Part shown: in pieces, positions 1-64,000 of the stretch | Layout: each line of letters begins with the position of its first letter | How positions within the stretch are numbered: position 1 is the first letter of the stretch | From: Branchiostoma floridae | Lineage: Eukaryota; Chordata; Leptocardii; Amphioxiformes; Branchiostomatidae | Reading direction: 5' to 3' | Length of the DNA: 64,000 nt | NCBI RefSeq assembly: GCF_000003815.2 | Contig: NC_049992.1 | Location: 6,202,461 to 6,266,460, forward strand | Notes under the pieces: model-generated | What the model saw: only the letters and a program-made list of their open reading frames with translations | What the model was told of the DNA's origin: nothing | Databases searched by the model: none | Made by a program: the position numbers and the translations under genes

Positions 1-662
1 AGTCAGCTTCTGTCTTTTCACAGCTGTTGTACTCTTCATCTAAGGACACAAAATTATAGGCATCAAAAATTTTGCTATGATTTTATTCAACCTTAAAACT
101 CTCCCTGTCTACTGAAAAATTCAATAGAAAGTAAGATTAAAAGCAAGCATGTCAATGTAACACAAGTGCCTTAAAGCTCTATGGTCACTCATTAGCTCAT
201 ACATGTATTACGATATAGTAATAACTTTGCAGTGCTATCCAGTAGTAAAAAGTGCCTTTGTCAGTAAAAGAAATAGGCTGTGGAACAAATATGCTGTACT
301 CTTAGTCTCATGATGTTAGATTCAGTGCTAGCTGAATTCAAAAGTGACTGCTTGCAAATTTGCCATTGAGGAGTCAAAAAAGCGACTTAAGTCAGACACA
401 GATCTGCACTTTAATCTAAGCTTTAGGGCCATTTTTTTCTCAGCCTCACTGCTGATTATGCACCTAATAGATTGACTACAAGTAAATTCTTCACCTAATA
501 GATTGACTAGAAGTTTGTAATATATTATATTTTTATTATAGTTGTAAGCCATAAGTTGTAACTGACCTAGCAAAAATATATGTGCATGGTATAGACATTG
601 TGTAGTATCTAGTGTGGGACTCTTGACTGATCATGAACTTTAATTTAGCATCAGGGCCTAAC
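1..662. other. Intron downstream of the CW exon
   Basis: This is AT-rich sequence following the donor of the CW exon (GT at 661-662 on the minus strand). No further exon with an open, phase-compatible frame and splice sites was recognised. Short frames here have no family resemblance. Confidence 0.5.
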
Positions 663-3600
663 CTGGGTTCATAGAACATGTCCACTTGTCTGGCACGGTG
701 GTAGGATCGGTCACATCGGCCAGGTAGCGCCACTTGTTACACTTGTCTGCAGTGCACTGCACCCAGGTCCCCTGTTCCTCGATCTCACGAGACAGAAAAT
801 GTTTCCTCCTGTAGAAAAATAGTGAAGCGTTCAACATGTATAAGTGAGGTGATCTTTGCAAACCTAAGAGGCTGAAGAGACAGCAATTCAGTGAGGATTA
901 ATGCATAACATTTTGGAATGTTTTAAACTTTTCATAATTAGGCTGAAATAGTTGAATAGAAGTCTACAAGTAAATAGAATGATAGCCATGTGGAAACAAA
1001 AAAAAAAACAGAAAAAAAACAATAGAAGAACTTAGAAGTGGCTTAGTTTAAAGTTGACGATAAAAAGAATCATGAAAAATAACAAACATGATCGACTGAC
1101 TTTGGCATCCTTTTCTTGCCGTTTCTTTGTTTTCAGTTTTTATAATTAGGCTGAAATAGTTTAATCGAAACAAGTTTTACTAAATATAATGTAATAACCA
1201 TCAAAACAAAAGAAAGAAATAGAACTCTTAGAAATGCCAGTGGCTATTTAGCTTGAAATTACTGAAAGAATGTAAAATAACAAACGTGATAGACTGACAT
1301 TCTTACATAGAAAGAATGTAAAATACCAAACGTGATAGACTGACATTCTTACATAGAAAGAATGTAAAATACCAAACGTGATAGACTGACATTCTTACAT
1401 AGAAAGAATGTAAAATAACAAACGTGATAGACTGACATTCTTACATAGAAAGAATGTAAAATAACAAACGTGATAGACTGACATTCTTACATAGAAAGAA
1501 TGTAAAATAACAAACGTGATAGACTGACATTCTTACATAGAAAGAATGTAAAATAACAAACGTGATAGACTGACATTCTTTCATAGAAAGAATGTAAAAT
1601 AACAAACGTGATAGACTGACATTCTTACATAGAAAGAATGTAAAATAACAAACGTGATAGACTGACATTCTTACATAGAAAGAATGTAAAATAACAAACG
1701 TGATAGACTGACATTCTTACATAGAAAGAATGTAAAATAACAAACGTGATAGACTGACATTCTTACATAGAAAGAATGTAAAATAACAAACGTGATAGAC
1801 TGACTTTGACATCCTTTTCTTGCCCTGTTTCTTTGGTTTACGGGTAGAGGAGATGGCAGGGGATGATGGCCTTGTCTCATCTGTAAATTCATAGATGCTC
1901 TTTTTGCCTGGAAATGTAGTTCAGTAAATTATGTTATTTCATTCCATAATCATTTTGAATTGTACTGTCATCGAGAGTGAGAGAATGAGAGAGAGTCATT
2001 GCTGGTTTGTATGGAGCAATTGAATGATACTTTTCTGAGCATCAAATTCTTTAGAAATAATTCAATAACAGAATAATGATGATTGAAATATGAAGCTATG
2101 CCTTGTCATTTCATGTTGATCTTTCATAGTTGCACTTTAGTTGCTAGAAATGTACATCAAGAAGTACCATCTGGGCTGCACAGGGCAGGTAAATACTTTA
2201 TACCCATTAATTTTGAAGCACTCATACTGGATACTGTCTAACAAGTAACATGAAAAATTCAATACATGTATCATTTTTTTATTCAATAATATTTATCTTC
2301 CCGTTGGCTACGAAAACAAAGTTCAACTTCAAAATTATAGCTCTCCATACAGGCATACACTGAATATATCACCCATAATTTGGGCCATTGTAGGTGCACA
2401 AAAGAAATTACCTAGCAGTACGTATACACTAAACCATTTTTACCTGATATTCATTTAACCTGTATATTTTTTTTTAGGCAATGCAGATGGTACTTTGTGA
2501 CCTGATTCTATTTTGTATTACAGTTGTTTCTATTTATACATGATTTGTATAATTATTATAAAAGCACTATTTTTCTGAATATTCTTTAAAATTATCTAGT
2601 TTGTATCATTATCAAATCAATGATTAACTTAAATCACAATAATTTCACTCTTTCATAGATGAAAATGTAGTGTTATGAATTTTGTCTTTGTAAATTCATA
2701 GATGCACTGGTGTATGAACATGTCCAATGTAGGTGGAATTCACGTCTACATTAAGTTACAATGATGAGTGTATTTTGAAAAAAAAAATTGTGACTGATTG
2801 TTAACTTGAATTGTTGAAAGTTTATCTGTGTTCAACTTGGTAGAAGTTATTCTGGATCAAACTAAGGTAGTGTAATTTCTAACAGAAGAATTTGATTTAA
2901 AGAGTCCTAACATTTTCAACTGTACATCCAACTCCAGTGTTAATGTCATTCCTAACATTAGAGTTGGACAGTCGATTATTTTGTTGGAAATTACAGTTTA
3001 ACTTTGATGATAATGACTGTTATTACTACTTATTCTGATCACTAATGATTAAATGGTGTGGTGAGTCTTCGGTTGTGAACATCAGTGCTAAGTATTTTGT
3101 GCATTACATGTCGTATGACTAACTTTGATATGTGTATGTAAAAGTAGCCAGACAGATCAATTGTCAGGAAATTACCTAGAGGGGGAGAAATGAATATGCC
3201 CCTACCCTCACATTTGCATGTACATCAGTGTGCAAGAATCAAATTAAAAGGGAAATTGACAAGCCAGGACTTTATGAATAATGTACACTTATGTATATTG
3301 CAATCATCTCTTCTTGATACAAAATCATATGCAGAATTGTGTAAAATTATCTTTTAATGCACTAAAATTTGTGAAAAATTTTAAAATAAGGCATTTTGTG
3401 TAAATTGTAACTTTCCAGAATCGAATTGTGAATGTTGTTAATTTTGCTGTTGGCTGTCACATTATCTTGGCACAATTAAATTCATCATATGTTGCACCAT
3501 ATCCAGTATCATGTGTTGTTTGTCATATTAAGATAACATACTGGAAGACTTCGGCTGTTTCTTCTTCTTAGTCGTCATGCTCGTCTCAGGGTTCTCAGTC

Positions 3601-6600
3601 CCCTCTGGTGCCTTGTCAGAGTACACCAGCTGCTTAGGGTGTAGCTTCCTTTTCTTACTTCTTGGCTTGGTGGGTTTCTGGGGCGTGTGGCACTTGGGGG
3701 TGGTGTGTTCTGACGTAGCAGGGGTCTTGTCAGGATAGTCTTTCCCACTGCACACAAAAATAAATAGATAGGTCCTAGGAAAAAAATGGTGTGTTTCCTG
3801 TTTCAGTTCTGAAAAAAATAATAGGGTTAATAGGTAGGGATTATCTTTCTTTTCTTATGAGGATCAAAAGATATCTTAACACAGAAAAGGATAAGGTGAG
3901 GCTGAGAACAAGACAGTTCTAAAAGACTTTTCTTGAGTGACTACATTGCACTGACTCTAAATGCCACGGAAAACCTACAAGATAATCATAAAGAGAAAAT
4001 CTTACTCATAGCCCTGCTCCTCTGTTTCACCATGCTCTTTTTTCCAGTTGTCTGATCCTTCTCCTTCAACCACTATGAAAATAAAAGAAAGAACAAAATT
4101 AATGTACGGTAAATCATCTAATAGTCGTGCTGGTTTTATGTTTGCCCTTCTGCAGTGAACTCATTGCACCATGAACTCACAAACCCCTAGCTATAGCCTC
4201 CTTTTCCAGTTGTAACAATGAGTCTACAAAGTCAGGAACTTTTCAAAATTTACAGAATCATATCTTTGACCTATCTAGTCTGTTAGATGCATTTTGAAAA
4301 GGCACTTTGTATGTGGGAACAGTCTACGAACTTATATATAATACCTACACATTATCCTCTACCAGGGTTGGACAAGTCCTCTAGCCCTATTGTCCCGGGC
4401 AAGTGAAATAGCCCATCGGGCAATGAGCGCATGTCCNNNNNNNNNNNNNNNNNNNNNNNNNNNNNNNNNNNNNNNNNNNNNNNNNNNNNNNNNNNNNNNN
4501 NNNNNNNNNNNNNNNNNNNNNNNNNNNNNNNNNNNNNNNNNNNNNNNNNNNNNNNNNNNNNNNNNNNNNNNNNNNNNNNNNNNNNNNNNNNNNNNNNNNN
4601 NNNNNNNNNNNNNNNNNNNNNNNNNNNNNNNNNNNNNNNNNNNNNNNNNNNNNNNNNNNNNNNNNNNNNNNNNNNNNNNNNNNNNNNNNNNNNNNNNNNN
4701 NNNNNNNNNNNNNNNNNNNNNNNNNNNNNNNNNNNNNNNNNNNNNNNNNNNNNNNNNNNNNNNNNNNNNNNNNNNNNNNNNNNNNNNNNNNNNNNNNNNN
4801 NNNNNNNNNNNNNNNNNNNNNNNNNNNNNNNNNNNNNNNNNNNNNNNNNNNNNNNNNNNNNNNNNNNNNNNNNNNNNNNNNNNNNNNNNNNNNNNNNNNN
4901 NNNNNNNNNNNNNNNNNNNNNNNNNNNNNNNNNNNNNNNNNNNNNNNNNNNNNNNNNNNNNNNNNNNNNNNNNNNNNNNNNNNTGTTTCGGGCATTAAAT
5001 TTTTCATGTACTTGCCCAATAGGACAAGTGAATTTTAGAAAACAACCCTGTCTACCCTATGAACTGGGTGTACTAGTACCTTTTTTGGCATCCACTGCTA
5101 GACATTCGAAGTCATCTATTGAGGTGATGTCTACTGGGTTAGCCTCCTTGGCAGGATCTTCCAGAAAATAAAAAAATAAATTGAAATATAGATTTTATGA
5201 ATCTAATTTGAAGTCTGAATGGACGTTTTGAGTTGCAACTTTGAACTTCAACTAGAACAGTTTGAGCTGAGGTTGGAACTCCCTTGCAAACCTTGGACTT
5301 ATAAACGACCTACCATGGACCATAGTTCTCTTTTCACCGACAGAAAGTCCAATGGTCTGAAAATTGACTTACTTGAAGGAGGACTGAGGATGTACTTACT
5401 GCCTAAATTGGTTACTCTGGATAATAGTCCACCAAAACTAACACCAACAGTTCTCAAACATGGCAAAATGGGGTGGACTTACTCTGGGATCAACTCCCCC
5501 ATTGACACAATTAAGTCCACTTTCAGTAGTACATTCATTCTCTTTTAGGTCCAAGGTTTACGTACTAGGAATCTAGTCTTAGCTCAGGTTCAAATACAGT
5601 ACCACATATTTTATTCATACAGTGTACGGGCAGCCATGATTACTTTGTCCTACCCTTGCAATTTAGCCCCACCAATTGTAAGTTCCTCATAATACATTCA
5701 GGCCTTGGCTGCAAAGAGATAGTCGTCCCACCCAACAACAACAACAACAAAAAGATGAGTTACTCTTATTTAGTTTTAATCACCTCTTTCTGGGGGCACA
5801 GTCTGAGGTACTACTGACAGCTTAAGCCATAGATAAATAAAATCATCATCAACAGCAACATTTATGTTTTCCCCAGTCACAAACAAACCAGGAAACAACA
5901 AATCAACCAAAAACTAACAAACAGCAACAACACAACCTTTTTGCAAAGTTGTCTAGGCGGTAAGTAACAGGTGACATGCACCTTCTGATACAATGGTATA
6001 CCTGGAGGCTTGCTGAGAACAGCTGTGAACAAGTCCTCCCACTCTTCCTGATTTAGTGATGATGCCACTTTTCCTGTCTAGGAGAGAACTAAGCTTTCAA
6101 CGTGCAAACTAACTAAACAATTCATTTATGTTTACACATACAGACAAACCTCTCTGTATATTTTCTATTGTGACCAACTTACATCTAGCTAATATAACAC
6201 TCGGTAATGTGCAATATGGAAAATTGATGGTAAAGGTGTAGCTGGACAGAATCTACCACTCACAGAATGTACACTGATATATTCTGGCAAGGGGTAATGC
6301 ACCTACATGTGTATATACACGTAATAAGCAATATACCACCATGGTACTGAAAAGCCATCACCTAAACCTGACAACACTTGAAGCCTTGACAGATTGTCTC
6401 ATTTCTATCACATTGCCTTTAAGCCAAGGTCCCACAACTTTCAATGCCCAACCTACCTTTTGATTGCTGACTCTTGAATCCTTTGCAGCATCTTTTTCCT
6501 CTTTATCATCTAACTTCTGGCTCTTTTCTTCCAGCATGTCTTCTGGAAAAGGTGACATAATCAAAATACTCATTAATCTCAATGTCCTGCGGTTTCTTCA

Positions 6601-8168
6601 GCCTCAGTGTCATTGAAACTCTGGACTGAAGCTGAAGAAACCGCAGTGCACGAATGAGCTGCTAAGGGTCACGTCGGGGTCAGGCGGAACAGACAACAAC
6701 AACAATCTGCAGAAGATAGCGGCCCGGTGGTTATTGTAATAGAGCTTTGTTGTTTCAGGTCCTGCCGTGGATTACCTTTGGGCTTCTGGAGTTTTTTTTT
6801 TGCCCGCCAAAGAAGGTAAGGGAATTGGGAAGGTAGGGAAAGGAAGAATCCGGCCCGACTAGCAAGAATAAAGGCCGGAGGAACAAAAGTTGGATCCGGG
6901 GAACGGGGTGAACCTGGACGATATAGCGTCCAGGCCTGGGCTACATCACCTGCCTGCTATGGATCATGTACACAGTGCATGTGTTATTAAAGAGCCCTCT
7001 AGTGTACAATTCTGGAACTGCACCATTCACACATTACCTGTCACAGTACTGGTTCCAGTAGGAGAGGCTGGTAGCCCTAAGTCGGCCAGGTCTGGAGATG
7101 AAGGTTCATTTCCTTGTGGGCTGCTGGGCACTTCCTGTTCATCGTCCACCCTCCCTTTGCTGGAGCTGAGATCTAGCATTGGACCTGGAATAAGTTATTA
7201 ACACTTGTTGAACACACTTTTACTCATCATAATTTTTTGACTTGCTACAGGTTAAGGATGAAATACTGCAGCACTCTTTGTGTTGAAGGAGTAGATAAGA
7301 AAAATCATTTGGAACTTTAATTAGTTTATTCTTTGCTTTCAGACAGGATATGTTCATAGCAACGTAACCAACATAAGATATAACAATCACAATGATAAAA
7401 GAAATGATATGAGAAACAATAATAAAACTACAATGACAGACGGAAACAATATGTGAAACAATAGCACACATACATAACTGTTAACAGTGATCAACTCTCC
7501 TCTTCTTTGCTCGTTACTAGTACTTTCATGGGCAGGTAAGCCCCAAAATATGCGAACGCCAGCTGGTATAATTTGTTCATTTTCTAATCGGTCCAAAATC
7601 CGGCCCACTGATTTTTTTCAGGTCCATTTTTTCTGGACCAGTCCAACAAGAAAAATTGGTTTTGTACGGTTTGGTACCCACCGCTAGAGGTTAGTGGCAT
7701 TGGTTTGTGAACTGGTGGGCAAGCGTACTGCCTCTAACACTAGTTAGTTCACCTTTTCCGTTGGGTAACCTAGATTCGTTGTTTTAAAAAGCTGGGTAAT
7801 AAGAGATTTCAGGTCAACGACGGGTTTCAAATGTCAACATTTTTAAGATATCGCAATGTGAAACTACCTTCCATCAAGTTAACAATCTCCAAAACCCTAC
7901 TTTTATATAAAACTGATATAGATTACCCTAGGCCTATGGATAAAGGTGAAGTAACATTACTTGCCTTTCTTGTTTGTTTCAATATTAATTACATGCGAGA
8001 ACGAGTATGGATAAAGCAAATTATGAAGAAAAAAAAAACTGTGTGTGACACACATTTTTTTTATCAGGCCGTGTAAAAACCAACTGTGGAAGCAGATTTA
8101 TAAAAAACAGATCTTGCCTTACCTGTTACAGGGGTCTTGAAGCAATTCTTCTGCTTGATCAAATCCAT
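663..8168 (-). CDS. ZCWPW1: ZCWPW1-like CW-type zinc finger protein, N-terminal part (3' end beyond window)
   Basis: Nine coding exons join in phase on the minus strand: 8168-8123 (start ATG), 7184-7038, 6542-6457, 6077-6002, 5157-5080, 4072-4006, 3747-3542, 1907-1805, 808-663. All donors are GT and all acceptors AG; the 5157 acceptor is a weak AAG. The exon with the start begins at an acceptor at 8203, so a noncoding 5' exon lies upstream. About 318 residues are visible: an acidic, Ser/Pro-rich N-terminus, a Lys-rich linker, then a CW zinc finger (residues about 285-318) with WVQC, KWR, DPTTVPD and WTC. Three of the four zinc cysteines are here (288, 293, 314); the fourth and any PWWP domain would lie left of the window. 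In vertebrates ZCWPW1 is a nuclear reader of H3K4me3/H3K36me3 linked to PRDM9 and meiotic break repair. Position head to head with MEPCE supports the name. Another CW protein (ZCWPW2 or MORC type) is less likely. Confidence 0.75.
930..1292. repeat. Diverged tandem duplication of about 205 bp in the ZCWPW1-like intron
   Basis: Two blocks share the same order of words: TAATTAGGCTGAAATAGTT at about 939 and again at about 1143, then an A-rich middle, then a GTGATAGACTGAC-type ending at about 1090 and about 1290. The first block ends with TTTGGCATCCTTTTCTTGCC, which also matches the 3' end of the exon at 1805-1907, so the duplicated unit once included an exon end. Confidence 0.6.
1262..1805. repeat. 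46-bp minisatellite, about 11-12 copies
   Basis: A 46-bp unit is repeated almost without change. Each unit has inverted arms AGAATGT/ACATTCT, so single strands can fold. The last copy abuts the donor of the ZCWPW1-like exon ending at 1805, and each unit carries the donor-like GTCAGT on the minus strand. Both strands read open through it only because 46 bp cycles through all three frames. Confidence 0.9.
2871..2995. mobile_element. Short foldback/MITE-like palindrome
   Basis: The ends TGTAATTTCTAACA (left) and TGTTGGAAATTACA (right) are inverted repeats with one mismatch. An inner pair (TCCAACTC / GAGTTGGA) extends the hairpin. Target duplication not clear. Confidence 0.5.
3765..3870. mobile_element. 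Fragment of the CCTAGGAAAAAAA MITE family
   Basis: It shares TCCTAGGAAAAAAATG and GTGTTTCCTGTTTC with the complete copy at 44446-44836, then the AGGTAGGGATT... end. It lies in an intron of the ZCWPW1-like gene. Confidence 0.5.
4368..5048. mobile_element. Inverted-terminus element interrupted by an assembly gap
   Basis: The left end reads CAGGGTTGGACAAGTCC and the right end reads ACAAGTGAATTTT...ACAACCCTG, so both termini share CAGGGTTG in inverted orientation, with ACTTGCCC words inside. The centre is a run of 547 N (4437-4983). Similar ACTTGTC/ACTTGCC words flank the repeat ending near 16950. Confidence 0.45.
4437..4983. other. Assembly gap (N run, 547 bp)
   Basis: All bases are N. Open frames crossing it are meaningless. 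Confidence 1.
6588..6645. repeat. Perfect 15-bp inverted repeat (hairpin)
   Basis: TGCGGTTTCTTCAGC at 6588-6602 is the exact reverse complement of 6631-6645, with a 28-bp loop. It begins 46 bp upstream (minus strand) of the exon starting at 6542. It could be a tiny foldback element or a structured intron segment. Confidence 0.7.
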
Positions 8169-8203
8169 TCTGTGTCGTGGTTGTTACAGTGGGAAGTTGG
8201 GAA

Positions 8204-10410
8204 CTGTACACTAGCCTACATAGTGATAAAGAATCAAAAATTATATAAAGTTTGCTTTCAATGAATTCAGGACAAGCAACATGCTACAAAAAAAGGCATT
8301 CAGACCCTTCTCAAACTCAAAATGTGTAATAACAAGACAGTGACCACTGTAAGGGTTGAATAAGCCCAAAGGCCAAACCCTCTGACATACATTGTTATGC
8401 AGTTCAGTTGCAAATCAAAACAATGGTCGAGACATTGACTGTCTTCTTTTTTGGGTGGCTTTACACAAGGACGTTATGATAATAAGTTTAAGTTATATGA
8501 AACGTCCAACCTTTGATATAGTATCCTAGAAGTCCTGTCGCCGTACATACGTTCAGATCTCTGTGAAAGGGCTACTTCTGGTGTTTCTGTCAAATTCTAT
8601 TGTTGAAAATTGATTTTGACTCCAGAGTTACTCTTGTGTCTTTATCAACTCACTCAGGCAATTCATCAATCAATAAGCCCTGTCACAGAAGTCAGAACTC
8701 ATGTGCAGCGACAGGAATTCTAGCCTATGTAATATGTCAAAGGGTGTCATTTTAGGCCCACAAAAAGTAAACAAAACCCGTCGACTACTTTTTGTAGGCC
8801 TTACATTTCGACATATATTTTTACCTAGAATTTCTGTTGCCGCAGACGCGTCCTGACTTATGTGAAAGGGTTTATTCATTTGATCCTTGATTATAACAAA
8901 AGACATTGTAGAAACCAAAGAGCTTTCCTCAACACTGTGGAAGAAAGTTCCTTGTACAAAGTTGTAGAAACTGACTTCTCATAGTCATACCTCAGTTTTC
9001 CAACACAGCTACTGAGCTGAACTATTATAGCCAGCTGCTCTCTCGGTCTCACCAGTCCCCAGTCAACTTGCGATAAAGAATCAGTAAAAGATATCTCTGC
9101 ACCTTGCTTTGGATTCCAGGTCGTAATTCTGAAATCTCTGACCACCAGCGAATCTGCAAACGACAACAAATTATCCGACCCTTGCACAACTACGTAAATG
9201 ATCGTCTGTCAAATTTCCCGCTCACTTTCAGAAGATGGACTGCTACATATGAAAAAAGGGCCGAGAAATATTACCTTACTTGTGTTGATCACCAAACATT
9301 GAGAAAAGAACGTCGAAATAACATTAAATATGATATAAATGATACATAAAGTTATTTTCTCATTCTAGAAGGAATAATTCTTTTTATTACAAAGGGAGTC
9401 CTTGTTAATGAGGATATGAGTTCCCCCCTCACAATATTGGTATCGCCCGGGTCGTCTCGTATCTTTGACGTAAACAAGTAACTTTATGCTCAAAGTATGC
9501 AAAAATGGTTCACGTGAATCCGGTGATTTACCACAGAATAGTCGTAATATCTCACAATGATTTAACTTTCATACATCACGATCAACAATATCCAAGCGAA
9601 ACAATTAAATCTTGAGCAAAACATTCCAAGTGCCTATTCCACATCTTCTCGGCGCCATATTTTTGGCAATTTGACCCCCTCTGACCCTAAATACATTATG
9701 ATAAAGCTTTGACAAGAAATGACTAATTTCTACATTTTCAAATATATCATGACTTGTGCCTCACAACGAAATCATTTCATTCATACACAGCTAATAAATA
9801 ATAAAGACAAAACAATTTTCATGTTGTGGGCTGGGGGTTACAAGAGGTTAGATGTACAAGTATGTAAATTAGACAGCAGCCACAAGCATGCAGAAAATAT
9901 TAAAGTTGCAACTATAACGTAATAAGTGATGGATTTGAGAAAAATTGAACATCGTATAATGGCATATGTGCTTTTAATGACATTTATGATGTTTTATATT
10001 CACTAAAAAGCCCGAAATTGGAGATCAAATAATGTCAGGTTTTGTTGTTTTGTTGCGGTGTATAGGCCTTTCATGACGCAGGCCCTCGGGTCTGCAGAAC
10101 GTCTGGACCACGTCTAGTGTTCACATCGGGAGCACGGAAAAATCCGCATTTCTTCCGATTTTGGCTCAAACTCTCCAGTTTTGTCAGATTTTCGGACTAG
10201 GGGGACGTTATTTCGTACATATTTGCCACCAATCCTCGGTGAATGTCGTTCATTTAGAAGATTTCGGGCGTTGTTTGGGCTCTAGTCCGGGCCCTCCTCC
10301 TAGGCTTGTTTGCTTTCTTGTCCATACTTTTGGATATTCAATATTCAGGATATGCTAATTAGCAAGTAGGGCGCGAGTTTCAAATTTGGCAGACTTGCGG
10401 GGAATGTACC
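8204..10410. promoter_or_regulatory. Divergent ZCWPW1-like / MEPCE promoter interval
   Basis: About 2.2 kb separate the two divergent start-codon exons. It should hold the noncoding 5' exon of the ZCWPW1-like gene and the start site of MEPCE. No TATA box or clear 5' exon was assigned; the acceptor at 8203 requires one upstream. A short inverted-repeat cluster lies at 8527-8870. Frames on either strand here are short and show no family resemblance. Confidence 0.5.
8527..8870. repeat. Three diverged copies of a 45-bp motif, one inverted
   Basis: A block beginning CTAGAA(G)T.CTGT.GCC and ending TGTGAAAGGG appears at 8527-8572 and 8823-8870. Its reverse complement appears at 8679-8722. The arrangement can fold and looks like an old foldback element. 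Confidence 0.5.
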
Positions 10411-13400
10411 ATGGCTGCCACGGAAAGTATCGTGGCAAGTCAAGAGGTGAATGTTTCAATGGACATTTTGGATGGCAAGCAAACTCTCCTTGAAGTAGTG
10501 GAAGAGGTTGAAGGGCAGTCGCAGGAACTAGCCAATCACGGTAGAGATGGCTTATCTACACCAGAGGCAAGAGGAGATGGGCAAAGTTTTCTGCCCAATC
10601 AGGAGAGAGATGGCAAGAATGGCGCAACCAGCCAAGTACGGCCAGCGAATCATCACGCGGACAGAAACCAGCCCTTGGGCAGAGGACACTTCAAACGTCG
10701 ACATGCCAGCTCGTCCCACTTCAAACGCGGGGGGCCTCACCACTTGAAGTGGAGACGAAAAACGGTGGAAACAGAGCCGATCGTGCTACCTAGTGACTTC
10801 TTGCTGGGTGGGAACATCACCGATCCACTCAACCTCAACAGCATGCAGGATGAAGAAGTGAACCGGATGCTGAATGCTAAAACACCGACGTCTTCTCCCC
10901 TCCCAAACCGTACCGTAGTAGGCGACGTGGGCCTCATAATTCCAGGTGATGTCACGGACCCCTTGCATCTGAATCAGACTCCAAGAAGCGGAAAAAAGAG
11001 GAGGCACAAGCGCAGGCGGAGAAGAAGCGAGGGGGATTTGGACGACTCGGAACATTACATCGACGAGGAAGCAACGGAAGGGATCACGACAGGGTGTAAA
11101 CCTCTTGTCATGGACTCAAAGGAATCTTTCTCTAAAGAAGGCTGTCCGGAGCATATTCCAGAAGGAAAGGACAAGGAAAAGGAAAGAGTCTCACCAAAGG
11201 ACAAAGTGTCACCCGTCTCGTTTTCCCACGGTCACAAGCGGACGCGACACAACAGCGGAAGAACAGATGATGGACAGGTTACACCAGTCTCCGATACAAA
11301 TCACACTCCAAAACGTAGGTCCAAAAGTGGGGAGAAGGAAATGATTCCGATGGAGGAAATTGTCTCTCCGGTCATATCTCCAGACCACGAGAAAAGAAGA
11401 GGCGTCGAGCCAACGAGGATCGTGTCCCGTGCCCTACTCATTGAAAACCATCCGTCGACAAAAGAGCACCGTTCGCACCGGCGCACTCCTGACAAGGGCA
11501 GAGGCAACCATGTCGGTAGTCAGCACAAGAAACAACCGGAACAGGGGGCGCCATCGGCCCCACACTTTCGCCCCAAAGACCAGGTTTTCCAATATGGCAA
11601 CTACGACCGTTACTATGGTTACCGCAACCCCGCTAAGGAGGAAGATGTCCGCCTGAGTTATTTCAGACCAGATTGGTTCAAGAACTTGGATGTTCTGGAC
11701 ATTGGGTGCAACGCTGGACACCTAACGCTTAGCATAGCGAGAGACTATGCTCCGAGGAAGATAGTAGGAATGGACATAGACCAGAATCTCATCCGCGTGG
11801 CACGGCGCAACATTAGACACTACCTTGCTCCCGAGGCGCGGGATTCCTTCCCGGTTTCCATGGCGATACAGTATGGTCCAATGGCAGCGGGGGGGCTTGT
11901 TGGAGATCAAGTGGCAACACAATTTCCGAACAATGTGTTTTTCACTCAGGTGAGTCAAAGCCTTATCTTACAAATAAGTTACAATAGTAGAATTTTAGAT
12001 AGCAGCACTGAAGAATTTTTCCTCGCAAGGAAGAAAGACAACGTTACAGTTTATTCACATTCTGCTTTTGGCAGTAATAACCACATTTACAGTTTCTAAT
12101 TTGAAATTGTGTATGATGCACTAGGTTAAGAATAAATGGAAGGTCCCTAACTCATGTGAACAGTTCCCGTCTAGACCTGATGCTAAGTACATGTTCAGAC
12201 ATGTTCATGTCTCACATTTATGATTGCATCGCGCTGCGCACGCATGCACAATTCAAACTGTGTGAACAGTTTTAGTGAACAGTTTTACATTTTATAGCAA
12301 ATGACATTTTGACTGACTTCTTGTACTTTGTAGATGGAAAAAAAAATCGTACAATTATGCAAAATGTTGCTGAAATATTTATTCCCGAGTATATACTTAT
12401 AGATGTATCTGAAGAATTACTGGTGGTATTTATAGTTAAGCCTTCAGGTGTATTTGTTAATACAAAAGCAATAATTTTTACATGCCAAGCAAAGAGATGT
12501 TAGACAGAAAAATCTGGGAAAATTATTTTCAAAGCTATTTCCCAGAAGGCTAGATCAATTTTGAAGAATTTCAATAGACGTAATAGGTGACCATACAGTC
12601 ATTTAAAAATGATTTATCTATCTATTGCTACTATACTGTGTATCAGCAGAAGAATGTAAAAGTCGTTACTAGTAAGTGTCTCAATGACGTTTCATGGCTG
12701 ACAAATAATTGACCTGATTTGACATGCTAGAAGTGTCATTGGGAGGCATGTTGTAGTTCCACATATAGTTGGAAGGTGGCACTTCTATACCATCAAAGAA
12801 AAACATCTGTAACATGATGAAAAGATTATCATGTCAAGAATTGCTTTTTGGAAGGGTACAATATTGGGGCCTGTAACTCATTTCAAAGTAAGAACCTTCA
12901 GATGTTTAGTCAGCAACTTCAACCACATGACCACAGTGCTAACCAAGTGTTGTGATATCTTCCAGGCCAACTACGTCCCCGACAGTGACTCGCGCGTACA
13001 GTCGCAGCAGCCGGAGTATGACGTGATACTGGCCCTCAGCCTCACAAAGTGGATCCACCTGAACTGGGGCGATGCCGCCATGAAGCGCACCTTCCAGCGA
13101 GTCTTCCGCCAGCTCCGCCCGGGAGGGCGCTTCATCGTGGAACCCCAGCCGTGGAAGTCGTACGGACGCAAGAAGAAACTGACGGTAATTGATACACCAC
13201 TAATTAGGGCTGGGTACCGGTACAGTGTACCGGTACAAAACCGTTTTTTCTTATTGGACCGGTCCAGAAAAACTGGACCAGAAAAAAATCAGTGGACCTG
13301 ATGTTGGACCTCTTAAAATAAGCAGATTATGTAATCAGGAATTTACACATTTTGGGGCTTACCGGTCGAAGAAAATAACAAGAGCGAAGCAGAGTATACC

Positions 13401-16400
13401 TTATAGTCATTTCCGCTAAGTTTTACAGAGGCAGTTAGCCTTGTAGGATTTTAGAATGAATATGGGAGTCAAATACTCCACAAAACATACTTCTTTGTAG
13501 CGAAATGGTCCATAATTTCGAGTATCGTCCATTCACATGTTTTCACATACAGAATCAGGTTCAGGTCCGGACCTGGACCTGATCCTCTGGACCTGAACCG
13601 GATAATAATTGGACCTGAATTTTCTGTACCGGTACCCACCCCTACCGCTAATGGTAGTAAACTGTAGAATTGCATGACCTACTCAGGGTTAGACAAATTC
13701 ACCCCCATGAAACTCCTTTTCCGCCGTACGCCGAAAATATCGCCGTACCCGCTAAAAAATATCGCCGTACCCGCTAGGCTCGCCGTACCCGCTAAAAAAT
13801 ATCGCCGTACCCTAAAAATCTCGCCGTACCCGTCCCTTTCCGCCGTACGGAATAGCCGGCCACATGGCATACCCACACGAAGGTCGCATCTAAATACCCT
13901 GTACGGCGACGATACACGGTCTCATATAGCCTATGCTATGGGAAACATTCCTGGCCACCACTCTGAGGAGTGGCGTTGTACAAATCGCGCCCAATGTTGA
14001 GAACACTTCTGCAAACTTTGGTGAGAAGCGGTCTGGAGCGCCCGAGAAACCCGGAAGTGAGTTTCGCATCAACGTCAGCGCTTTTCGAAGGGGACGAAAT
14101 CGGTAGACAATTAATTTAGTAACGTTACGTATTTCACAATTTCATTCATTGTATTGTATTGTACTGATATGGCGTGTCCCTTTTATTCCTACCCTCTTAG
14201 TTCATTATTTGGCTAGGGAGTTCCTGCAACGTTTCCCATTGCAGGGATTTAACGTATAAGTTATATCCCATTTTAAGTGTGGAAGGCGAGGTTGGTGATC
14301 ATGACAATGACTCTCTATAAGGAGAAGTGTTAATACAATGTAGCAATCCATAATATACATTTTTGCTGATTTTTCCAAGTCCTCATTGTAGTAAGACGGT
14401 CATTTTTACCTTTGGAAGCAAATGGTGAGTAAAGCAGTGATAATTAAATTGATTTATTTACAGATATCTTACTTAGCACCTTATACAATGCACCCTTATT
14501 GCTGCTTATGTTTCACTCTCAAGGCCCCCCCATCAACGTTTAACTCCACAGAGTCACAGGAATATGAGTGGGATGATATTGACATCTGCATGAGGTAACA
14601 TAGTTATCTGTCCAGTTGGACTTTATGCATCTTATGTTGTCAGAATATGATACAGAATCATTGTGGTTTCATTTGCACAATTACATCTAATGTAGTGTTG
14701 CAGCAACGCTGAAAAGTTGAGATAAAGCAATGCTTTGTATGGTACTTTGTTTATGTTTCAGTTCTGGTTCCTGCTGAATGAGTTTAGTTGAGTTGTTACT
14801 GCTGTACCAGTTAATATAAAATTCTTTAAATCCATTTTTGCATTCATTCATGATATATTTCAGTATCTTTAATTCTCCTGCAGATTTAGACCTAGTAGGA
14901 CATTATATTGTAAGAATAGAAAGGAAATCTAGTAATGAAAAAGAAGTAGTCTGTGCATATTGAGAACATTCTTGTCTGAAATGTGTACCATACATTCATT
15001 AGCAACTCTTCTATAATGAGGCTAAAGTTGGACTCAATTGCTAGTATGACTTTAATATATTAAATAGGGCACCTGTGTGTTGTATATAGCTACATACTGG
15101 CTTCGTATGCTTTATGATAATGATGATGACCATTTTTTTCCATTTTCATTTAGAATGAATGGATGGGAAGCCAAATGTCACTCAATATGGTGTTTCTTGG
15201 TGCTGATAGCGAAGAAGCAGACTATCAATTATCTTAATATGCAAACATAGACTGCTAATTTGTACAAAAGGTGCAACAATATGTACAATATGCAGAACTC
15301 AAAATAAAAGTAGTGATTTAGACATGTGCATGTAAATAGATGTTCTCTAATGTTCTCAATACAAATGTATTGTACAATATATACACAGAAGCAAATGAAT
15401 AAATAAAGCTCAACTGTAAATGTTGCACTTCTGTCTTGGCCTTCTGTATGTTGTGAGGGATCTTCACATGTATTTACTGGTGGTGGTGGATCTTCACATG
15501 TCTTCACTGGTGTTGGGGGATCTTCACCTGTATTCACTGGTGGTGGTGGATCTTCACATGTCTTCACTGGTGTTGGGGGATCTTCACCTGTATTCACTGG
15601 TGGTGGTGGATCTTCACATGACTTCACTGGTGTTCACGGGGGGATCTTCATATGTTACTGAATATTTACTGGTGTTGGGGGATCTTCACCTGTGTTCACT
15701 GGTGTTGGGGGATCTTCACCTGTATTCACTGGTGGTGGTGGATCTTCACATGTCTTCACTGGTGTTGGGGGATCTTCATATGTTACTGAATATTTACTGG
15801 TGTTGGGGGATCTTCATATGTTACTGAATATTTACTGGTGTTGGGGGATCTTCACCTGTGTTCACTGGTATTGGGGGGTCTTCATATGTATTCACTGGTG
15901 GGTGGAGAGTCATATGTATTTACTGGTGGTAGGGATCTCCATCTGCACTCATTTGTGGTGGTGACCCAGGTGTGAGGGTGACTGAACTGATAATGGAATA
16001 TCTGCGATTGTGTACAAATTCCATGTTTGTGCTACTCTCCAAGCAGAGGTTAGGCGCCGGCTGTTTATTTTTTAAAACTTTTTTAGGTGTTTTTATTGGG
16101 CTTTCTATTTTGTACCATTTTCTTGATGTCTCGTGTTAGGTCAAAAAATGGAAAGCTCGCTGAAGACGCCTAAAAAGGTGAACTTGAAAAAGGAGCCTAA
16201 CCTCTGTCAAGTTGGAGAGTATGTTTGTGCTACAATCTCATCTTATCAAATCGCCACACATTGCAGTAAACATAATTCGACTATGGTTGAGTCCACTAGC
16301 CCTTTATCTCACACCACCCTCCATTACTATACCCCACCAAGACCCCTGTAAACAGACACTACTAGTATATTTATCCTGAACAGAGACAGTCGCCCAGACT

Positions 16401-19103
16401 GCTGTTTATTACCTGTTGTTTCTTATTATAACGAACTGGCAATAGTTGTCACCGTTTGTTCCTGTAAGACCGGATAGTTTAAGTTTACTTAACGTTTCAT
16501 CAACCTTCAAAGTTGACAGTATCCGTCTGCTGAAAAGGGTTCAAGTCAAGTTTGTCACCACAGACGACTGTCACTTCCGGGTTACGCCGAATCTCCGCTT
16601 CTCTACAGACCGCTTCTCACCAAAGTTTGCAGAAGTGTTCTCAACATTGGGCGCGATTTGTACAACGCCACTCCGCAGAGTGGTGGCCAGGAATGTTTCC
16701 CATAGCATAGGCTATATGAGACCGTGTATCGTCGCCGTACAGGGTATTTAGATGCGACCTTCGTGTGGGTATGCCCTGTGGCCGGCTATTCCGTACGGCG
16801 GAAAGGGACGGGTACGGCGAGATTTTTAGGGTACGGCGATATTTTTTAGCGGGTACGGCGAGCCTAGCGGGTACGGCGATATTTTTTAGCGGGTACGGCG
16901 ATATTTTCGGCGTACGGCGGAAAAGGAGTTTCATGGGGGTGAAATTTTCATAAATTCACTTGTCGTATCAGGCAAGTAGATATAAGATTTACTTGCCCGA
17001 ACTAACTTTTCACTTGTCCGGACATTTAAATGACAATTGTATTTTCAATTCCATCAATGGAATTCTTTAATTGTTGTCTCTATATTTCTGTGTTGACCAA
17101 TGCTTGATGCCATGACTGAAAGGTAACAAGTATATGAAAATCTCTTTCATGGAATAATCTTTTTTGCCTGATTGGAGAAACTGTTGCTGTAGAAGGACTT
17201 GGAAACTGGCAATTGAACAGTATAGCGATGTGACTTTGAAGAGAGCCTTGTGTTGCCCTGAAAGGCTCTCAGTAGAGGGACAAGTAGTAAGACTAAGAGA
17301 TAATTGGAGCAATAGCCATGGAAGTACCGGTAAAAAAGGGACAGGGATGAAATATTTCGCCTGTGGGAGAGAGGGTCAAGCTTAGATGCTAACTGATTGC
17401 CAATGGCCATACAAATTCTTCTTTGAATAATTCTTCTTTGAAATTCTTTCTGTGGCCATATTATAAGGAATACAATGAATATGTACTCATTTTCATAGGG
17501 GGATTTTTCTTATTTCTTGACAGGAACGGATCTTCACCAACTACAAGCAGATCCAGTTCCGCCCCCACCAGTTTGTGGCCTACCTCCTGTCAGCAGAGGT
17601 CGGCTTCAGCAGCTGCAGACAGCTGGAGGGGCCACGCAACAAGTCTAAAGGTGAGGGGGCACGGAGAGAGGGAGGGGGGGAGTAAGGGAGGCAGTGAATG
17701 AGTGAGTGAATGAATGTCAGTACATGTAAGTGTCAGTGAGGTAGTGTCCAAATGTGTCATTGAGTGAGCATCGTTGAGTAAGTGAATGAGTGAAGGAGTG
17801 TCATTGAGGGAGTGTCATTGAGGGAGTGAGTGAGTGAGTGAGTGAGTGAGTGAGTGAGTGAGTGAGTGAGTGAGTGAGTGAGTGAGAGTGAGTGTCTGAG
17901 TGAGTGAGTGAGTGAATAACAATAAGTGAGTGAAGGAGTGTCATTGAGTGAGTGAGTGAATGTCAGAAGGTTTCAGTGAGTTAGCGTCTGAATGAGGCAG
18001 TGAGTGAGTGAGTGTCATTTAGTAAGTGAAGGAGAGTCATTGAGTGAGTGTCATTGAGTGAGTGAGTGAATGAAGGAGAGTCATTGATTGAGTGAGTGAG
18101 TGAGTGAATGAAGGAGAGTCATTGAGTGAGTGAGTGAGTGAGTGAGTGAGTGAGTCATTGAGTGAGTGAGTGAGGGAGTGAGTGAATATCAGTGGATGTC
18201 AGTGAGTTAGTGTCTAAATGAGTGAGTGTCAGTGAGGGAGAGTGTCAGTGAGTAAGTGGGAGTCATTGAGTGGGTGTCATTGATTTGATTTGATTTGATT
18301 TATTGGAATTGCGACAATACAATACTCGCGGATCACAGGCAGCAGTAGACTGGTTTTGTGATCCACACATCAATACGTATACATATAAACATTACATTAA
18401 TACACTGAAAAGATAGAGCATTGGTTAAAAACTATTAACGTTAAGTACAATAAATCTACATTCAGGATGTGATCTAAAATATAAATTAGGCACTCAAGGT
18501 TCGTAATCTCTGCTTGAACATACTGAGGCTTTGGGCTTGCTTTACTGATTGCGGCAGTTCATTCCAAAGTCGGGAAGCATAAGGGATGAAGGTAGATCTG
18601 TACGTCTGGGTCCTACAGCGAGGAAGGTGTAGGTGCGTGGAGTTACGGAGTTGTAAACGCGTGGCTCTATGCTCTCCTTGGGTGGTCGGTATCAGTGGTT
18701 GCAGATTAGGGGGGACTAAGCCGTTTACAAGTTTTAAGTGAGTGAGTGAGTGAGTGAGTGAGTGAGTAAAGGAGAGTCATTGAGCGGATGTCATTGATTG
18801 AGTGAGTGAGGGATATGAGTGGGTGTCAGTGAGTTAGTGACTGAATGAGTAAGTGTCAGTGTGTGATTGAGTGAGTGAGTGAGTGAAGGAGAGTGTCATT
18901 GAGCGGGTGTCATTGAGTGAGTGAGTGTGTCATTGACTGAGTGAGGGATTGATTGAGTACATTTGTTGTATTAGAACTTTTCCTGATTGCTTGTTTTGTA
19001 TTGCGTGTCTTGTGAGAAAACTAACCTGTTCTTTTTCTTTCTTTGCCCAGGTTTCCACCGACCAGTCTACATGTTGACCAAGTCTCCGGCTGCTCCCCCA
19101 TGA
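10411..19103 (+). CDS. MEPCE: 7SK snRNA methylphosphate capping enzyme (MEPCE / Bin3 family)
   Basis: Four exons join in phase: 10411-11949, 12966-13184, 17524-17650, 19051-19103 (stop TGA), giving 645 residues against about 689 in human. The enzyme methylates the gamma-phosphate of 7SK snRNA using SAM and helps hold the 7SK particle that restrains P-TEFb; it is nuclear. Residues 1 to about 390 are Lys/Arg/Ser-rich and low complexity, as in the family. The Bin3 methyltransferase domain starts at [18 protein letters not shown] motif I is [10 protein letters not shown] (427-436), followed by GMDIDQNLI. Exon 2 carries [11 protein letters not shown] and LRPGGRF, then EPQPWKSY, all diagnostic of MEPCE. 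Exons 3-4 carry FRPHQF, VGFSS and FHRPVYM. The start ATG at 10411 (ACCATGG) has good context. Introns hold many repeats. A possible poly(A) signal, ATTAAA, is at 19731. Confidence 0.95.
13205..13644. mobile_element. hAT-like non-autonomous element with 8-bp target duplication
   Basis: Left end TAGGGCTGGGTACCGGTACAG and right end CTGTACCGGTACCCACCCCTA are 21-bp inverted repeats with one mismatch. They are flanked by CCACTAAT and CCGCTAAT (7 of 8 equal). The inside is full of GGACC/GGTCC words. It starts 20 bp after MEPCE exon 2. Fragments of the same family occur at about 7590-7685 and 24575-24640. An 8-bp duplication is typical of hAT; the assignment is inferred. Confidence 0.7.
13684..14056 (+). 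mobile_element. CGCCGTAC-repeat element, copy A
   Basis: After CAGGGTTAGACAAATTCACC come several CGCCGTACCCGCTAAAAAAT units, then a unique stretch with CTGGCCACCACTCTG and AGTGGCGTTGTACAAA. The copy at 16576-16950 matches it closely in reverse complement. It lies in MEPCE intron 2. Confidence 0.8.
15455..15950. repeat. 30-bp minisatellite in MEPCE intron 2
   Basis: Units near TCTTCACCTGTATTCACTGG plus a TGGTGTTGGGGGA segment alternate in two main versions over about 500 bp, with a longer variant that adds TATGTTACTGAATATTTA. A 30-bp period keeps the frame, so both strands read open (a Pro/Thr repeat on minus). No other sign of coding is seen. Confidence 0.85.
16034..16220. mobile_element. 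CTCTCCAAGCAGAGGTTAGG MITE, copy 1, 11-bp target duplication
   Basis: Inverted ends ACTCTCC...GGAGAGT are flanked by exact ATGTTTGTGCT at 16023-16033 and 16221-16231. The interior is a near-complete palindrome (TTTTTAGGTG / CGCCTAAAAA). The second copy is 36536-36728. TSD length fits Mutator-like or P-like elements better than Tc1 or Harbinger. Confidence 0.8.
16576..16950 (-). mobile_element. CGCCGTAC-repeat element, copy B (inverted)
   Basis: This is the near-identical reverse complement of 13684-14056, including the CGCCGTACCCGCTAAAAAAT units and the same unique region. Beyond its outer end the sequence switches to ACTTGTC/ACTTGCC words like those of the element at 4368-5048. Confidence 0.8.
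17690..18950. repeat. (TGAG)n microsatellite field
   Basis: Long runs of GAGTGAGTGAGT with GTCATTGAG and GTCAGTGAG variants fill most of MEPCE intron 3. A retrotransposon fragment interrupts it at 18281-18736. Confidence 0.95.
18281..18736 (-). mobile_element. 3' end of a CR1/L2-like non-LTR retrotransposon
   Basis: On the minus strand an open frame ends at TAA (18488-18486). Its C-terminal residues include [18 protein letters not shown] and [10 protein letters not shown], the typical tail of CR1/L2-type reverse transcriptase polyproteins. The frame runs back to about 18736 and is 5' truncated there. The 3' end is an ATCAA(A)-type short tandem tail (18281-18300), as in CR1/L2. It is inserted in the TGAG field. 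Confidence 0.8.
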
Positions 19104-20445
19104 GAACATGAGCAGTACTGCAGACTGCGCTGCCACTGATCCAATTCAAAACAGCTTAAGATTCAAAATCACAATAGTCACCTTCGAAGTCTAAGTTTTT
19201 CCTTCTTCTTTTCTTGTCTTACTTGAAGCCTTGTAGATATTGAAGAAAAACAAAGAATATTGCAAGCAAAATACAGTTTGTCAGTTGAGTAATGAGAATT
19301 ATGTTTTCTTGTTTTTTTGAACAATAGGATTTTGCTAGACACCGACCTCCATTACAAGATTCATCAGTTTATGACATAGATTGATAGAATGTTATCATTT
19401 CTGTGTCATCTTTATCTCAATGAAATGTTATTGGGGAAGAAACATCCATGTACAATTAACTGTGCAAGAACTTGAATGATAAAAGGTAGTAAAAAAAGGA
19501 AATTCTTCATCTTGTCTAAGGATAGACCAATTTCATTACTCCTCCCACCAAGGTGTATCTGTTCTCTTATTGGTTGAGATAGTTTTGATTGACAGGCCAA
19601 ATTTCAGAGTCAAAGGTCTCTCTCTATATATATATACATGCACATGTATATGTGATGATTGAATGAATCATTCTGTAAAAGTTGCAACCTTTATCAAAAG
19701 TCTTGAATCTTAATGAACTTCCAGTTAGAAATTAAAATGTCTACCAATTATGTAGCTTATGTTTTTGTTTTAAGTCCTTGTGACCAGTGAGCATCAAACT
19801 TCAATACAGCAACTTAGCTATATGTGTATAGTAAAGAATGAAGTTCTACATTGCCTAAATTACCAGAGATTAATGAAAAAATATATAAGAATGTCTGCTT
19901 ACCCCTTTAAATCAAGGACAATGGAAATGTTTTTTTATGTTATGTCTATTCAAAATTCAGAAAGGAAACAAAAAAGTTTATTTTTATGGCAGCTATGGAT
20001 CAGAAAGTGAAGTTTTATTTCTGTTTCTGGAGAAAGAAAAAGATATTTTTGTAGGCAATGAGAAAACATTGAGAGAAAAAAATGACTGGTAAGATAGGCA
20101 TTGTACCTTGTACTGCTGTGAAGTATTGTTTTTGCATCAATGGTACAGTTTAACTTTGAGTGCAAAGTTTTCATGGAGGCGTGGAAATAATTGAAACATG
20201 CACTTTTCAGAAACCAATGAAGTAAAAATCTAGTATCTTCCAATTGATTGGATTTTTAGGATTTCTCCAAAAAAAAATAACTGCCAATGGTTCAAAATTG
20301 AATGGCTTCTAAGATGTTAAAATACTGTTGCTAGGAAGAAATTTGAAGTCATTCCATGTTACTAAAGTTGTATAGTTTTTACTCCAATTCAGTGTCAAAC
20401 CCGTAACAGTATCACAGAAAAGTCCAGCAGTCTGTTAACTTCGTG

Positions 20446-20562
20446 ATGTAAGGATATGTGGGTTGGTGGAAAAAGCAGTCCTGTCTAATCAGGTTGAACT
20501 GCACATTCTGCCGTCCTGACTTATAATTAAACCACTTTTTCCACCAACCCCGACATATTTGC
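20446..20562. repeat. Inverted repeat with TGGTGGAAAAAG arms
   Basis: TATGTGGGTTGGTGGAAAAAG on the left pairs with CTTTTTCCACCAACCCCGACATA on the right. It may be a small foldback element between MEPCE and NECAP. Confidence 0.6.
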
Positions 20563-20741
20563 CCTGGAGTAATTGTGTGGGCTAAATAAGAGGATTAAGA
20601 TACTGCTGAAGGTACAATTCATGTACTGATATGAAATGCTATAATTGATTATTGTCTCTGATGAGTGACAGATGACAGCAATATAATTAGAATGCTATCC
20701 CAATGTCGAAGTTCTCAATGACTGTTATTTCAAGCACCTGT

Positions 20742-20946
20742 TACTGTAAATGCATAAATGTTCGCGGTGGATTAATATTCGCGGTTTTCGCGGTGACCAC
20801 TTCACCGCGAACTTAAATCCACCGCGAAATTTTTTCTATTGTGGTATTAGGCTGCAGTCTATGGTGTAACCACGAAATTAAATCCACCGCGAAAAGTCCC
20901 GCTACCGCGAAATTAAATCCCCGCGAACTTAAATGCATTTACAGTA
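20742..20946. mobile_element. TA-flanked MITE (CTGTAAATGCATTTA ends), copy 1
   Basis: Begins TACTGTAAATGCA and ends TGCATTTACAGTA, with TTCGCGG and CCGCGAA words in inverted order and a central TAGGCTGCAGTCTATGG. The same layout recurs at 22741, 39941, 53242 and 58038. TA on both sides suggests a Tc1/mariner-type target duplication. Confidence 0.85.
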
Positions 20947-21687
20947 TTAGATTCTGTTTTGTAATTTGTTGAAGTTTTTGGAAAGGCCTGATGGGTACTG
21001 TGCTCGCTTTTCATTCAGGTTTTAAGACTACAGAAATGGAACAACATATTCCGCTTTGTATAGCATACCCTGCCTCATGGCGTAACACACCAGGTTTGTA
21101 CTGAACAGTACAAGCTACAAATTTATTTGATCCACTCACTCTAGGAAAGACCCCTGCTCTTTTCGATAAGTGAGGTGGTTTCTTTCATATCAGAAGCTAT
21201 ACAGAACCATAACCTCTAGTTTAGGGTCTTGCCAAATAGATAACAATTACATCATATGCTGATACTTTCTCCAGCTTATCACTCTATATTTACAGGAAAC
21301 CGTGTGGAAGTTGAAAACTCCCTGCTGCAGTGCTTACACAACTGTAATGATATTCTCTGGGAACAAAAGATATGAGCATCATGGAAAGAGATTGGGCATG
21401 GTCTATATAGAGAAATTACTATTTTTGTTCTTCCACATATTCTTTGCCTTTGGAATCGACTTTTACAACACTTTGCAGCTTCTTTGTATGATTTTGAAGC
21501 GAATTTTTTTTTGGGGGGGGGGGGGGGGGGGAGGTTAACAGACAAAAATTGATGCGCATTTCAATGTCATCCATATATATAATCAAGTTGTAAGGCATTG
21601 CATTCGTCTTTTAGAAGGAACATAAAATAGGGGTTCAAGGAGGCACATAGAGCAGGTAAACAGCCTCATAATTTTTCTTGTCAGGTA

Positions 21688-21984
21688 AAGGTGGGGTCAC
21701 ACCTGCGTATATATTTAAGTCCTTATGAGGCGCACATGGGAGTATTTGGCTCCACAGGTCGTAAAAATAATAGAAATTGGACAAACGTAAACAGGTAACA
21801 TGTCAGACGAGTTAGCTGGGTTGCTAACCATACATATCGGTCAGCTAACTCATCTGGCATGTTGTGTTTCGATATTTGTCCAATTTGTACTATTTTTCCC
21901 ACGACCTGTGGAACCTGTAGAGACTAAGAGCGTTATACGCACCTCAAACGGACTTGAATATATACGCATGTGTGACCCCACCTT
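21688..21984. mobile_element. Foldback element with AAGGTGGGGTCACAC ends
   Basis: The termini AAGGTGGGGTCACAC and GTGTGACCCCACCTT are perfect inverted repeats. The arms continue to pair imperfectly through ATATATACGCA, GTTAGCTG and TTGTCCAATTT words to the centre. It lies upstream of the NECAP first exon. Confidence 0.8.
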
Positions 21985-22137
21985 AAACAACCTCATAATT
22001 ATTGGGTAACAGCTGGCTGCAATGATGCACAAAGGTGAAAACATAATCTCAACCGCTAGGAGGCGTTGTTGAACGGTCCTACCTCAGGAACACAATGGTT
22101 GCGTCCGTCTCCCACAATCCCCGTAAAGAGGTCCATG

Positions 22138-25100
22138 ATGGCGGACTACGAGTCGATCGTGTGTGTGAAGCCGGAGGTTTTCGTCTACAGAATCCCTCCC
22201 CGACCCTCCAACAGGGGCTACAGGTGAGACAAACTAGATAAACCTTCTCCCAACATGATCCACCTTTCCTGAAGCCTTCCGTTTAGCGGTTTTGTCAGCA
22301 ACGCCCCCGACTTTAGCGGTCAAAATTATATCCGGTCAAATTTTGAGGTAGGCGTATCGCGACCAAGGGGAGGGGCCGGTGACGTTTGTTACAGTTTGGC
22401 GTTATTTGCGTGTTCTTTAAACTTGGTCAACAGGTCTTCATACCATTAAGTACAGCAGGATTTCCATACTGCCTGTAAGGAAACCCCTCAGGATATTTTT
22501 GTGCTCATGATCAATCAAAAGTAAAAAACTCCATCTAAAGTTGAACTATGAAATATGCGATAAAATATTGGTCAGTATGTTACATGCAGTTACCACTGTG
22601 ACTAGTGTGTTAATATATAATGTAAGGGATCTAGAGTGAGAAAAAAAGTAGAATTTATTATATATATATATATATATCACTCTGGAGATACTGTAAAGGT
22701 GTAATTATTGCAATTCTCGCTGTGGTTTTATGGTGACACTTACTGTAAATGCATTTAAGTTTGCAAGGATTTAATTTTGCAGTAGCAGGAAAAAGGACTT
22801 TCCGAAGTGGTTTAAGTTCGTGCTAGCAACATGTAGACTCTTAAGTTACTAGTTACTGCTATGGAAAAATGTTTGCGGTCGTTTAAAATTCGCAGTGAAG
22901 CGGCCACCGTGAAAACCACGAACATTAAACCACCACAAAAGTTTCTGCATTTACAGTACGCCAAATTTCCATTTTGTACAGTATGCGACTATAGAAAACT
23001 TAAAACCACTGAGTAGCGCCATTTTCTCCTTATCAAAAAATTAGATTTGCAACTTAAGCCAACACGTCACCATTGTGGCAGACTGGCAGATATACTAGTA
23101 GTTGGTTTTGCCGGATGACCTCAAGGGTCACACTTTGTGTTCCGTCTGCAGCCTTTGTTTCTTGTAGTTGTAGTCAGAAAGTGATAAAACCTGTGCCCTG
23201 TGCTCGGTTCCGCACCAAACTGCCATCTCTGGGATGTGCTCTGTGTTCAAATATTGGTGATAACCTATTTTCTGTGCCTGCGTCCTCCGATTCCGGGGTT
23301 CTGGGCAGCCAAATTGGAACCCTGAAGCAAAGGATTTTGGGAACAGTCAGGGCTCAAAAAAACACCCCCCAAAATCCCACCTGCATATGCAGGTTAGTGC
23401 AGGTGAAATTTCAGAAGTGCAGGTATTTCTGATGTCTACCTGCACCTAACCTGCACTGGTCCATGTACTGGGTTTTATACATAAATGTCCCATGATGTAG
23501 GTGCATGTGGATTGTTATTAGCTGCATTGACTGTTACCACCTATAAAGTATAAAAGAAAAAAATTGCAATGGTCCCTGAACAATTTTAATATGATCCATA
23601 CTTCCTTTAAACTCAGAGTGGTACAGGTAAAATTTGTCTGGTGTAGGTGATTTTCAATGTTACCTGCACCAGTACAGGTATGCCAAAAAAAAGTATTTCG
23701 AGCACTGACAGTGAATAGCTTTGGGCATCCCTACGTGCTACATGCATGTACACAGCATAAGAAGATAAGAGGATTATGGATGAAGTGCCAAGCTGTTTCA
23801 CTGATTACCAAACGTCGCCCTGCTGTTATCACAAGTGCACACATGTACATAACAGGAACTGTACATCAATGGAACAGATCAACAGCAGTCATAAAATCAC
23901 TGATTAGACTGAAGAGTGAAGACTGTAGAAAAATTTAGAATATATAAATGTTAATTAAAGAATAGGTGCCGAGCTTGATAATGGATCAAGGTAGATTTGA
24001 ATTTTTCTTATATCAGGATTCATCTGTAGGTTCCCATACTGTAAATATTGAAATGATCATGGTGGTTTTATATTGACAACTGTTACTCTACCTATCCACC
24101 CTTAATCATTCAGAATCTAATGGAAAATTTTTAGTATGATCAATACTTCCTAAATTCAGTGGTGCAGGTAAAATGTTTCTGGTGCAGCTGATTTTCAATG
24201 TTACCTGCACCAGTGCAGGTAGCCTGTGTTTACACAATCTTTCGCTTGCTGGGATTTGACAATTGTAGGGCCGGCCGCTAAGAGCGTGATTTGGTTAGGC
24301 TACAGTACAGGTATGCAAAAAAAAAAATCATTTCGAGCCTTGCTGTTTCCAGCCATGGAATCACAACACATTTTGTAACCCCGCTTGAGATTCTAATAAT
24401 GAATAAAGAGCCCAATCAGACTTGTGATAACAGGAGTTGATGAATGTTGGATCATCAGTCACTGATTGATTTTATACTAACCTCTGGGGAGACGAAACAT
24501 TCATCTAACCCCATTAGAGAGAGTCACCTTGTTTAACCTTGTTAAAGGATTTGTCTGGTCACAGAATGTGTTAGCTTGTAGGGGTGGGTAAACACAAAAA
24601 CGTTTTTTTCTTGTTGGACCGGTCCAGAATAGGCACATACAGCTACATGTACTAGTACTGGAATTTGAGGTCTGTAGTTAATTTGACTTTTTGAGAAAGG
24701 AGAGGCGGTGAAATTTTGTCAACACGAGGTGTGGCCATCAATTTGAAAAGTTTTTTTTCTTTCCAAATCAGAAAAAATATGGTTGGGAAATCTAAGAAAC
24801 AACAAATAACATTTGTGTGGCCTTAGATATGTTTCTGAAACCATGAAAAAATGGCTGACAGCCTGTGTTTAAATTCAAATGTTTTTTATTTCCCCCACAG
24901 AGCGGCAGACTGGAAGTTGGATGCTCCAGACTACACCGGACGGATGAAAATTGTCGCCAAGGGCAAAAACTGTGTCATCAAAATAGAGGACAAAAATTCT
25001 GGTGGGCTTTGATAATCCTTACTTAGTACTGAAATTTACTTGAAATTCATGCAAATTGTGAAAAATCATCATGGGCAATGGAAATATTTCTAAATTAATT

Positions 25101-28100
25101 TAGTACACATGACTAGAAATATTCCCAAACTTTAAGTTGTTGCCTTGTAGTAAGTAAGCACTCACTCACTCCGGTGAGCTCGCTCGGAATCTCCACATAA
25201 CTAGTTTCCTCCACCCCTCTTTGTCATCCATTGTTGTGGGATAAGTAAGTTACGAAGCAAGCAGTTTTTAATGACAGAAACCTTAAGTTAGGGGCACTAT
25301 GAGTAGGAAAAGAAATGTAGCGTTTCCTGTTTCCTGACCTTCCTTAGAAACACCTGCCAATCCTAGTCTTTTTTTTTTGGGGGGGGGGGGGGGTGGAGTT
25401 ACATACTATAGTTTCCACAAAATTCCAGGTCTTGCTGACATTCTATTTTGTTCTATGCTATTCTCTCAACTTTTTGCATTGTTATATCTATTCCTAAAGA
25501 AATGAATTAAATTTTCAAGCCTTGTGATATAAAAAGGAAACACCCAAAACAAGCCCCAGGTCCTGTGATTACGAAGTCTGTGTTTTGTCAGACTCAGGGA
25601 GAGACATACTCAATATTTAATCATAGTTGACTCAGTGTCAGCTTGTCCTAAGCATGTATTGACAAAGGACTTTTGGCAGTGTGCTTTGTCAAAATAGAGT
25701 TAGCCATGCTGAGGGCTTACAGTTACAGTAAGGTGTGGCTTTAACTAGTACAGGGTTCTCCCCAGAATTTTTAGTATATATAGTGGAGGGGCTTGCAAAG
25801 AATTATGACCCAAACCAACGCGCTGCGCTTTCATGAAAATGGGTTCATTTTGCAATGACAGAGGGTGTCAAATAAGCTACAAGAGTTAATTAGTAAATAT
25901 GTTATAGTGATTCCTTTGTTGTGAAGTGACAAAATGACTGTTGTTTTGATTATCGCCCATATGCATTCACAAGTTTTTGCATACAATCAAGTAGAATGCT
26001 GATTTTTCCCGATATAGCCGCATCCGCCGATATCGGCGGGGCCGATATCGGGGTGCATCTAAACACATTTTGCAAATGGTAGCGCGGGATATCCGCTCGT
26101 AGCGCGGGACAACATTCGTGACCCCTTTTGACCTCTGGTGACACATCCCGCGGATTTCAAAATGGCGGGAATGTCGCTAGCTTTACCACTCGTTATCAAT
26201 CAGGTAATGTTCTTTCTGTATCTCATGCGCGTGATCTTAAACATGAGACGCCATGCAAGGGTAGGGCGCAGGAGGCGATTGAGATACAGGGAGAGACGAC
26301 AGCGGCCGGCTAGAGTGAACGCAGCGTTCTTTCTCGCTGCCCTGATTGTGGCGGAGGGTGGAGAGCCTGTATACCGGGGTGTACCAAGGAATCCCGCGTC
26401 CTTTTGGGATCTCCTCCGACGACCATACACTTATAAGAAAGGCAGTTTCTGCATATATATAGCTCCATGTGCAACGGGAGCACCCAGCTTTTCCCTCCGC
26501 CATCTTGCTCTCCCGCGCTAATATGGCGCTGTTCCCGCGTTATATGCTAATGAGCCTGCGTTAACTGTAGTTATATGCTAATGAGCTTCGCGAATTCGGG
26601 GAGCATCTACACGCGCGCAGAACAAGGCATGTCAAGATATTGAAAAAATTAAATTTTGCAAAGATCTCCAGAAATTCAGCATGTACATTTGCCAAGTTTG
26701 AAGCAAGCGGAGTCTACTCTATCAGCAAAATTTGCCCCTCAAAATGCAGGGAGAAACATTTAAACAGGCCCAGATTTCAAAATTTTCCCATACCCCCTTA
26801 GAATCGTCGTGCCAAACTCGCTTGCGTGTGTTGCTGTGGAAAATTGTAACATTGTTCTGTTCTCGAACCAGACTGTCAGACTTTTTTTCTTTTGTTCAAA
26901 TTGACGAATAAGGTTGTTGATACGATGTGCATTGACGTCCCCCCCCCCCCACTTTTTTGCAATAAACCTGAGTTTGCTCTGGTGGGCATGATATAAAATG
27001 AAATACAACACAGGGTATTCCGTATCGCCCTCGGTCCAGGCCCAACCCAAGAAAACTCAAGATTATCGCAAATAAGGACATCAACTGCACATTGCGTCAA
27101 CAACTTGTTCAATTCGAACAGAAGAACCAGGCAAAGGAACAAGGTCCACACAAGAAAGTTTAAATCATTCCAATCAAACTATGGAGCCCTACTAGTAGGC
27201 CGTATGTACAGTAAAATACTGTACTTCTAAAATACATAATTCTATATATACAAACGGGGTGTGTTATACCATGAGGTGGTTTACAAACCAACAAACATTT
27301 GATGTTTCTTCCTCTCATCCGTTTTCCAGGTGAGTTGTTTGCCCAGGCCCCTGTGGATGCGTATCCGGGCGTGGCCGTGGAGTCGGTAACAGACTCCAGT
27401 AGGTATTTCGTCATCAGAGTCCAGGATGATTCAGGTAGGTGGTGACATTGTCTGTTTGAAAGTAACATACTACGGTACCTTCCAATCAGGCTTTTAGCCA
27501 GGCATGCGTCATGGCATCATTTGCTCTTTTCCTAGACGATAATGTTTTGTTATTGGTTTACAACCACAGTGACTGTACTAGCTTATTGGCATGGAATTCA
27601 GTCACACAGCTGACGAGCTTTCGTCAAATTTGTTGATTCCCCGGAGGTTGGCAAATTGAAAAATCGCCCGAGACTTGAGCATATTTTTCACCTGGAAGTC
27701 TACTACCGGTAGTACCCCATCAAAGTGTCTGGACCAGGCTTGGATACCTGTGAACATTGACCGATCACTAAAAATTGTTCGATTATGGAGAGAACGCAGG
27801 GTGTGTGTCTGCCAAAAATGTCATTCAGATCTTGCAGACATGTTGGCTGTTGGATTCATATTTCTTGCTGTGTGACAAACCTTAGGGCATTATAGCTAGA
27901 GAGTTTGTTTTCCATTTACTAAGGACCTCAGGGTAATGGTGTTTTCATCTTTTGTTACCTTGCAGGCCGCAGTGCGTTTATCGGGATGGGATTTGGGGAC
28001 AGAGGAGACTCGTTCGACTTTAATGTTGCTCTACAGGATCACTTCAAGTAAGTTCTTAGAACGTAGATTTCATGATTAAAGTACTCACACTTCTTTAACT

Positions 28101-31100
28101 GTCTTATAAGAACAAAAGGTCACATTGCAAAGTCAATGCCAAAGTTGGTATGTATCTTTTAGTCTATTGAGGTTTATCAAAAACAGTTCAGTCAGCAGAC
28201 ATTGGCTGCAATGTGTGTAGAGCCAGGATTGTGTAATGTTATAATTGATGAAGTCCTTTACAGCTATTCAGGTTATGGTATATGTATTACATGCATGAAC
28301 TGAACTGAACTGCAATAAACAGTAACAGTTGTTGTAATCTAAATGCATCTACATGTAATGTAAGGTTACCAGTTTACGTGCAGGACCAGTTTACGGTCAC
28401 TTATTGGTGGATGCAGACTTCGAGGTCAATTGTAAAAAAGAAAATTCTCTTGAGTAGGAAAGAAGTACGTTTATATCATCTATGTGTCTTGCCTTATTTA
28501 TCCTATAACTTTGCATCCAGCTAATCACATCTGAAAAGTCCGACAACAATTTACATTTACGCTTGAGTGCGCACAACACTATTACAGATGACCCGGTTCT
28601 GATCGTAATTCTAGACGGCTATTTTCGTCCCCTCTTTAAAATCCAACAAACTCTTTATGAATTGAAACATCACCTCAAACCAAACCTGGAGTTCTTATCT
28701 CAAGAATGCATGGTGATTTTATGTGTGTTGTCCAAGGAAACTCTTATAAACTGCATAAAAACAAGTGACTGTCCTCGCCGAGCGGGTAGTTTTCGAACGC
28801 CATGTTGCATCACGTGACTTACCTGTTAAAGCTTGGTGCACTGGAGAGCGAGAAATTGTCGCAAGGGGCGCTGTTGGGGCTAATTTATGTGGGGAGTGCA
28901 CAGCGTGAGCAAGCCACATGTATACTGAACGCATTTCAAGGCCAGTTCCTATCTATACAGGTGATAACAACATCCAAATGCGTTGCCATTATTATGAGTA
29001 GCATTGTGCAAGTTGTCGAACAGCATGGCGCTCTGAGTGGCGTTCTGTTGGGGCAAAGATGAATTACCGATAACGTTTAGCGGCGATGCAAAGTGGCGGC
29101 ATGGCCATATGTAAACAATTTATCCATTGTGTTATCTCAGTGAACTACGTGGGGGACTTTTAAGGGAAATGATCAGATATATGTCCTTTAGAAAAATAAC
29201 CTCATGGAGAAACACCCAACTGACTGTAAATTGGTCACCCTGGAAGAATTCTTGGCTGCAGACTTGTTTATTAAAGACGCTCGTACGGCGAGAAATCCTT
29301 AGAAGAAATATGATGCCACACACAGCTTGACGCAGACCGACTTTGATGTCTTCCAATTAAGGACAGCTTTTCACTTCCTGACCTGCGCGCTTTCCATAAA
29401 ACGGCATTATTAACAAATCGACCGTAAACTGGTAACCTTACGTTAGTATACTGGCTGTTGTTTAAGCCTAATTAGTTGATAGGCTTAGTTTCACAGTCTG
29501 CTTGTCTGTGTACATATGTATGCTTGTCTGAATATTTCCAATTGGAACATGCAGTTACATTGTAAGCCTTTTTTTATGAGAATGAAACCTAGTATGTAAA
29601 GTGTACTGCAATGTATATCATTGTGCAAACAGGCTTTTTGTATGATGTAGTTCCACTATAACATATAATATTGTGGTGCACTGCCTATCAAACAATCCCA
29701 AACATGATGTTCTCCAACAACTTTAACAGTTGCGACTCCAACATGGCCTCCAGGGGACATGGAATTATTAATCATCATAATGTCATAAACAAAGCACCTT
29801 TATAAGCTTTTTCATGGTTTCAACTCCTTGTGTGCAGTGTGATGCATTGTGGTTAACATGTCAAAGTTGAAGGCCCCTGAGACATAAATAAACATATTAG
29901 GTATTATGTAGACATGTATCAAGCATGGTCTAGACAACACCCCACCTAACTCCTTCTGCTTTTCCCCCTACCCGTTCACCTTTTCCCCCGGACTTCCTCT
30001 TAACCCCCGCCGTACTTCATCTGTGCCCCCGTCATTCCTCTTTACCCCCGGTGTAATTCTGCTTTTCCCCCACCCTTTTCCTTTTCCCCCAATGGCCGCC
30101 GTCAACCCGAATTGCACGTAGTCGACACGAAAATCGCTCAGAAAGGAACAATAACGGCTGCGCCACGGAACATGAAATAGCCTATTCTCAATGACATGTT
30201 CTGGGCCACCATTCTGCCAAGTGGCGTTTCACAACTCCTTCCCAGTTTGAACTGAAAAGGCACATGCCGTCAGCAGTGGGTAGTTTGTGGCACTCCACCG
30301 CATAGCTCGGTGGCGGACCGCTTGAAGCCGGGGTTTTGTGGCGTTCCAGAAAACCATTAGACTTTGCTACAAGTTAAGAATCTGGGGGAAAAGCAGGAGT
30401 TAGGTGGGGGTGGACAAGAACTGTTCACAACCAACTGTTAACAACATTATGACCTTCAACTATGGACCTTAATATTTTAATACTGCAGTGAATTTTTCTG
30501 GGGTAAATCTTTGACCATTTGTAAACCAGTTTTGGTCATGACTTTTGGTAACCTGTTGCTGTGCCATCTCCAGGTGGGTTCGGAAAAGTGAACAGATAGA
30601 AAAGGAAGGCACGACAGACACCGGCCCCAAGCTGGACCTGGGCTTTAAGGAGGGACAAACCATCACAATCAACATAGGGGTGAGGATGGAGAATGTCAGA
30701 TTTTATCCTTTCTGCCCTCTCTGTATAAAATAAACTTGGACAACTAGTAAGCAATAATAGAGCATTAAGAGTGGAAATATTCTGGATAAGGCAATCTGTA
30801 TGAAATTGATATCTACTGCACTTGGTGTCAATATCATTCATTACATTCGCCAAGAAGGTTATATTTTCGGTTAAGGACTCATGTTGTGTCCCAATATGTA
30901 GGTCAACAGCATATATGTAGAGTAGAAATAAAGGTCAAGTTCCATAATGGGAAAATCAAGGTCAAGTTCGATAATGGGCCTCCTAGCGGCGAGTTACGGT
31001 ATTGCAGTCGAGGTTCAAAGTAGGGGGTAATGTGTTTCTCATGTGCCACTTTGATGATTTTTGGGTAGTGGATTCGTCTTTGGGTAGGGAGTAAGTTGTA

Positions 31101-33138
31101 TATAAGTTTGGGCCCCTTCGCAGTCTTTTTTAAACTACAGGGGCCTATTTTGTTTTAGACTATGAAAGGGAATAACTCAAGAAAGGGGGGACGGATTGTC
31201 ATGATAGTTGATTTGCTTGTTATTTCATACTTTAAGCTGTTAATGATTTCCTCACTTTCCATTCTGCAGAAAAAGAAAAGTGGTTCCAAAGCAAAGCCCA
31301 GTGCAGGAGCAGGAGGGTTCCTCCCCCCACCCCCCGGGGGTAAAATCCCCACCCTGACCCCACCCCCTGGGGGAGCTGCAGCCCCACCCCAGCAGCCACA
31401 GACAGCCACAGGTAAAGCTTTGATCTTTTTATTCAACATTGTCCTGTGGTGGCAGCTTTTGCTTGTGCTGTCTGTACCATTACATGTAGAAACTGATAAA
31501 TGATGCAAATTTTTAAAGTAATAATTAAAAGTATTACAAAATCATAACTGTGTATAATTCTCCAGTATAAATGTTGACAATATCCATACATGAACACATT
31601 GCAGTTATTATTGTATCAAGGCAAGAGTATGTAAACAAGGCAATTCAAATTCTCTACAACTGTAACAAATGGGAGCGGGGAGATTTACTTCCATACGTTT
31701 CGAGTAACATCCATCACTTTGAAGGAACTTTCTTTTGGAAACACTGAAGAGTGTTGGGTGTCACACAAAATGTCCAGAAGTAAATCTCCCATTTTTATCC
31801 AGTTGTACATTTGTAGAGATTGAATTTCCTAGTAAATTACTGTAACACAATGCTTTGTTCACAATGCTTTGTTGCGTTGGTGCAAATCCTTCTGTCGGGA
31901 GTTGGTGATTCACTTCAAATCAGACACCCGGATGGAGGCCTGGCAAACCTCTGTCTTGTATCAGCCACATGCTGATCTACATCATTCACCCGGACGGGTG
32001 TGTCACCCCGTAAGGGGCGGTATAACCCGTCGTGTGCGAACATGTGGGAACATGTACAGGGTTAGCCCTTGACAATAGCCTACGGCTAGTTGGGCAGCCC
32101 TGGCTGTTTGTAAACAGCTGAACAAATAAATAAATGCTTTGTTGCAGTAAGGGTGGTTTTAGGGTGACAGCTGGTGTGTTCTTTCTTTACTGCAGGTGGC
32201 TTAGGTGGTCTCAGCGGTCTCTCAGCCCCTCCCCCTAACCCCCCCGCCCCCAACCAACCAGCGCAATCCAACGTCAATTCACTCTTAGATCTGGATCCCT
32301 TTGCGTCATCATCGGCAAGTAACACGTCGTCAACCGGGGGTGACTGGGGAGACTTCGCAGGAGCTGGGTAAGTCGAATCTCCAAGCAGATCCTACAATGG
32401 CATAAGTACCAAACTGACCAAGGAGTGTAGTCAGCCAAGAGGTGTCCATTGGCCATGTAGCAAAACACACTCCTAAGCAGGCTTCACTCCTCTGCCAGCT
32501 TTTGATACTAATTCATGCTACTGTAGGATCTACTTGGAGATTAGGTAAGTCATGAGGATTTGGAAGTAACACATTTTATGTTATAAGTTCAACCAATGGA
32601 AGCACAGCAATAAGGGGCTTGACCAATGAGAGAGTGAGTGTATGTCTTTAACTGGGAACGGGTTAACTTGTCTTAAAGTTTGCAAAATACTGTCTGGAAA
32701 ACTGACTCACATTTTTATATATATACCAAATTGATTTTTTGGAAAATAAGAAATTATCCAAAAAGTAGATCCACTTCTAACATCCAAGTTTGAAGATGTC
32801 TCACTAGTAAGTCCTTTAAGATTTACCTCAAGAGTAGGAAATTTTACCTTAGTTGATTTGATAATTGTGTTTTCTTTAATTCTTATCCTATTTTGAGCAA
32901 GCACTTGCTGTTTTATTGTTCTTCAATCGTTTCATATTTTGCTGTCATCAACTTTGCTACAAACACTTTGCAATGCAGGGAAACCAATTTGACATTTAAT
33001 AGAATAAGGAAAGATGATGATGAAATAAAACTTGAGCCAAGATGTCTTTTAAAATGTACATAATTTTGATTAATACATTCTTTCTCCTCTAGGTCTGGGA
33101 ACAACAACCAGTCTGGCTCAAGCTGGGTGCAGTTCTGA
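22138..33138 (+). CDS. NECAP1/2: NECAP adaptin ear-binding coat-associated protein
   Basis: Eight exons join in phase: 22138-22223, 24901-25001, 27330-27434, 27966-28047, 30574-30679, 31270-31411, 32196-32367, 33093-33138, giving 279 residues (human NECAP1 has 275). The protein is a clathrin-coated-vesicle accessory factor that binds AP-2. The N-terminal PH-like (PHear) domain covers residues 1 to about 130, with [40 protein letters not shown] and [25 protein letters not shown] follows, then a Gly/Pro-rich linker. The tail has WGDF (258-261) and ends in WVQF, the AP-2 ear ligand of this family. A second ATG three bases upstream (22135) is possible; the chosen one has G at +4 and A at -3 and gives the family's MA start. 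A transposon sits at the exon 7 donor. A candidate AATAAA is at 33913. Confidence 0.96.
22741..22958. mobile_element. TA-flanked MITE, copy 2
   Basis: TACTGTAAATGCATTTAAGT starts it and GCATTTACAGTA ends it. CpG words are largely decayed to TpG, so it is older than copy 1. In NECAP intron 1. Confidence 0.85.
23348..23707. mobile_element. CAGGGCTC-ended element with CACCTGCAC words
   Basis: The left end CAGGGCTC and right end GAGCACTG are inverted with one mismatch, and ACAGT flanks both sides. The inside has TTACCTGCACCAGT and GTGCAGGT words. A related, partial block with the same words lies at about 24160-24345, ending TTTCGAGCC. Family unknown; hAT-like ends are a guess. Confidence 0.5.
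25290..25440. mobile_element. Fragment of the CCTAGGAAAAAAA MITE family
   Basis: The words GTTTCCTGTTTCCTGACC, CACCTGCCAATCCTAG, a poly-T/poly-G junction and GTGGAGTTACATA parallel the left half of the copy at 44446. In NECAP intron 2. Confidence 0.5.
25750..26757. other. GC-rich island, probably an old transposon, with an open frame
   Basis: Within NECAP intron 2, base composition jumps at about 25990-26620: GATATCGGCGGGGCCGATATCGG palindromic words, TAGCGCGGGA twice, TATATGCTAATGAGC twice. The left edge has GGTTCTCCCC and the right edge GGGAGAAAC, a weak inverted pair. A frame at 26138-26521 (+) could encode 127 residues with an Arg-rich centre and a hydrophobic stretch. I do not recognise it. 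Confidence 0.3.
28363..29441. mobile_element. 1.08-kb element with GTAAGGTTACCAGTTTACG ends
   Basis: The left end (about 28361-28380) and right end CGTAAACTGGTAACCTTAC (about 29423-29441) are perfect inverted repeats of about 18 bp. The interior differs in composition from NECAP intron 4. No transposase is recognisable; the longest frames are under 90 residues. Confidence 0.75.
29940..30409. mobile_element. Element with CCCCACCTAACTCC ends and TTTTCCCCC repeats
   Basis: CCCCACCTAACTCC at 29940-29953 is inverted exactly at 30396-30409; the pairing continues through GCTTTTCCCCC. The left side has several short units ending TTTTCCCCC. Its centre (GGCCACCATTCTG, AGTGGCGTTTCACAA) resembles the centre of the elements at 13684 and 16576. 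Confidence 0.75.
31876..32132 (+). mobile_element. SINE-like insertion with 13-bp target duplication
   Basis: AATGCTTTGTTGC flanks it exactly at 31863-31875 and 32133-32145. It ends in AAATAAATAA, a short A-rich tail. About 257 bp with a GC-rich middle (CACCCGGACGGGTG, CCCGTAAGGGGCGG). It sits in NECAP intron 6. The duplication and tail point to retrotransposition. Confidence 0.75.
32375..32542. mobile_element. AATCTCCAAGCAGATCC MITE inserted at the NECAP exon 7 donor
   Basis: Inverted ends AATCTCCAAG.AGATCCTA and TAGGATCTACTTGGAGATT. The 8-bp GGTAAGTC at 32367-32374 is repeated at 32544-32551. The left copy is the exon 7 splice donor itself. A partial relative lies at 41161-41291. The ends share TCTCCAAGCAGA with the 16034/36536 family. 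Confidence 0.85.
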
Positions 33139-33576
33139 TGGTAACAGCTAGGGGGCACTTCATGATAACCAACTTGAATGGCAACTTCATTCACTCCATA
33201 TGCATGTAGACTATTCTCCACAAGAACTATGTGCACTGTTATATAGGCCTTTGAAATATGCTGACAGTCTGAAATTTGTGCCATTTTATTTTTATTTTGA
33301 AAACAGTTTAGAGACTGTGAATACTTGCGTACTTCAAAAAAAGAAATTTGAATATGTCACACTGCATTCATCTTCATGATAAGAGTAAATTTTGACAATA
33401 TTCGCAGATTTCAACTTCATTGAGCATCAAATATTGTATGATCAAATGTTGTCGTTTACGCAATAATCTGTAACCAAAAGACAATAATGATATGAACCAA
33501 GGAAGTTGATTGTTTTGGCCTCACTTCACTACCAATGTTGTGTAAGGCTTCAAATCTTTTAGCTTGCAATTGCAGG

Positions 33577-34142
33577 GGTGCATAAGCATTGTGCAAATTT
33601 TCCCCAAACACATAAATCACTATATGAATTCATATAAATTTTGTGAAAAATGCACAAATCACTATGCAAAACAATTGATCCTTATATGAATTAATAATGC
33701 ATGAATTTTTTGTGATATACAGAAATCTTACGCAAACCGCTGCCTGCATGGGTCACGTGACAAATGAAATGAATATTCAAGATGGCAGCCACGATCTTCG
33801 CCACAGGAAAATACAATGTGAGATAGAGCAAAATGATCATGAGTAGCTCACAGGCTATTAATAGATATATATTTGTGATGGTATATCATTAATGCGAAGC
33901 CTTTGAGTTTGAAATAAAGATATCAGGGGGAGAAACACTCAGAAAACTGAGACCTTCTCCCAAGGAGTGTTTGCCTGCAGGTTTGCGGAAAGTTTGTGCG
34001 TATCTCATTCATGCCTTTCACATAAGGATTGTACGTTTTAGCATAGTGATTTGTGCATTTTTCATAGATTTTGCATAGTGATTCGTGCACTTTCATAAAA
34101 TTTGTATGAATGTCATAAGATTTGTGCAAATGCTTAGACACC
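33577..34142. mobile_element. AT-rich foldback element
   Basis: Ends GGTGCATAAGCATTGTGCAAAT and ATTTGTGCAAATGCTTAGACACC are inverted with a few differences. The arms carry ATGCACAAATCACTATGCAA and its near reverse complement. Confidence 0.65.
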
Positions 34143-34341
34143 TATTAATTGGCTCTGCAGAAAATAATAAGAGTTTGGTTTATCATGGATCGACATTGTA
34201 CATATGATGGGAAAAGCTGTAATCTCACGATTTGGAAGGAAATATGTCTCAATATATATGATGTAGCAGAAACTCTGATGCATGATTGTACATACTATCA
34301 ACAGAAAGGAATGTAAGAAGCTGAGACATGTACAATGCAGT

Positions 34342-34758
34342 AGCCTGGGTACCATCTGGGTAGTAGTTCGCTTCGATGTTTAATATATGCTACATCATTT
34401 ATATACAGTTACCCCTCTGCTTTTCCTTTGAGAATCTCTAACGCCAGGAATATTTAATTACAGGGTATCATCCAAATTTAGGACGAAGGCACTGATTGGT
34501 CCCTACCATCTTATCCTGCTTGCGGGAGGGTCTGTTTGGACGAGAATCAAATATCCCAGACGTTTGAGAAAAATTTTGTTGTAAACTGATCACAGTATTC
34601 GAACAGGTGTTGGAAGTCCTGTTCGAACAAGCACTCAGAACCTATTTCTTAATTTGCTCATCAACTGACATCACTACCAAAAGGTTTGAATGTTCACTTC
34701 CCCAGATGGGTAGCAGAAGCAAACATAGTAGCGAACTACTATGGATGGTACCCAGGCT
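34342..34758. mobile_element. Element with AGCCTGGGTACC ends
   Basis: Left AGCCTGGGTACCATC...AGTAGTTCGCT and right AGCGAACTACT...GATGGTACCCAGGCT are inverted arms of about 30 bp. ACATGTACAATG occurs on both sides (34326-34337, 34770-34781), a few bases outside the arms. Confidence 0.65.
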
Positions 34759-36535
34759 GGATATGGAGTACATGTACAATGTGTTAGGCTGTATTGTACT
34801 TGACTTTGGGTGCTGAGCAGTCTCAGCTTGGTTGTAGCCTGTTGTGGAAAGGGTGTGTAATTAAACATGAGACACCAAAGTTGTAAACTAGGATGGTGAA
34901 CTGGGATACTGTATTCTTCTTTTACACACACGTCAAGCTACATTATGTATGTCTCTCATTGGTTAACGTTTCAGATCTATTAGACACCTTCCTCAGAACC
35001 GGAGTTCTGCTTCTAGCTGCTATATGTAGCCGATGTAGGTGGCACTTTTGCAGCGTTAAAACACTCCCAAATGTGGCTATGTTTGTAAGTTTGATATTTT
35101 GTAGCTAAGCCATAAGGAAGATGTCCGATAGAGATCCAAACGTATCAGGTCAGAGACTACTGATTGTGTAACAAAAAGTCCAAATATCCTAGTAATCAAC
35201 CAACCTGGTGCGATTATTTTTGGTGAATTATATAATATATAATTAGCTATCAGTAGAAAGAAAGATACTAAAAAATCATAATCTAAATGGTTGTTAATAA
35301 GATGGTTGAAGATGTAGATAAGTCGGTGCAGGAAGGACTGTAGGCAATGGCAAGATGATGGTTAACGATGTACTTACCTATTTAGAAAATTGCAAAGAGA
35401 ACAAAATTGTGTGTCAAAAGACCCAATCTGTGTTATATACATGTCTGTGTTGGGTGTTACTAGCTTAACATGATTGTATATAGGAGTTTAGAAATGTCTA
35501 CATGAAGAATTGAAGGGTACGGCAGCCTAAAGAATCGTATTCTAGATGATGAATGATTCGTTTGGTGTTAAAATGTTTCAGAATAAACAAATGTGGAAGA
35601 AAATCATGATAACTCAATGGAAAAGAACTGTGTACTACATGTAGTTACACATACAAGCCATTCCTTTCATTTGGTATTGAAATAGTAGAAAATCAAACTA
35701 ATAGAGTTAGTTGAAGGTGTTTTGTGTAAGCTTTGGACTTGGTGCAGTTTTTGTAGTTGGAAACTAGAAGACTTAGTGTTAAACGTTCAACTGTAAATTT
35801 AGTTATTTTCGTGGTGATTTTTCTTGTTCTTTACATTTTTACAAAGGGAAAAGTAGGTTTTCATTGCTACAGTAACAGTGTCTTTGAAAGAATGATTTTT
35901 CAGCACAGAAACAGTAGTAACCGTTACTGTACAATTCATTATTTTATAGATTCAAAACAGATACTAAAATACCCTCTATGAGTTAACAATGAAGGGGTCA
36001 CTGCAAAAACTGAGCATATGAAATCACAGCGAAAATTTCAGGATTCACAATATAGCTATAGGCACATGCAATGTACTGTAGTCTCTACCAGACTTTGATT
36101 CGTCTATGAACTGTACCCATGTAAGAAGGCCTAGGCCTGGTGGTGGCTAATAACGCATAGGTGGTGACTGGTAGCAAGAAATGATATCTCTGTGGTATCT
36201 GTTTCTTCTTTTTATAACAAACTACTTAAGTCCAAAGCTGTACATAGTGTCATGGTCACACCAAGTCGTTTCATGGTTATCATACTATCCAGTATTCATA
36301 TTCCAAAATTTAGCATTTATTGATTCAGAAATGATAATGACCATACTGTAGCAGAAAGCAGATCGCTTTAGTCTAGCACTTAATTAGGCTTGAAGCCAAA
36401 CTGTTGTGTAGAAAATGGACAAGACATCACTGTGTTTGTAAGGCTGTAACATCGATTGATGACATCGGTTGGGGAGGCAAAAGGTAGAGGAAGGGGAGAG
36501 ATACAATTTGTATACTTCACCTTCTAATACCATGC

Positions 36536-36728
36536 ACTCTCCAAGCAGAGGTTAGGCTCCGGCTGTTTTTTTTAGTTGTTTTTATCGGGCTTTCTATTTT
36601 TTTTTAATATCTTGCTGTGTCAAACCTAAATGGCGTACTTCAAGAAAAATGACAAAATAGAAAGCCCGATAAAAACAACTAAAAAAACCTTTAAAAAACA
36701 GCCGGGGCCTAACCTCTGCTTGGAGAGT
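36536..36728. mobile_element. CTCTCCAAGCAGAGGTTAGG MITE, copy 2
   Basis: ACTCTCCAAGCAGAGGTTAGG is inverted at the right end. The interior GTTTTTATCGGGCTTTCTAT pairs with ATAGAAAGCCCGATAAAAAC, giving an almost perfect palindrome. The target duplication is degraded. Confidence 0.8.
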
Positions 36729-36839
36729 AAATACACAGTCGATAACAACCCACTGCCCCTAAGACCTAAAAAAAAGCTATGTATCTTTTTACTTTTAATC
36801 TGGTGTCTGAATTATGCACTGTCAGTGTGTGTGTTAGAT

Positions 36840-37040
36840 GAGGGTCTGCATGGGGAGTTCCGACAACGATTTACGCTGAATTTAAAAGAACCCCCTACGT
36901 ATTACGCTAAATCAAGGAAGGCAATTACGCTAAATTTGGTCGCCTCGCTACGAATTACGTAGATAAGATGGTTTTCCCTACGAATTACGGGAAATAAAAT
37001 TGGCTGCCTACGCCTTACGTAAAAGAGCATGCAGACCCTC
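36840..37040. mobile_element. 201-bp GAGGGTCTGCATG MITE, copy 1, 6-bp target duplication
   Basis: GAGGGTCTGCATG and CATGCAGACCCTC end it. TTAGAT flanks it exactly at 36834-36839 and 37041-37046. Inside, TACG-containing units such as CTACGAATTACG recur. The second copy, 50016-50216, has exactly the same length. Confidence 0.85.
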
Positions 37041-37189
37041 TTAGATTACTGGCCTTGTTAGGTTTTTACTTGCTTCAGCTGTTTCTCTTTGGATTTGGTG
37101 GTTTGAGGCACTAAAAAGCTTGAATGTATTTGTAAGTTATGCTATCAGTGTCCTGTGGTCTAGTTTCTAAGATGTACTTCTGAAGGAAG

Positions 37190-37338
37190 AAAAATCACGG
37201 TACAAAAAATTGATATTTAAGCACGCTTAAACCTAATGTAAATGATACTCTTATGCACTCTTGTGCATTTACATGCATATAAGTGTCCTTTACGTTAGGT
37301 TTAAGCACTGCTTGAATATCAGTTTTCGTGCTGTGAAC
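37190..37338. repeat. Foldback repeat with TTTAAGCA...TTAAACCTAA arms
   Basis: TTGATATTTAAGCACGCTTAAACCTAA.GTAAA on the left pairs imperfectly with TTTACGTTAGG...AAGCA...GAATATCA on the right; TCACGG/CTGTGA lie outside. Likely a small MITE. Confidence 0.6.
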
Positions 37339-37679
37339 GATGGCGACTAGATTGAATAGAAAGTTACCTGTCTATAGAAATGGGTTGTGTCGGGGACTCT
37401 GCTAGACTATAATGGTATACAGGTGACTTTATGATGTACATATATAGCAGGAATGAAGAAATCCCCTGGGATTGGAATAAACTCTTTGCTTTGCAAAGGC
37501 TGTAGAGACCAGTGTTGTGTCGATGTCCTTGGTACTGAAATGGTAATCCCTATTATATACCGGTTGGACACTGCCCTTTAGACACTGATAGATCTGCTTG
37601 GAAATTGGCACTTACATACAGTTGTGTTGAAGGAAATGACCATATTACAATCATGTTAGACATCCACGCAATAAGATAC

Positions 37680-37833
37680 GCCAAATAGCAAATACTCAAG
37701 CAACTGGATACGATTTTGGAAATGATCAGATGTTACAGATAACAATCATATCTAATACCTTTTTTTCAGTGACATGGATGTTGTTAAAAGCGTTTGAAAA
37801 TCTTCCAGTGGTTTGAGTAATTGCTATTTGGTG
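37680..37833. repeat. Foldback repeat with CCAAATAGCAA.TACTCAA arms
   Basis: CCAAATAGCAAATACTCAA and TTGAGTAATTGCTATTTGG are inverted; CAACTGGA and TCCAGTGG continue the pairing. Confidence 0.6.
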
Positions 37834-39607
37834 GAAGGGTTCTCATTACAGAGTCAATTGATTTCGAAACACAGATTCACACTAATAATATTAGTATCTA
37901 CAAAGTTTTATTCTTCATCTTGAACAATAGCTGGAAAGTTTTTGTACAGCAGGCAACAATCACCACAGAGGAAGGCACGCTAAGTACAGCTCATACAGGG
38001 GAACTCACAGCTCCAAAACTACATACTTATATAAATGTACATGTAAGCAAGGAGCTTTGATAAAAGCTCCTTGATGTAAGGCAACAATCTTGTTATCAGA
38101 TAGTCCCAAGAAAGCAATATGTGCTTTCTGGGTCCTTTCTACCAAATTGGAAATGTGCACTAAATATGGTTTTTTTTCCATAATATATTTGACTCAGAAT
38201 AACATGGTAAATGTCACGTATCATAGTTTACATATTAACAAAAGTATAATTATTATTATACTGCTCAGTGTACCACGCTTGTACTGTAGACTGTTGTACA
38301 ACAAAATAGCACAGACTGTCAAGTACATAAACTGGAGACTGTAAACATAGATGTACTGTTAGGAGTCAGATGTACAGTACTGCAATAAAATACATATTTT
38401 GGTACATCAAAAATGGCAAGATACTGCAGACTGCTCAAAATACAACATTGTAAAGGTACATGTAGGTTTTTTTGTATACATGCAACGTTTTGTACAGAGC
38501 TGAATGGCAAAAAGTCAAAGCACTTTCTCCTGTTTAAAAAAAAAACATTTTGGAAACTATATTTAATTCATGAAAGATACACATATCCAACATCTCACAA
38601 AATCAGACATTCATAGAAATGTTTATCTCACTTCTTTCTCTTCTACTGGTCAATTTACAGTAACTTCATTTTTATACACATATACTAAAGTTTGACTATT
38701 ATTAATAGTTAGGAACAATCCTATCCGCTCTTGCAACGGGGCGACTGGCAAATCATGGTTCTCATTTGATTTCCTCAATGACATTACCAGTAAAACTCCT
38801 TTTTACTGTGTTGGCCCTTGAGACCATACTTGTATTTCAAAAGAAACAACAACAAGAAATCATGGTCACATGTTTTCTTCGCTTCAATGTGGAAAAAAAA
38901 TGACAAGCAAGGATGATTATGTTAAGTGTAAACTATATTGTGGCCTTAAATGTCTCAACCACCATTATCTTTCCATCATTGCACTTCTATCTACCTGAGT
39001 GTGCGTCTGCTTCCATGTAATACTTACACCACATTTTTTACCAAGAAAATAATACTTCCACTGGCAAGTGTACATAGCAGCAGTATGTGCATTATTAACA
39101 AGCTAAGTTGTCTGAAATCACAGTAGATTAGGTAAGACCTTATAAGAAAGGTGGCCAACTTTTAAGTTGGAACAGTAAATTCATGTATAACCAGTTGTAA
39201 GTTGCTTGCCACTTGGCCATATATGTCATCATGTAGTTTCCCTATAATACTTAGACAATTTTTATGAGAAATTTTACCAAATGAACACTTCCACATGGTC
39301 GTTACCAAAAAGGCTTGAAGACTGCATGACCACTCTTTCTCTGCATTTCACAATTCAACTGCAAAATGTTGAATTTCACATTCTACAAATCAACTGCAAA
39401 ATATGAATCTCACATAGGATATGTCAAGAACTTCTCACTTAACTTCTTCAGTGAAGGAGATAACACCATCATCCCTAGTTTAAGGACTGTCTTAGAAAGA
39501 AGGACTGTCTCTTTTTCTCCATCTCCTTTTGAGAAGTCGATGCACAATTGCACAAGAGTTTGATGTGTAAAGTAATACATGTAGGTTTCTTGATGAGTAG
39601 TTTTTTT

Positions 39608-42600
39608 TTACAGGGCATGTACAATGTCAGCCTCCACATTTCTCTGGATCTGTTCGGCACAAGTGTTCTTGGGAACGTCTCCGGCCCCGTTCACAAACAC
39701 TCCGTCATCATCATCATGGTGGACACCGTTGACGCCATTGGTCTGACCCTTGCCCTTTGCCCTCTGAAGATCGGCCTCTGCGAACATGTCCTCGATGACA
39801 GTAAACAGGATATTGTCCTGGAAGAAACAAGGAAAAGGAATAATAAACGTTACTAGGAGTATCCAGAAGAAAAAGGCTTGGGCTAGTAGAAAATACAGAA
39901 AAGCAAATTTTTTTTTTTCAAACAATATTTTAGCAGTGTGTACTGTAAATGCATTTAAGTTTGCGGGGATTTAATTTCACGGTAGTTGGGAAAAGGAGTT
40001 AAAAGTTTGTGGTGGTTTTAAGTTTGCGGTAGCACCATGCACTGTAGTCTCTTTATACTGTCATGGAAATATGTTTGCTGTGGCTTTAAGTTGAATTGGC
40101 AACAGAAAAAACGTGAACATAAAACCACCACAAAAATTTTTGCACGTAAGTTACAGTACCTCTCAGCAACTAAATGAAGTTACAAAATTTAAGTTCCCCT
40201 AGCAGCTTTCTTCAAAACGGCAGCGGTGCATTTGTGTGTTGTTATGAACAAGCCTTACCCTGGGGAAGTCGTTGTCGACCAGGTTGACGAGGTACCAGGT
40301 GTCGTGGATGTGCTGGATCAGTTCCCGCGACTTGGAGTCTTCCGCGTACAGCTGGCCCCAGTACTCCGTCCATAACGTGAAGGCCTCGTCCTGATGGGAC
40401 AGAAATAAGTTTTGTTAAACTTCGCCATGTATCTGTAAAAAGGGTGGTGCCCATCTCCATTTCTGTTGCCCTTGGGCCACACATTTGTGCAAGACATCAC
40501 AGCAAGGGGCTAGTCTGCTGGTAGTAAAGTGTGTTTAACTCCAATACTCTTCCTCATTAGTGCTGAATGCTAAGCAGAAAAAACAACTTCATCTCAAATA
40601 ATGCAATAACCAATTTTTTTTTTCCATTTCCATTCATTTTGTCTAAAACGTGAAATAGAATGAAAGTGATCTCAAACCAGCTTCACTTGCTAAATAGCTA
40701 TTCTTCCACTGGTGGAGGCAGTGAAGAAAGGTGGTGACTGTGTACATAATTTACAGACTTCTCTGTACCAGAGACAGGGTCACTAACACTCACTGGACTA
40801 TACAAAATATCTACATGTTGCCCTAGAGGGTTTTTTACTTGCATATTGATGAAATTCTCTTCAAAGACCTGAGATTTACACTTTAAAAAATTCTACCATG
40901 ATATTATTTTTTTAAACATCTTTCTTCAGTCTAAGAATCCTGGGACCAAGACCTCACCTTCCAGAATTTGAAACTGACAGGATCCACCACGGTTGGCTGG
41001 ATGATCTCCTTCCCAGGGAAGACTCCCCAGGTGACTGCGATTGGCTGCTGCTGGTCACAGTTGGTGTAGTCATCATCACCCTGTGGTTGGGAGAAATGAC
41101 AGTTCCAGGTCGAAGTGTGTATCAATAAAATATCACTAGTTATTACTAATATTAGTATTGAACTGGACGAGGAGTGTAGTCAGCCAAGAGGTGTACATAA
41201 TTGCCATGTCTGACACCCTTTGGCCAGCTATACTCCGTGGCCAGCTTTGATACTATCTGATGGCTCCATGGGATCTGCTTGGAGATTAGGAATTGTACCT
41301 ATTATATCATTGGCTTAATTTCCATTTAATTTGATACCAATTTATCTGTGATAGATGTTCAATACAAAAGTAATACACAAGAAACCAGATAAGTTTCTGG
41401 GGAAAAAGTGTATTTTAAATTTAGCTTATCCAGTTGCTTGAGTAACTTGTGCATTGAGCATCTCCATATCTTCAATGCCAAAGCTTGACATGTGTTTAAC
41501 ATTGTTTAATACGTATACATAGTTGGTCATATTTAATTACATCTCATGATCAAAGTCTTCATATCTTTCCCTCAATATTTCTAAAGCACAGATGAAGGTC
41601 TCTGAGAGAGTACATTGCAAATACTCACCTCAAACTTGATGATGTGATAGTTGACATTGGGATATTTGGGCAGGACTTTGAACAGGGCCTGCACATTCTC
41701 ACGCGAGGTGAAGAATTCCAGATATGCCTGGTGGGGAGAAAAAAAACACAATTATTCATGAAAGATATTGTGTTACTGTAACATTTTCTTACCCCTTTTC
41801 TTGGGCTATGTTGGACGATCCATCCAAACCAAACAAACCGTTGAACAAAACGCTTCTATCGCTTTTTTGTTTGCTACGCACCAGCAAAAAAAATCACAAA
41901 TAAAAAGCCTTGAATCTGACAGTTCTTACCTTTTGGAAGACGTAGCCCCCCGGGGTGCCCCAGCCCACGACGGGGTCTGTGGAGGGTGCAGCGTTGACGT
42001 TGGGTTGTGAGTTGATGGTGAGAACGCCCCGGCTGTTGATCCTGGCAAGCTTGTCGTTGATGAAGCTGGTTTCTGCCGCCAGGTCGTCGTCGTTCCAGGG
42101 GATCTTTCGCACCTATGGTGGGAAGAGATAGATTTTGATAAGTAAGACTTTACTAGTAAGAAAATCCATGAGTATTATGCCAGAGGGCACAATACACGTA
42201 CATGTACAAATAACACAGTATATAGAATACAGCACAGGATATTCCTTATCACCTAAAGTACAGCAGAAGGGCCAGGTGATACAGAATACATATTGTATTC
42301 TATTGAATTCATATAATGCCAACACGAGTGTAACGAAAAAAAAGGAGCAAAAGATGTGACATCAATGCACATCACGTCAACAATTACAGTCATCAATTTG
42401 AACCAAAGAACTGGGCAAACAGTTGAACAGTGGTTTGAATTTTCGATGGCACAAGCGAGTTCAAGTCGTTCAAATCAAACTACATGTACATTGTATATAA
42501 GGAGACGCTGGCTGTACTGTCAAATACGGATTGGTCAGAACACCGATATTGAATGTACAGCCCGTGTATGATATAAAATAGCATTAAAATAACATAATAC

Positions 42601-45600
42601 ATCTAGTCTATTACACCATTGGCAGTCAACAGTGTATTATACTTACGAACACACACCAACCCAAACAAGCACATGAACGGAAAACAAAGACACAGACTCA
42701 ATGAGACGTAATTTCTGACCTTCTTCCCGTTCTTGCTCTCCTTCCCTGTGATGTAGTTGGTGAAGACGTCACACACGTCTTGCAGACAAGTCAGCTCATG
42801 GCCCCACATGTCCAACAGTTCTTCCTTCTTTGCGTTTGGCTTCAGGTAGAACAGGTAGTAATCGTTCAACTCCCCGAAGGCTGGAGACTCAGAACTGCCC
42901 CTGAAAACACAACAGAGCACGATAAGATAGTCTGTGTAACGCAAACTCCGCTATCCGGAGCTTGTAGGCCCCTCCTTGGCAACGTAGGACAGGCCTATGA
43001 AGCGCGATTAAATCAGGCTAATGATAAGATAATGTTTGTATCTAAGGGGTAAAATATCAGCTTTGTAATGTCAGAAGGATGAAAATGTAGGCACTGCTGC
43101 ATCTAAGGGAATAATATTAACTTGTGAATGAAAAAAACACATATCACAATGCATGCATGGCTAGAATGTACGGTGGACTATTAATAGTAAGGTTGTAATA
43201 TTAGTTCAGGTTGTACTGATCAATGATAAAATAACTTCACAAATCTCACATGTCTTGCAAGTATTCTAGTAAAAAATATCCCCTATGAAAAACAAACATA
43301 CTGTATAATAATTGTTTTTGTTTTGTTTTGTTTTAAGCTCTCCTTACAAAATTATTTTGAGTCAATTTTCTCTATAATAATTTTACTGACACGCACACAC
43401 ACACTCACATTCAAGCACACACACAAATTATGCACAGTATTATACGTCTTGTATATTATTGCATTATCATGCTAAGAGTAAGACATGAGGAGAGATATTG
43501 TATGGCAATGATATTCATATGAAAAAGATGAATCTTGGCTATCAATGGATGAGTGATTAGTACATCATAAAGCTATGTTAATGAATTCATAACTATCAGC
43601 AGAAGGACACACCAATTTTAGTTCCTTCGTTCTCAGATTTGTTAAAAGAAAATAATAGAACTATAGGTCATACAACTGATTTCCCTAAGATCCATGCCAC
43701 AGTAGTACAATATTATACTTGTATAGTATCAAAATCTATAGCCATAGCCTCAGTACAACCATTCTCCTAATCATAATATGCAGAGTCTACAAAACCGGGC
43801 TGAGATTTCCACATTTGTGGATATGGCCTCTAATAACCAGCTGTCAGTCAATCAGATTATCTCCTTCATGTTTCCTTTAGGTAAATCAGATTGTCTGATT
43901 GGCTGATAGCTGGTTAGAGTCCATGGTCATAAAAGGAGGAAACTTCAGTCCAGCTTAAGGTTTTTTGTTATGCTAGGCTGCAAGCCGGACTTTGTACAAT
44001 GTATATTATGTAAGAGAATGCAGTACAACATGCATGCAGTTAGATGTGGGTCATTGGATGAGGGTCTAGTTCTGAATGGAGTGTTAGTTCAGCGCTACTG
44101 CTGACCAAAGAAAACAAGATTCCACAGAGACCTGTCTTCTTTCCAATTTTCTCCTGATGATGACCGTCTTCTAAGATTTTCCCTGTAAAAATACACGGAC
44201 TACTGCATAACAATTTTATGACAAAAAAAAAATGAAAGTAAAAAAAAACATTACTAATGATTTTTGTTCTTTCTAGATGGTCTTTTCAGACACATGTCCA
44301 ATCTGAAAAAAATAATCATTAGTACTTTTAAGTAACGCTTAGTTCACCTTTACCTGCAGGGTAACCTATATCCTTTGTGTTAAAAAAAACCCCAGTTATT
44401 TAGGGATATCAAGACTTAGTGGATGGATGGTAGTTCAATACAGTAAGGCCTAGGAAAAAAAATGTTGTGTTTCCTGTTTCCCTACCTACCCTAAAAAAAC
44501 CTGCCGACCCTAGACTTTTTTTTTGGGGTGGGCAGTGGAGTCACATAGCTTCCACTTAGAATTTTTATTCAGCCTGCTTCCTATTGAAGTAAAACACTGC
44601 TTGTCCTATCTAATGTAGGATAAATGTATCTATCATGCACGAAATTAAAGTTTGACATTAAAAGACAAGTGTCCTCATGCATTTCAGTTTACTTTGTTCA
44701 ACTGTATTGAAATATGTATCACTAGAGTTTTGGCCAGCCTAAAAAAGAATACAAGAAAAAAAAAGACAATCCCTACCTACCGACCCTAATTTTTTCAGGG
44801 CTGAAACAGGAAACACAACATTTTTTTCCTAGGCCTAACTGCAATAGTTTGAAAATAAGTTGAAATCACCTTGTTAACGTGATATCCCGAAAATAACTTT
44901 TTAAAACAGCCGATATAGGCTACCACGTGGATTAAGGTGAGCTAGCATCATATCAACCTGTATGCCCTGCAAAACCCCAGGTCCAGTATGCTAAAACTCC
45001 AAAACCCATGCACAAAAAATACTACCGGGGTAAATACGTTTTTTTTAGCTGAGACACGATAATCAAGGACGTACCATCTTCCGTTGGGAAACTCGTCCCA
45101 CTCCTGTGTACGGTACACGTAGCTCTTTGGTCGTGAGGCCCAGAAGATTGGTCGGACCTCCTCCTCGCAACGGTTGTAGTTCGCCGTTCTCTTCCACGGC
45201 CACGGTCTCTGGATGTCCTCCGTCCACAGCCCGATCTGTTTCAGAATCTGTATGGTCGCAACCTGCGGAGATGACAAAATGTTACTGTTAAACTTTATGT
45301 AGAATAAACGATACTGCTGGACTGACGATTGTGAAAGATTAATTGGTCATAGGTTGGTCACCGTGGCTTTTTTAACGACTCATCACACAGCGAACTGGTA
45401 CTCTGTCTACTACCAGTGCACATCTAATAATTTGTAAAGTATAGTATAATGAATAAATGAAGACCTTTATTGCACATTTTTGCCCCACTGGGCTAAGTAC
45501 AGGTCACACGGTAAGAATCACATATATGTAACAATGGAAACAATTATACACATCTATATATGCAGATGTGCGTCTAATCTATTCTAGGACATTCGACTTC

Positions 45601-48600
45601 CTCTCGCTTCTTGGTAATTGTGTAAATGTAGCTAGCTGTATGGTTGGTTAGAGTTGGTTTGTCAAAAGCTATCAGGAATATAAACTTTCTTATATCAAGA
45701 TATACATGGATCAAATTTTCAATGATCACTGTCGCATTCTTTGAAACTCTGGCCATCACTATACAGAGTCGTTGGACTTAACAAACTTTCTGCAGGTTTG
45801 ACCAATTGCTGACATCACCTTTCCACATGATTGATGAGATTGAGTGTCTGTAACTCTCGCAAGTTTACATCCTAAAGTGATTTGTCATCAGTATTGATCC
45901 TGAAGAAGGCGACAGTGATCGACAGAAGACAACACACGTACAGATGAGCTTTCATGATGATACATGTACTGTATGTAACTTTATAGATTTACATGTATTA
46001 GGACTCTTAATTGTGCTATCTGTGTCTTTTAAAACTTTGTTTTACTTTGTCATCTCCTGACACCTCTTCTCTCATGACCCCAATGAAAAGCGGCCTGCAG
46101 GCCAAATTAAGATTTTCACTAATCAATCAAGTTGGAACAAACCTCTCTGTTGAGTGTGTAGAAGTGGAGACCGTTGACCAATCCGCTGTCGAACAGTTCC
46201 CGGATCATGGTGACGGCCTGGTGCACGCCGTAATTACGGATAGCCTCGTCGTTGTCTCTGATTGGCTCGATGGCCTCGCGGATTTCATCTGGGATCTCCA
46301 GCTTGGACAGTTTGACCAGGTTTCTCAGAGAGTGGTAGCCCTTTAGAGAAAACCATCATACTGTTAGTGTTATATGGCATGTTAGAAAGTGCATCTAAAT
46401 CAAATCAAAGCAAAGTCAACATCACTGCATACAGTAACTGTTGTTTCAATGGAAAATTTACAACAGCTTCCACTACTCTCCTTCTGTGAAATTTTCTTCC
46501 AACTTTCAATGACAGACAGGAAAGTACTTGTAATATCAAATACATTACATGATTTCTATCTCTCAACTGTCTTTTGTCGTCTGTCGAAACATTGAAACGT
46601 CATGAAACTGATGAAAATATACTGTTTTCAGAGATTTAACAATGACATAAATACTAGTGGCCTTCCAAACAATGGGAGTGGGATGGAAAAAAAATCTTCT
46701 GGAGACAGTCCTAGTAACTTTAAATGGTAGCCTTGTGTTCCAAAGTTAAAGAAATGCCTTTTCATGCTCCCTACTGTGAAATTAAGTCCCTGTAAACTTT
46801 CAACAATTTACTGTAAACAAACTGAAGAGAGAACACGTCTCACCTGTATGGGCATGACGCCGGGAATGATGGGAACGTTGATTCCGATCCGACGACAGTC
46901 CTCCACGAACTTGACGTACCTCTCTGCCTTGAAGAACAGCTGCGTGATGATGAAGTCTGCACCTGCGTCAACCTTCTCCTTCAGGTGCTGCAGGTCCTCC
47001 TCGTATGTGGGGCTGTCCGGGTGGCCGTGGGGGTAGCCTGGGATGGAGACATGTGTGTTTGGTTACAAACTAGGGCTCCAAATTCATTCTTTGGAAAGGG
47101 TAACATCCATTATCGTAATACCGGCACTAATCATAATACCGCCAAATAAATCAGCGATGAATTTAAGGAGATCTACTAGGGCAACAACCGGTGCAATGGC
47201 CTAGTGGTTAGAGTGTTCGCCTTGCATTCGGTAGGTCGTGAGTTCGATCCCCGGCCGAGTCATACCAAAGACTTGAAAAATGGTACATGCTTCTTTCTCT
47301 GCTTAGCACTCAGCATTCGGGAAAGAGTATGGAAGTTGAACACACACCACTACCAGTGGACTAGCCCCCTGCTGTAGTAATTGCGTTGTGTGGCCCAAGG
47401 GCTACTGAAACGGAGATGGGCGCCGCCCTATGCGCCATCAGGCGCGGGAAGGACTTTTTTTTTAACTTAACTAGGGCAACAACAGTAATAATCCTAGGTA
47501 TGCACACTTCGGACATCCACGGGTTCAACACATTTTTAAAAAGGCTTCGATAACGATGCATTCGAAGACAACAAGGCCAAAAGTTCAGTTCTTTTTGGGG
47601 GTAGCCTGGGACAATGATCAATGCAACTCAGGGTCACACTTGACTGATTAATTAAGTAACTGTATCTCACAAGTCTTCAGATATTCAATTTGTACTATCA
47701 TTATCATCCTGTTGGATGATTCCCAAAGTTTGTATGTCTTTGTTTATTTGAAAAACCCAATAAAAAAAATCTTAAAAGTAAATTATGTATCTCTGTTAAT
47801 TTTTTGGGGGACAATTGCTCCTTCAATACAAATTGACGTGTGATTGCATATTTGAAAATACCTTCTGTACAAACCTAATGCTTAGTAGTGCTACATTTTC
47901 ACCAATTTTCAAGTTATCATTTTTTAGGACCTTATCAAGACATTATCCAATAATGTCCTTTTATGTTAAGGCTGTACTATGTCATTCCTATTGTTCTTAA
48001 CAATTGATGGTCTCTTAGGAGGGCCTGAACAAGTGTGCCTGAACAAATGTGTCAAGAGATGTACAAAATACCTATTGCCAGTTTAAAAACGTAGATTTCA
48101 CAGCCTTATATCAATATTGTTTTAAACACATTTCCGTCATGTCCTTCAGTGCTGGCCTTTGCTCAGATTATGTTCAAATGTTTCTAATCACAAAAAAAAA
48201 ATTCAGTTCTACTGGTGATATGTGTTATGCATAAAGGCAGTTTACCAGTAATGGAAAAAAAATACTATGAGTATACCTCCTACAGTAGTTGAAACTTACC
48301 TGCCACACACACAGTGAAGTAGTCCCCGAACTCTGCCCGGATGAACTTGACCATATCTGTGGCGTAGTTGAACCCGTCTTCCACATACTTCCACTCGTCT
48401 CCAACGATGGGATCTAAACAGTTAACATGGAATTTGAGTTAACTTTTTAAGTTAGCAGAGGACTTCAATCTTCAACAGGCCTCCAAATTTATTTTCAGGC
48501 CGCCTTGTGCTGCCGAACTTTTTAGGTTTGTTTGTTTGTTTGCTTGTTTGTTTATTGGGATCTCCATAAAATTTGGCCGCAGAACAATTGGTACAGAGTA

Positions 48601-50704
48601 AAAAGTCAGCAAAAGGAGAAGAGATAAGAAAGAGTGCACTTGTCAAGAGCTGTAAACAGAATCTGGCAAAAGTCAATGTCAGCATGCACAGTGCCAACAT
48701 AGCTTCAAATTGCAAATGAACTGACACTATTCAATTGCAATGAACTCATTATTCTATATGGTATAGGCGCTGGTGTTTCAACAACTGCGGCAGTTGTTCA
48801 CTTACACACTATGGGAAACACTCCATTTTGTGCCTTACTGTAGAAGGCCAAATAATTAAATCACTGCAAACTTAAAATGCATTTTCCACCAGTATTCTGA
48901 ATGCTGAGTCTAGTTCTATTTACCTCCCCGGAGAGCGAGAATGTTGCGGATGCCCAGCTCCTTACACAACAATTCAGGTGAACCAAAACACCTGAAGTCA
49001 ACTAGAACACCAGAAACCATTCTACTATAGTAAGTATCTAACCTAACTTAAATGTAACACTTGTTCCCCTTTATTTATGGGGTAACCTATATTCCCTGTT
49101 TTCTAAAACAGTGCATTTAGATATATCAAGTTGATGCACATTGGTAATTTTAAACGGCAGTTTGCAATTTACAACTACCATCTGTTGACTTCATATCTCT
49201 AAATGCACTGTTTTTTTTACAACATAATGAACATAGGTTACCCCATGGATTTAGGTGAACTATCAGAGCTCCACAAAATGCTAGCCTTTTTTCCAACTCA
49301 CCTCCCCGGAGTGCTAGAATGTTGCGGATGCCGAGCTCCTTGGCCTTGTCCAGGTGTCGTCTGATGTCATCCTTGGTGGAGTTGCAGCAGCTCATGTGCA
49401 GCATGGTCTCGTGTCCCACGTAGTTCAGCGCCGCGCAGGCGATGGACATGGAGCTGGTCTCCTTATCGCTGTTACCGGGGTCCCCCGCGGGGTGCCAGGT
49501 GATGTCCATGAACATGGGTCCGCCCTGGACCATACGCTCGAACCTGGGGGATTCAAACAACACCAGGTTACATCCATACATGAACATGGGTCCGCCCTGG
49601 ACCATACGCTCGAACCTGGGGGATTCAAACAACACCAGGTGATATCCATACATGAACATGGGTCCGCCCTGGACCATACGCTCGAACCTGGGGGATTCAA
49701 ACAACACCAGGTGATATCCATGAACATGGGTCCGCCCTGGACCATACGCTCGAACCTGGGGGATTCAAACAACGCGTCATTTAGATATATGGGTCCGCCC
49801 TAGATCATACGCCCAAACCAGGGGAATTCAAACATTTAGATAATTAATTTCTGATTGCTCACGAAACAGTCCCTTAAAGGCCTAGGAAAAAAATGTCCTG
49901 AAAAAATTAGGTTCAGTTAAGGTTAAGGGACTATCTTTTATTTTTCAATCTTTTTTAGACTTTGGCCAAAACTCTTAGTTGATACAATACAATTTAACAA
50001 TTAGTAAAACTGAAAGAGGGTCTGCATGGGGGGTCCCTACAACGACCTATGCTAAATTCAGAAGAGCCCCCTACATAACACTAAATCAAGGACTTGGCAA
50101 TTACTCTAAATTTGGTCGCCTCGCTACTAATTACGTAGATAAGATGGTTTTCCCTGCGAATTACGGGAAATAACATAGGTTGCCTATGCCTTACGTAAAA
50201 GAGCATGCAGACCCTCCTGAAATGTAAGTGGACACTAATATTTTCAATGTCAAAGTTTGATTAAGTGCATAATCTGTAGATACATTTATCCTTCTGTCAT
50301 TTTTCCGTCAATGGGATTTGGGCTCACGGAAAAAAATTAGAGCTTGCTAGAGCCCCGCCACTTATACACATGTACAGTGTATACTGCTATTGCAGCAATA
50401 ACAGCAGGGGTAACAATTTAAGGATAAGAATTGGTTCCTTTACAATACAAGCTATATAGAGAAACCATGTAAACCATTACCTATTTACAAACAACACAAA
50501 AACAAACCTTGAGATCAAGTTGGCAGCACCCTGGGGGGTCCTCGGCGGGAAGAACTCCAGCGAGAACCAGCGCTCTCCGCGGTCGATCTTCGCCTCGATC
50601 CTGTCGGCGAGCTTGACGTACGGAGTGCCCAGTGTCGGAGACGACGGGCGCGACCCGTTGGAGGGCGTGCTCGCTCCGCTGCTCGTGTATCCTGAACTCG
50701 ACAT
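39608..50704 (-). CDS. MTHFR: 5,10-methylenetetrahydrofolate reductase
   Basis: Twelve coding exons join in phase: 50704-50508, 49543-49302, 48413-48300, 47037-46844, 46340-46143, 45262-45075, 42900-42720, 42112-41930, 41727-41629, 41080-40958, 40390-40259, 39817-39608; 686 residues against 656 in human. The cytosolic flavoenzyme reduces 5,10-methylene-THF to 5-methyl-THF with NADPH. The FAD TIM-barrel half shows SLEFFPPRT (catalytic Glu50), [47 protein letters not shown] and [11 protein letters not shown]. The linker and SAM-binding regulatory half show [61 protein letters not shown] and [16 protein letters not shown]. The N-terminus has Ser/Thr-Pro sites like the human phosphoregion. The C-terminus has an extra tail with HHDDDD. 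The first coding exon starts at an acceptor at 50735, so a 5' noncoding exon exists. Confidence 0.97.
39941..40158. mobile_element. TA-flanked MITE, copy 3
   Basis: TACTGTAAATGCATTTAAGT to GTTACAGTA, with decayed TTTGCGG words and a CACTGTAGTCT centre. It lies in the last MTHFR intron, 123 bp upstream (minus strand) of exon 12. Confidence 0.8.
40433..40572 (-). mobile_element. Truncated copy of the tRNA-SINE of 47189
   Basis: The reverse complement matches the 3' part of the SINE at 47189-47469: TTAGCATTCAGCACT, ACTACCAGCAGACTAGCCCCTTG, GGCCCAAGGGCAACAGAAA, ATGGGCACCACCC. In an MTHFR intron. Confidence 0.75.
42200..42592. repeat. Dispersed repeat with AATACAGCACAGGATATTCC
   Basis: Words match the region 26760-27180 in NECAP intron 2 in the same order: ATACA.CACAGG.TATTCC, then GACATCAATGCACAT.(A)CGTCAAC, then TTGAACC or CAATTCGAAC. 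The ends show a weak inverted pair (TATAGAATACAGCACAGG / GCCCGTGTATGATATA). A non-autonomous transposon is likely. Confidence 0.4.
42928..43021. repeat. Repeat fragment (GTCTG.GTAAC.CAAACTC ... TTAAATCAGGCTA)
   Basis: The same start and end words, about 95 bp apart, occur at 58308-58402. The middle differs. Family unknown. Confidence 0.5.
43795..43962. repeat. Foldback repeat with CCAGCTGTCAG..CAATCAGA arms
   Basis: Left GGGCTGAGATTTCC...AACCAGCTGTCAGTCAATCAGA pairs imperfectly with TCTGATTGGCTGATAGCTGGTT...GGAAACTTCAGTCC. In an MTHFR intron. Confidence 0.65.
44446..44836. mobile_element. Complete CCTAGGAAAAAAA MITE
   Basis: AGGCCTAGGAAAAAAAATG..GTGTTTCCTGTTTC is inverted at the right end (GAAACAGGAAACACAACA..TTTTTCCTAGGCCT). 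Fragments lie at about 3765, 25290 and 49873. In an MTHFR intron. Confidence 0.8.
45455..45560. mobile_element. Possible non-LTR retrotransposon 3' end
   Basis: TTTATTGCACATTTTTGCCCC.CTGGGCTAAGTACAGG is the kind of 3'UTR tail seen in L2/CR1-type elements, in minus orientation. A similar, weaker tail lies at 53655-53712 (TTTATTTGCAAATTCATGCCC). No open frame is attached. Confidence 0.35.
47189..47469 (+). mobile_element. tRNA-derived SINE with 14-bp target duplication
   Basis: ACTAGGGCAACAAC flanks it exactly at 47175-47188 and 47470-47483. The head is tRNA-like with a pol III A box TGGCCTAGTGG (47197-47207) and B box GTTCGATCC (47242-47250). The body ends in a T-rich run. TGC falls near the anticodon position, so a tRNA-Ala origin is possible. 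3' fragments of the family lie at 40433-40572 and 57108-57195. Confidence 0.9.
48924..48963 (-). pseudogene. Stray copy of the 3' end of MTHFR exon 2 with a donor
   Basis: The 40 bp encode [13 protein letters not shown] and are followed by GTAAAT. They match the native exon end (49302-49341) at 37 of 40 positions; all three differences are silent. An upstream acceptor-like CAG lies at about 49016. It is in the intron between exons 2 and 3. Confidence 0.75.
49505..49830. repeat. Tandem array of the MTHFR exon 2 acceptor region
   Basis: The segment from the intron end TTTGAATCCCCCAG through GGCGGACCCATGTTCATG of exon 2 recurs upstream. Exon-start points are 49543 (native), 49615, 49687, 49755, and a degraded one near 49818. 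The steps are 72, 72, 68 and about 63 bp. Confidence 0.95.
49873..49990. mobile_element. Fragment of the CCTAGGAAAAAAA MITE family
   Basis: AAAGGCCTAGGAAAAAAATG, then AAAAAATTAGG, AGGGACTATCTTTT and TTGGCCAAAACTCT, parallel words of the copy at 44446 in rearranged order. Confidence 0.5.
50016..50216. mobile_element. 201-bp GAGGGTCTGCATG MITE, copy 2, 6-bp target duplication
   Basis: Identical ends to 36840-37040. CTGAAA flanks it exactly at 50010-50015 and 50217-50222. In MTHFR intron between coding exons 1 and 2. Confidence 0.85.
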
Positions 50705-50937
50705 GATGTGTGGTGATAGACAAGCTGTCTATGTGCTGCGAAGATCAGAAATATAACTTATCAATTTTAACAATAATAACAATAATTAAAGACAAGCTAA
50801 TGCTCTTTCAAACTGACACTTAGGCCTTAGTTAGTAGCACATTTTTTACAATGATGTATGGTGATAGACAAGCTGTCTATGTGCTGTGAAGATCAGAAAT
50901 ATAATCTGTTATCAAATAATAATAAAAGACAATTTGG
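50703..50937. repeat. Direct duplication around the MTHFR 5'UTR acceptor
   Basis: About 85 bp at 50703-50793 are repeated at 50851-50937 (offset 148). Each copy has, on the minus strand, a pyrimidine-rich tract, a CAG acceptor (exon starts 50735 and 50883) and the hairpin AGACAGCTTGTCT. Only the first copy leads into the start codon. Confidence 0.85.
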
Positions 50938-53900
50938 CTATTCTAAACTACATTTATTAGCAGTTATTTTTAGATAGGGTAACAAGGGCACTGCACCCCT
51001 ATATCCCGACCAAGCACCCCTTACAAGATCAGATCTTCTGACAAGCAAAAGATTCTGACTAGCCAAATGAGAGATGCTTAGGTCAGAGTAGTGACATAGA
51101 TACTGGTAAAATGGGGTCACGATAACCCTTGCTTGGTTTTTAGAGAACCCATAGACTCAAAAGCTAGGGTAAAATTTCAACTCTGCTTCTCTAGTACAGT
51201 TTAAAGTTATACCGGTAGTGACACAAACATAGCAAGCTTACATTTTTCATTGTCAGGTACACCTGTTGCCATTCCATTCAGGTGGACCTTAGAGTCACCT
51301 GACTTTACAGCTTGGCAATGAACAAAACCGTGTCCACCAGGCAAAAAAAGAACTTGGACAAACTCTGGTATAATCTCAGTTACAAACTGGTACAAAAACT
51401 GACGTAACACAATACAACAAGCCTTGCAGCCCCTCTGGTAGACTCAGTTCTCTAAAAATATCCAGTCAAAGCAAGACCAAGAGTGGGTTACGTGCAACCC
51501 CCCTTGTAAGCTCTGTTGTCTAAAAATAACTGTTGTCCCAAGCGCAAGTTGGACTTTGGAATGGAAAGTTCCCTCACGCTGCCTTGAAGTTTACATTTGA
51601 TCGCTTGCCGAACGATGATTGGTTCGCCTTCGACCAATACTCAAACGTCGCAACTCTAGAACCTTCTAGGGGGGAAAGTTGAAATGTTGGTCAACTGACC
51701 ACCCCTCCCTAGATCTGATAATGGTACAGCCCAATTATATATAACTGCCTCAAATATATTTGACTGAAATATGAATTGCCCAACATCTACTTGGGTTTCA
51801 CCAATATTACATCATCTTTTTATGCTCATGATGTCAGACAATTTGCCTGGTGTAAGTACTAGGAAATTTGCATAGTACCATGGCAACGGTGAAGGTATGA
51901 TTCATAGGAAATACAGGAAGCCAAGGCAAGAGGGAAACCCTTTATTGTGTATTGACTGCTATCACCTCGCTTGTGCAAAGACATCGCTTGGTTTGGTTAG
52001 GAAAGTGCAAATAGAACGAAGATAAAGCGAACAAAGGCAGCGAAGCGAGCGTTTTATGTCTGTAATTTTCCATTCACGTGCTGGCTCGACCGACTAATTA
52101 GCATATCACGTTTCTTCTTTCTACTAGCACTGCCCCAGAAAACCCGGAACCAAAACACAGACAACGCGTTGTTTAAAAATCTGCAGACTTGGCAATTCTT
52201 GGTTCTTGGCGACAAATTCTAGCCGAATATGACCGATAGACCCTACATATTGCATCAGGTGTTGCGAGAAATAAAATTTTCGGGAGCACAAAAACGCGCG
52301 ATTCGGCAGCGTGCAGGGAAGGGACAGCCAAGTCTTCCGGGTTTCCAAGTCGTCGACGCCGCCTTCTTAAAATTCGCCAAGCGTTGCCACATGACTTAAA
52401 ATCTTATCCCAACGTGTGTAGAATACAGTCTTAAAATGTTGTCATCATTAAATAAATGGCTTACTAGGTCAAAATAGATTTTACATAAAAGCTGAACCCA
52501 ACTCAAGACATTTCAGATTTTACAATCGCTCGTTGCATGTACGCCAAAAGTGAACCATAATTTGCCCTCCCCTCTGTCTTGACGTAACGCAAGTATTCCA
52601 TCGATTCACACCAATATCGATCAAAAGATCTTTTCATAAACGGTTTATAACCGTATAAATATCACCCCTTGTTCAGAAACAAAAGCGTTAAAACGACAAT
52701 TTTAAACTCCCACGCACGCTTTAAAAACATGCACCCGGCGTTTCAGTTTTTCGGTTTAAAATGCGGGTAAGTACACCAGAAAAAGGGTCGAGCTACCAAC
52801 TTACCTTAGTGGTAAGCCTCAAGATGTCGTTGGGGTGTGTTATATTCAGTATTTTCGATTTCGTAGGTGAAAAAATTACTGGCGAAAGTGTCACTCCCTT
52901 CCCGTCGGTGGCTAGAGAGCAAAAGACGCCGAATGGTGGCGAGCCGACGTATTTATACTCCAGCGGTCTCGTGGATTATCGCGAGACTTTGTTACTTCCA
53001 TATTTGGTGGTCACTCCAAATTAGGAGTTAATTTGCATACTAACAAAGGGAGCGCTGTCCTGCAGTTTTGATGTAAACCGCATAGTGACGCGCAGTAACA
53101 ATGCTCGAGCAGAGTAGCATTAGACTAGAGCGTCACTAGAGAGTACTGAAGTTATCCAACCGACCTCAACGAAAACCTGCCGACCCAAGCTTTCAAGTTC
53201 CTTAGGCATCTGATTGATAAGATTCAAGACAGTCTTGCAAATACTGTAAATACATTTAATTTCGCGGGGATTTAATTTCGCGGTAGCGGAAAAAAGGACT
53301 TTTCGTGGTGGATTTAAGTCCGCGGTGACACCATAGACTGCAGTCTAATACCATGATAGAAAAATGTTCGTGGTGGTTTTAAGTTCGCGGTGAAGTGATC
53401 ACCGCGAAAACCGCGAACATTAATCCACATTTCTGCATTTACAGTATTCTTACAGACTTGTTCATTGATGCTAGGGTGGTCGACACGAGAACTGTTTACA
53501 AGTCAGGGGCCTTCACTATTGATATATTACGCCAAGGACTCCTTGATTACGCACAATACATTTTGCTGAGCATGAGTACCGCATCGTGGGTCTCTTGAGC
53601 CTAGTGCTTTATGCGAATACACAAGCACACACACGCATGTACTTCATATCTATTTTTTTTATTTATTTGCAAATTCATGCCCGAAGGCTAATTGCAAGGG
53701 TACAGACAGTAAAAAGTAAGAAGTGTCTATTCTATACAGCTATCTATATACACGATTCTACATTGTTTATTGGGAGTTTTGACTTCTTCTTTGGAGGCAG
53801 TGGCTGATGAAAAGTCCCACGTCTTTAATGACTAGTGGGTTCTGTGATTTTAACAGGAATATAGCTTTTTGGAGGTCTACCAACTGGTGAAAAGTTGGAA

Positions 53901-54449
53901 ATATTGTATGATTGTGTCGAAAAGGTTGTTTCTTTCATCCTCATAATGGGGGCAGTTACATATATAAAATGTATTTCATCTTCCACTGCACCCGACGCAC
54001 AGTATTTGCACAATCTATATAAACATATCAAGCATATCAAACACGGACTTAATTCTAGCTCTTAGGCAATGATATCACAAATGCAGTTGGCATAACAATA
54101 AAGACGTTAATAAACACCAAAATGTGACATACATGGACGAATAAACCTTAGGCTGATGTTGCCTTTCTAAGAATATCTTAAAAAAACTTACGGACAATTC
54201 TACAGTAAATGGTAAATACTGATCTTGTATTCTGTGGTCGGGCACGTAAAAGAGCCCGACACATTTATGAAGAAATATAGGACTGACCCAATGTGCTTGA
54301 CTAAGCTCAAGACATGTTCGAGGTGTAGAGAAGTCGCTATGCACTTTTAGCTATAGAAAAAAGTGTCATGCTTTTTCATAAGTCATGCTTTAAGTTCAAC
54401 CGCTTTCCTTTCTTTCTATCGAGGCTCAAGCCATTCCAGATGTTGTTCG
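50938..54449. other. Upstream region of MTHFR; no gene seen
   Basis: This should contain the MTHFR promoter and noncoding first exon; CpG-rich stretches lie near 51590-51650 and 52290-52380 and 52880-53000. No start site could be placed. It also holds a TA-flanked MITE (53242-53446) and a possible retrotransposon tail (53655-53712). Confidence 0.4.
53242..53446. mobile_element. TA-flanked MITE, copy 4
   Basis: TACTGTAAATACATTTAATTTCGCGG to GCATTTACAGTA, with intact TTCGCGG and ACCGCGAAAACCGCGAAC words, so among the younger copies. Confidence 0.85.
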
Positions 54450-56603
54450 CTAGACGCCGTTCTCATGAGCGTCGCTAGGCACGACTGCCACCTGGCGGCG
54501 GCCTCTGGTCCTGCACCAATAGTACGTCACCAAAGCCACACACGCGCACACTAACAGCACAGCACAAGCAGAAACCAGTAGCATGGGGCCGTTCATGAGA
54601 AAGTGCTCTGGCCAAGCCGTTCCCTGTGGTAAAGTTACTGTGGTGTTTTGTGGTGCTTGGGGCACAGGGGATGTTGAGGTGGCTGTCGCTGGATCGGTGG
54701 TACTCGGTTGTACAGGTGGTGTAGAGTTGGTTGATGGCGGATCGGTGGTAATTGGTTGTATGGGAGGTGTAGAGTGGGTTTTAGTTGTTGGAGGATCGGT
54801 GGTACTTGGTTGTACGGAAGATGTAGGGTTTGGGTTGGTTGCTGGGGGATCGGTGGTACTTGGTTGTACATGAGGTGTACAGTTAAGGTTGGTCGTCCGT
54901 GGATAGGTGGCACTTGGTTGTACAGGAGGTGTAGATTTGGGTTTGGGTGCTGGAGGATCGGTGGTACTTGGTTGTACAGTATATGTAAAGTTGGTTGCAG
55001 GGGGGTCGGAGGTACTTGGTTGTACAGGAGGTGTAGATTTGGGGTTCGGTGTCAGTGGGTCGGTTGTACTTGGTTGTTCAGGAGATGAAGCGTTGGGGTT
55101 GGTTGCTGGAGGATCGGAGGTACTTGGTTGTACATGAGGTGTAGAGTTAGGGTTGGTTGTCCGTGGATAGGTGGCACTTGGTTGTACAGGAGGTGTAGAT
55201 TTGGGTTTGGGTGCTGGAGGATCGGTGGTACTTGGTTGTACAGAAGGCGTAGAGAAAGGGCTGGGTGTTGGTGAGTCGGTTGTACTTGGCTGCAGAGAAG
55301 ATCGGGGATTGGCTGGAGATGAACACGTGACGTCAGAGCACATCGCTTCCACCGGTATCTCCATGATATGCATGGTCCCCGCACACCCTGGGAACGAGCA
55401 CGTCAGACGCTGTGGACCCTGGACCAGAGATGTCTTATCCAACCACGATCTCATCTCGACAAGATCGCATCCACACTTCCAGGGGTTGTCATTCAAGTAC
55501 AAGTACAACAACCCCGGAGGTAGAGACTTCTCAATGTGTTGTAGAGTCTCGAATCTATTTCCCGATAGTTCGAGGGTTCTCAGATTCTGGGGAAGTTCTT
55601 TAGGGATGACTGTGAGAGAGTTTCTCTTCAAACTCAGTCTAACAAGTTGCTCTAGCGCGGCAAAGACACCTGTAGGGACGTCTTCTAAGTTGTTGTCGTC
55701 AAGAAAGACTTCTTGCAGAGAACGTGTCCCTTGGAAGGCGTCACTGATCAAGAATTCGATTCCGTTGGAGCTGAGATCTAGCTTCAACAAGTTAGGGAGA
55801 TGGGCAAAGCTCTGGTTATGGAGAGTAGTGATGTTGTTATTGTATAGATAGAGCTGTTTTAGCGATGGAGTTGCAAACGCGTGAGAGCCAATGTGGGATA
55901 TTTTGTTGTTCTGTAGACTCAGAGTTTGAAGACAACTCAAGCAAAGGAAGGAGTGCGATTCTATCTTCGTCAGCTTGTTGTCTTCTAAGTTAAGCCACTC
56001 GAGACTTGTGAGGTTGCGCAGTGCTCGAATCGGGACGACAGAGAGTTTGTTTTCAGCGAGACTCAAATCACGAAGGTTCTCCGTTAATACGAAAACGTTC
56101 TCAGCCATGTTGACCAGTTCGTTTCCGGAAAGCACAAGAGCCCGAAGCGCTGGAAGGTTAGCAAAAGCCGCTTCTTCCACCACCGAGATCTCGTTGTCTC
56201 TCAAGTCAAGGCGTTCCAACATCGGGAGGTCGCTGAACGTTTCGCCGCGAACAACCGTGAGAAGGTTTTCGGACAAATCCAGACGACGGAGGGCTGACAA
56301 CCCGCAAAAGGCACCAGAAGATATGTTCTGGATTTGGTTTGCGTTTAGAATGAGTTTTTCAAGATTGCGGAATGTCAAAAACGTATCTGTTTGGATGAAG
56401 GCGATTTGGTTTCCCGATATCATAGCGAAGGTGGTGTCAGACGGGATGGAGGAGGGTATGGACGTGAGACCGACGGCTTGGCAGTACAGCTGGCCTAACA
56501 CACACGTGCACGGTGTCGGACAGGTGTGAACGGGCTCGCCAAGGAGCGAGACGAAAGTAGCAAAGACGAGGAGGAAAGAAGTGTGGCCTTTTGTAGAAGA
56601 CAT
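54450..56603 (-). CDS. Leucine-rich-repeat type I membrane protein with Pro/Thr repeat stalk (paralog A)
   Basis: One open coding exon of 717 residues. The ATG at 56603 lies five bases after a 3' splice site (TTTTTGTAG), so a noncoding 5' exon exists upstream. Order: signal peptide about 1-26; cysteine-rich LRR cap (CPTPCTCVLGQLYC); about twelve 24-residue LRRs from residue 40 to 350; C-terminal cap with NPWKCGCDL...CSFPGC; a stalk of imperfect repeats of the PPVQPSTTDPPAPKP type (about 54640-55320); one membrane helix about 674-696 (LLVSACAVLLVCACVALV); a 21-residue tail starting CRTRGRR. It is a cell-surface recognition protein by architecture; ligand and function are unknown. Paralog B follows downstream in sequence, same strand. 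No orthologue name can be given. Confidence 0.88.
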   Translation of the reverse strand: MSSTKGHTSFLLVFATFVSLLGEPVHTCPTPCTCVLGQLYCQAVGLTSIPSSIPSDTTFAMISGNQIAFIQTDTFLTFRNLEKLILNANQIQNISSGAFCGLSALRRLDLSENLLTVVRGETFSDLPMLERLDLRDNEISVVEEAAFANLPALRALVLSGNELVNMAENVFVLTENLRDLSLAENKLSVVPIRALRNLTSLEWLNLEDNKLTKIESHSFLCLSCLQTLSLQNNKISHIGSHAFATPSLKQLYLYNNNITTLHNQSFAHLPNLLKLDLSSNGIEFLISDAFQGTRSLQEVFLDDNNLEDVPTGVFAALEQLVRLSLKRNSLTVIPKELPQNLRTLELSGNRFETLQHIEKSLPPGLLYLYLNDNPWKCGCDLVEMRSWLDKTSLVQGPQRLTCSFPGCAGTMHIMEIPVEAMCSDVTCSSPANPRSSLQPSTTDSPTPSPFSTPSVQPSTTDPPAPKPKSTPPVQPSATYPRTTNPNSTPHVQPSTSDPPATNPNASSPEQPSTTDPLTPNPKSTPPVQPSTSDPPATNFTYTVQPSTTDPPAPKPKSTPPVQPSATYPRTTNLNCTPHVQPSTTDPPATNPNPTSSVQPSTTDPPTTKTHSTPPIQPITTDPPSTNSTPPVQPSTTDPATATSTSPVPQAPQNTTVTLPQGTAWPEHFLMNGPMLLVSACAVLLVCACVALVTYYWCRTRGRRQVAVVPSDAHENGV
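54640..55320. repeat. Coding minisatellite in paralog A stalk
   Basis: Imperfect units of about 60-75 bp, marked by GATCGGTGGTACTTGGTTGT on the plus strand, encode the Pro/Thr stalk. The same composition creates open frames on the plus strand that are shadows. Confidence 0.9.
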
Positions 56604-57107
56604 GTTGTCTACAAAAACAAAACACAAAGGAAAGTTAGAACCTAACGGAAACAAGTAACATAGCGGTATCAATAGTGGTCCGATAAACTAAATATGTAAC
56701 GTATGGGCAATATACATGTATATATATATATGGATTTTTGTAACTTTTGTACCCCACGGGCATCTCCTTTCTTACCGCACTACAATAGGTACCACCACAC
56801 TAGATAAATTTATTGACAAGAGGTAATTATAAGAAACGTGTTGTATAGTTACGTTATAGAAAAGTACTATAATCATACCTGTACGAATACTAGCTTTAAG
56901 GACACCATATTAAACTAGCGCAAATATGCTTCACATTTATCTGTTGCTAGATATTTATACAGAATATGTATGCACAATTCAAAACAAGTGTCCATGTATT
57001 TCAACCAACAATATCAACATCAAAAATATACGCATCAAAACGTTCTTTCACACACCTAGCACTTCAGACAAAGAGTATTGTAGTCTAAAACTACTCACCG
57101 CTACCTG

Positions 57108-57195
57108 GGAAAAACTCCCTGCCGTAGTACGTTATACCAAATAAAATGTGTGGCAAAAGGGCTAAGGAAACGAATATGGGCGCCGCCTTACACAT
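57108..57195 (+). mobile_element. 3' fragment of the tRNA-SINE of 47189
   Basis: CCCTGCCGTAGTA, TGTGTGGCAAAAGGGCTA.GGAAACG and ATGGGCGCCGCC match the 3' half of the SINE at 47189. Confidence 0.7.
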
Positions 57196-58037
57196 CAAAC
57201 GCTTCAACGTACACATCTAGCAGTCATTCTAAACCTTCACTTACCTTTCTGATGCCTGATTATAGCCAACAGTTCGGAAATCTGCTGGCCAGTGATCTAA
57301 ATCGTACTGGTGCTCTCTCAGTACGTACCAGTCAGTACTCTCTCAGTCAGTACCATTAAGATAATTCAATTAAGGGTCGCTCAATCTTTCATCCGGACAT
57401 AATTGCGCAACAAGTTTGCTTTGCTAAAAGCAGAAGCTTCCCTCGCCATGGGAAACGGCCGTGGCTACCAAATGCTCCAAGTAAGAGTAGGGGGGTCCGA
57501 GTCAAATTTAAGTATGAAATTGATCATCGATATTTCCCTCACGTGAATGGCCATGCAGGACATTTGGGAGTCTTGGACTATTCAAATTTAACCCCATTAA
57601 AACCTTAAAACAGGTTTCACTATTACACGAACAATATCAGATAAAATCAAATTAGAAACAAATCCATGTATTTCTGATATTAAAAGTACTGTAACTCTTT
57701 ATTGATATCTGACAAGAAGGCAAACAACAATATTCAAAGTATCTACAAACTAAAAATCACAACGTTCCCTCGATTTTAGGAACCCTTGACTTGTCAGTGT
57801 GCATTCTCATTATAAAATGACGTCATTATGATTTCATATATAATTGTGCCGGAAGTGTAACATTTGCTTATGATTAACTTGTCTGTACCCAGTTATTATT
57901 TCGTTTTCTAACATTTAACAGGTCGTCGATACCAGCTGTGTCAATATCGACTTTCGGACGTCAGAACCTGCGGCAGTGTTTGAGCACAACAATGGGAAAC
58001 GCCACTGTCCTACATTACAAGTGAAGCAGCTGTAATA

Positions 58038-58230
58038 TACTGCAGATACATTTAAATTCGCGGGGATTTACTTTCACGGTAGCGGGGAAATGGAGTGTTT
58101 TCGGTTGTTTTACGTTCGCGGTAGCGCCATAGACTGCAGTTTCATACATATAGAAAAATGTTCGCGGTGGTTTTGAGTTCGCGGTGAAGTGGCTACCGCG
58201 AAAACCGTGAATATTTTTGCATTTACAGTA
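58038..58230. mobile_element. TA-flanked MITE, copy 5
   Basis: TACTGCAGATACATTTAAATTCGCGGGG to TGCATTTACAGTA, with a CATAGACTGCAGTTTCATA centre. In the spacer between the LRR paralogs. Confidence 0.85.
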
Positions 58231-58568
58231 CATGTGTCAAGACAGGCATGCAGGTCGCTATGAAACCGCAAGGCGTCGCTCATAGAGCGTCACTGCTAGT
58301 GAATGTCTAGTCTGCGTAACACAAACTCTGCTGTCCAGGCCTGTAACTGGCCTGTCCCCAGATGTTGGGCGGGCTGCTATAAGCGAGATTAAATCAGGCT
58401 AGTGGATGTTGAGTGGAAGGTTGTTTTGGTCCTGTGTATATAGTCCTTGGGCTACAAAGTTATGCAAATGATGATCCCTTCGGCTACTTCACTTGTTCTG
58501 GTATCATATTTGTAAGAAATTCGTCAAGTTTAGATTAATGTGAATACTATTTCAGTTCTAGATTTACC

Positions 58569-60665
58569 CTATAATTCCGTATGCGTCGTGTATGTGGGGT
58601 TGCTGACGCCTTCTTTTGTCATGACGTCATCTTTCTTATCACGCATCATGATACTACCCTGGATGGGTAGCGCGTCCTCTGGAACTTTCAATACGCACCC
58701 GCGTCGACCGAACCGCACGGACAGAAAAATCGCACCGGCCACGAGAACCACGCCACAGAACGCCCCAACAGCCACGCCCACTACAAGCGCCGTGTCTAGC
58801 TGTTCTGTGCCGGTCTGTTGTTTCGGGTCGTCCGTGACTGGTTTTCCCGTGGGTGTCTTTGGTGGGAACGGCGGATCTTTCGTCGGAAACGCAGTTGTTT
58901 TTAAAGGGAGTTCTACAGTCTTCGTCAATATGGTCGTTTTTCCTTTGCTGGTCGTTAAGCCATTTGGTGACGACTCCAAAGGCTTGGCTGTTGAAGAGAC
59001 GTGCTTCGTCGTGTCGGCAATCACCGTCGGTTTCGTCGGGTAGCCGTCGGTCACCTTCGGCTTGGTCGTCGGCGTTGACTCGGTAAGTTTCGGAGTTGTT
59101 TCATCAGTCGTCTTGGTTTCGCTCAGTTTCGGCGTTGTTACAGCGACAGATATGTCAGCTGCTGTAGTTTTTGACGTCGGCTCATAGGTTGTAGATTCCA
59201 TACCATCTGTTGTAGTTTCTGCCATAGGCTGACTTGTAGATTCAAACTGAGTTGCTGTAGTTGGGACTATCGTTGTAGGTTTGGTTGTAGGCTCACTGCT
59301 GGTTAGAGGCGGTGTAGTTGTCTCCTCAGTGGTTGTAACAATTGTTGTTGTTGTTGTAGGTAGTTGCGTTGTAGTACACGGCACGGTTACATCGCTACAG
59401 GTCAAGTCACTATCCGGGAGTTCAGATACGTACAAACCGTCGTTTTCTTCGCAGTAGACCCCACACTGAAACAGAGCCTCGTCTTGCAGTACCGTTGCAG
59501 TCTTCATCCAGTTCTTGAAGTCGTTGAAGTTACAGTCGCACTTCCAAGGGTTTCCCGCGAGATACAAGTACGTCAAGTTTGCGAGGAGCGGAAAATCGCT
59601 TGAACCGATCGTGGTAAACTTGTTATCGGATAACTGTAATGTTGATAAACCCTGTGGTAAGTGCTTCGGGACTTCAGTGAGGAGGTTGTTTGCAAGCTGC
59701 AAGGTTCGAAGCGCGTTTAAACTCTCAAATGTGCGTTCGGTCAAGTCTTCGTCTTCTATTCTGTTTTCGTCCAAGCGTAGGTCATTCAGAACGACAAGAC
59801 CATGAAATGACGAGCTGGCTAAAGACGATATTCTGTTGGAGCTGACGTCTAAGCTGGTGAGGCTAGCCAACTGCACAAAAGTGTTTCCAGCGATAGCGGT
59901 GATTTTGTTGCCGTGTAGAAAGAGTTTTCTGAGCATCGAAAGCCCAGAGAACGCATCTAGTTCGATCTCTTGTATATCGTTTGACTCTAGATGCAAGAAC
60001 ATCAAATCTTTTAAATCATTGAAGGAGTCGTTCCGAACAACTTGTATGTTGTTGTCTTGAAGCGTCAAGAACTGAAGATGCTGCAACTGCTGGATGGCCC
60101 GGGATGGTATATCAACAATGTTGTTTGAAGCCAAATACAGATCCGTTAGACCATCAAGCTGCTGGAATGCAGTTTCATCTACGGTGACTATGTCATTGTT
60201 CGTAAATTTTAGACTTGAGAGGCTTGGAAGGTTGGAAAAGGCTTTGGACTGTATTCGGTTGATTTTATTGTTGCTGAGATCTAAAGACTGAAGTTGTGGA
60301 AGATCTTTAAAGGTGTCAGTTTCTAAAGATGTGAGTTCGTTTCCCTGCATCTGAATTTTTTTTAACATAGAAAGATTCCTAAGGGCTCCAGGGGCGATGC
60401 TCTGAATGCCATTATCGTTCAAATACAGAGTCTGTAGCTGAGGAAGGTTCACGAAGGCTCCCGAGTTTACCCGAACGATGGTATTTCCGGAGATTCGGAC
60501 GAAGGTGACGTCACTCGGGATCGGATCGGGTATGCTCGTCAGGCCGCTGTTGTCGCAGTAGAGCTGGTTGGAGTTATAACTACATCCGCTAGGGGCCCCC
60601 TGGCCGCCAATGAAAGGGACGATGGTGCAGAGGGAAAGAAGGACGGACAGTATGGCCGTTTCCAT
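58569..60665 (-). CDS. Leucine-rich-repeat type I membrane protein with Thr-rich stalk (paralog B)
   Basis: One open coding exon of 698 residues. The ATG at 60665 (GTCGCCATGG) is a strong start, a few tens of bases after an acceptor CTTCTTCAG near 60702, so the 5'UTR is spliced. Order: signal peptide about 1-24; short N-cap (GCSYNSNQLYC); about thirteen LRRs; C-cap NPWKCDCNFNDFKNW with four cysteines; a long Thr/Ser/Pro stalk; one membrane helix about 626-650 (VVGVAVGAFCGVVLVAGAIF); a 48-residue cytoplasmic tail with NPTY and a C-terminal TEL. The LRR caps and the opening LTSIP.PIPSD motif match paralog A, so the two arose by tandem duplication. By architecture a surface receptor or adhesion protein; no orthologue is claimed. 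Confidence 0.88.
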   Translation of the reverse strand: METAILSVLLSLCTIVPFIGGQGAPSGCSYNSNQLYCDNSGLTSIPDPIPSDVTFVRISGNTIVRVNSGAFVNLPQLQTLYLNDNGIQSIAPGALRNLSMLKKIQMQGNELTSLETDTFKDLPQLQSLDLSNNKINRIQSKAFSNLPSLSSLKFTNNDIVTVDETAFQQLDGLTDLYLASNNIVDIPSRAIQQLQHLQFLTLQDNNIQVVRNDSFNDLKDLMFLHLESNDIQEIELDAFSGLSMLRKLFLHGNKITAIAGNTFVQLASLTSLDVSSNRISSLASSSFHGLVVLNDLRLDENRIEDEDLTERTFESLNALRTLQLANNLLTEVPKHLPQGLSTLQLSDNKFTTIGSSDFPLLANLTYLYLAGNPWKCDCNFNDFKNWMKTATVLQDEALFQCGVYCEENDGLYVSELPDSDLTCSDVTVPCTTTQLPTTTTTIVTTTEETTTPPLTSSEPTTKPTTIVPTTATQFESTSQPMAETTTDGMESTTYEPTSKTTAADISVAVTTPKLSETKTTDETTPKLTESTPTTKPKVTDGYPTKPTVIADTTKHVSSTAKPLESSPNGLTTSKGKTTILTKTVELPLKTTAFPTKDPPFPPKTPTGKPVTDDPKQQTGTEQLDTALVVGVAVGAFCGVVLVAGAIFLSVRFGRRGCVLKVPEDALPIQGSIMMRDKKDDVMTKEGVSNPTYTTHTEL

Positions 60666-61215
60666 GGCGACTGTTCGTCCACCAGCTTTCCCCTCTAAAA
60701 ATCTGAAGAAGAAAAACAACACAAAGGAAGACGTCATTTTAAAGCACAGATATTGTTGTCGAGTAAAAATTGTCGAGGTAAAATATTAAATGCGGTATTG
60801 TATAACGCCTAAAAAAACATGTTGGGCACTGTACATTCATGTTCTACGAATCTTGGTAGTTTACAGTACCTGTATCTGAAGCGAGAAGAAGTCAAATTCA
60901 ATTAGTAGAATATAATTCTTGTGTTGGTTGAGATTGTACATAATTTATGTATCTGTCAACTATTCTTTTGTTGCGATCTGTACTTAACCCTGTGGGTACA
61001 TGTATATAAATGTATGTACAATCATTCATATATTACACTGAACGACCTATCGCACCTAATTACCTTTCCACATCTAGTTCTTCAAAGTTATCAAATGAAG
61101 ACGCCCCTACTATCTGTACTTGGTGGCGACGAATTCCACTTTACGATAGTTCTAGAACTTCGGCTTCAAGTAAAATGTACCACGGGGACAGTGGCATACT
61201 CGTACGAGTCGTCTG

Positions 61216-61448
61216 GTAGCGGGATTCAAACTTGAGACCTTCCGGATTACAAACCATTAGACACGCACACTATGTACGTATCGNNNNNNNNNNNNNNNNN
61301 NNNNNNNNNNNNNNNNNNNNNNNNNNNNNNNNNNNNNNNNNNNNNNNNNNNNNNNNNNNNNNNNNNNNNNNNNNNNNNNNNNNGCGGGCTTCAAACTTGA
61401 GACCTTCCGAATTACAAACCATTAGACACGCCCACTATGTACGTATCG
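61216..61448 (-). mobile_element. tRNA-like SINE heads flanking an assembly gap
   Basis: A 65-bp segment ending ...ACTATGTACGTATCG is present at 61219-61283 and again at 61384-61448, either side of the gap. On the minus strand it contains AGTTTGAATCCC, close to a pol III B box, after a tRNA-like TGTCTAATGG. The gap may hide a tandem copy or be an assembly artefact. Confidence 0.5.
61284..61383. other. Assembly gap (N run, 100 bp)
   Basis: All bases are N. The round length suggests an arbitrary placeholder gap. Confidence 1.
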
Positions 61449-61654
61449 TGTGCCCATTTAAGGATAACGTCACCCCTCACCCATTTTTTGGGTAGGCCCC
61501 AAAAACAATACATTTATAAGTTTACAATCCTACCTAGGTTTATGATTTTGAATATGAATGTAAGTGCTTGTAAGTGTGGCCTTTTAAAGACAAAATTAAG
61601 ATATAGACGGATCTCAATGCCTTTGACACGCTTAGCATCTTCACAGAGTGCAAT

Positions 61655-61872
61655 TAGTCTCTACCAGACTGCGGCTCGCTGGAAAAATCGTAGAAATGGA
61701 GGAGTTAGCCGGCCAGAGGAATATAACCGGCCAGGGAACAGCACGCGATCGTCGGAGTCTGTTGAATCTCGGTGCCTTGTTTGATGTGCCGCGAGCTGTT
61801 CCCTGGCCGGTTATATTCCTCTCTATTTGTTCCATTTCTACGATTTTCCAGCGATCCGGAGTCTGGTAGAGA
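61655..61872. mobile_element. Foldback element with TAGTCTCTACCAGACT ends
   Basis: The arms TAGTCTCTACCAGACT, CGCTGGAAAAATCGTAGAAATGG and GGAATATAACCGGCCAGGGA are repeated inverted on the right. AGTGCAAT occurs directly left and one or two bases outside the right end. A lone end also lies near 36078. Confidence 0.75.
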
Positions 61873-62266
61873 CTACAGTGCAATCTGCATTTACCACTCC
61901 TCCATAGTTGTGAGTTTAATCATTAAAGAGTGCTTGCTGTGAGGGGCTACTTAAAACACCGTGTTATCAGTTCGCAAACATTTGGAGTCAGGCCACCTTC
62001 CGTGGGGCGTGATTTTGTTACGCGTCAAACAGCTCAGCAGTTTTAACTGTCAACAACTCAAACCGTTGGATTTGACTTTTAATAACGGGGGAGGGGGTTG
62101 ATAGCACCTTTTTTAAGCAAGGCTTTCAAAAGTTACGGTGGTTGATAGAGTTAGACTGATTTGTAACATTTAAGGAGACAAACAAACAAATAGAATAGTA
62201 TAGAATGTGTCTACTCTAGTCTAACAGCTAACTCTAAACTGTAACTTGTTTTGTAATTTTCCGGCA

Positions 62267-62545
62267 GTTACGATTTTGCTAGCTGAAGATCTGCTCCAAT
62301 ATTTCCAAAAATTAAAAGTATTGCCTTTGGTAGATCCACGCCCGCGGTGGATTGTATTCGAAGGTATATCTTTTCTATTGACAGAAATACCTCTGTTTAC
62401 ACCCCGCCCACCGGAATCAGCTCAATCAGACCGTTCGGCACTCGTTCGGTCTACTCAAACGCTTGAAAATATTCTAAGATTCTTTAAACATCAGTACAAG
62501 TTTGAAGGAAAATCTGTCGATTCGCTACTCCCGAAGGCTTATTGA
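62267..62545 (+). CDS. Unidentified open frame, possible terminal exon
   Basis: After a CAG acceptor-like site (TTTTCCGGCAG) an open frame of about 92 codons runs to TGA. It contains LLQYFQKLKVLPLVDPRPRW, FLLTEIPLF and a basic C-terminus, and has no internal ATG start. I do not recognise it; it could be the last exon of an unknown gene, a transposon relic, or chance. Confidence 0.2.
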   Translation, partial: VTILLAEDLLQYFQKLKVLPLVDPRPRWIVFEGISFLLTEIPLFTPRPPESAQSDRSALVRSTQTLENILRFFKHQYKFEGKSVDSLLPKAY

Positions 62546-63719
62546 TTTAGTTTACTTTAGCGGTACTCCAGGGGTGTTGCCAAACCTATCAAAGTCCACT
62601 GAGCCATGGGTGCTCTAAATTTCTGCCAAAATGTTGCAAATCAAAATTCTATTATTTTCATCTTAACGACAAGATTATACAACTAAAAAAAATATCTAGT
62701 CAATACTACGATTTCATAAAGCAATGTTTTGCTCTGCGTCAACTTCAGGCAGAAAGAAGCCTTTATAAAAATGACAAACTCCAAGCGGTCGCGATCTACA
62801 CTCCCTACATGTCTACAGGTCTACAGAAGTGTCTTTTTTATGCAAGCTACGTTTCTAACAGTTCTTTTCGTCTTAGATCACAAACGTACCTTCAAGTTGG
62901 TGCTCTTGTGTGGACTGTCAGAAGTTGTACCGCTTACACCGGAGTTCACCTGAGAGTTACGTAAAACTGTGTCAGGGTCCACCTGCCGGTCTATGACGTA
63001 ATGCTTGCCCTGACCCGAAGTGACCTCGCGCGGATATAACAAGCTAGAACGTTTAGATGCCGCATAACATTGATTTATGGATGGTATATCCTTTAGGGAA
63101 TATTTCATAGATGATAAATATGTTCTGTGGCATAGGCTTTGAATTATTAATGTAAAAAATATGATGTCCACTCACGCACATGTATACAGTCATATACACA
63201 ATACAATACCAAAGCTAACCTTTGTTATTACGGCCATGAAAAATGGAGGTACTGTTTTGGTTGCGCCTCTGAAATTTAGTATGTGGGTAGGTCGTGGTAA
63301 GACAAGGGTCATATAGTCAACATTGGGCCTGCTGACGAGCACCCTTGGTACTACAGCAACACTTCCAGTATTTGTATCTTGTCTTATACATGCTATAGTC
63401 TTGTTATGAATGTTGTAATAAAAATATTCCATGTATATCTATGGTTTGGGAATACTTTTTGACCACATGTACCGAACCCGAAGGGTCATATCGTTATCAT
63501 GACGTTTGATAAAAATTACTCATGTTTTAGGTCCCACTCGTCTCTTTATCATGAAACACAGAGCCATCTTTTTCCAAGCTGTTAATTTGCTATGCACGCG
63601 GGTTGAGATATTTTTGAAATTCAAGAAAGTTGGTGTTTGTATGTTCGGTTCTTTTATTTTTGTTTTTGTTTTCTTCCCAGAAAGATATCCTTGTCATTTG
63701 CTAAGCTGCATTTTGAAAA

Positions 63720-63815
63720 CCCCATATTCAGCCCTAAGCTTAAGGGTCGTTTCAGAATGCAACGAAACCCCATATTCAGCCCTAAGCTTAAGGGTCGTTT
63801 CAGAATGCAACGTAC
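63720..63815. repeat. Two copies of a 48-bp unit
   Basis: CCCCATATTCAGCCCTAAGC and the rest of the unit to CAGAATGCAACG(A) occur twice head to tail from 63720 and 63768. The unit has a near-palindromic CCCTAAGCTTAAGGG core. Confidence 0.9.
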
Positions 63816-64000
63816 ACAACAGAAGACGCGGTCAATTTCACCCATTATCAAATATGCCAGTCCCAGTCAAGGCATTCTGGGGTCTCAAAGAGTGAATATT
63901 TCCGACAAAAGTGACTCTTTTAAAGGTAGATATATCTTCTTTATTGTTTTCAAGTCTTGGAGTTCAGACTTACCCTCTCTGATATTAATCTATCTAGTTG

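Follow-up and report, generated by a model that had tools for sequence, protein, structure and literature searches.

Exon 2 of a core metabolic gene of the lancelet Branchiostoma floridae, the gene for methylenetetrahydrofolate reductase (MTHFR), is preceded within intron 1 by a series of near copies of its own start, each with the preceding intron end. Which of these acceptors makes the mRNA, and is the series a splicing device or neutral repeat growth, the two possibilities offered in a preliminary description? Here, we report an analysis of the 64,000-nucleotide stretch of DNA that holds the locus (the window), of the surrounding genome, and of related arrays.

The MTHFR gene and its exon-boundary repeats

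MTHFR is encoded on the minus strand of the window, where exons 1 to 6, when joined, give a 377-residue protein. This protein matched the Pfam MTHFR family (5e-114, profile search) and PDB chain 8qa4, named methylenetetrahydrofolate reductase (9e-169), which we take to be the human enzyme. The codon for Arg66 is split AG/G across exons 1 and 2 (a slash marks a splice junction throughout), and GT forms the first bases of 3 of the 11 MTHFR exons from exon 2 to exon 12. The genome (513 Mb, 431 contigs) was searched with the MTHFR exons, and all four listed matches fell at the window locus (five candidates scored), on which basis a paralogue or second haplotype was rejected. A literature search (amphioxus plus methylenetetrahydrofolate reductase) returned no dedicated paper, by title, on lancelet MTHFR. 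The exons and repeat units that concern us are as follows, with the native start of exon 2 as copy A:

50508..50704, minus strand: MTHFR coding exon 1; ends on the first two bases of Arg66; donor AAG/GTTTGT
49302..49543, minus strand: MTHFR coding exon 2, native, copy A (242 nt); donor GAG/GTGAGT
49544..49615, minus strand: unit B, 72 bp; exon-like start at 49615; ends in the native exon's intron end and acceptor
49616..49687, minus strand: unit C, 72 bp; exon-like start at 49687
49688..49755, minus strand: unit D, 68 bp; exon-like start at 49755; MDITW word kept; out of frame with the native exon
49789..49834, minus strand: unit E, degraded (87% over 46 nt); CCCCCAG replaced by CCCCTG ahead of 49818

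The end of intron 1 and the start of exon 2 are thus copied in series upstream of exon 2 on the minus strand. TRF called a 72-bp unit at 49507-49773 (3.8 copies, 95% matches) and, in a second call, 4.7 copies at 90% over 49511-49834. Exon-like starts lie at 49543 (native), 49615, 49687, and 49755, with TTGTTTGAATCCCCCAG directly before each, giving three near-perfect copies with a CCCCCAG acceptor at +72, +144, and +212 from the native one. Units B and C agree at 71 of 72 bases in one alignment frame, differ at two of 72 when compared acceptor to acceptor, and are identical over the first 37 bases of exon 2. Unit D matches exon 2 at 98% over 49 nt (E value 6e-19, comparison within the window) and unit C at 59 of 72 bases with the 4-bp step uncorrected. 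Unit E reads CCCCTG/G where the others have CAG/G, so that the AG is gone, and its exon-like part contains an in-frame stop. Similarity within the array is far beyond chance. All of A to D read CAG/GTTCGAG, so the duplicated segment holds AGGT. The preliminary description had reported a repeat of the intron end plus about 37 bases of exon 2, starts at 49615 and 49687 lying 72 and 144 bp upstream with the same CCCCCAG and open into exon 2, and a fourth copy at a 68-bp step that keeps MDITW and shifts frame; the TRF calls and the 37 identical bases in B and C bear out the first of these, its coordinates, steps, and frames are right, and the fourth copy is unit D at 49755.

The array lies inside a 21.8-Mb contig and gave one match in the genome search, in which only the best candidates were scored. 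A dispersed repeat or transposon was rejected on that one match among the best candidates scored and because the array's matches within the window were confined to the exon 2 region and a single 17-nt stretch. A structural RNA role was likewise rejected, as two stretches folded no more stably than shuffled sequences (z, −0.64 and −0.39).

A 4-bp insert common to B and C is absent from D and from the native exon, so the 68-bp unit looks ancestral and B and C look like a later doubling. Unit E looks like the oldest copy, given its 87% match over 46 nt and its different edges, and its lost AG and its stop are as expected of unconstrained intron DNA. Upstream of D stands a different intron sequence, with a TGAC, which is possibly the original intron end. 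The array probably arose when the 3' end of intron 1 was duplicated in tandem together with 37-49 bases from the start of exon 2, giving a small minisatellite that then gained more units and decayed at its upstream edge.

The other end of exon 2 has a copy too, as seen in a comparison of the window with all 12 MTHFR exons (3' ends approximate for exons 7-12):

48924..48963, minus strand: copy of the exon 2 3' end with donor GAG/GTAAAT (40 nt, 92.5%), in intron 2

It was the only other exon-boundary copy at an E value up to 0.001, and its three differences from exon 2, compared by eye as two strings, all fall at silent third positions.

Other repeats were seen elsewhere in the window. An AT-rich 46-bp unit occupies 1264-1804 (11.8 copies, 99% matches), two arrays of 22-bp units lie about 3 kb apart at 13734-13832 and 16809-16907 with consensus units that look mutually reverse-complementary, and a 54-bp repeat at 54691-55289 (11.3 copies) lies within a 2235-nt minus-strand open frame and probably encodes a repetitive protein.

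Splice signals and reading frame of the copies

Acceptors A to D have an equal pyrimidine share (0.65) and the same CAG. Under the TNAY branch-site rule used here, the branch-site-like word is TAAC 25 nt before A, TCAC 25 nt before B and C, and TGAC 22 nt before D; the AG-free stretches before B and C, each with its TCAC, are 53 and 49 nt long. Two of these words are candidate branch sites of particular interest:

49567..49570, minus strand: TAAC, branch-site-like, apparently derived, in unit B; its A lies 25 nt upstream of native exon 2; putative function
49776..49779, minus strand: TGAC, branch-site-like, 22 nt before acceptor D; possibly the original branch site; putative function

TAAC looks derived because the exon itself has TCAC (within ATCACC), making TCAC the exon-derived state. 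Five of the 10 other MTHFR acceptors (exons 3, 4, 6, 11, and 12) have TAAC at 20-33 nt and the exon 9 acceptor has it at 46 nt; the word is absent from the AG-free stretch of the remaining four (exons 5, 7, 8, and 10) and is therefore not required. When unit C was varied by two substitutions, 6.2% of variants gained a rightly placed TRAY and 1.8% gained TAAC. Against this background, and with the motif sought after the fact, the TAAC before A is suggestive, in that it fits use of the native site, and is weak as proof of selection. In a globin array of the same genome (L010, described below), the 75 nt printed upstream of the native acceptor match those upstream of the last copy; a superior branch site thus does not, as a general rule, tell native acceptor from copy.

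Entry at B or C is open and in frame into exon 2, which confirms the earlier reading of 24 or 48 residues inserted just after Arg66; the two differences between B and C both change residues in the read-through frame. Entry at D shifts the frame and meets a stop 123 nt before the end of exon 2, and a premature stop of this kind predicts mRNA decay. The in-frame step was considered as a sign of selection and rejected, as 57% of in-frame units stayed open when the non-exonic part of the unit was shuffled. With the ancestral-looking 68-bp unit out of frame, and the 72-bp units owed to one 4-bp insertion, the step is weak evidence for a device, and the in-frame spacing of B and C is unremarkable.

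Kindred arrays and known systems

Lancelet "mirages" are described, in the excerpts of two papers, as minisatellite-like tandem duplications of an intron-exon boundary in Adh3, the globins BflGb6 and BflGb9, TnC, and PGBD5, with units of about 10-160 bp, many of which carry AG or GT signals (PMC3087553, PMC3902484). The unit is 150-160 bp in BflGb6, where copy number differs between haplotypes, and 157 bp in BflGb9 (excerpt of PMC3087553). Regular splicing is given as undisturbed in that excerpt from globin RT-PCR and Adh3 data (PMC3087553); for the PGBD5 mirage, the excerpt reports predicted splicing and cites Adh and TnC as undisturbed (PMC3902484). An excerpt of a huntingtin paper mentions tandem repeats and not mirages (PMC2206037).

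As in the mirages so described, the tandem unit of the MTHFR array spans an authentic intron-exon boundary and adjoins the authentic exon, the AG is kept in many but not all units (B, C, and D, with loss in E), and the internal units are alike (B and C) while the edge units (D and E) have diverged; either exon end may be affected in mirages. It differs from those in the excerpts in lying in another gene, in having copies at both ends of one exon, and in having two units in frame with the native exon.

Other such arrays occur in the same lancelet genome. A globin search, run as a positive control, gave nine matches. At one (L010), a 158-bp array of 4.2 copies runs into a globin exon, its acceptors following one another at intervals of 154, 158, and 158; at another (L006), the end of a globin exon is repeated at a 157-bp step. 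These two fit the BflGb6 and BflGb9 arrays as given in the excerpt of PMC3087553. The exons at both acceptor-side arrays seen here, MTHFR and L010, start with GT. Within 200 kb around globin genes, a donor-side 55-bp array of 16.9 copies (TRF; L018:3894-4999, at about 10.334 Mb of G000:C4) has as its unit an exon end with its donor, GTGAGT. There are 10 near-intact copies of the donor word, counting that of the exon itself as the first, and the exon before the array matched nitric-oxide synthase in PDB (1e-22). From its sequence, this array reads as a donor-side mirage in a nitric-oxide-synthase-like gene.

The window and the fetched loci (293,052 bases, with five window-overlapping loci excluded, and not all distinct, as some small globin loci lie inside 10-kb stretches) were scanned for acceptor-side arrays. 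Five rows were returned, two of them in MTHFR (one being an AG seven bases into the exon), one in the L018 array, and two in a 33-bp array (L030). The scan missed the known globin array L010, where just one donor-like site exceeds 3 bits, at 4.5 against a cut-off of 7, and so it is no measure of frequency. Nor were the fetched stretches a random sample, having been selected around globin genes. A donor-side scan returned globin L006 (the same place again in L029), L018, and MTHFR at 49302; its other rows were many in the 33-bp arrays of L029-L031 and one on the plus strand within the MTHFR array.

Another known system is the gain of introns through tandem AGGT duplication, with Rogers 1989, Hellsten 2011 on ATP2A1, a fission-yeast 24-bp case, and potato RdRp among the instances in an excerpt of PMC4974935. 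As in those instances, each MTHFR unit holds AG/GT and is formally a possible intron of 68-72 nt; unlike those in the excerpt, the MTHFR copies lie within an existing intron, with no new intron position seen. In NAGNAG tandem acceptors the AGs lie three bases apart, and the MTHFR steps of 72, 72, and 68 fall outside that definition. TG-AG acceptor pairs are treated as close tandem acceptors in an excerpt of PMC2374985. With these tandem alternative acceptors, as far as the excerpt describes them, the MTHFR array shares the presence of several acceptors before one exon and differs in that its candidate acceptors stand at steps of 68-72 nt, which come from duplication of the whole boundary.

Choice of acceptor

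The repeat, its units, its single locus in the genome search, and the kindred arrays are direct observations. We put at about 0.88 the probability that the array is a lancelet mirage, with the native acceptor at 49543 most likely making the MTHFR mRNA and the upstream copies leaving with the intron. Splicing at A is most likely because only A gives the conserved protein, because A is nearest the strong exon 2 donor (leaving an exon of 242 nt rather than 314, 386, or 454), and because the branch-site-like TAAC stands at A and is absent at B and C. For lancelet splicing in general, our favoured candidate cue to the native site is closeness to the exon's donor. As a counterpoint, neither pyrimidine tract nor CAG distinguishes A to D, and acceptor D, which lies nearest to exon 1 and is preceded by a TGAC of its own, could possibly be chosen. 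If B or C were used leakily, the protein would gain 24 or 48 residues, and use of D would give a premature stop and probably a decayed mRNA. Of the two possibilities first offered, neutral growth is thus the better supported, by the mirage anatomy, the kindred arrays, and the stop in E; the in-frame step is weak evidence for a device.

A device could take several forms. That B and C are used meaningfully, giving MTHFR isoforms lengthened by 24 or 48 residues after Arg66, accords with their CCCCCAG, the TCAC in their AG-free stretches, and their open, in-frame reading, but is unlikely: the insert would repeat a piece of the enzyme where the protein aligns gap-free to MTHFR chain 8qa4, both differences between B and C change residues, and mirages are reported, in the excerpts at hand, as not disturbing splicing (PMC3087553, PMC3902484). 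B or C may possibly be used at a low level. The same excerpts (PMC3087553, PMC3902484) speak against a productive/unproductive switch, in which D would compete with A and send part of the transcripts to nonsense-mediated decay; the TGAC 22 nt before D and the stop it leads to would suit such a switch, which we consider highly improbable. Re-splicing of a wrong join is conceivable because each intact copy is AG/GT. In a self-correcting scheme of this kind, splicing to any upstream copy would rebuild a donor (AAG/GTTCGA), from which the next copy could be joined, and so on to the native exon; any copy number would be tolerated. The original branch site would have stayed with copy D at the first duplication, and selection would have favoured the TAAC in B for giving the native acceptor its function back. 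This is quite unlikely, and two points speak against it: the rebuilt donor is weak (3.5 bits versus 5.7 for the exon 1 donor), and it would also be present in the finished mRNA. As to a unit being spliced out as a new intron, there is a weak hint in the unit's own donor, CAG/GTTCGA, which scored 3.6 bits against the same 5.7; 13% of all GT in the window, on both strands, score at least as high.

An assembly artefact, with copy number wrong or the array absent, has a precedent in the BflGb6 array, which was aberrantly assembled in the draft genome according to the excerpt of PMC3087553. It is nonetheless very unlikely for MTHFR, where the units have differences of their own (two substitutions, the 4-bp step, and a degraded E) and the array sits within its 21.8-Mb contig, matched once among the best candidates scored.

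The MTHFR array is no new kind of device and joins a known kind. With it, and alongside the nitric-oxide-synthase-like gene, a core metabolic gene joins those lancelet genes that have splice-boundary repeats. Its near-identical acceptors, which differ mainly at the branch-site region, offer a natural test of 3' splice site choice among equals and also of the tandem-duplication route to new introns.
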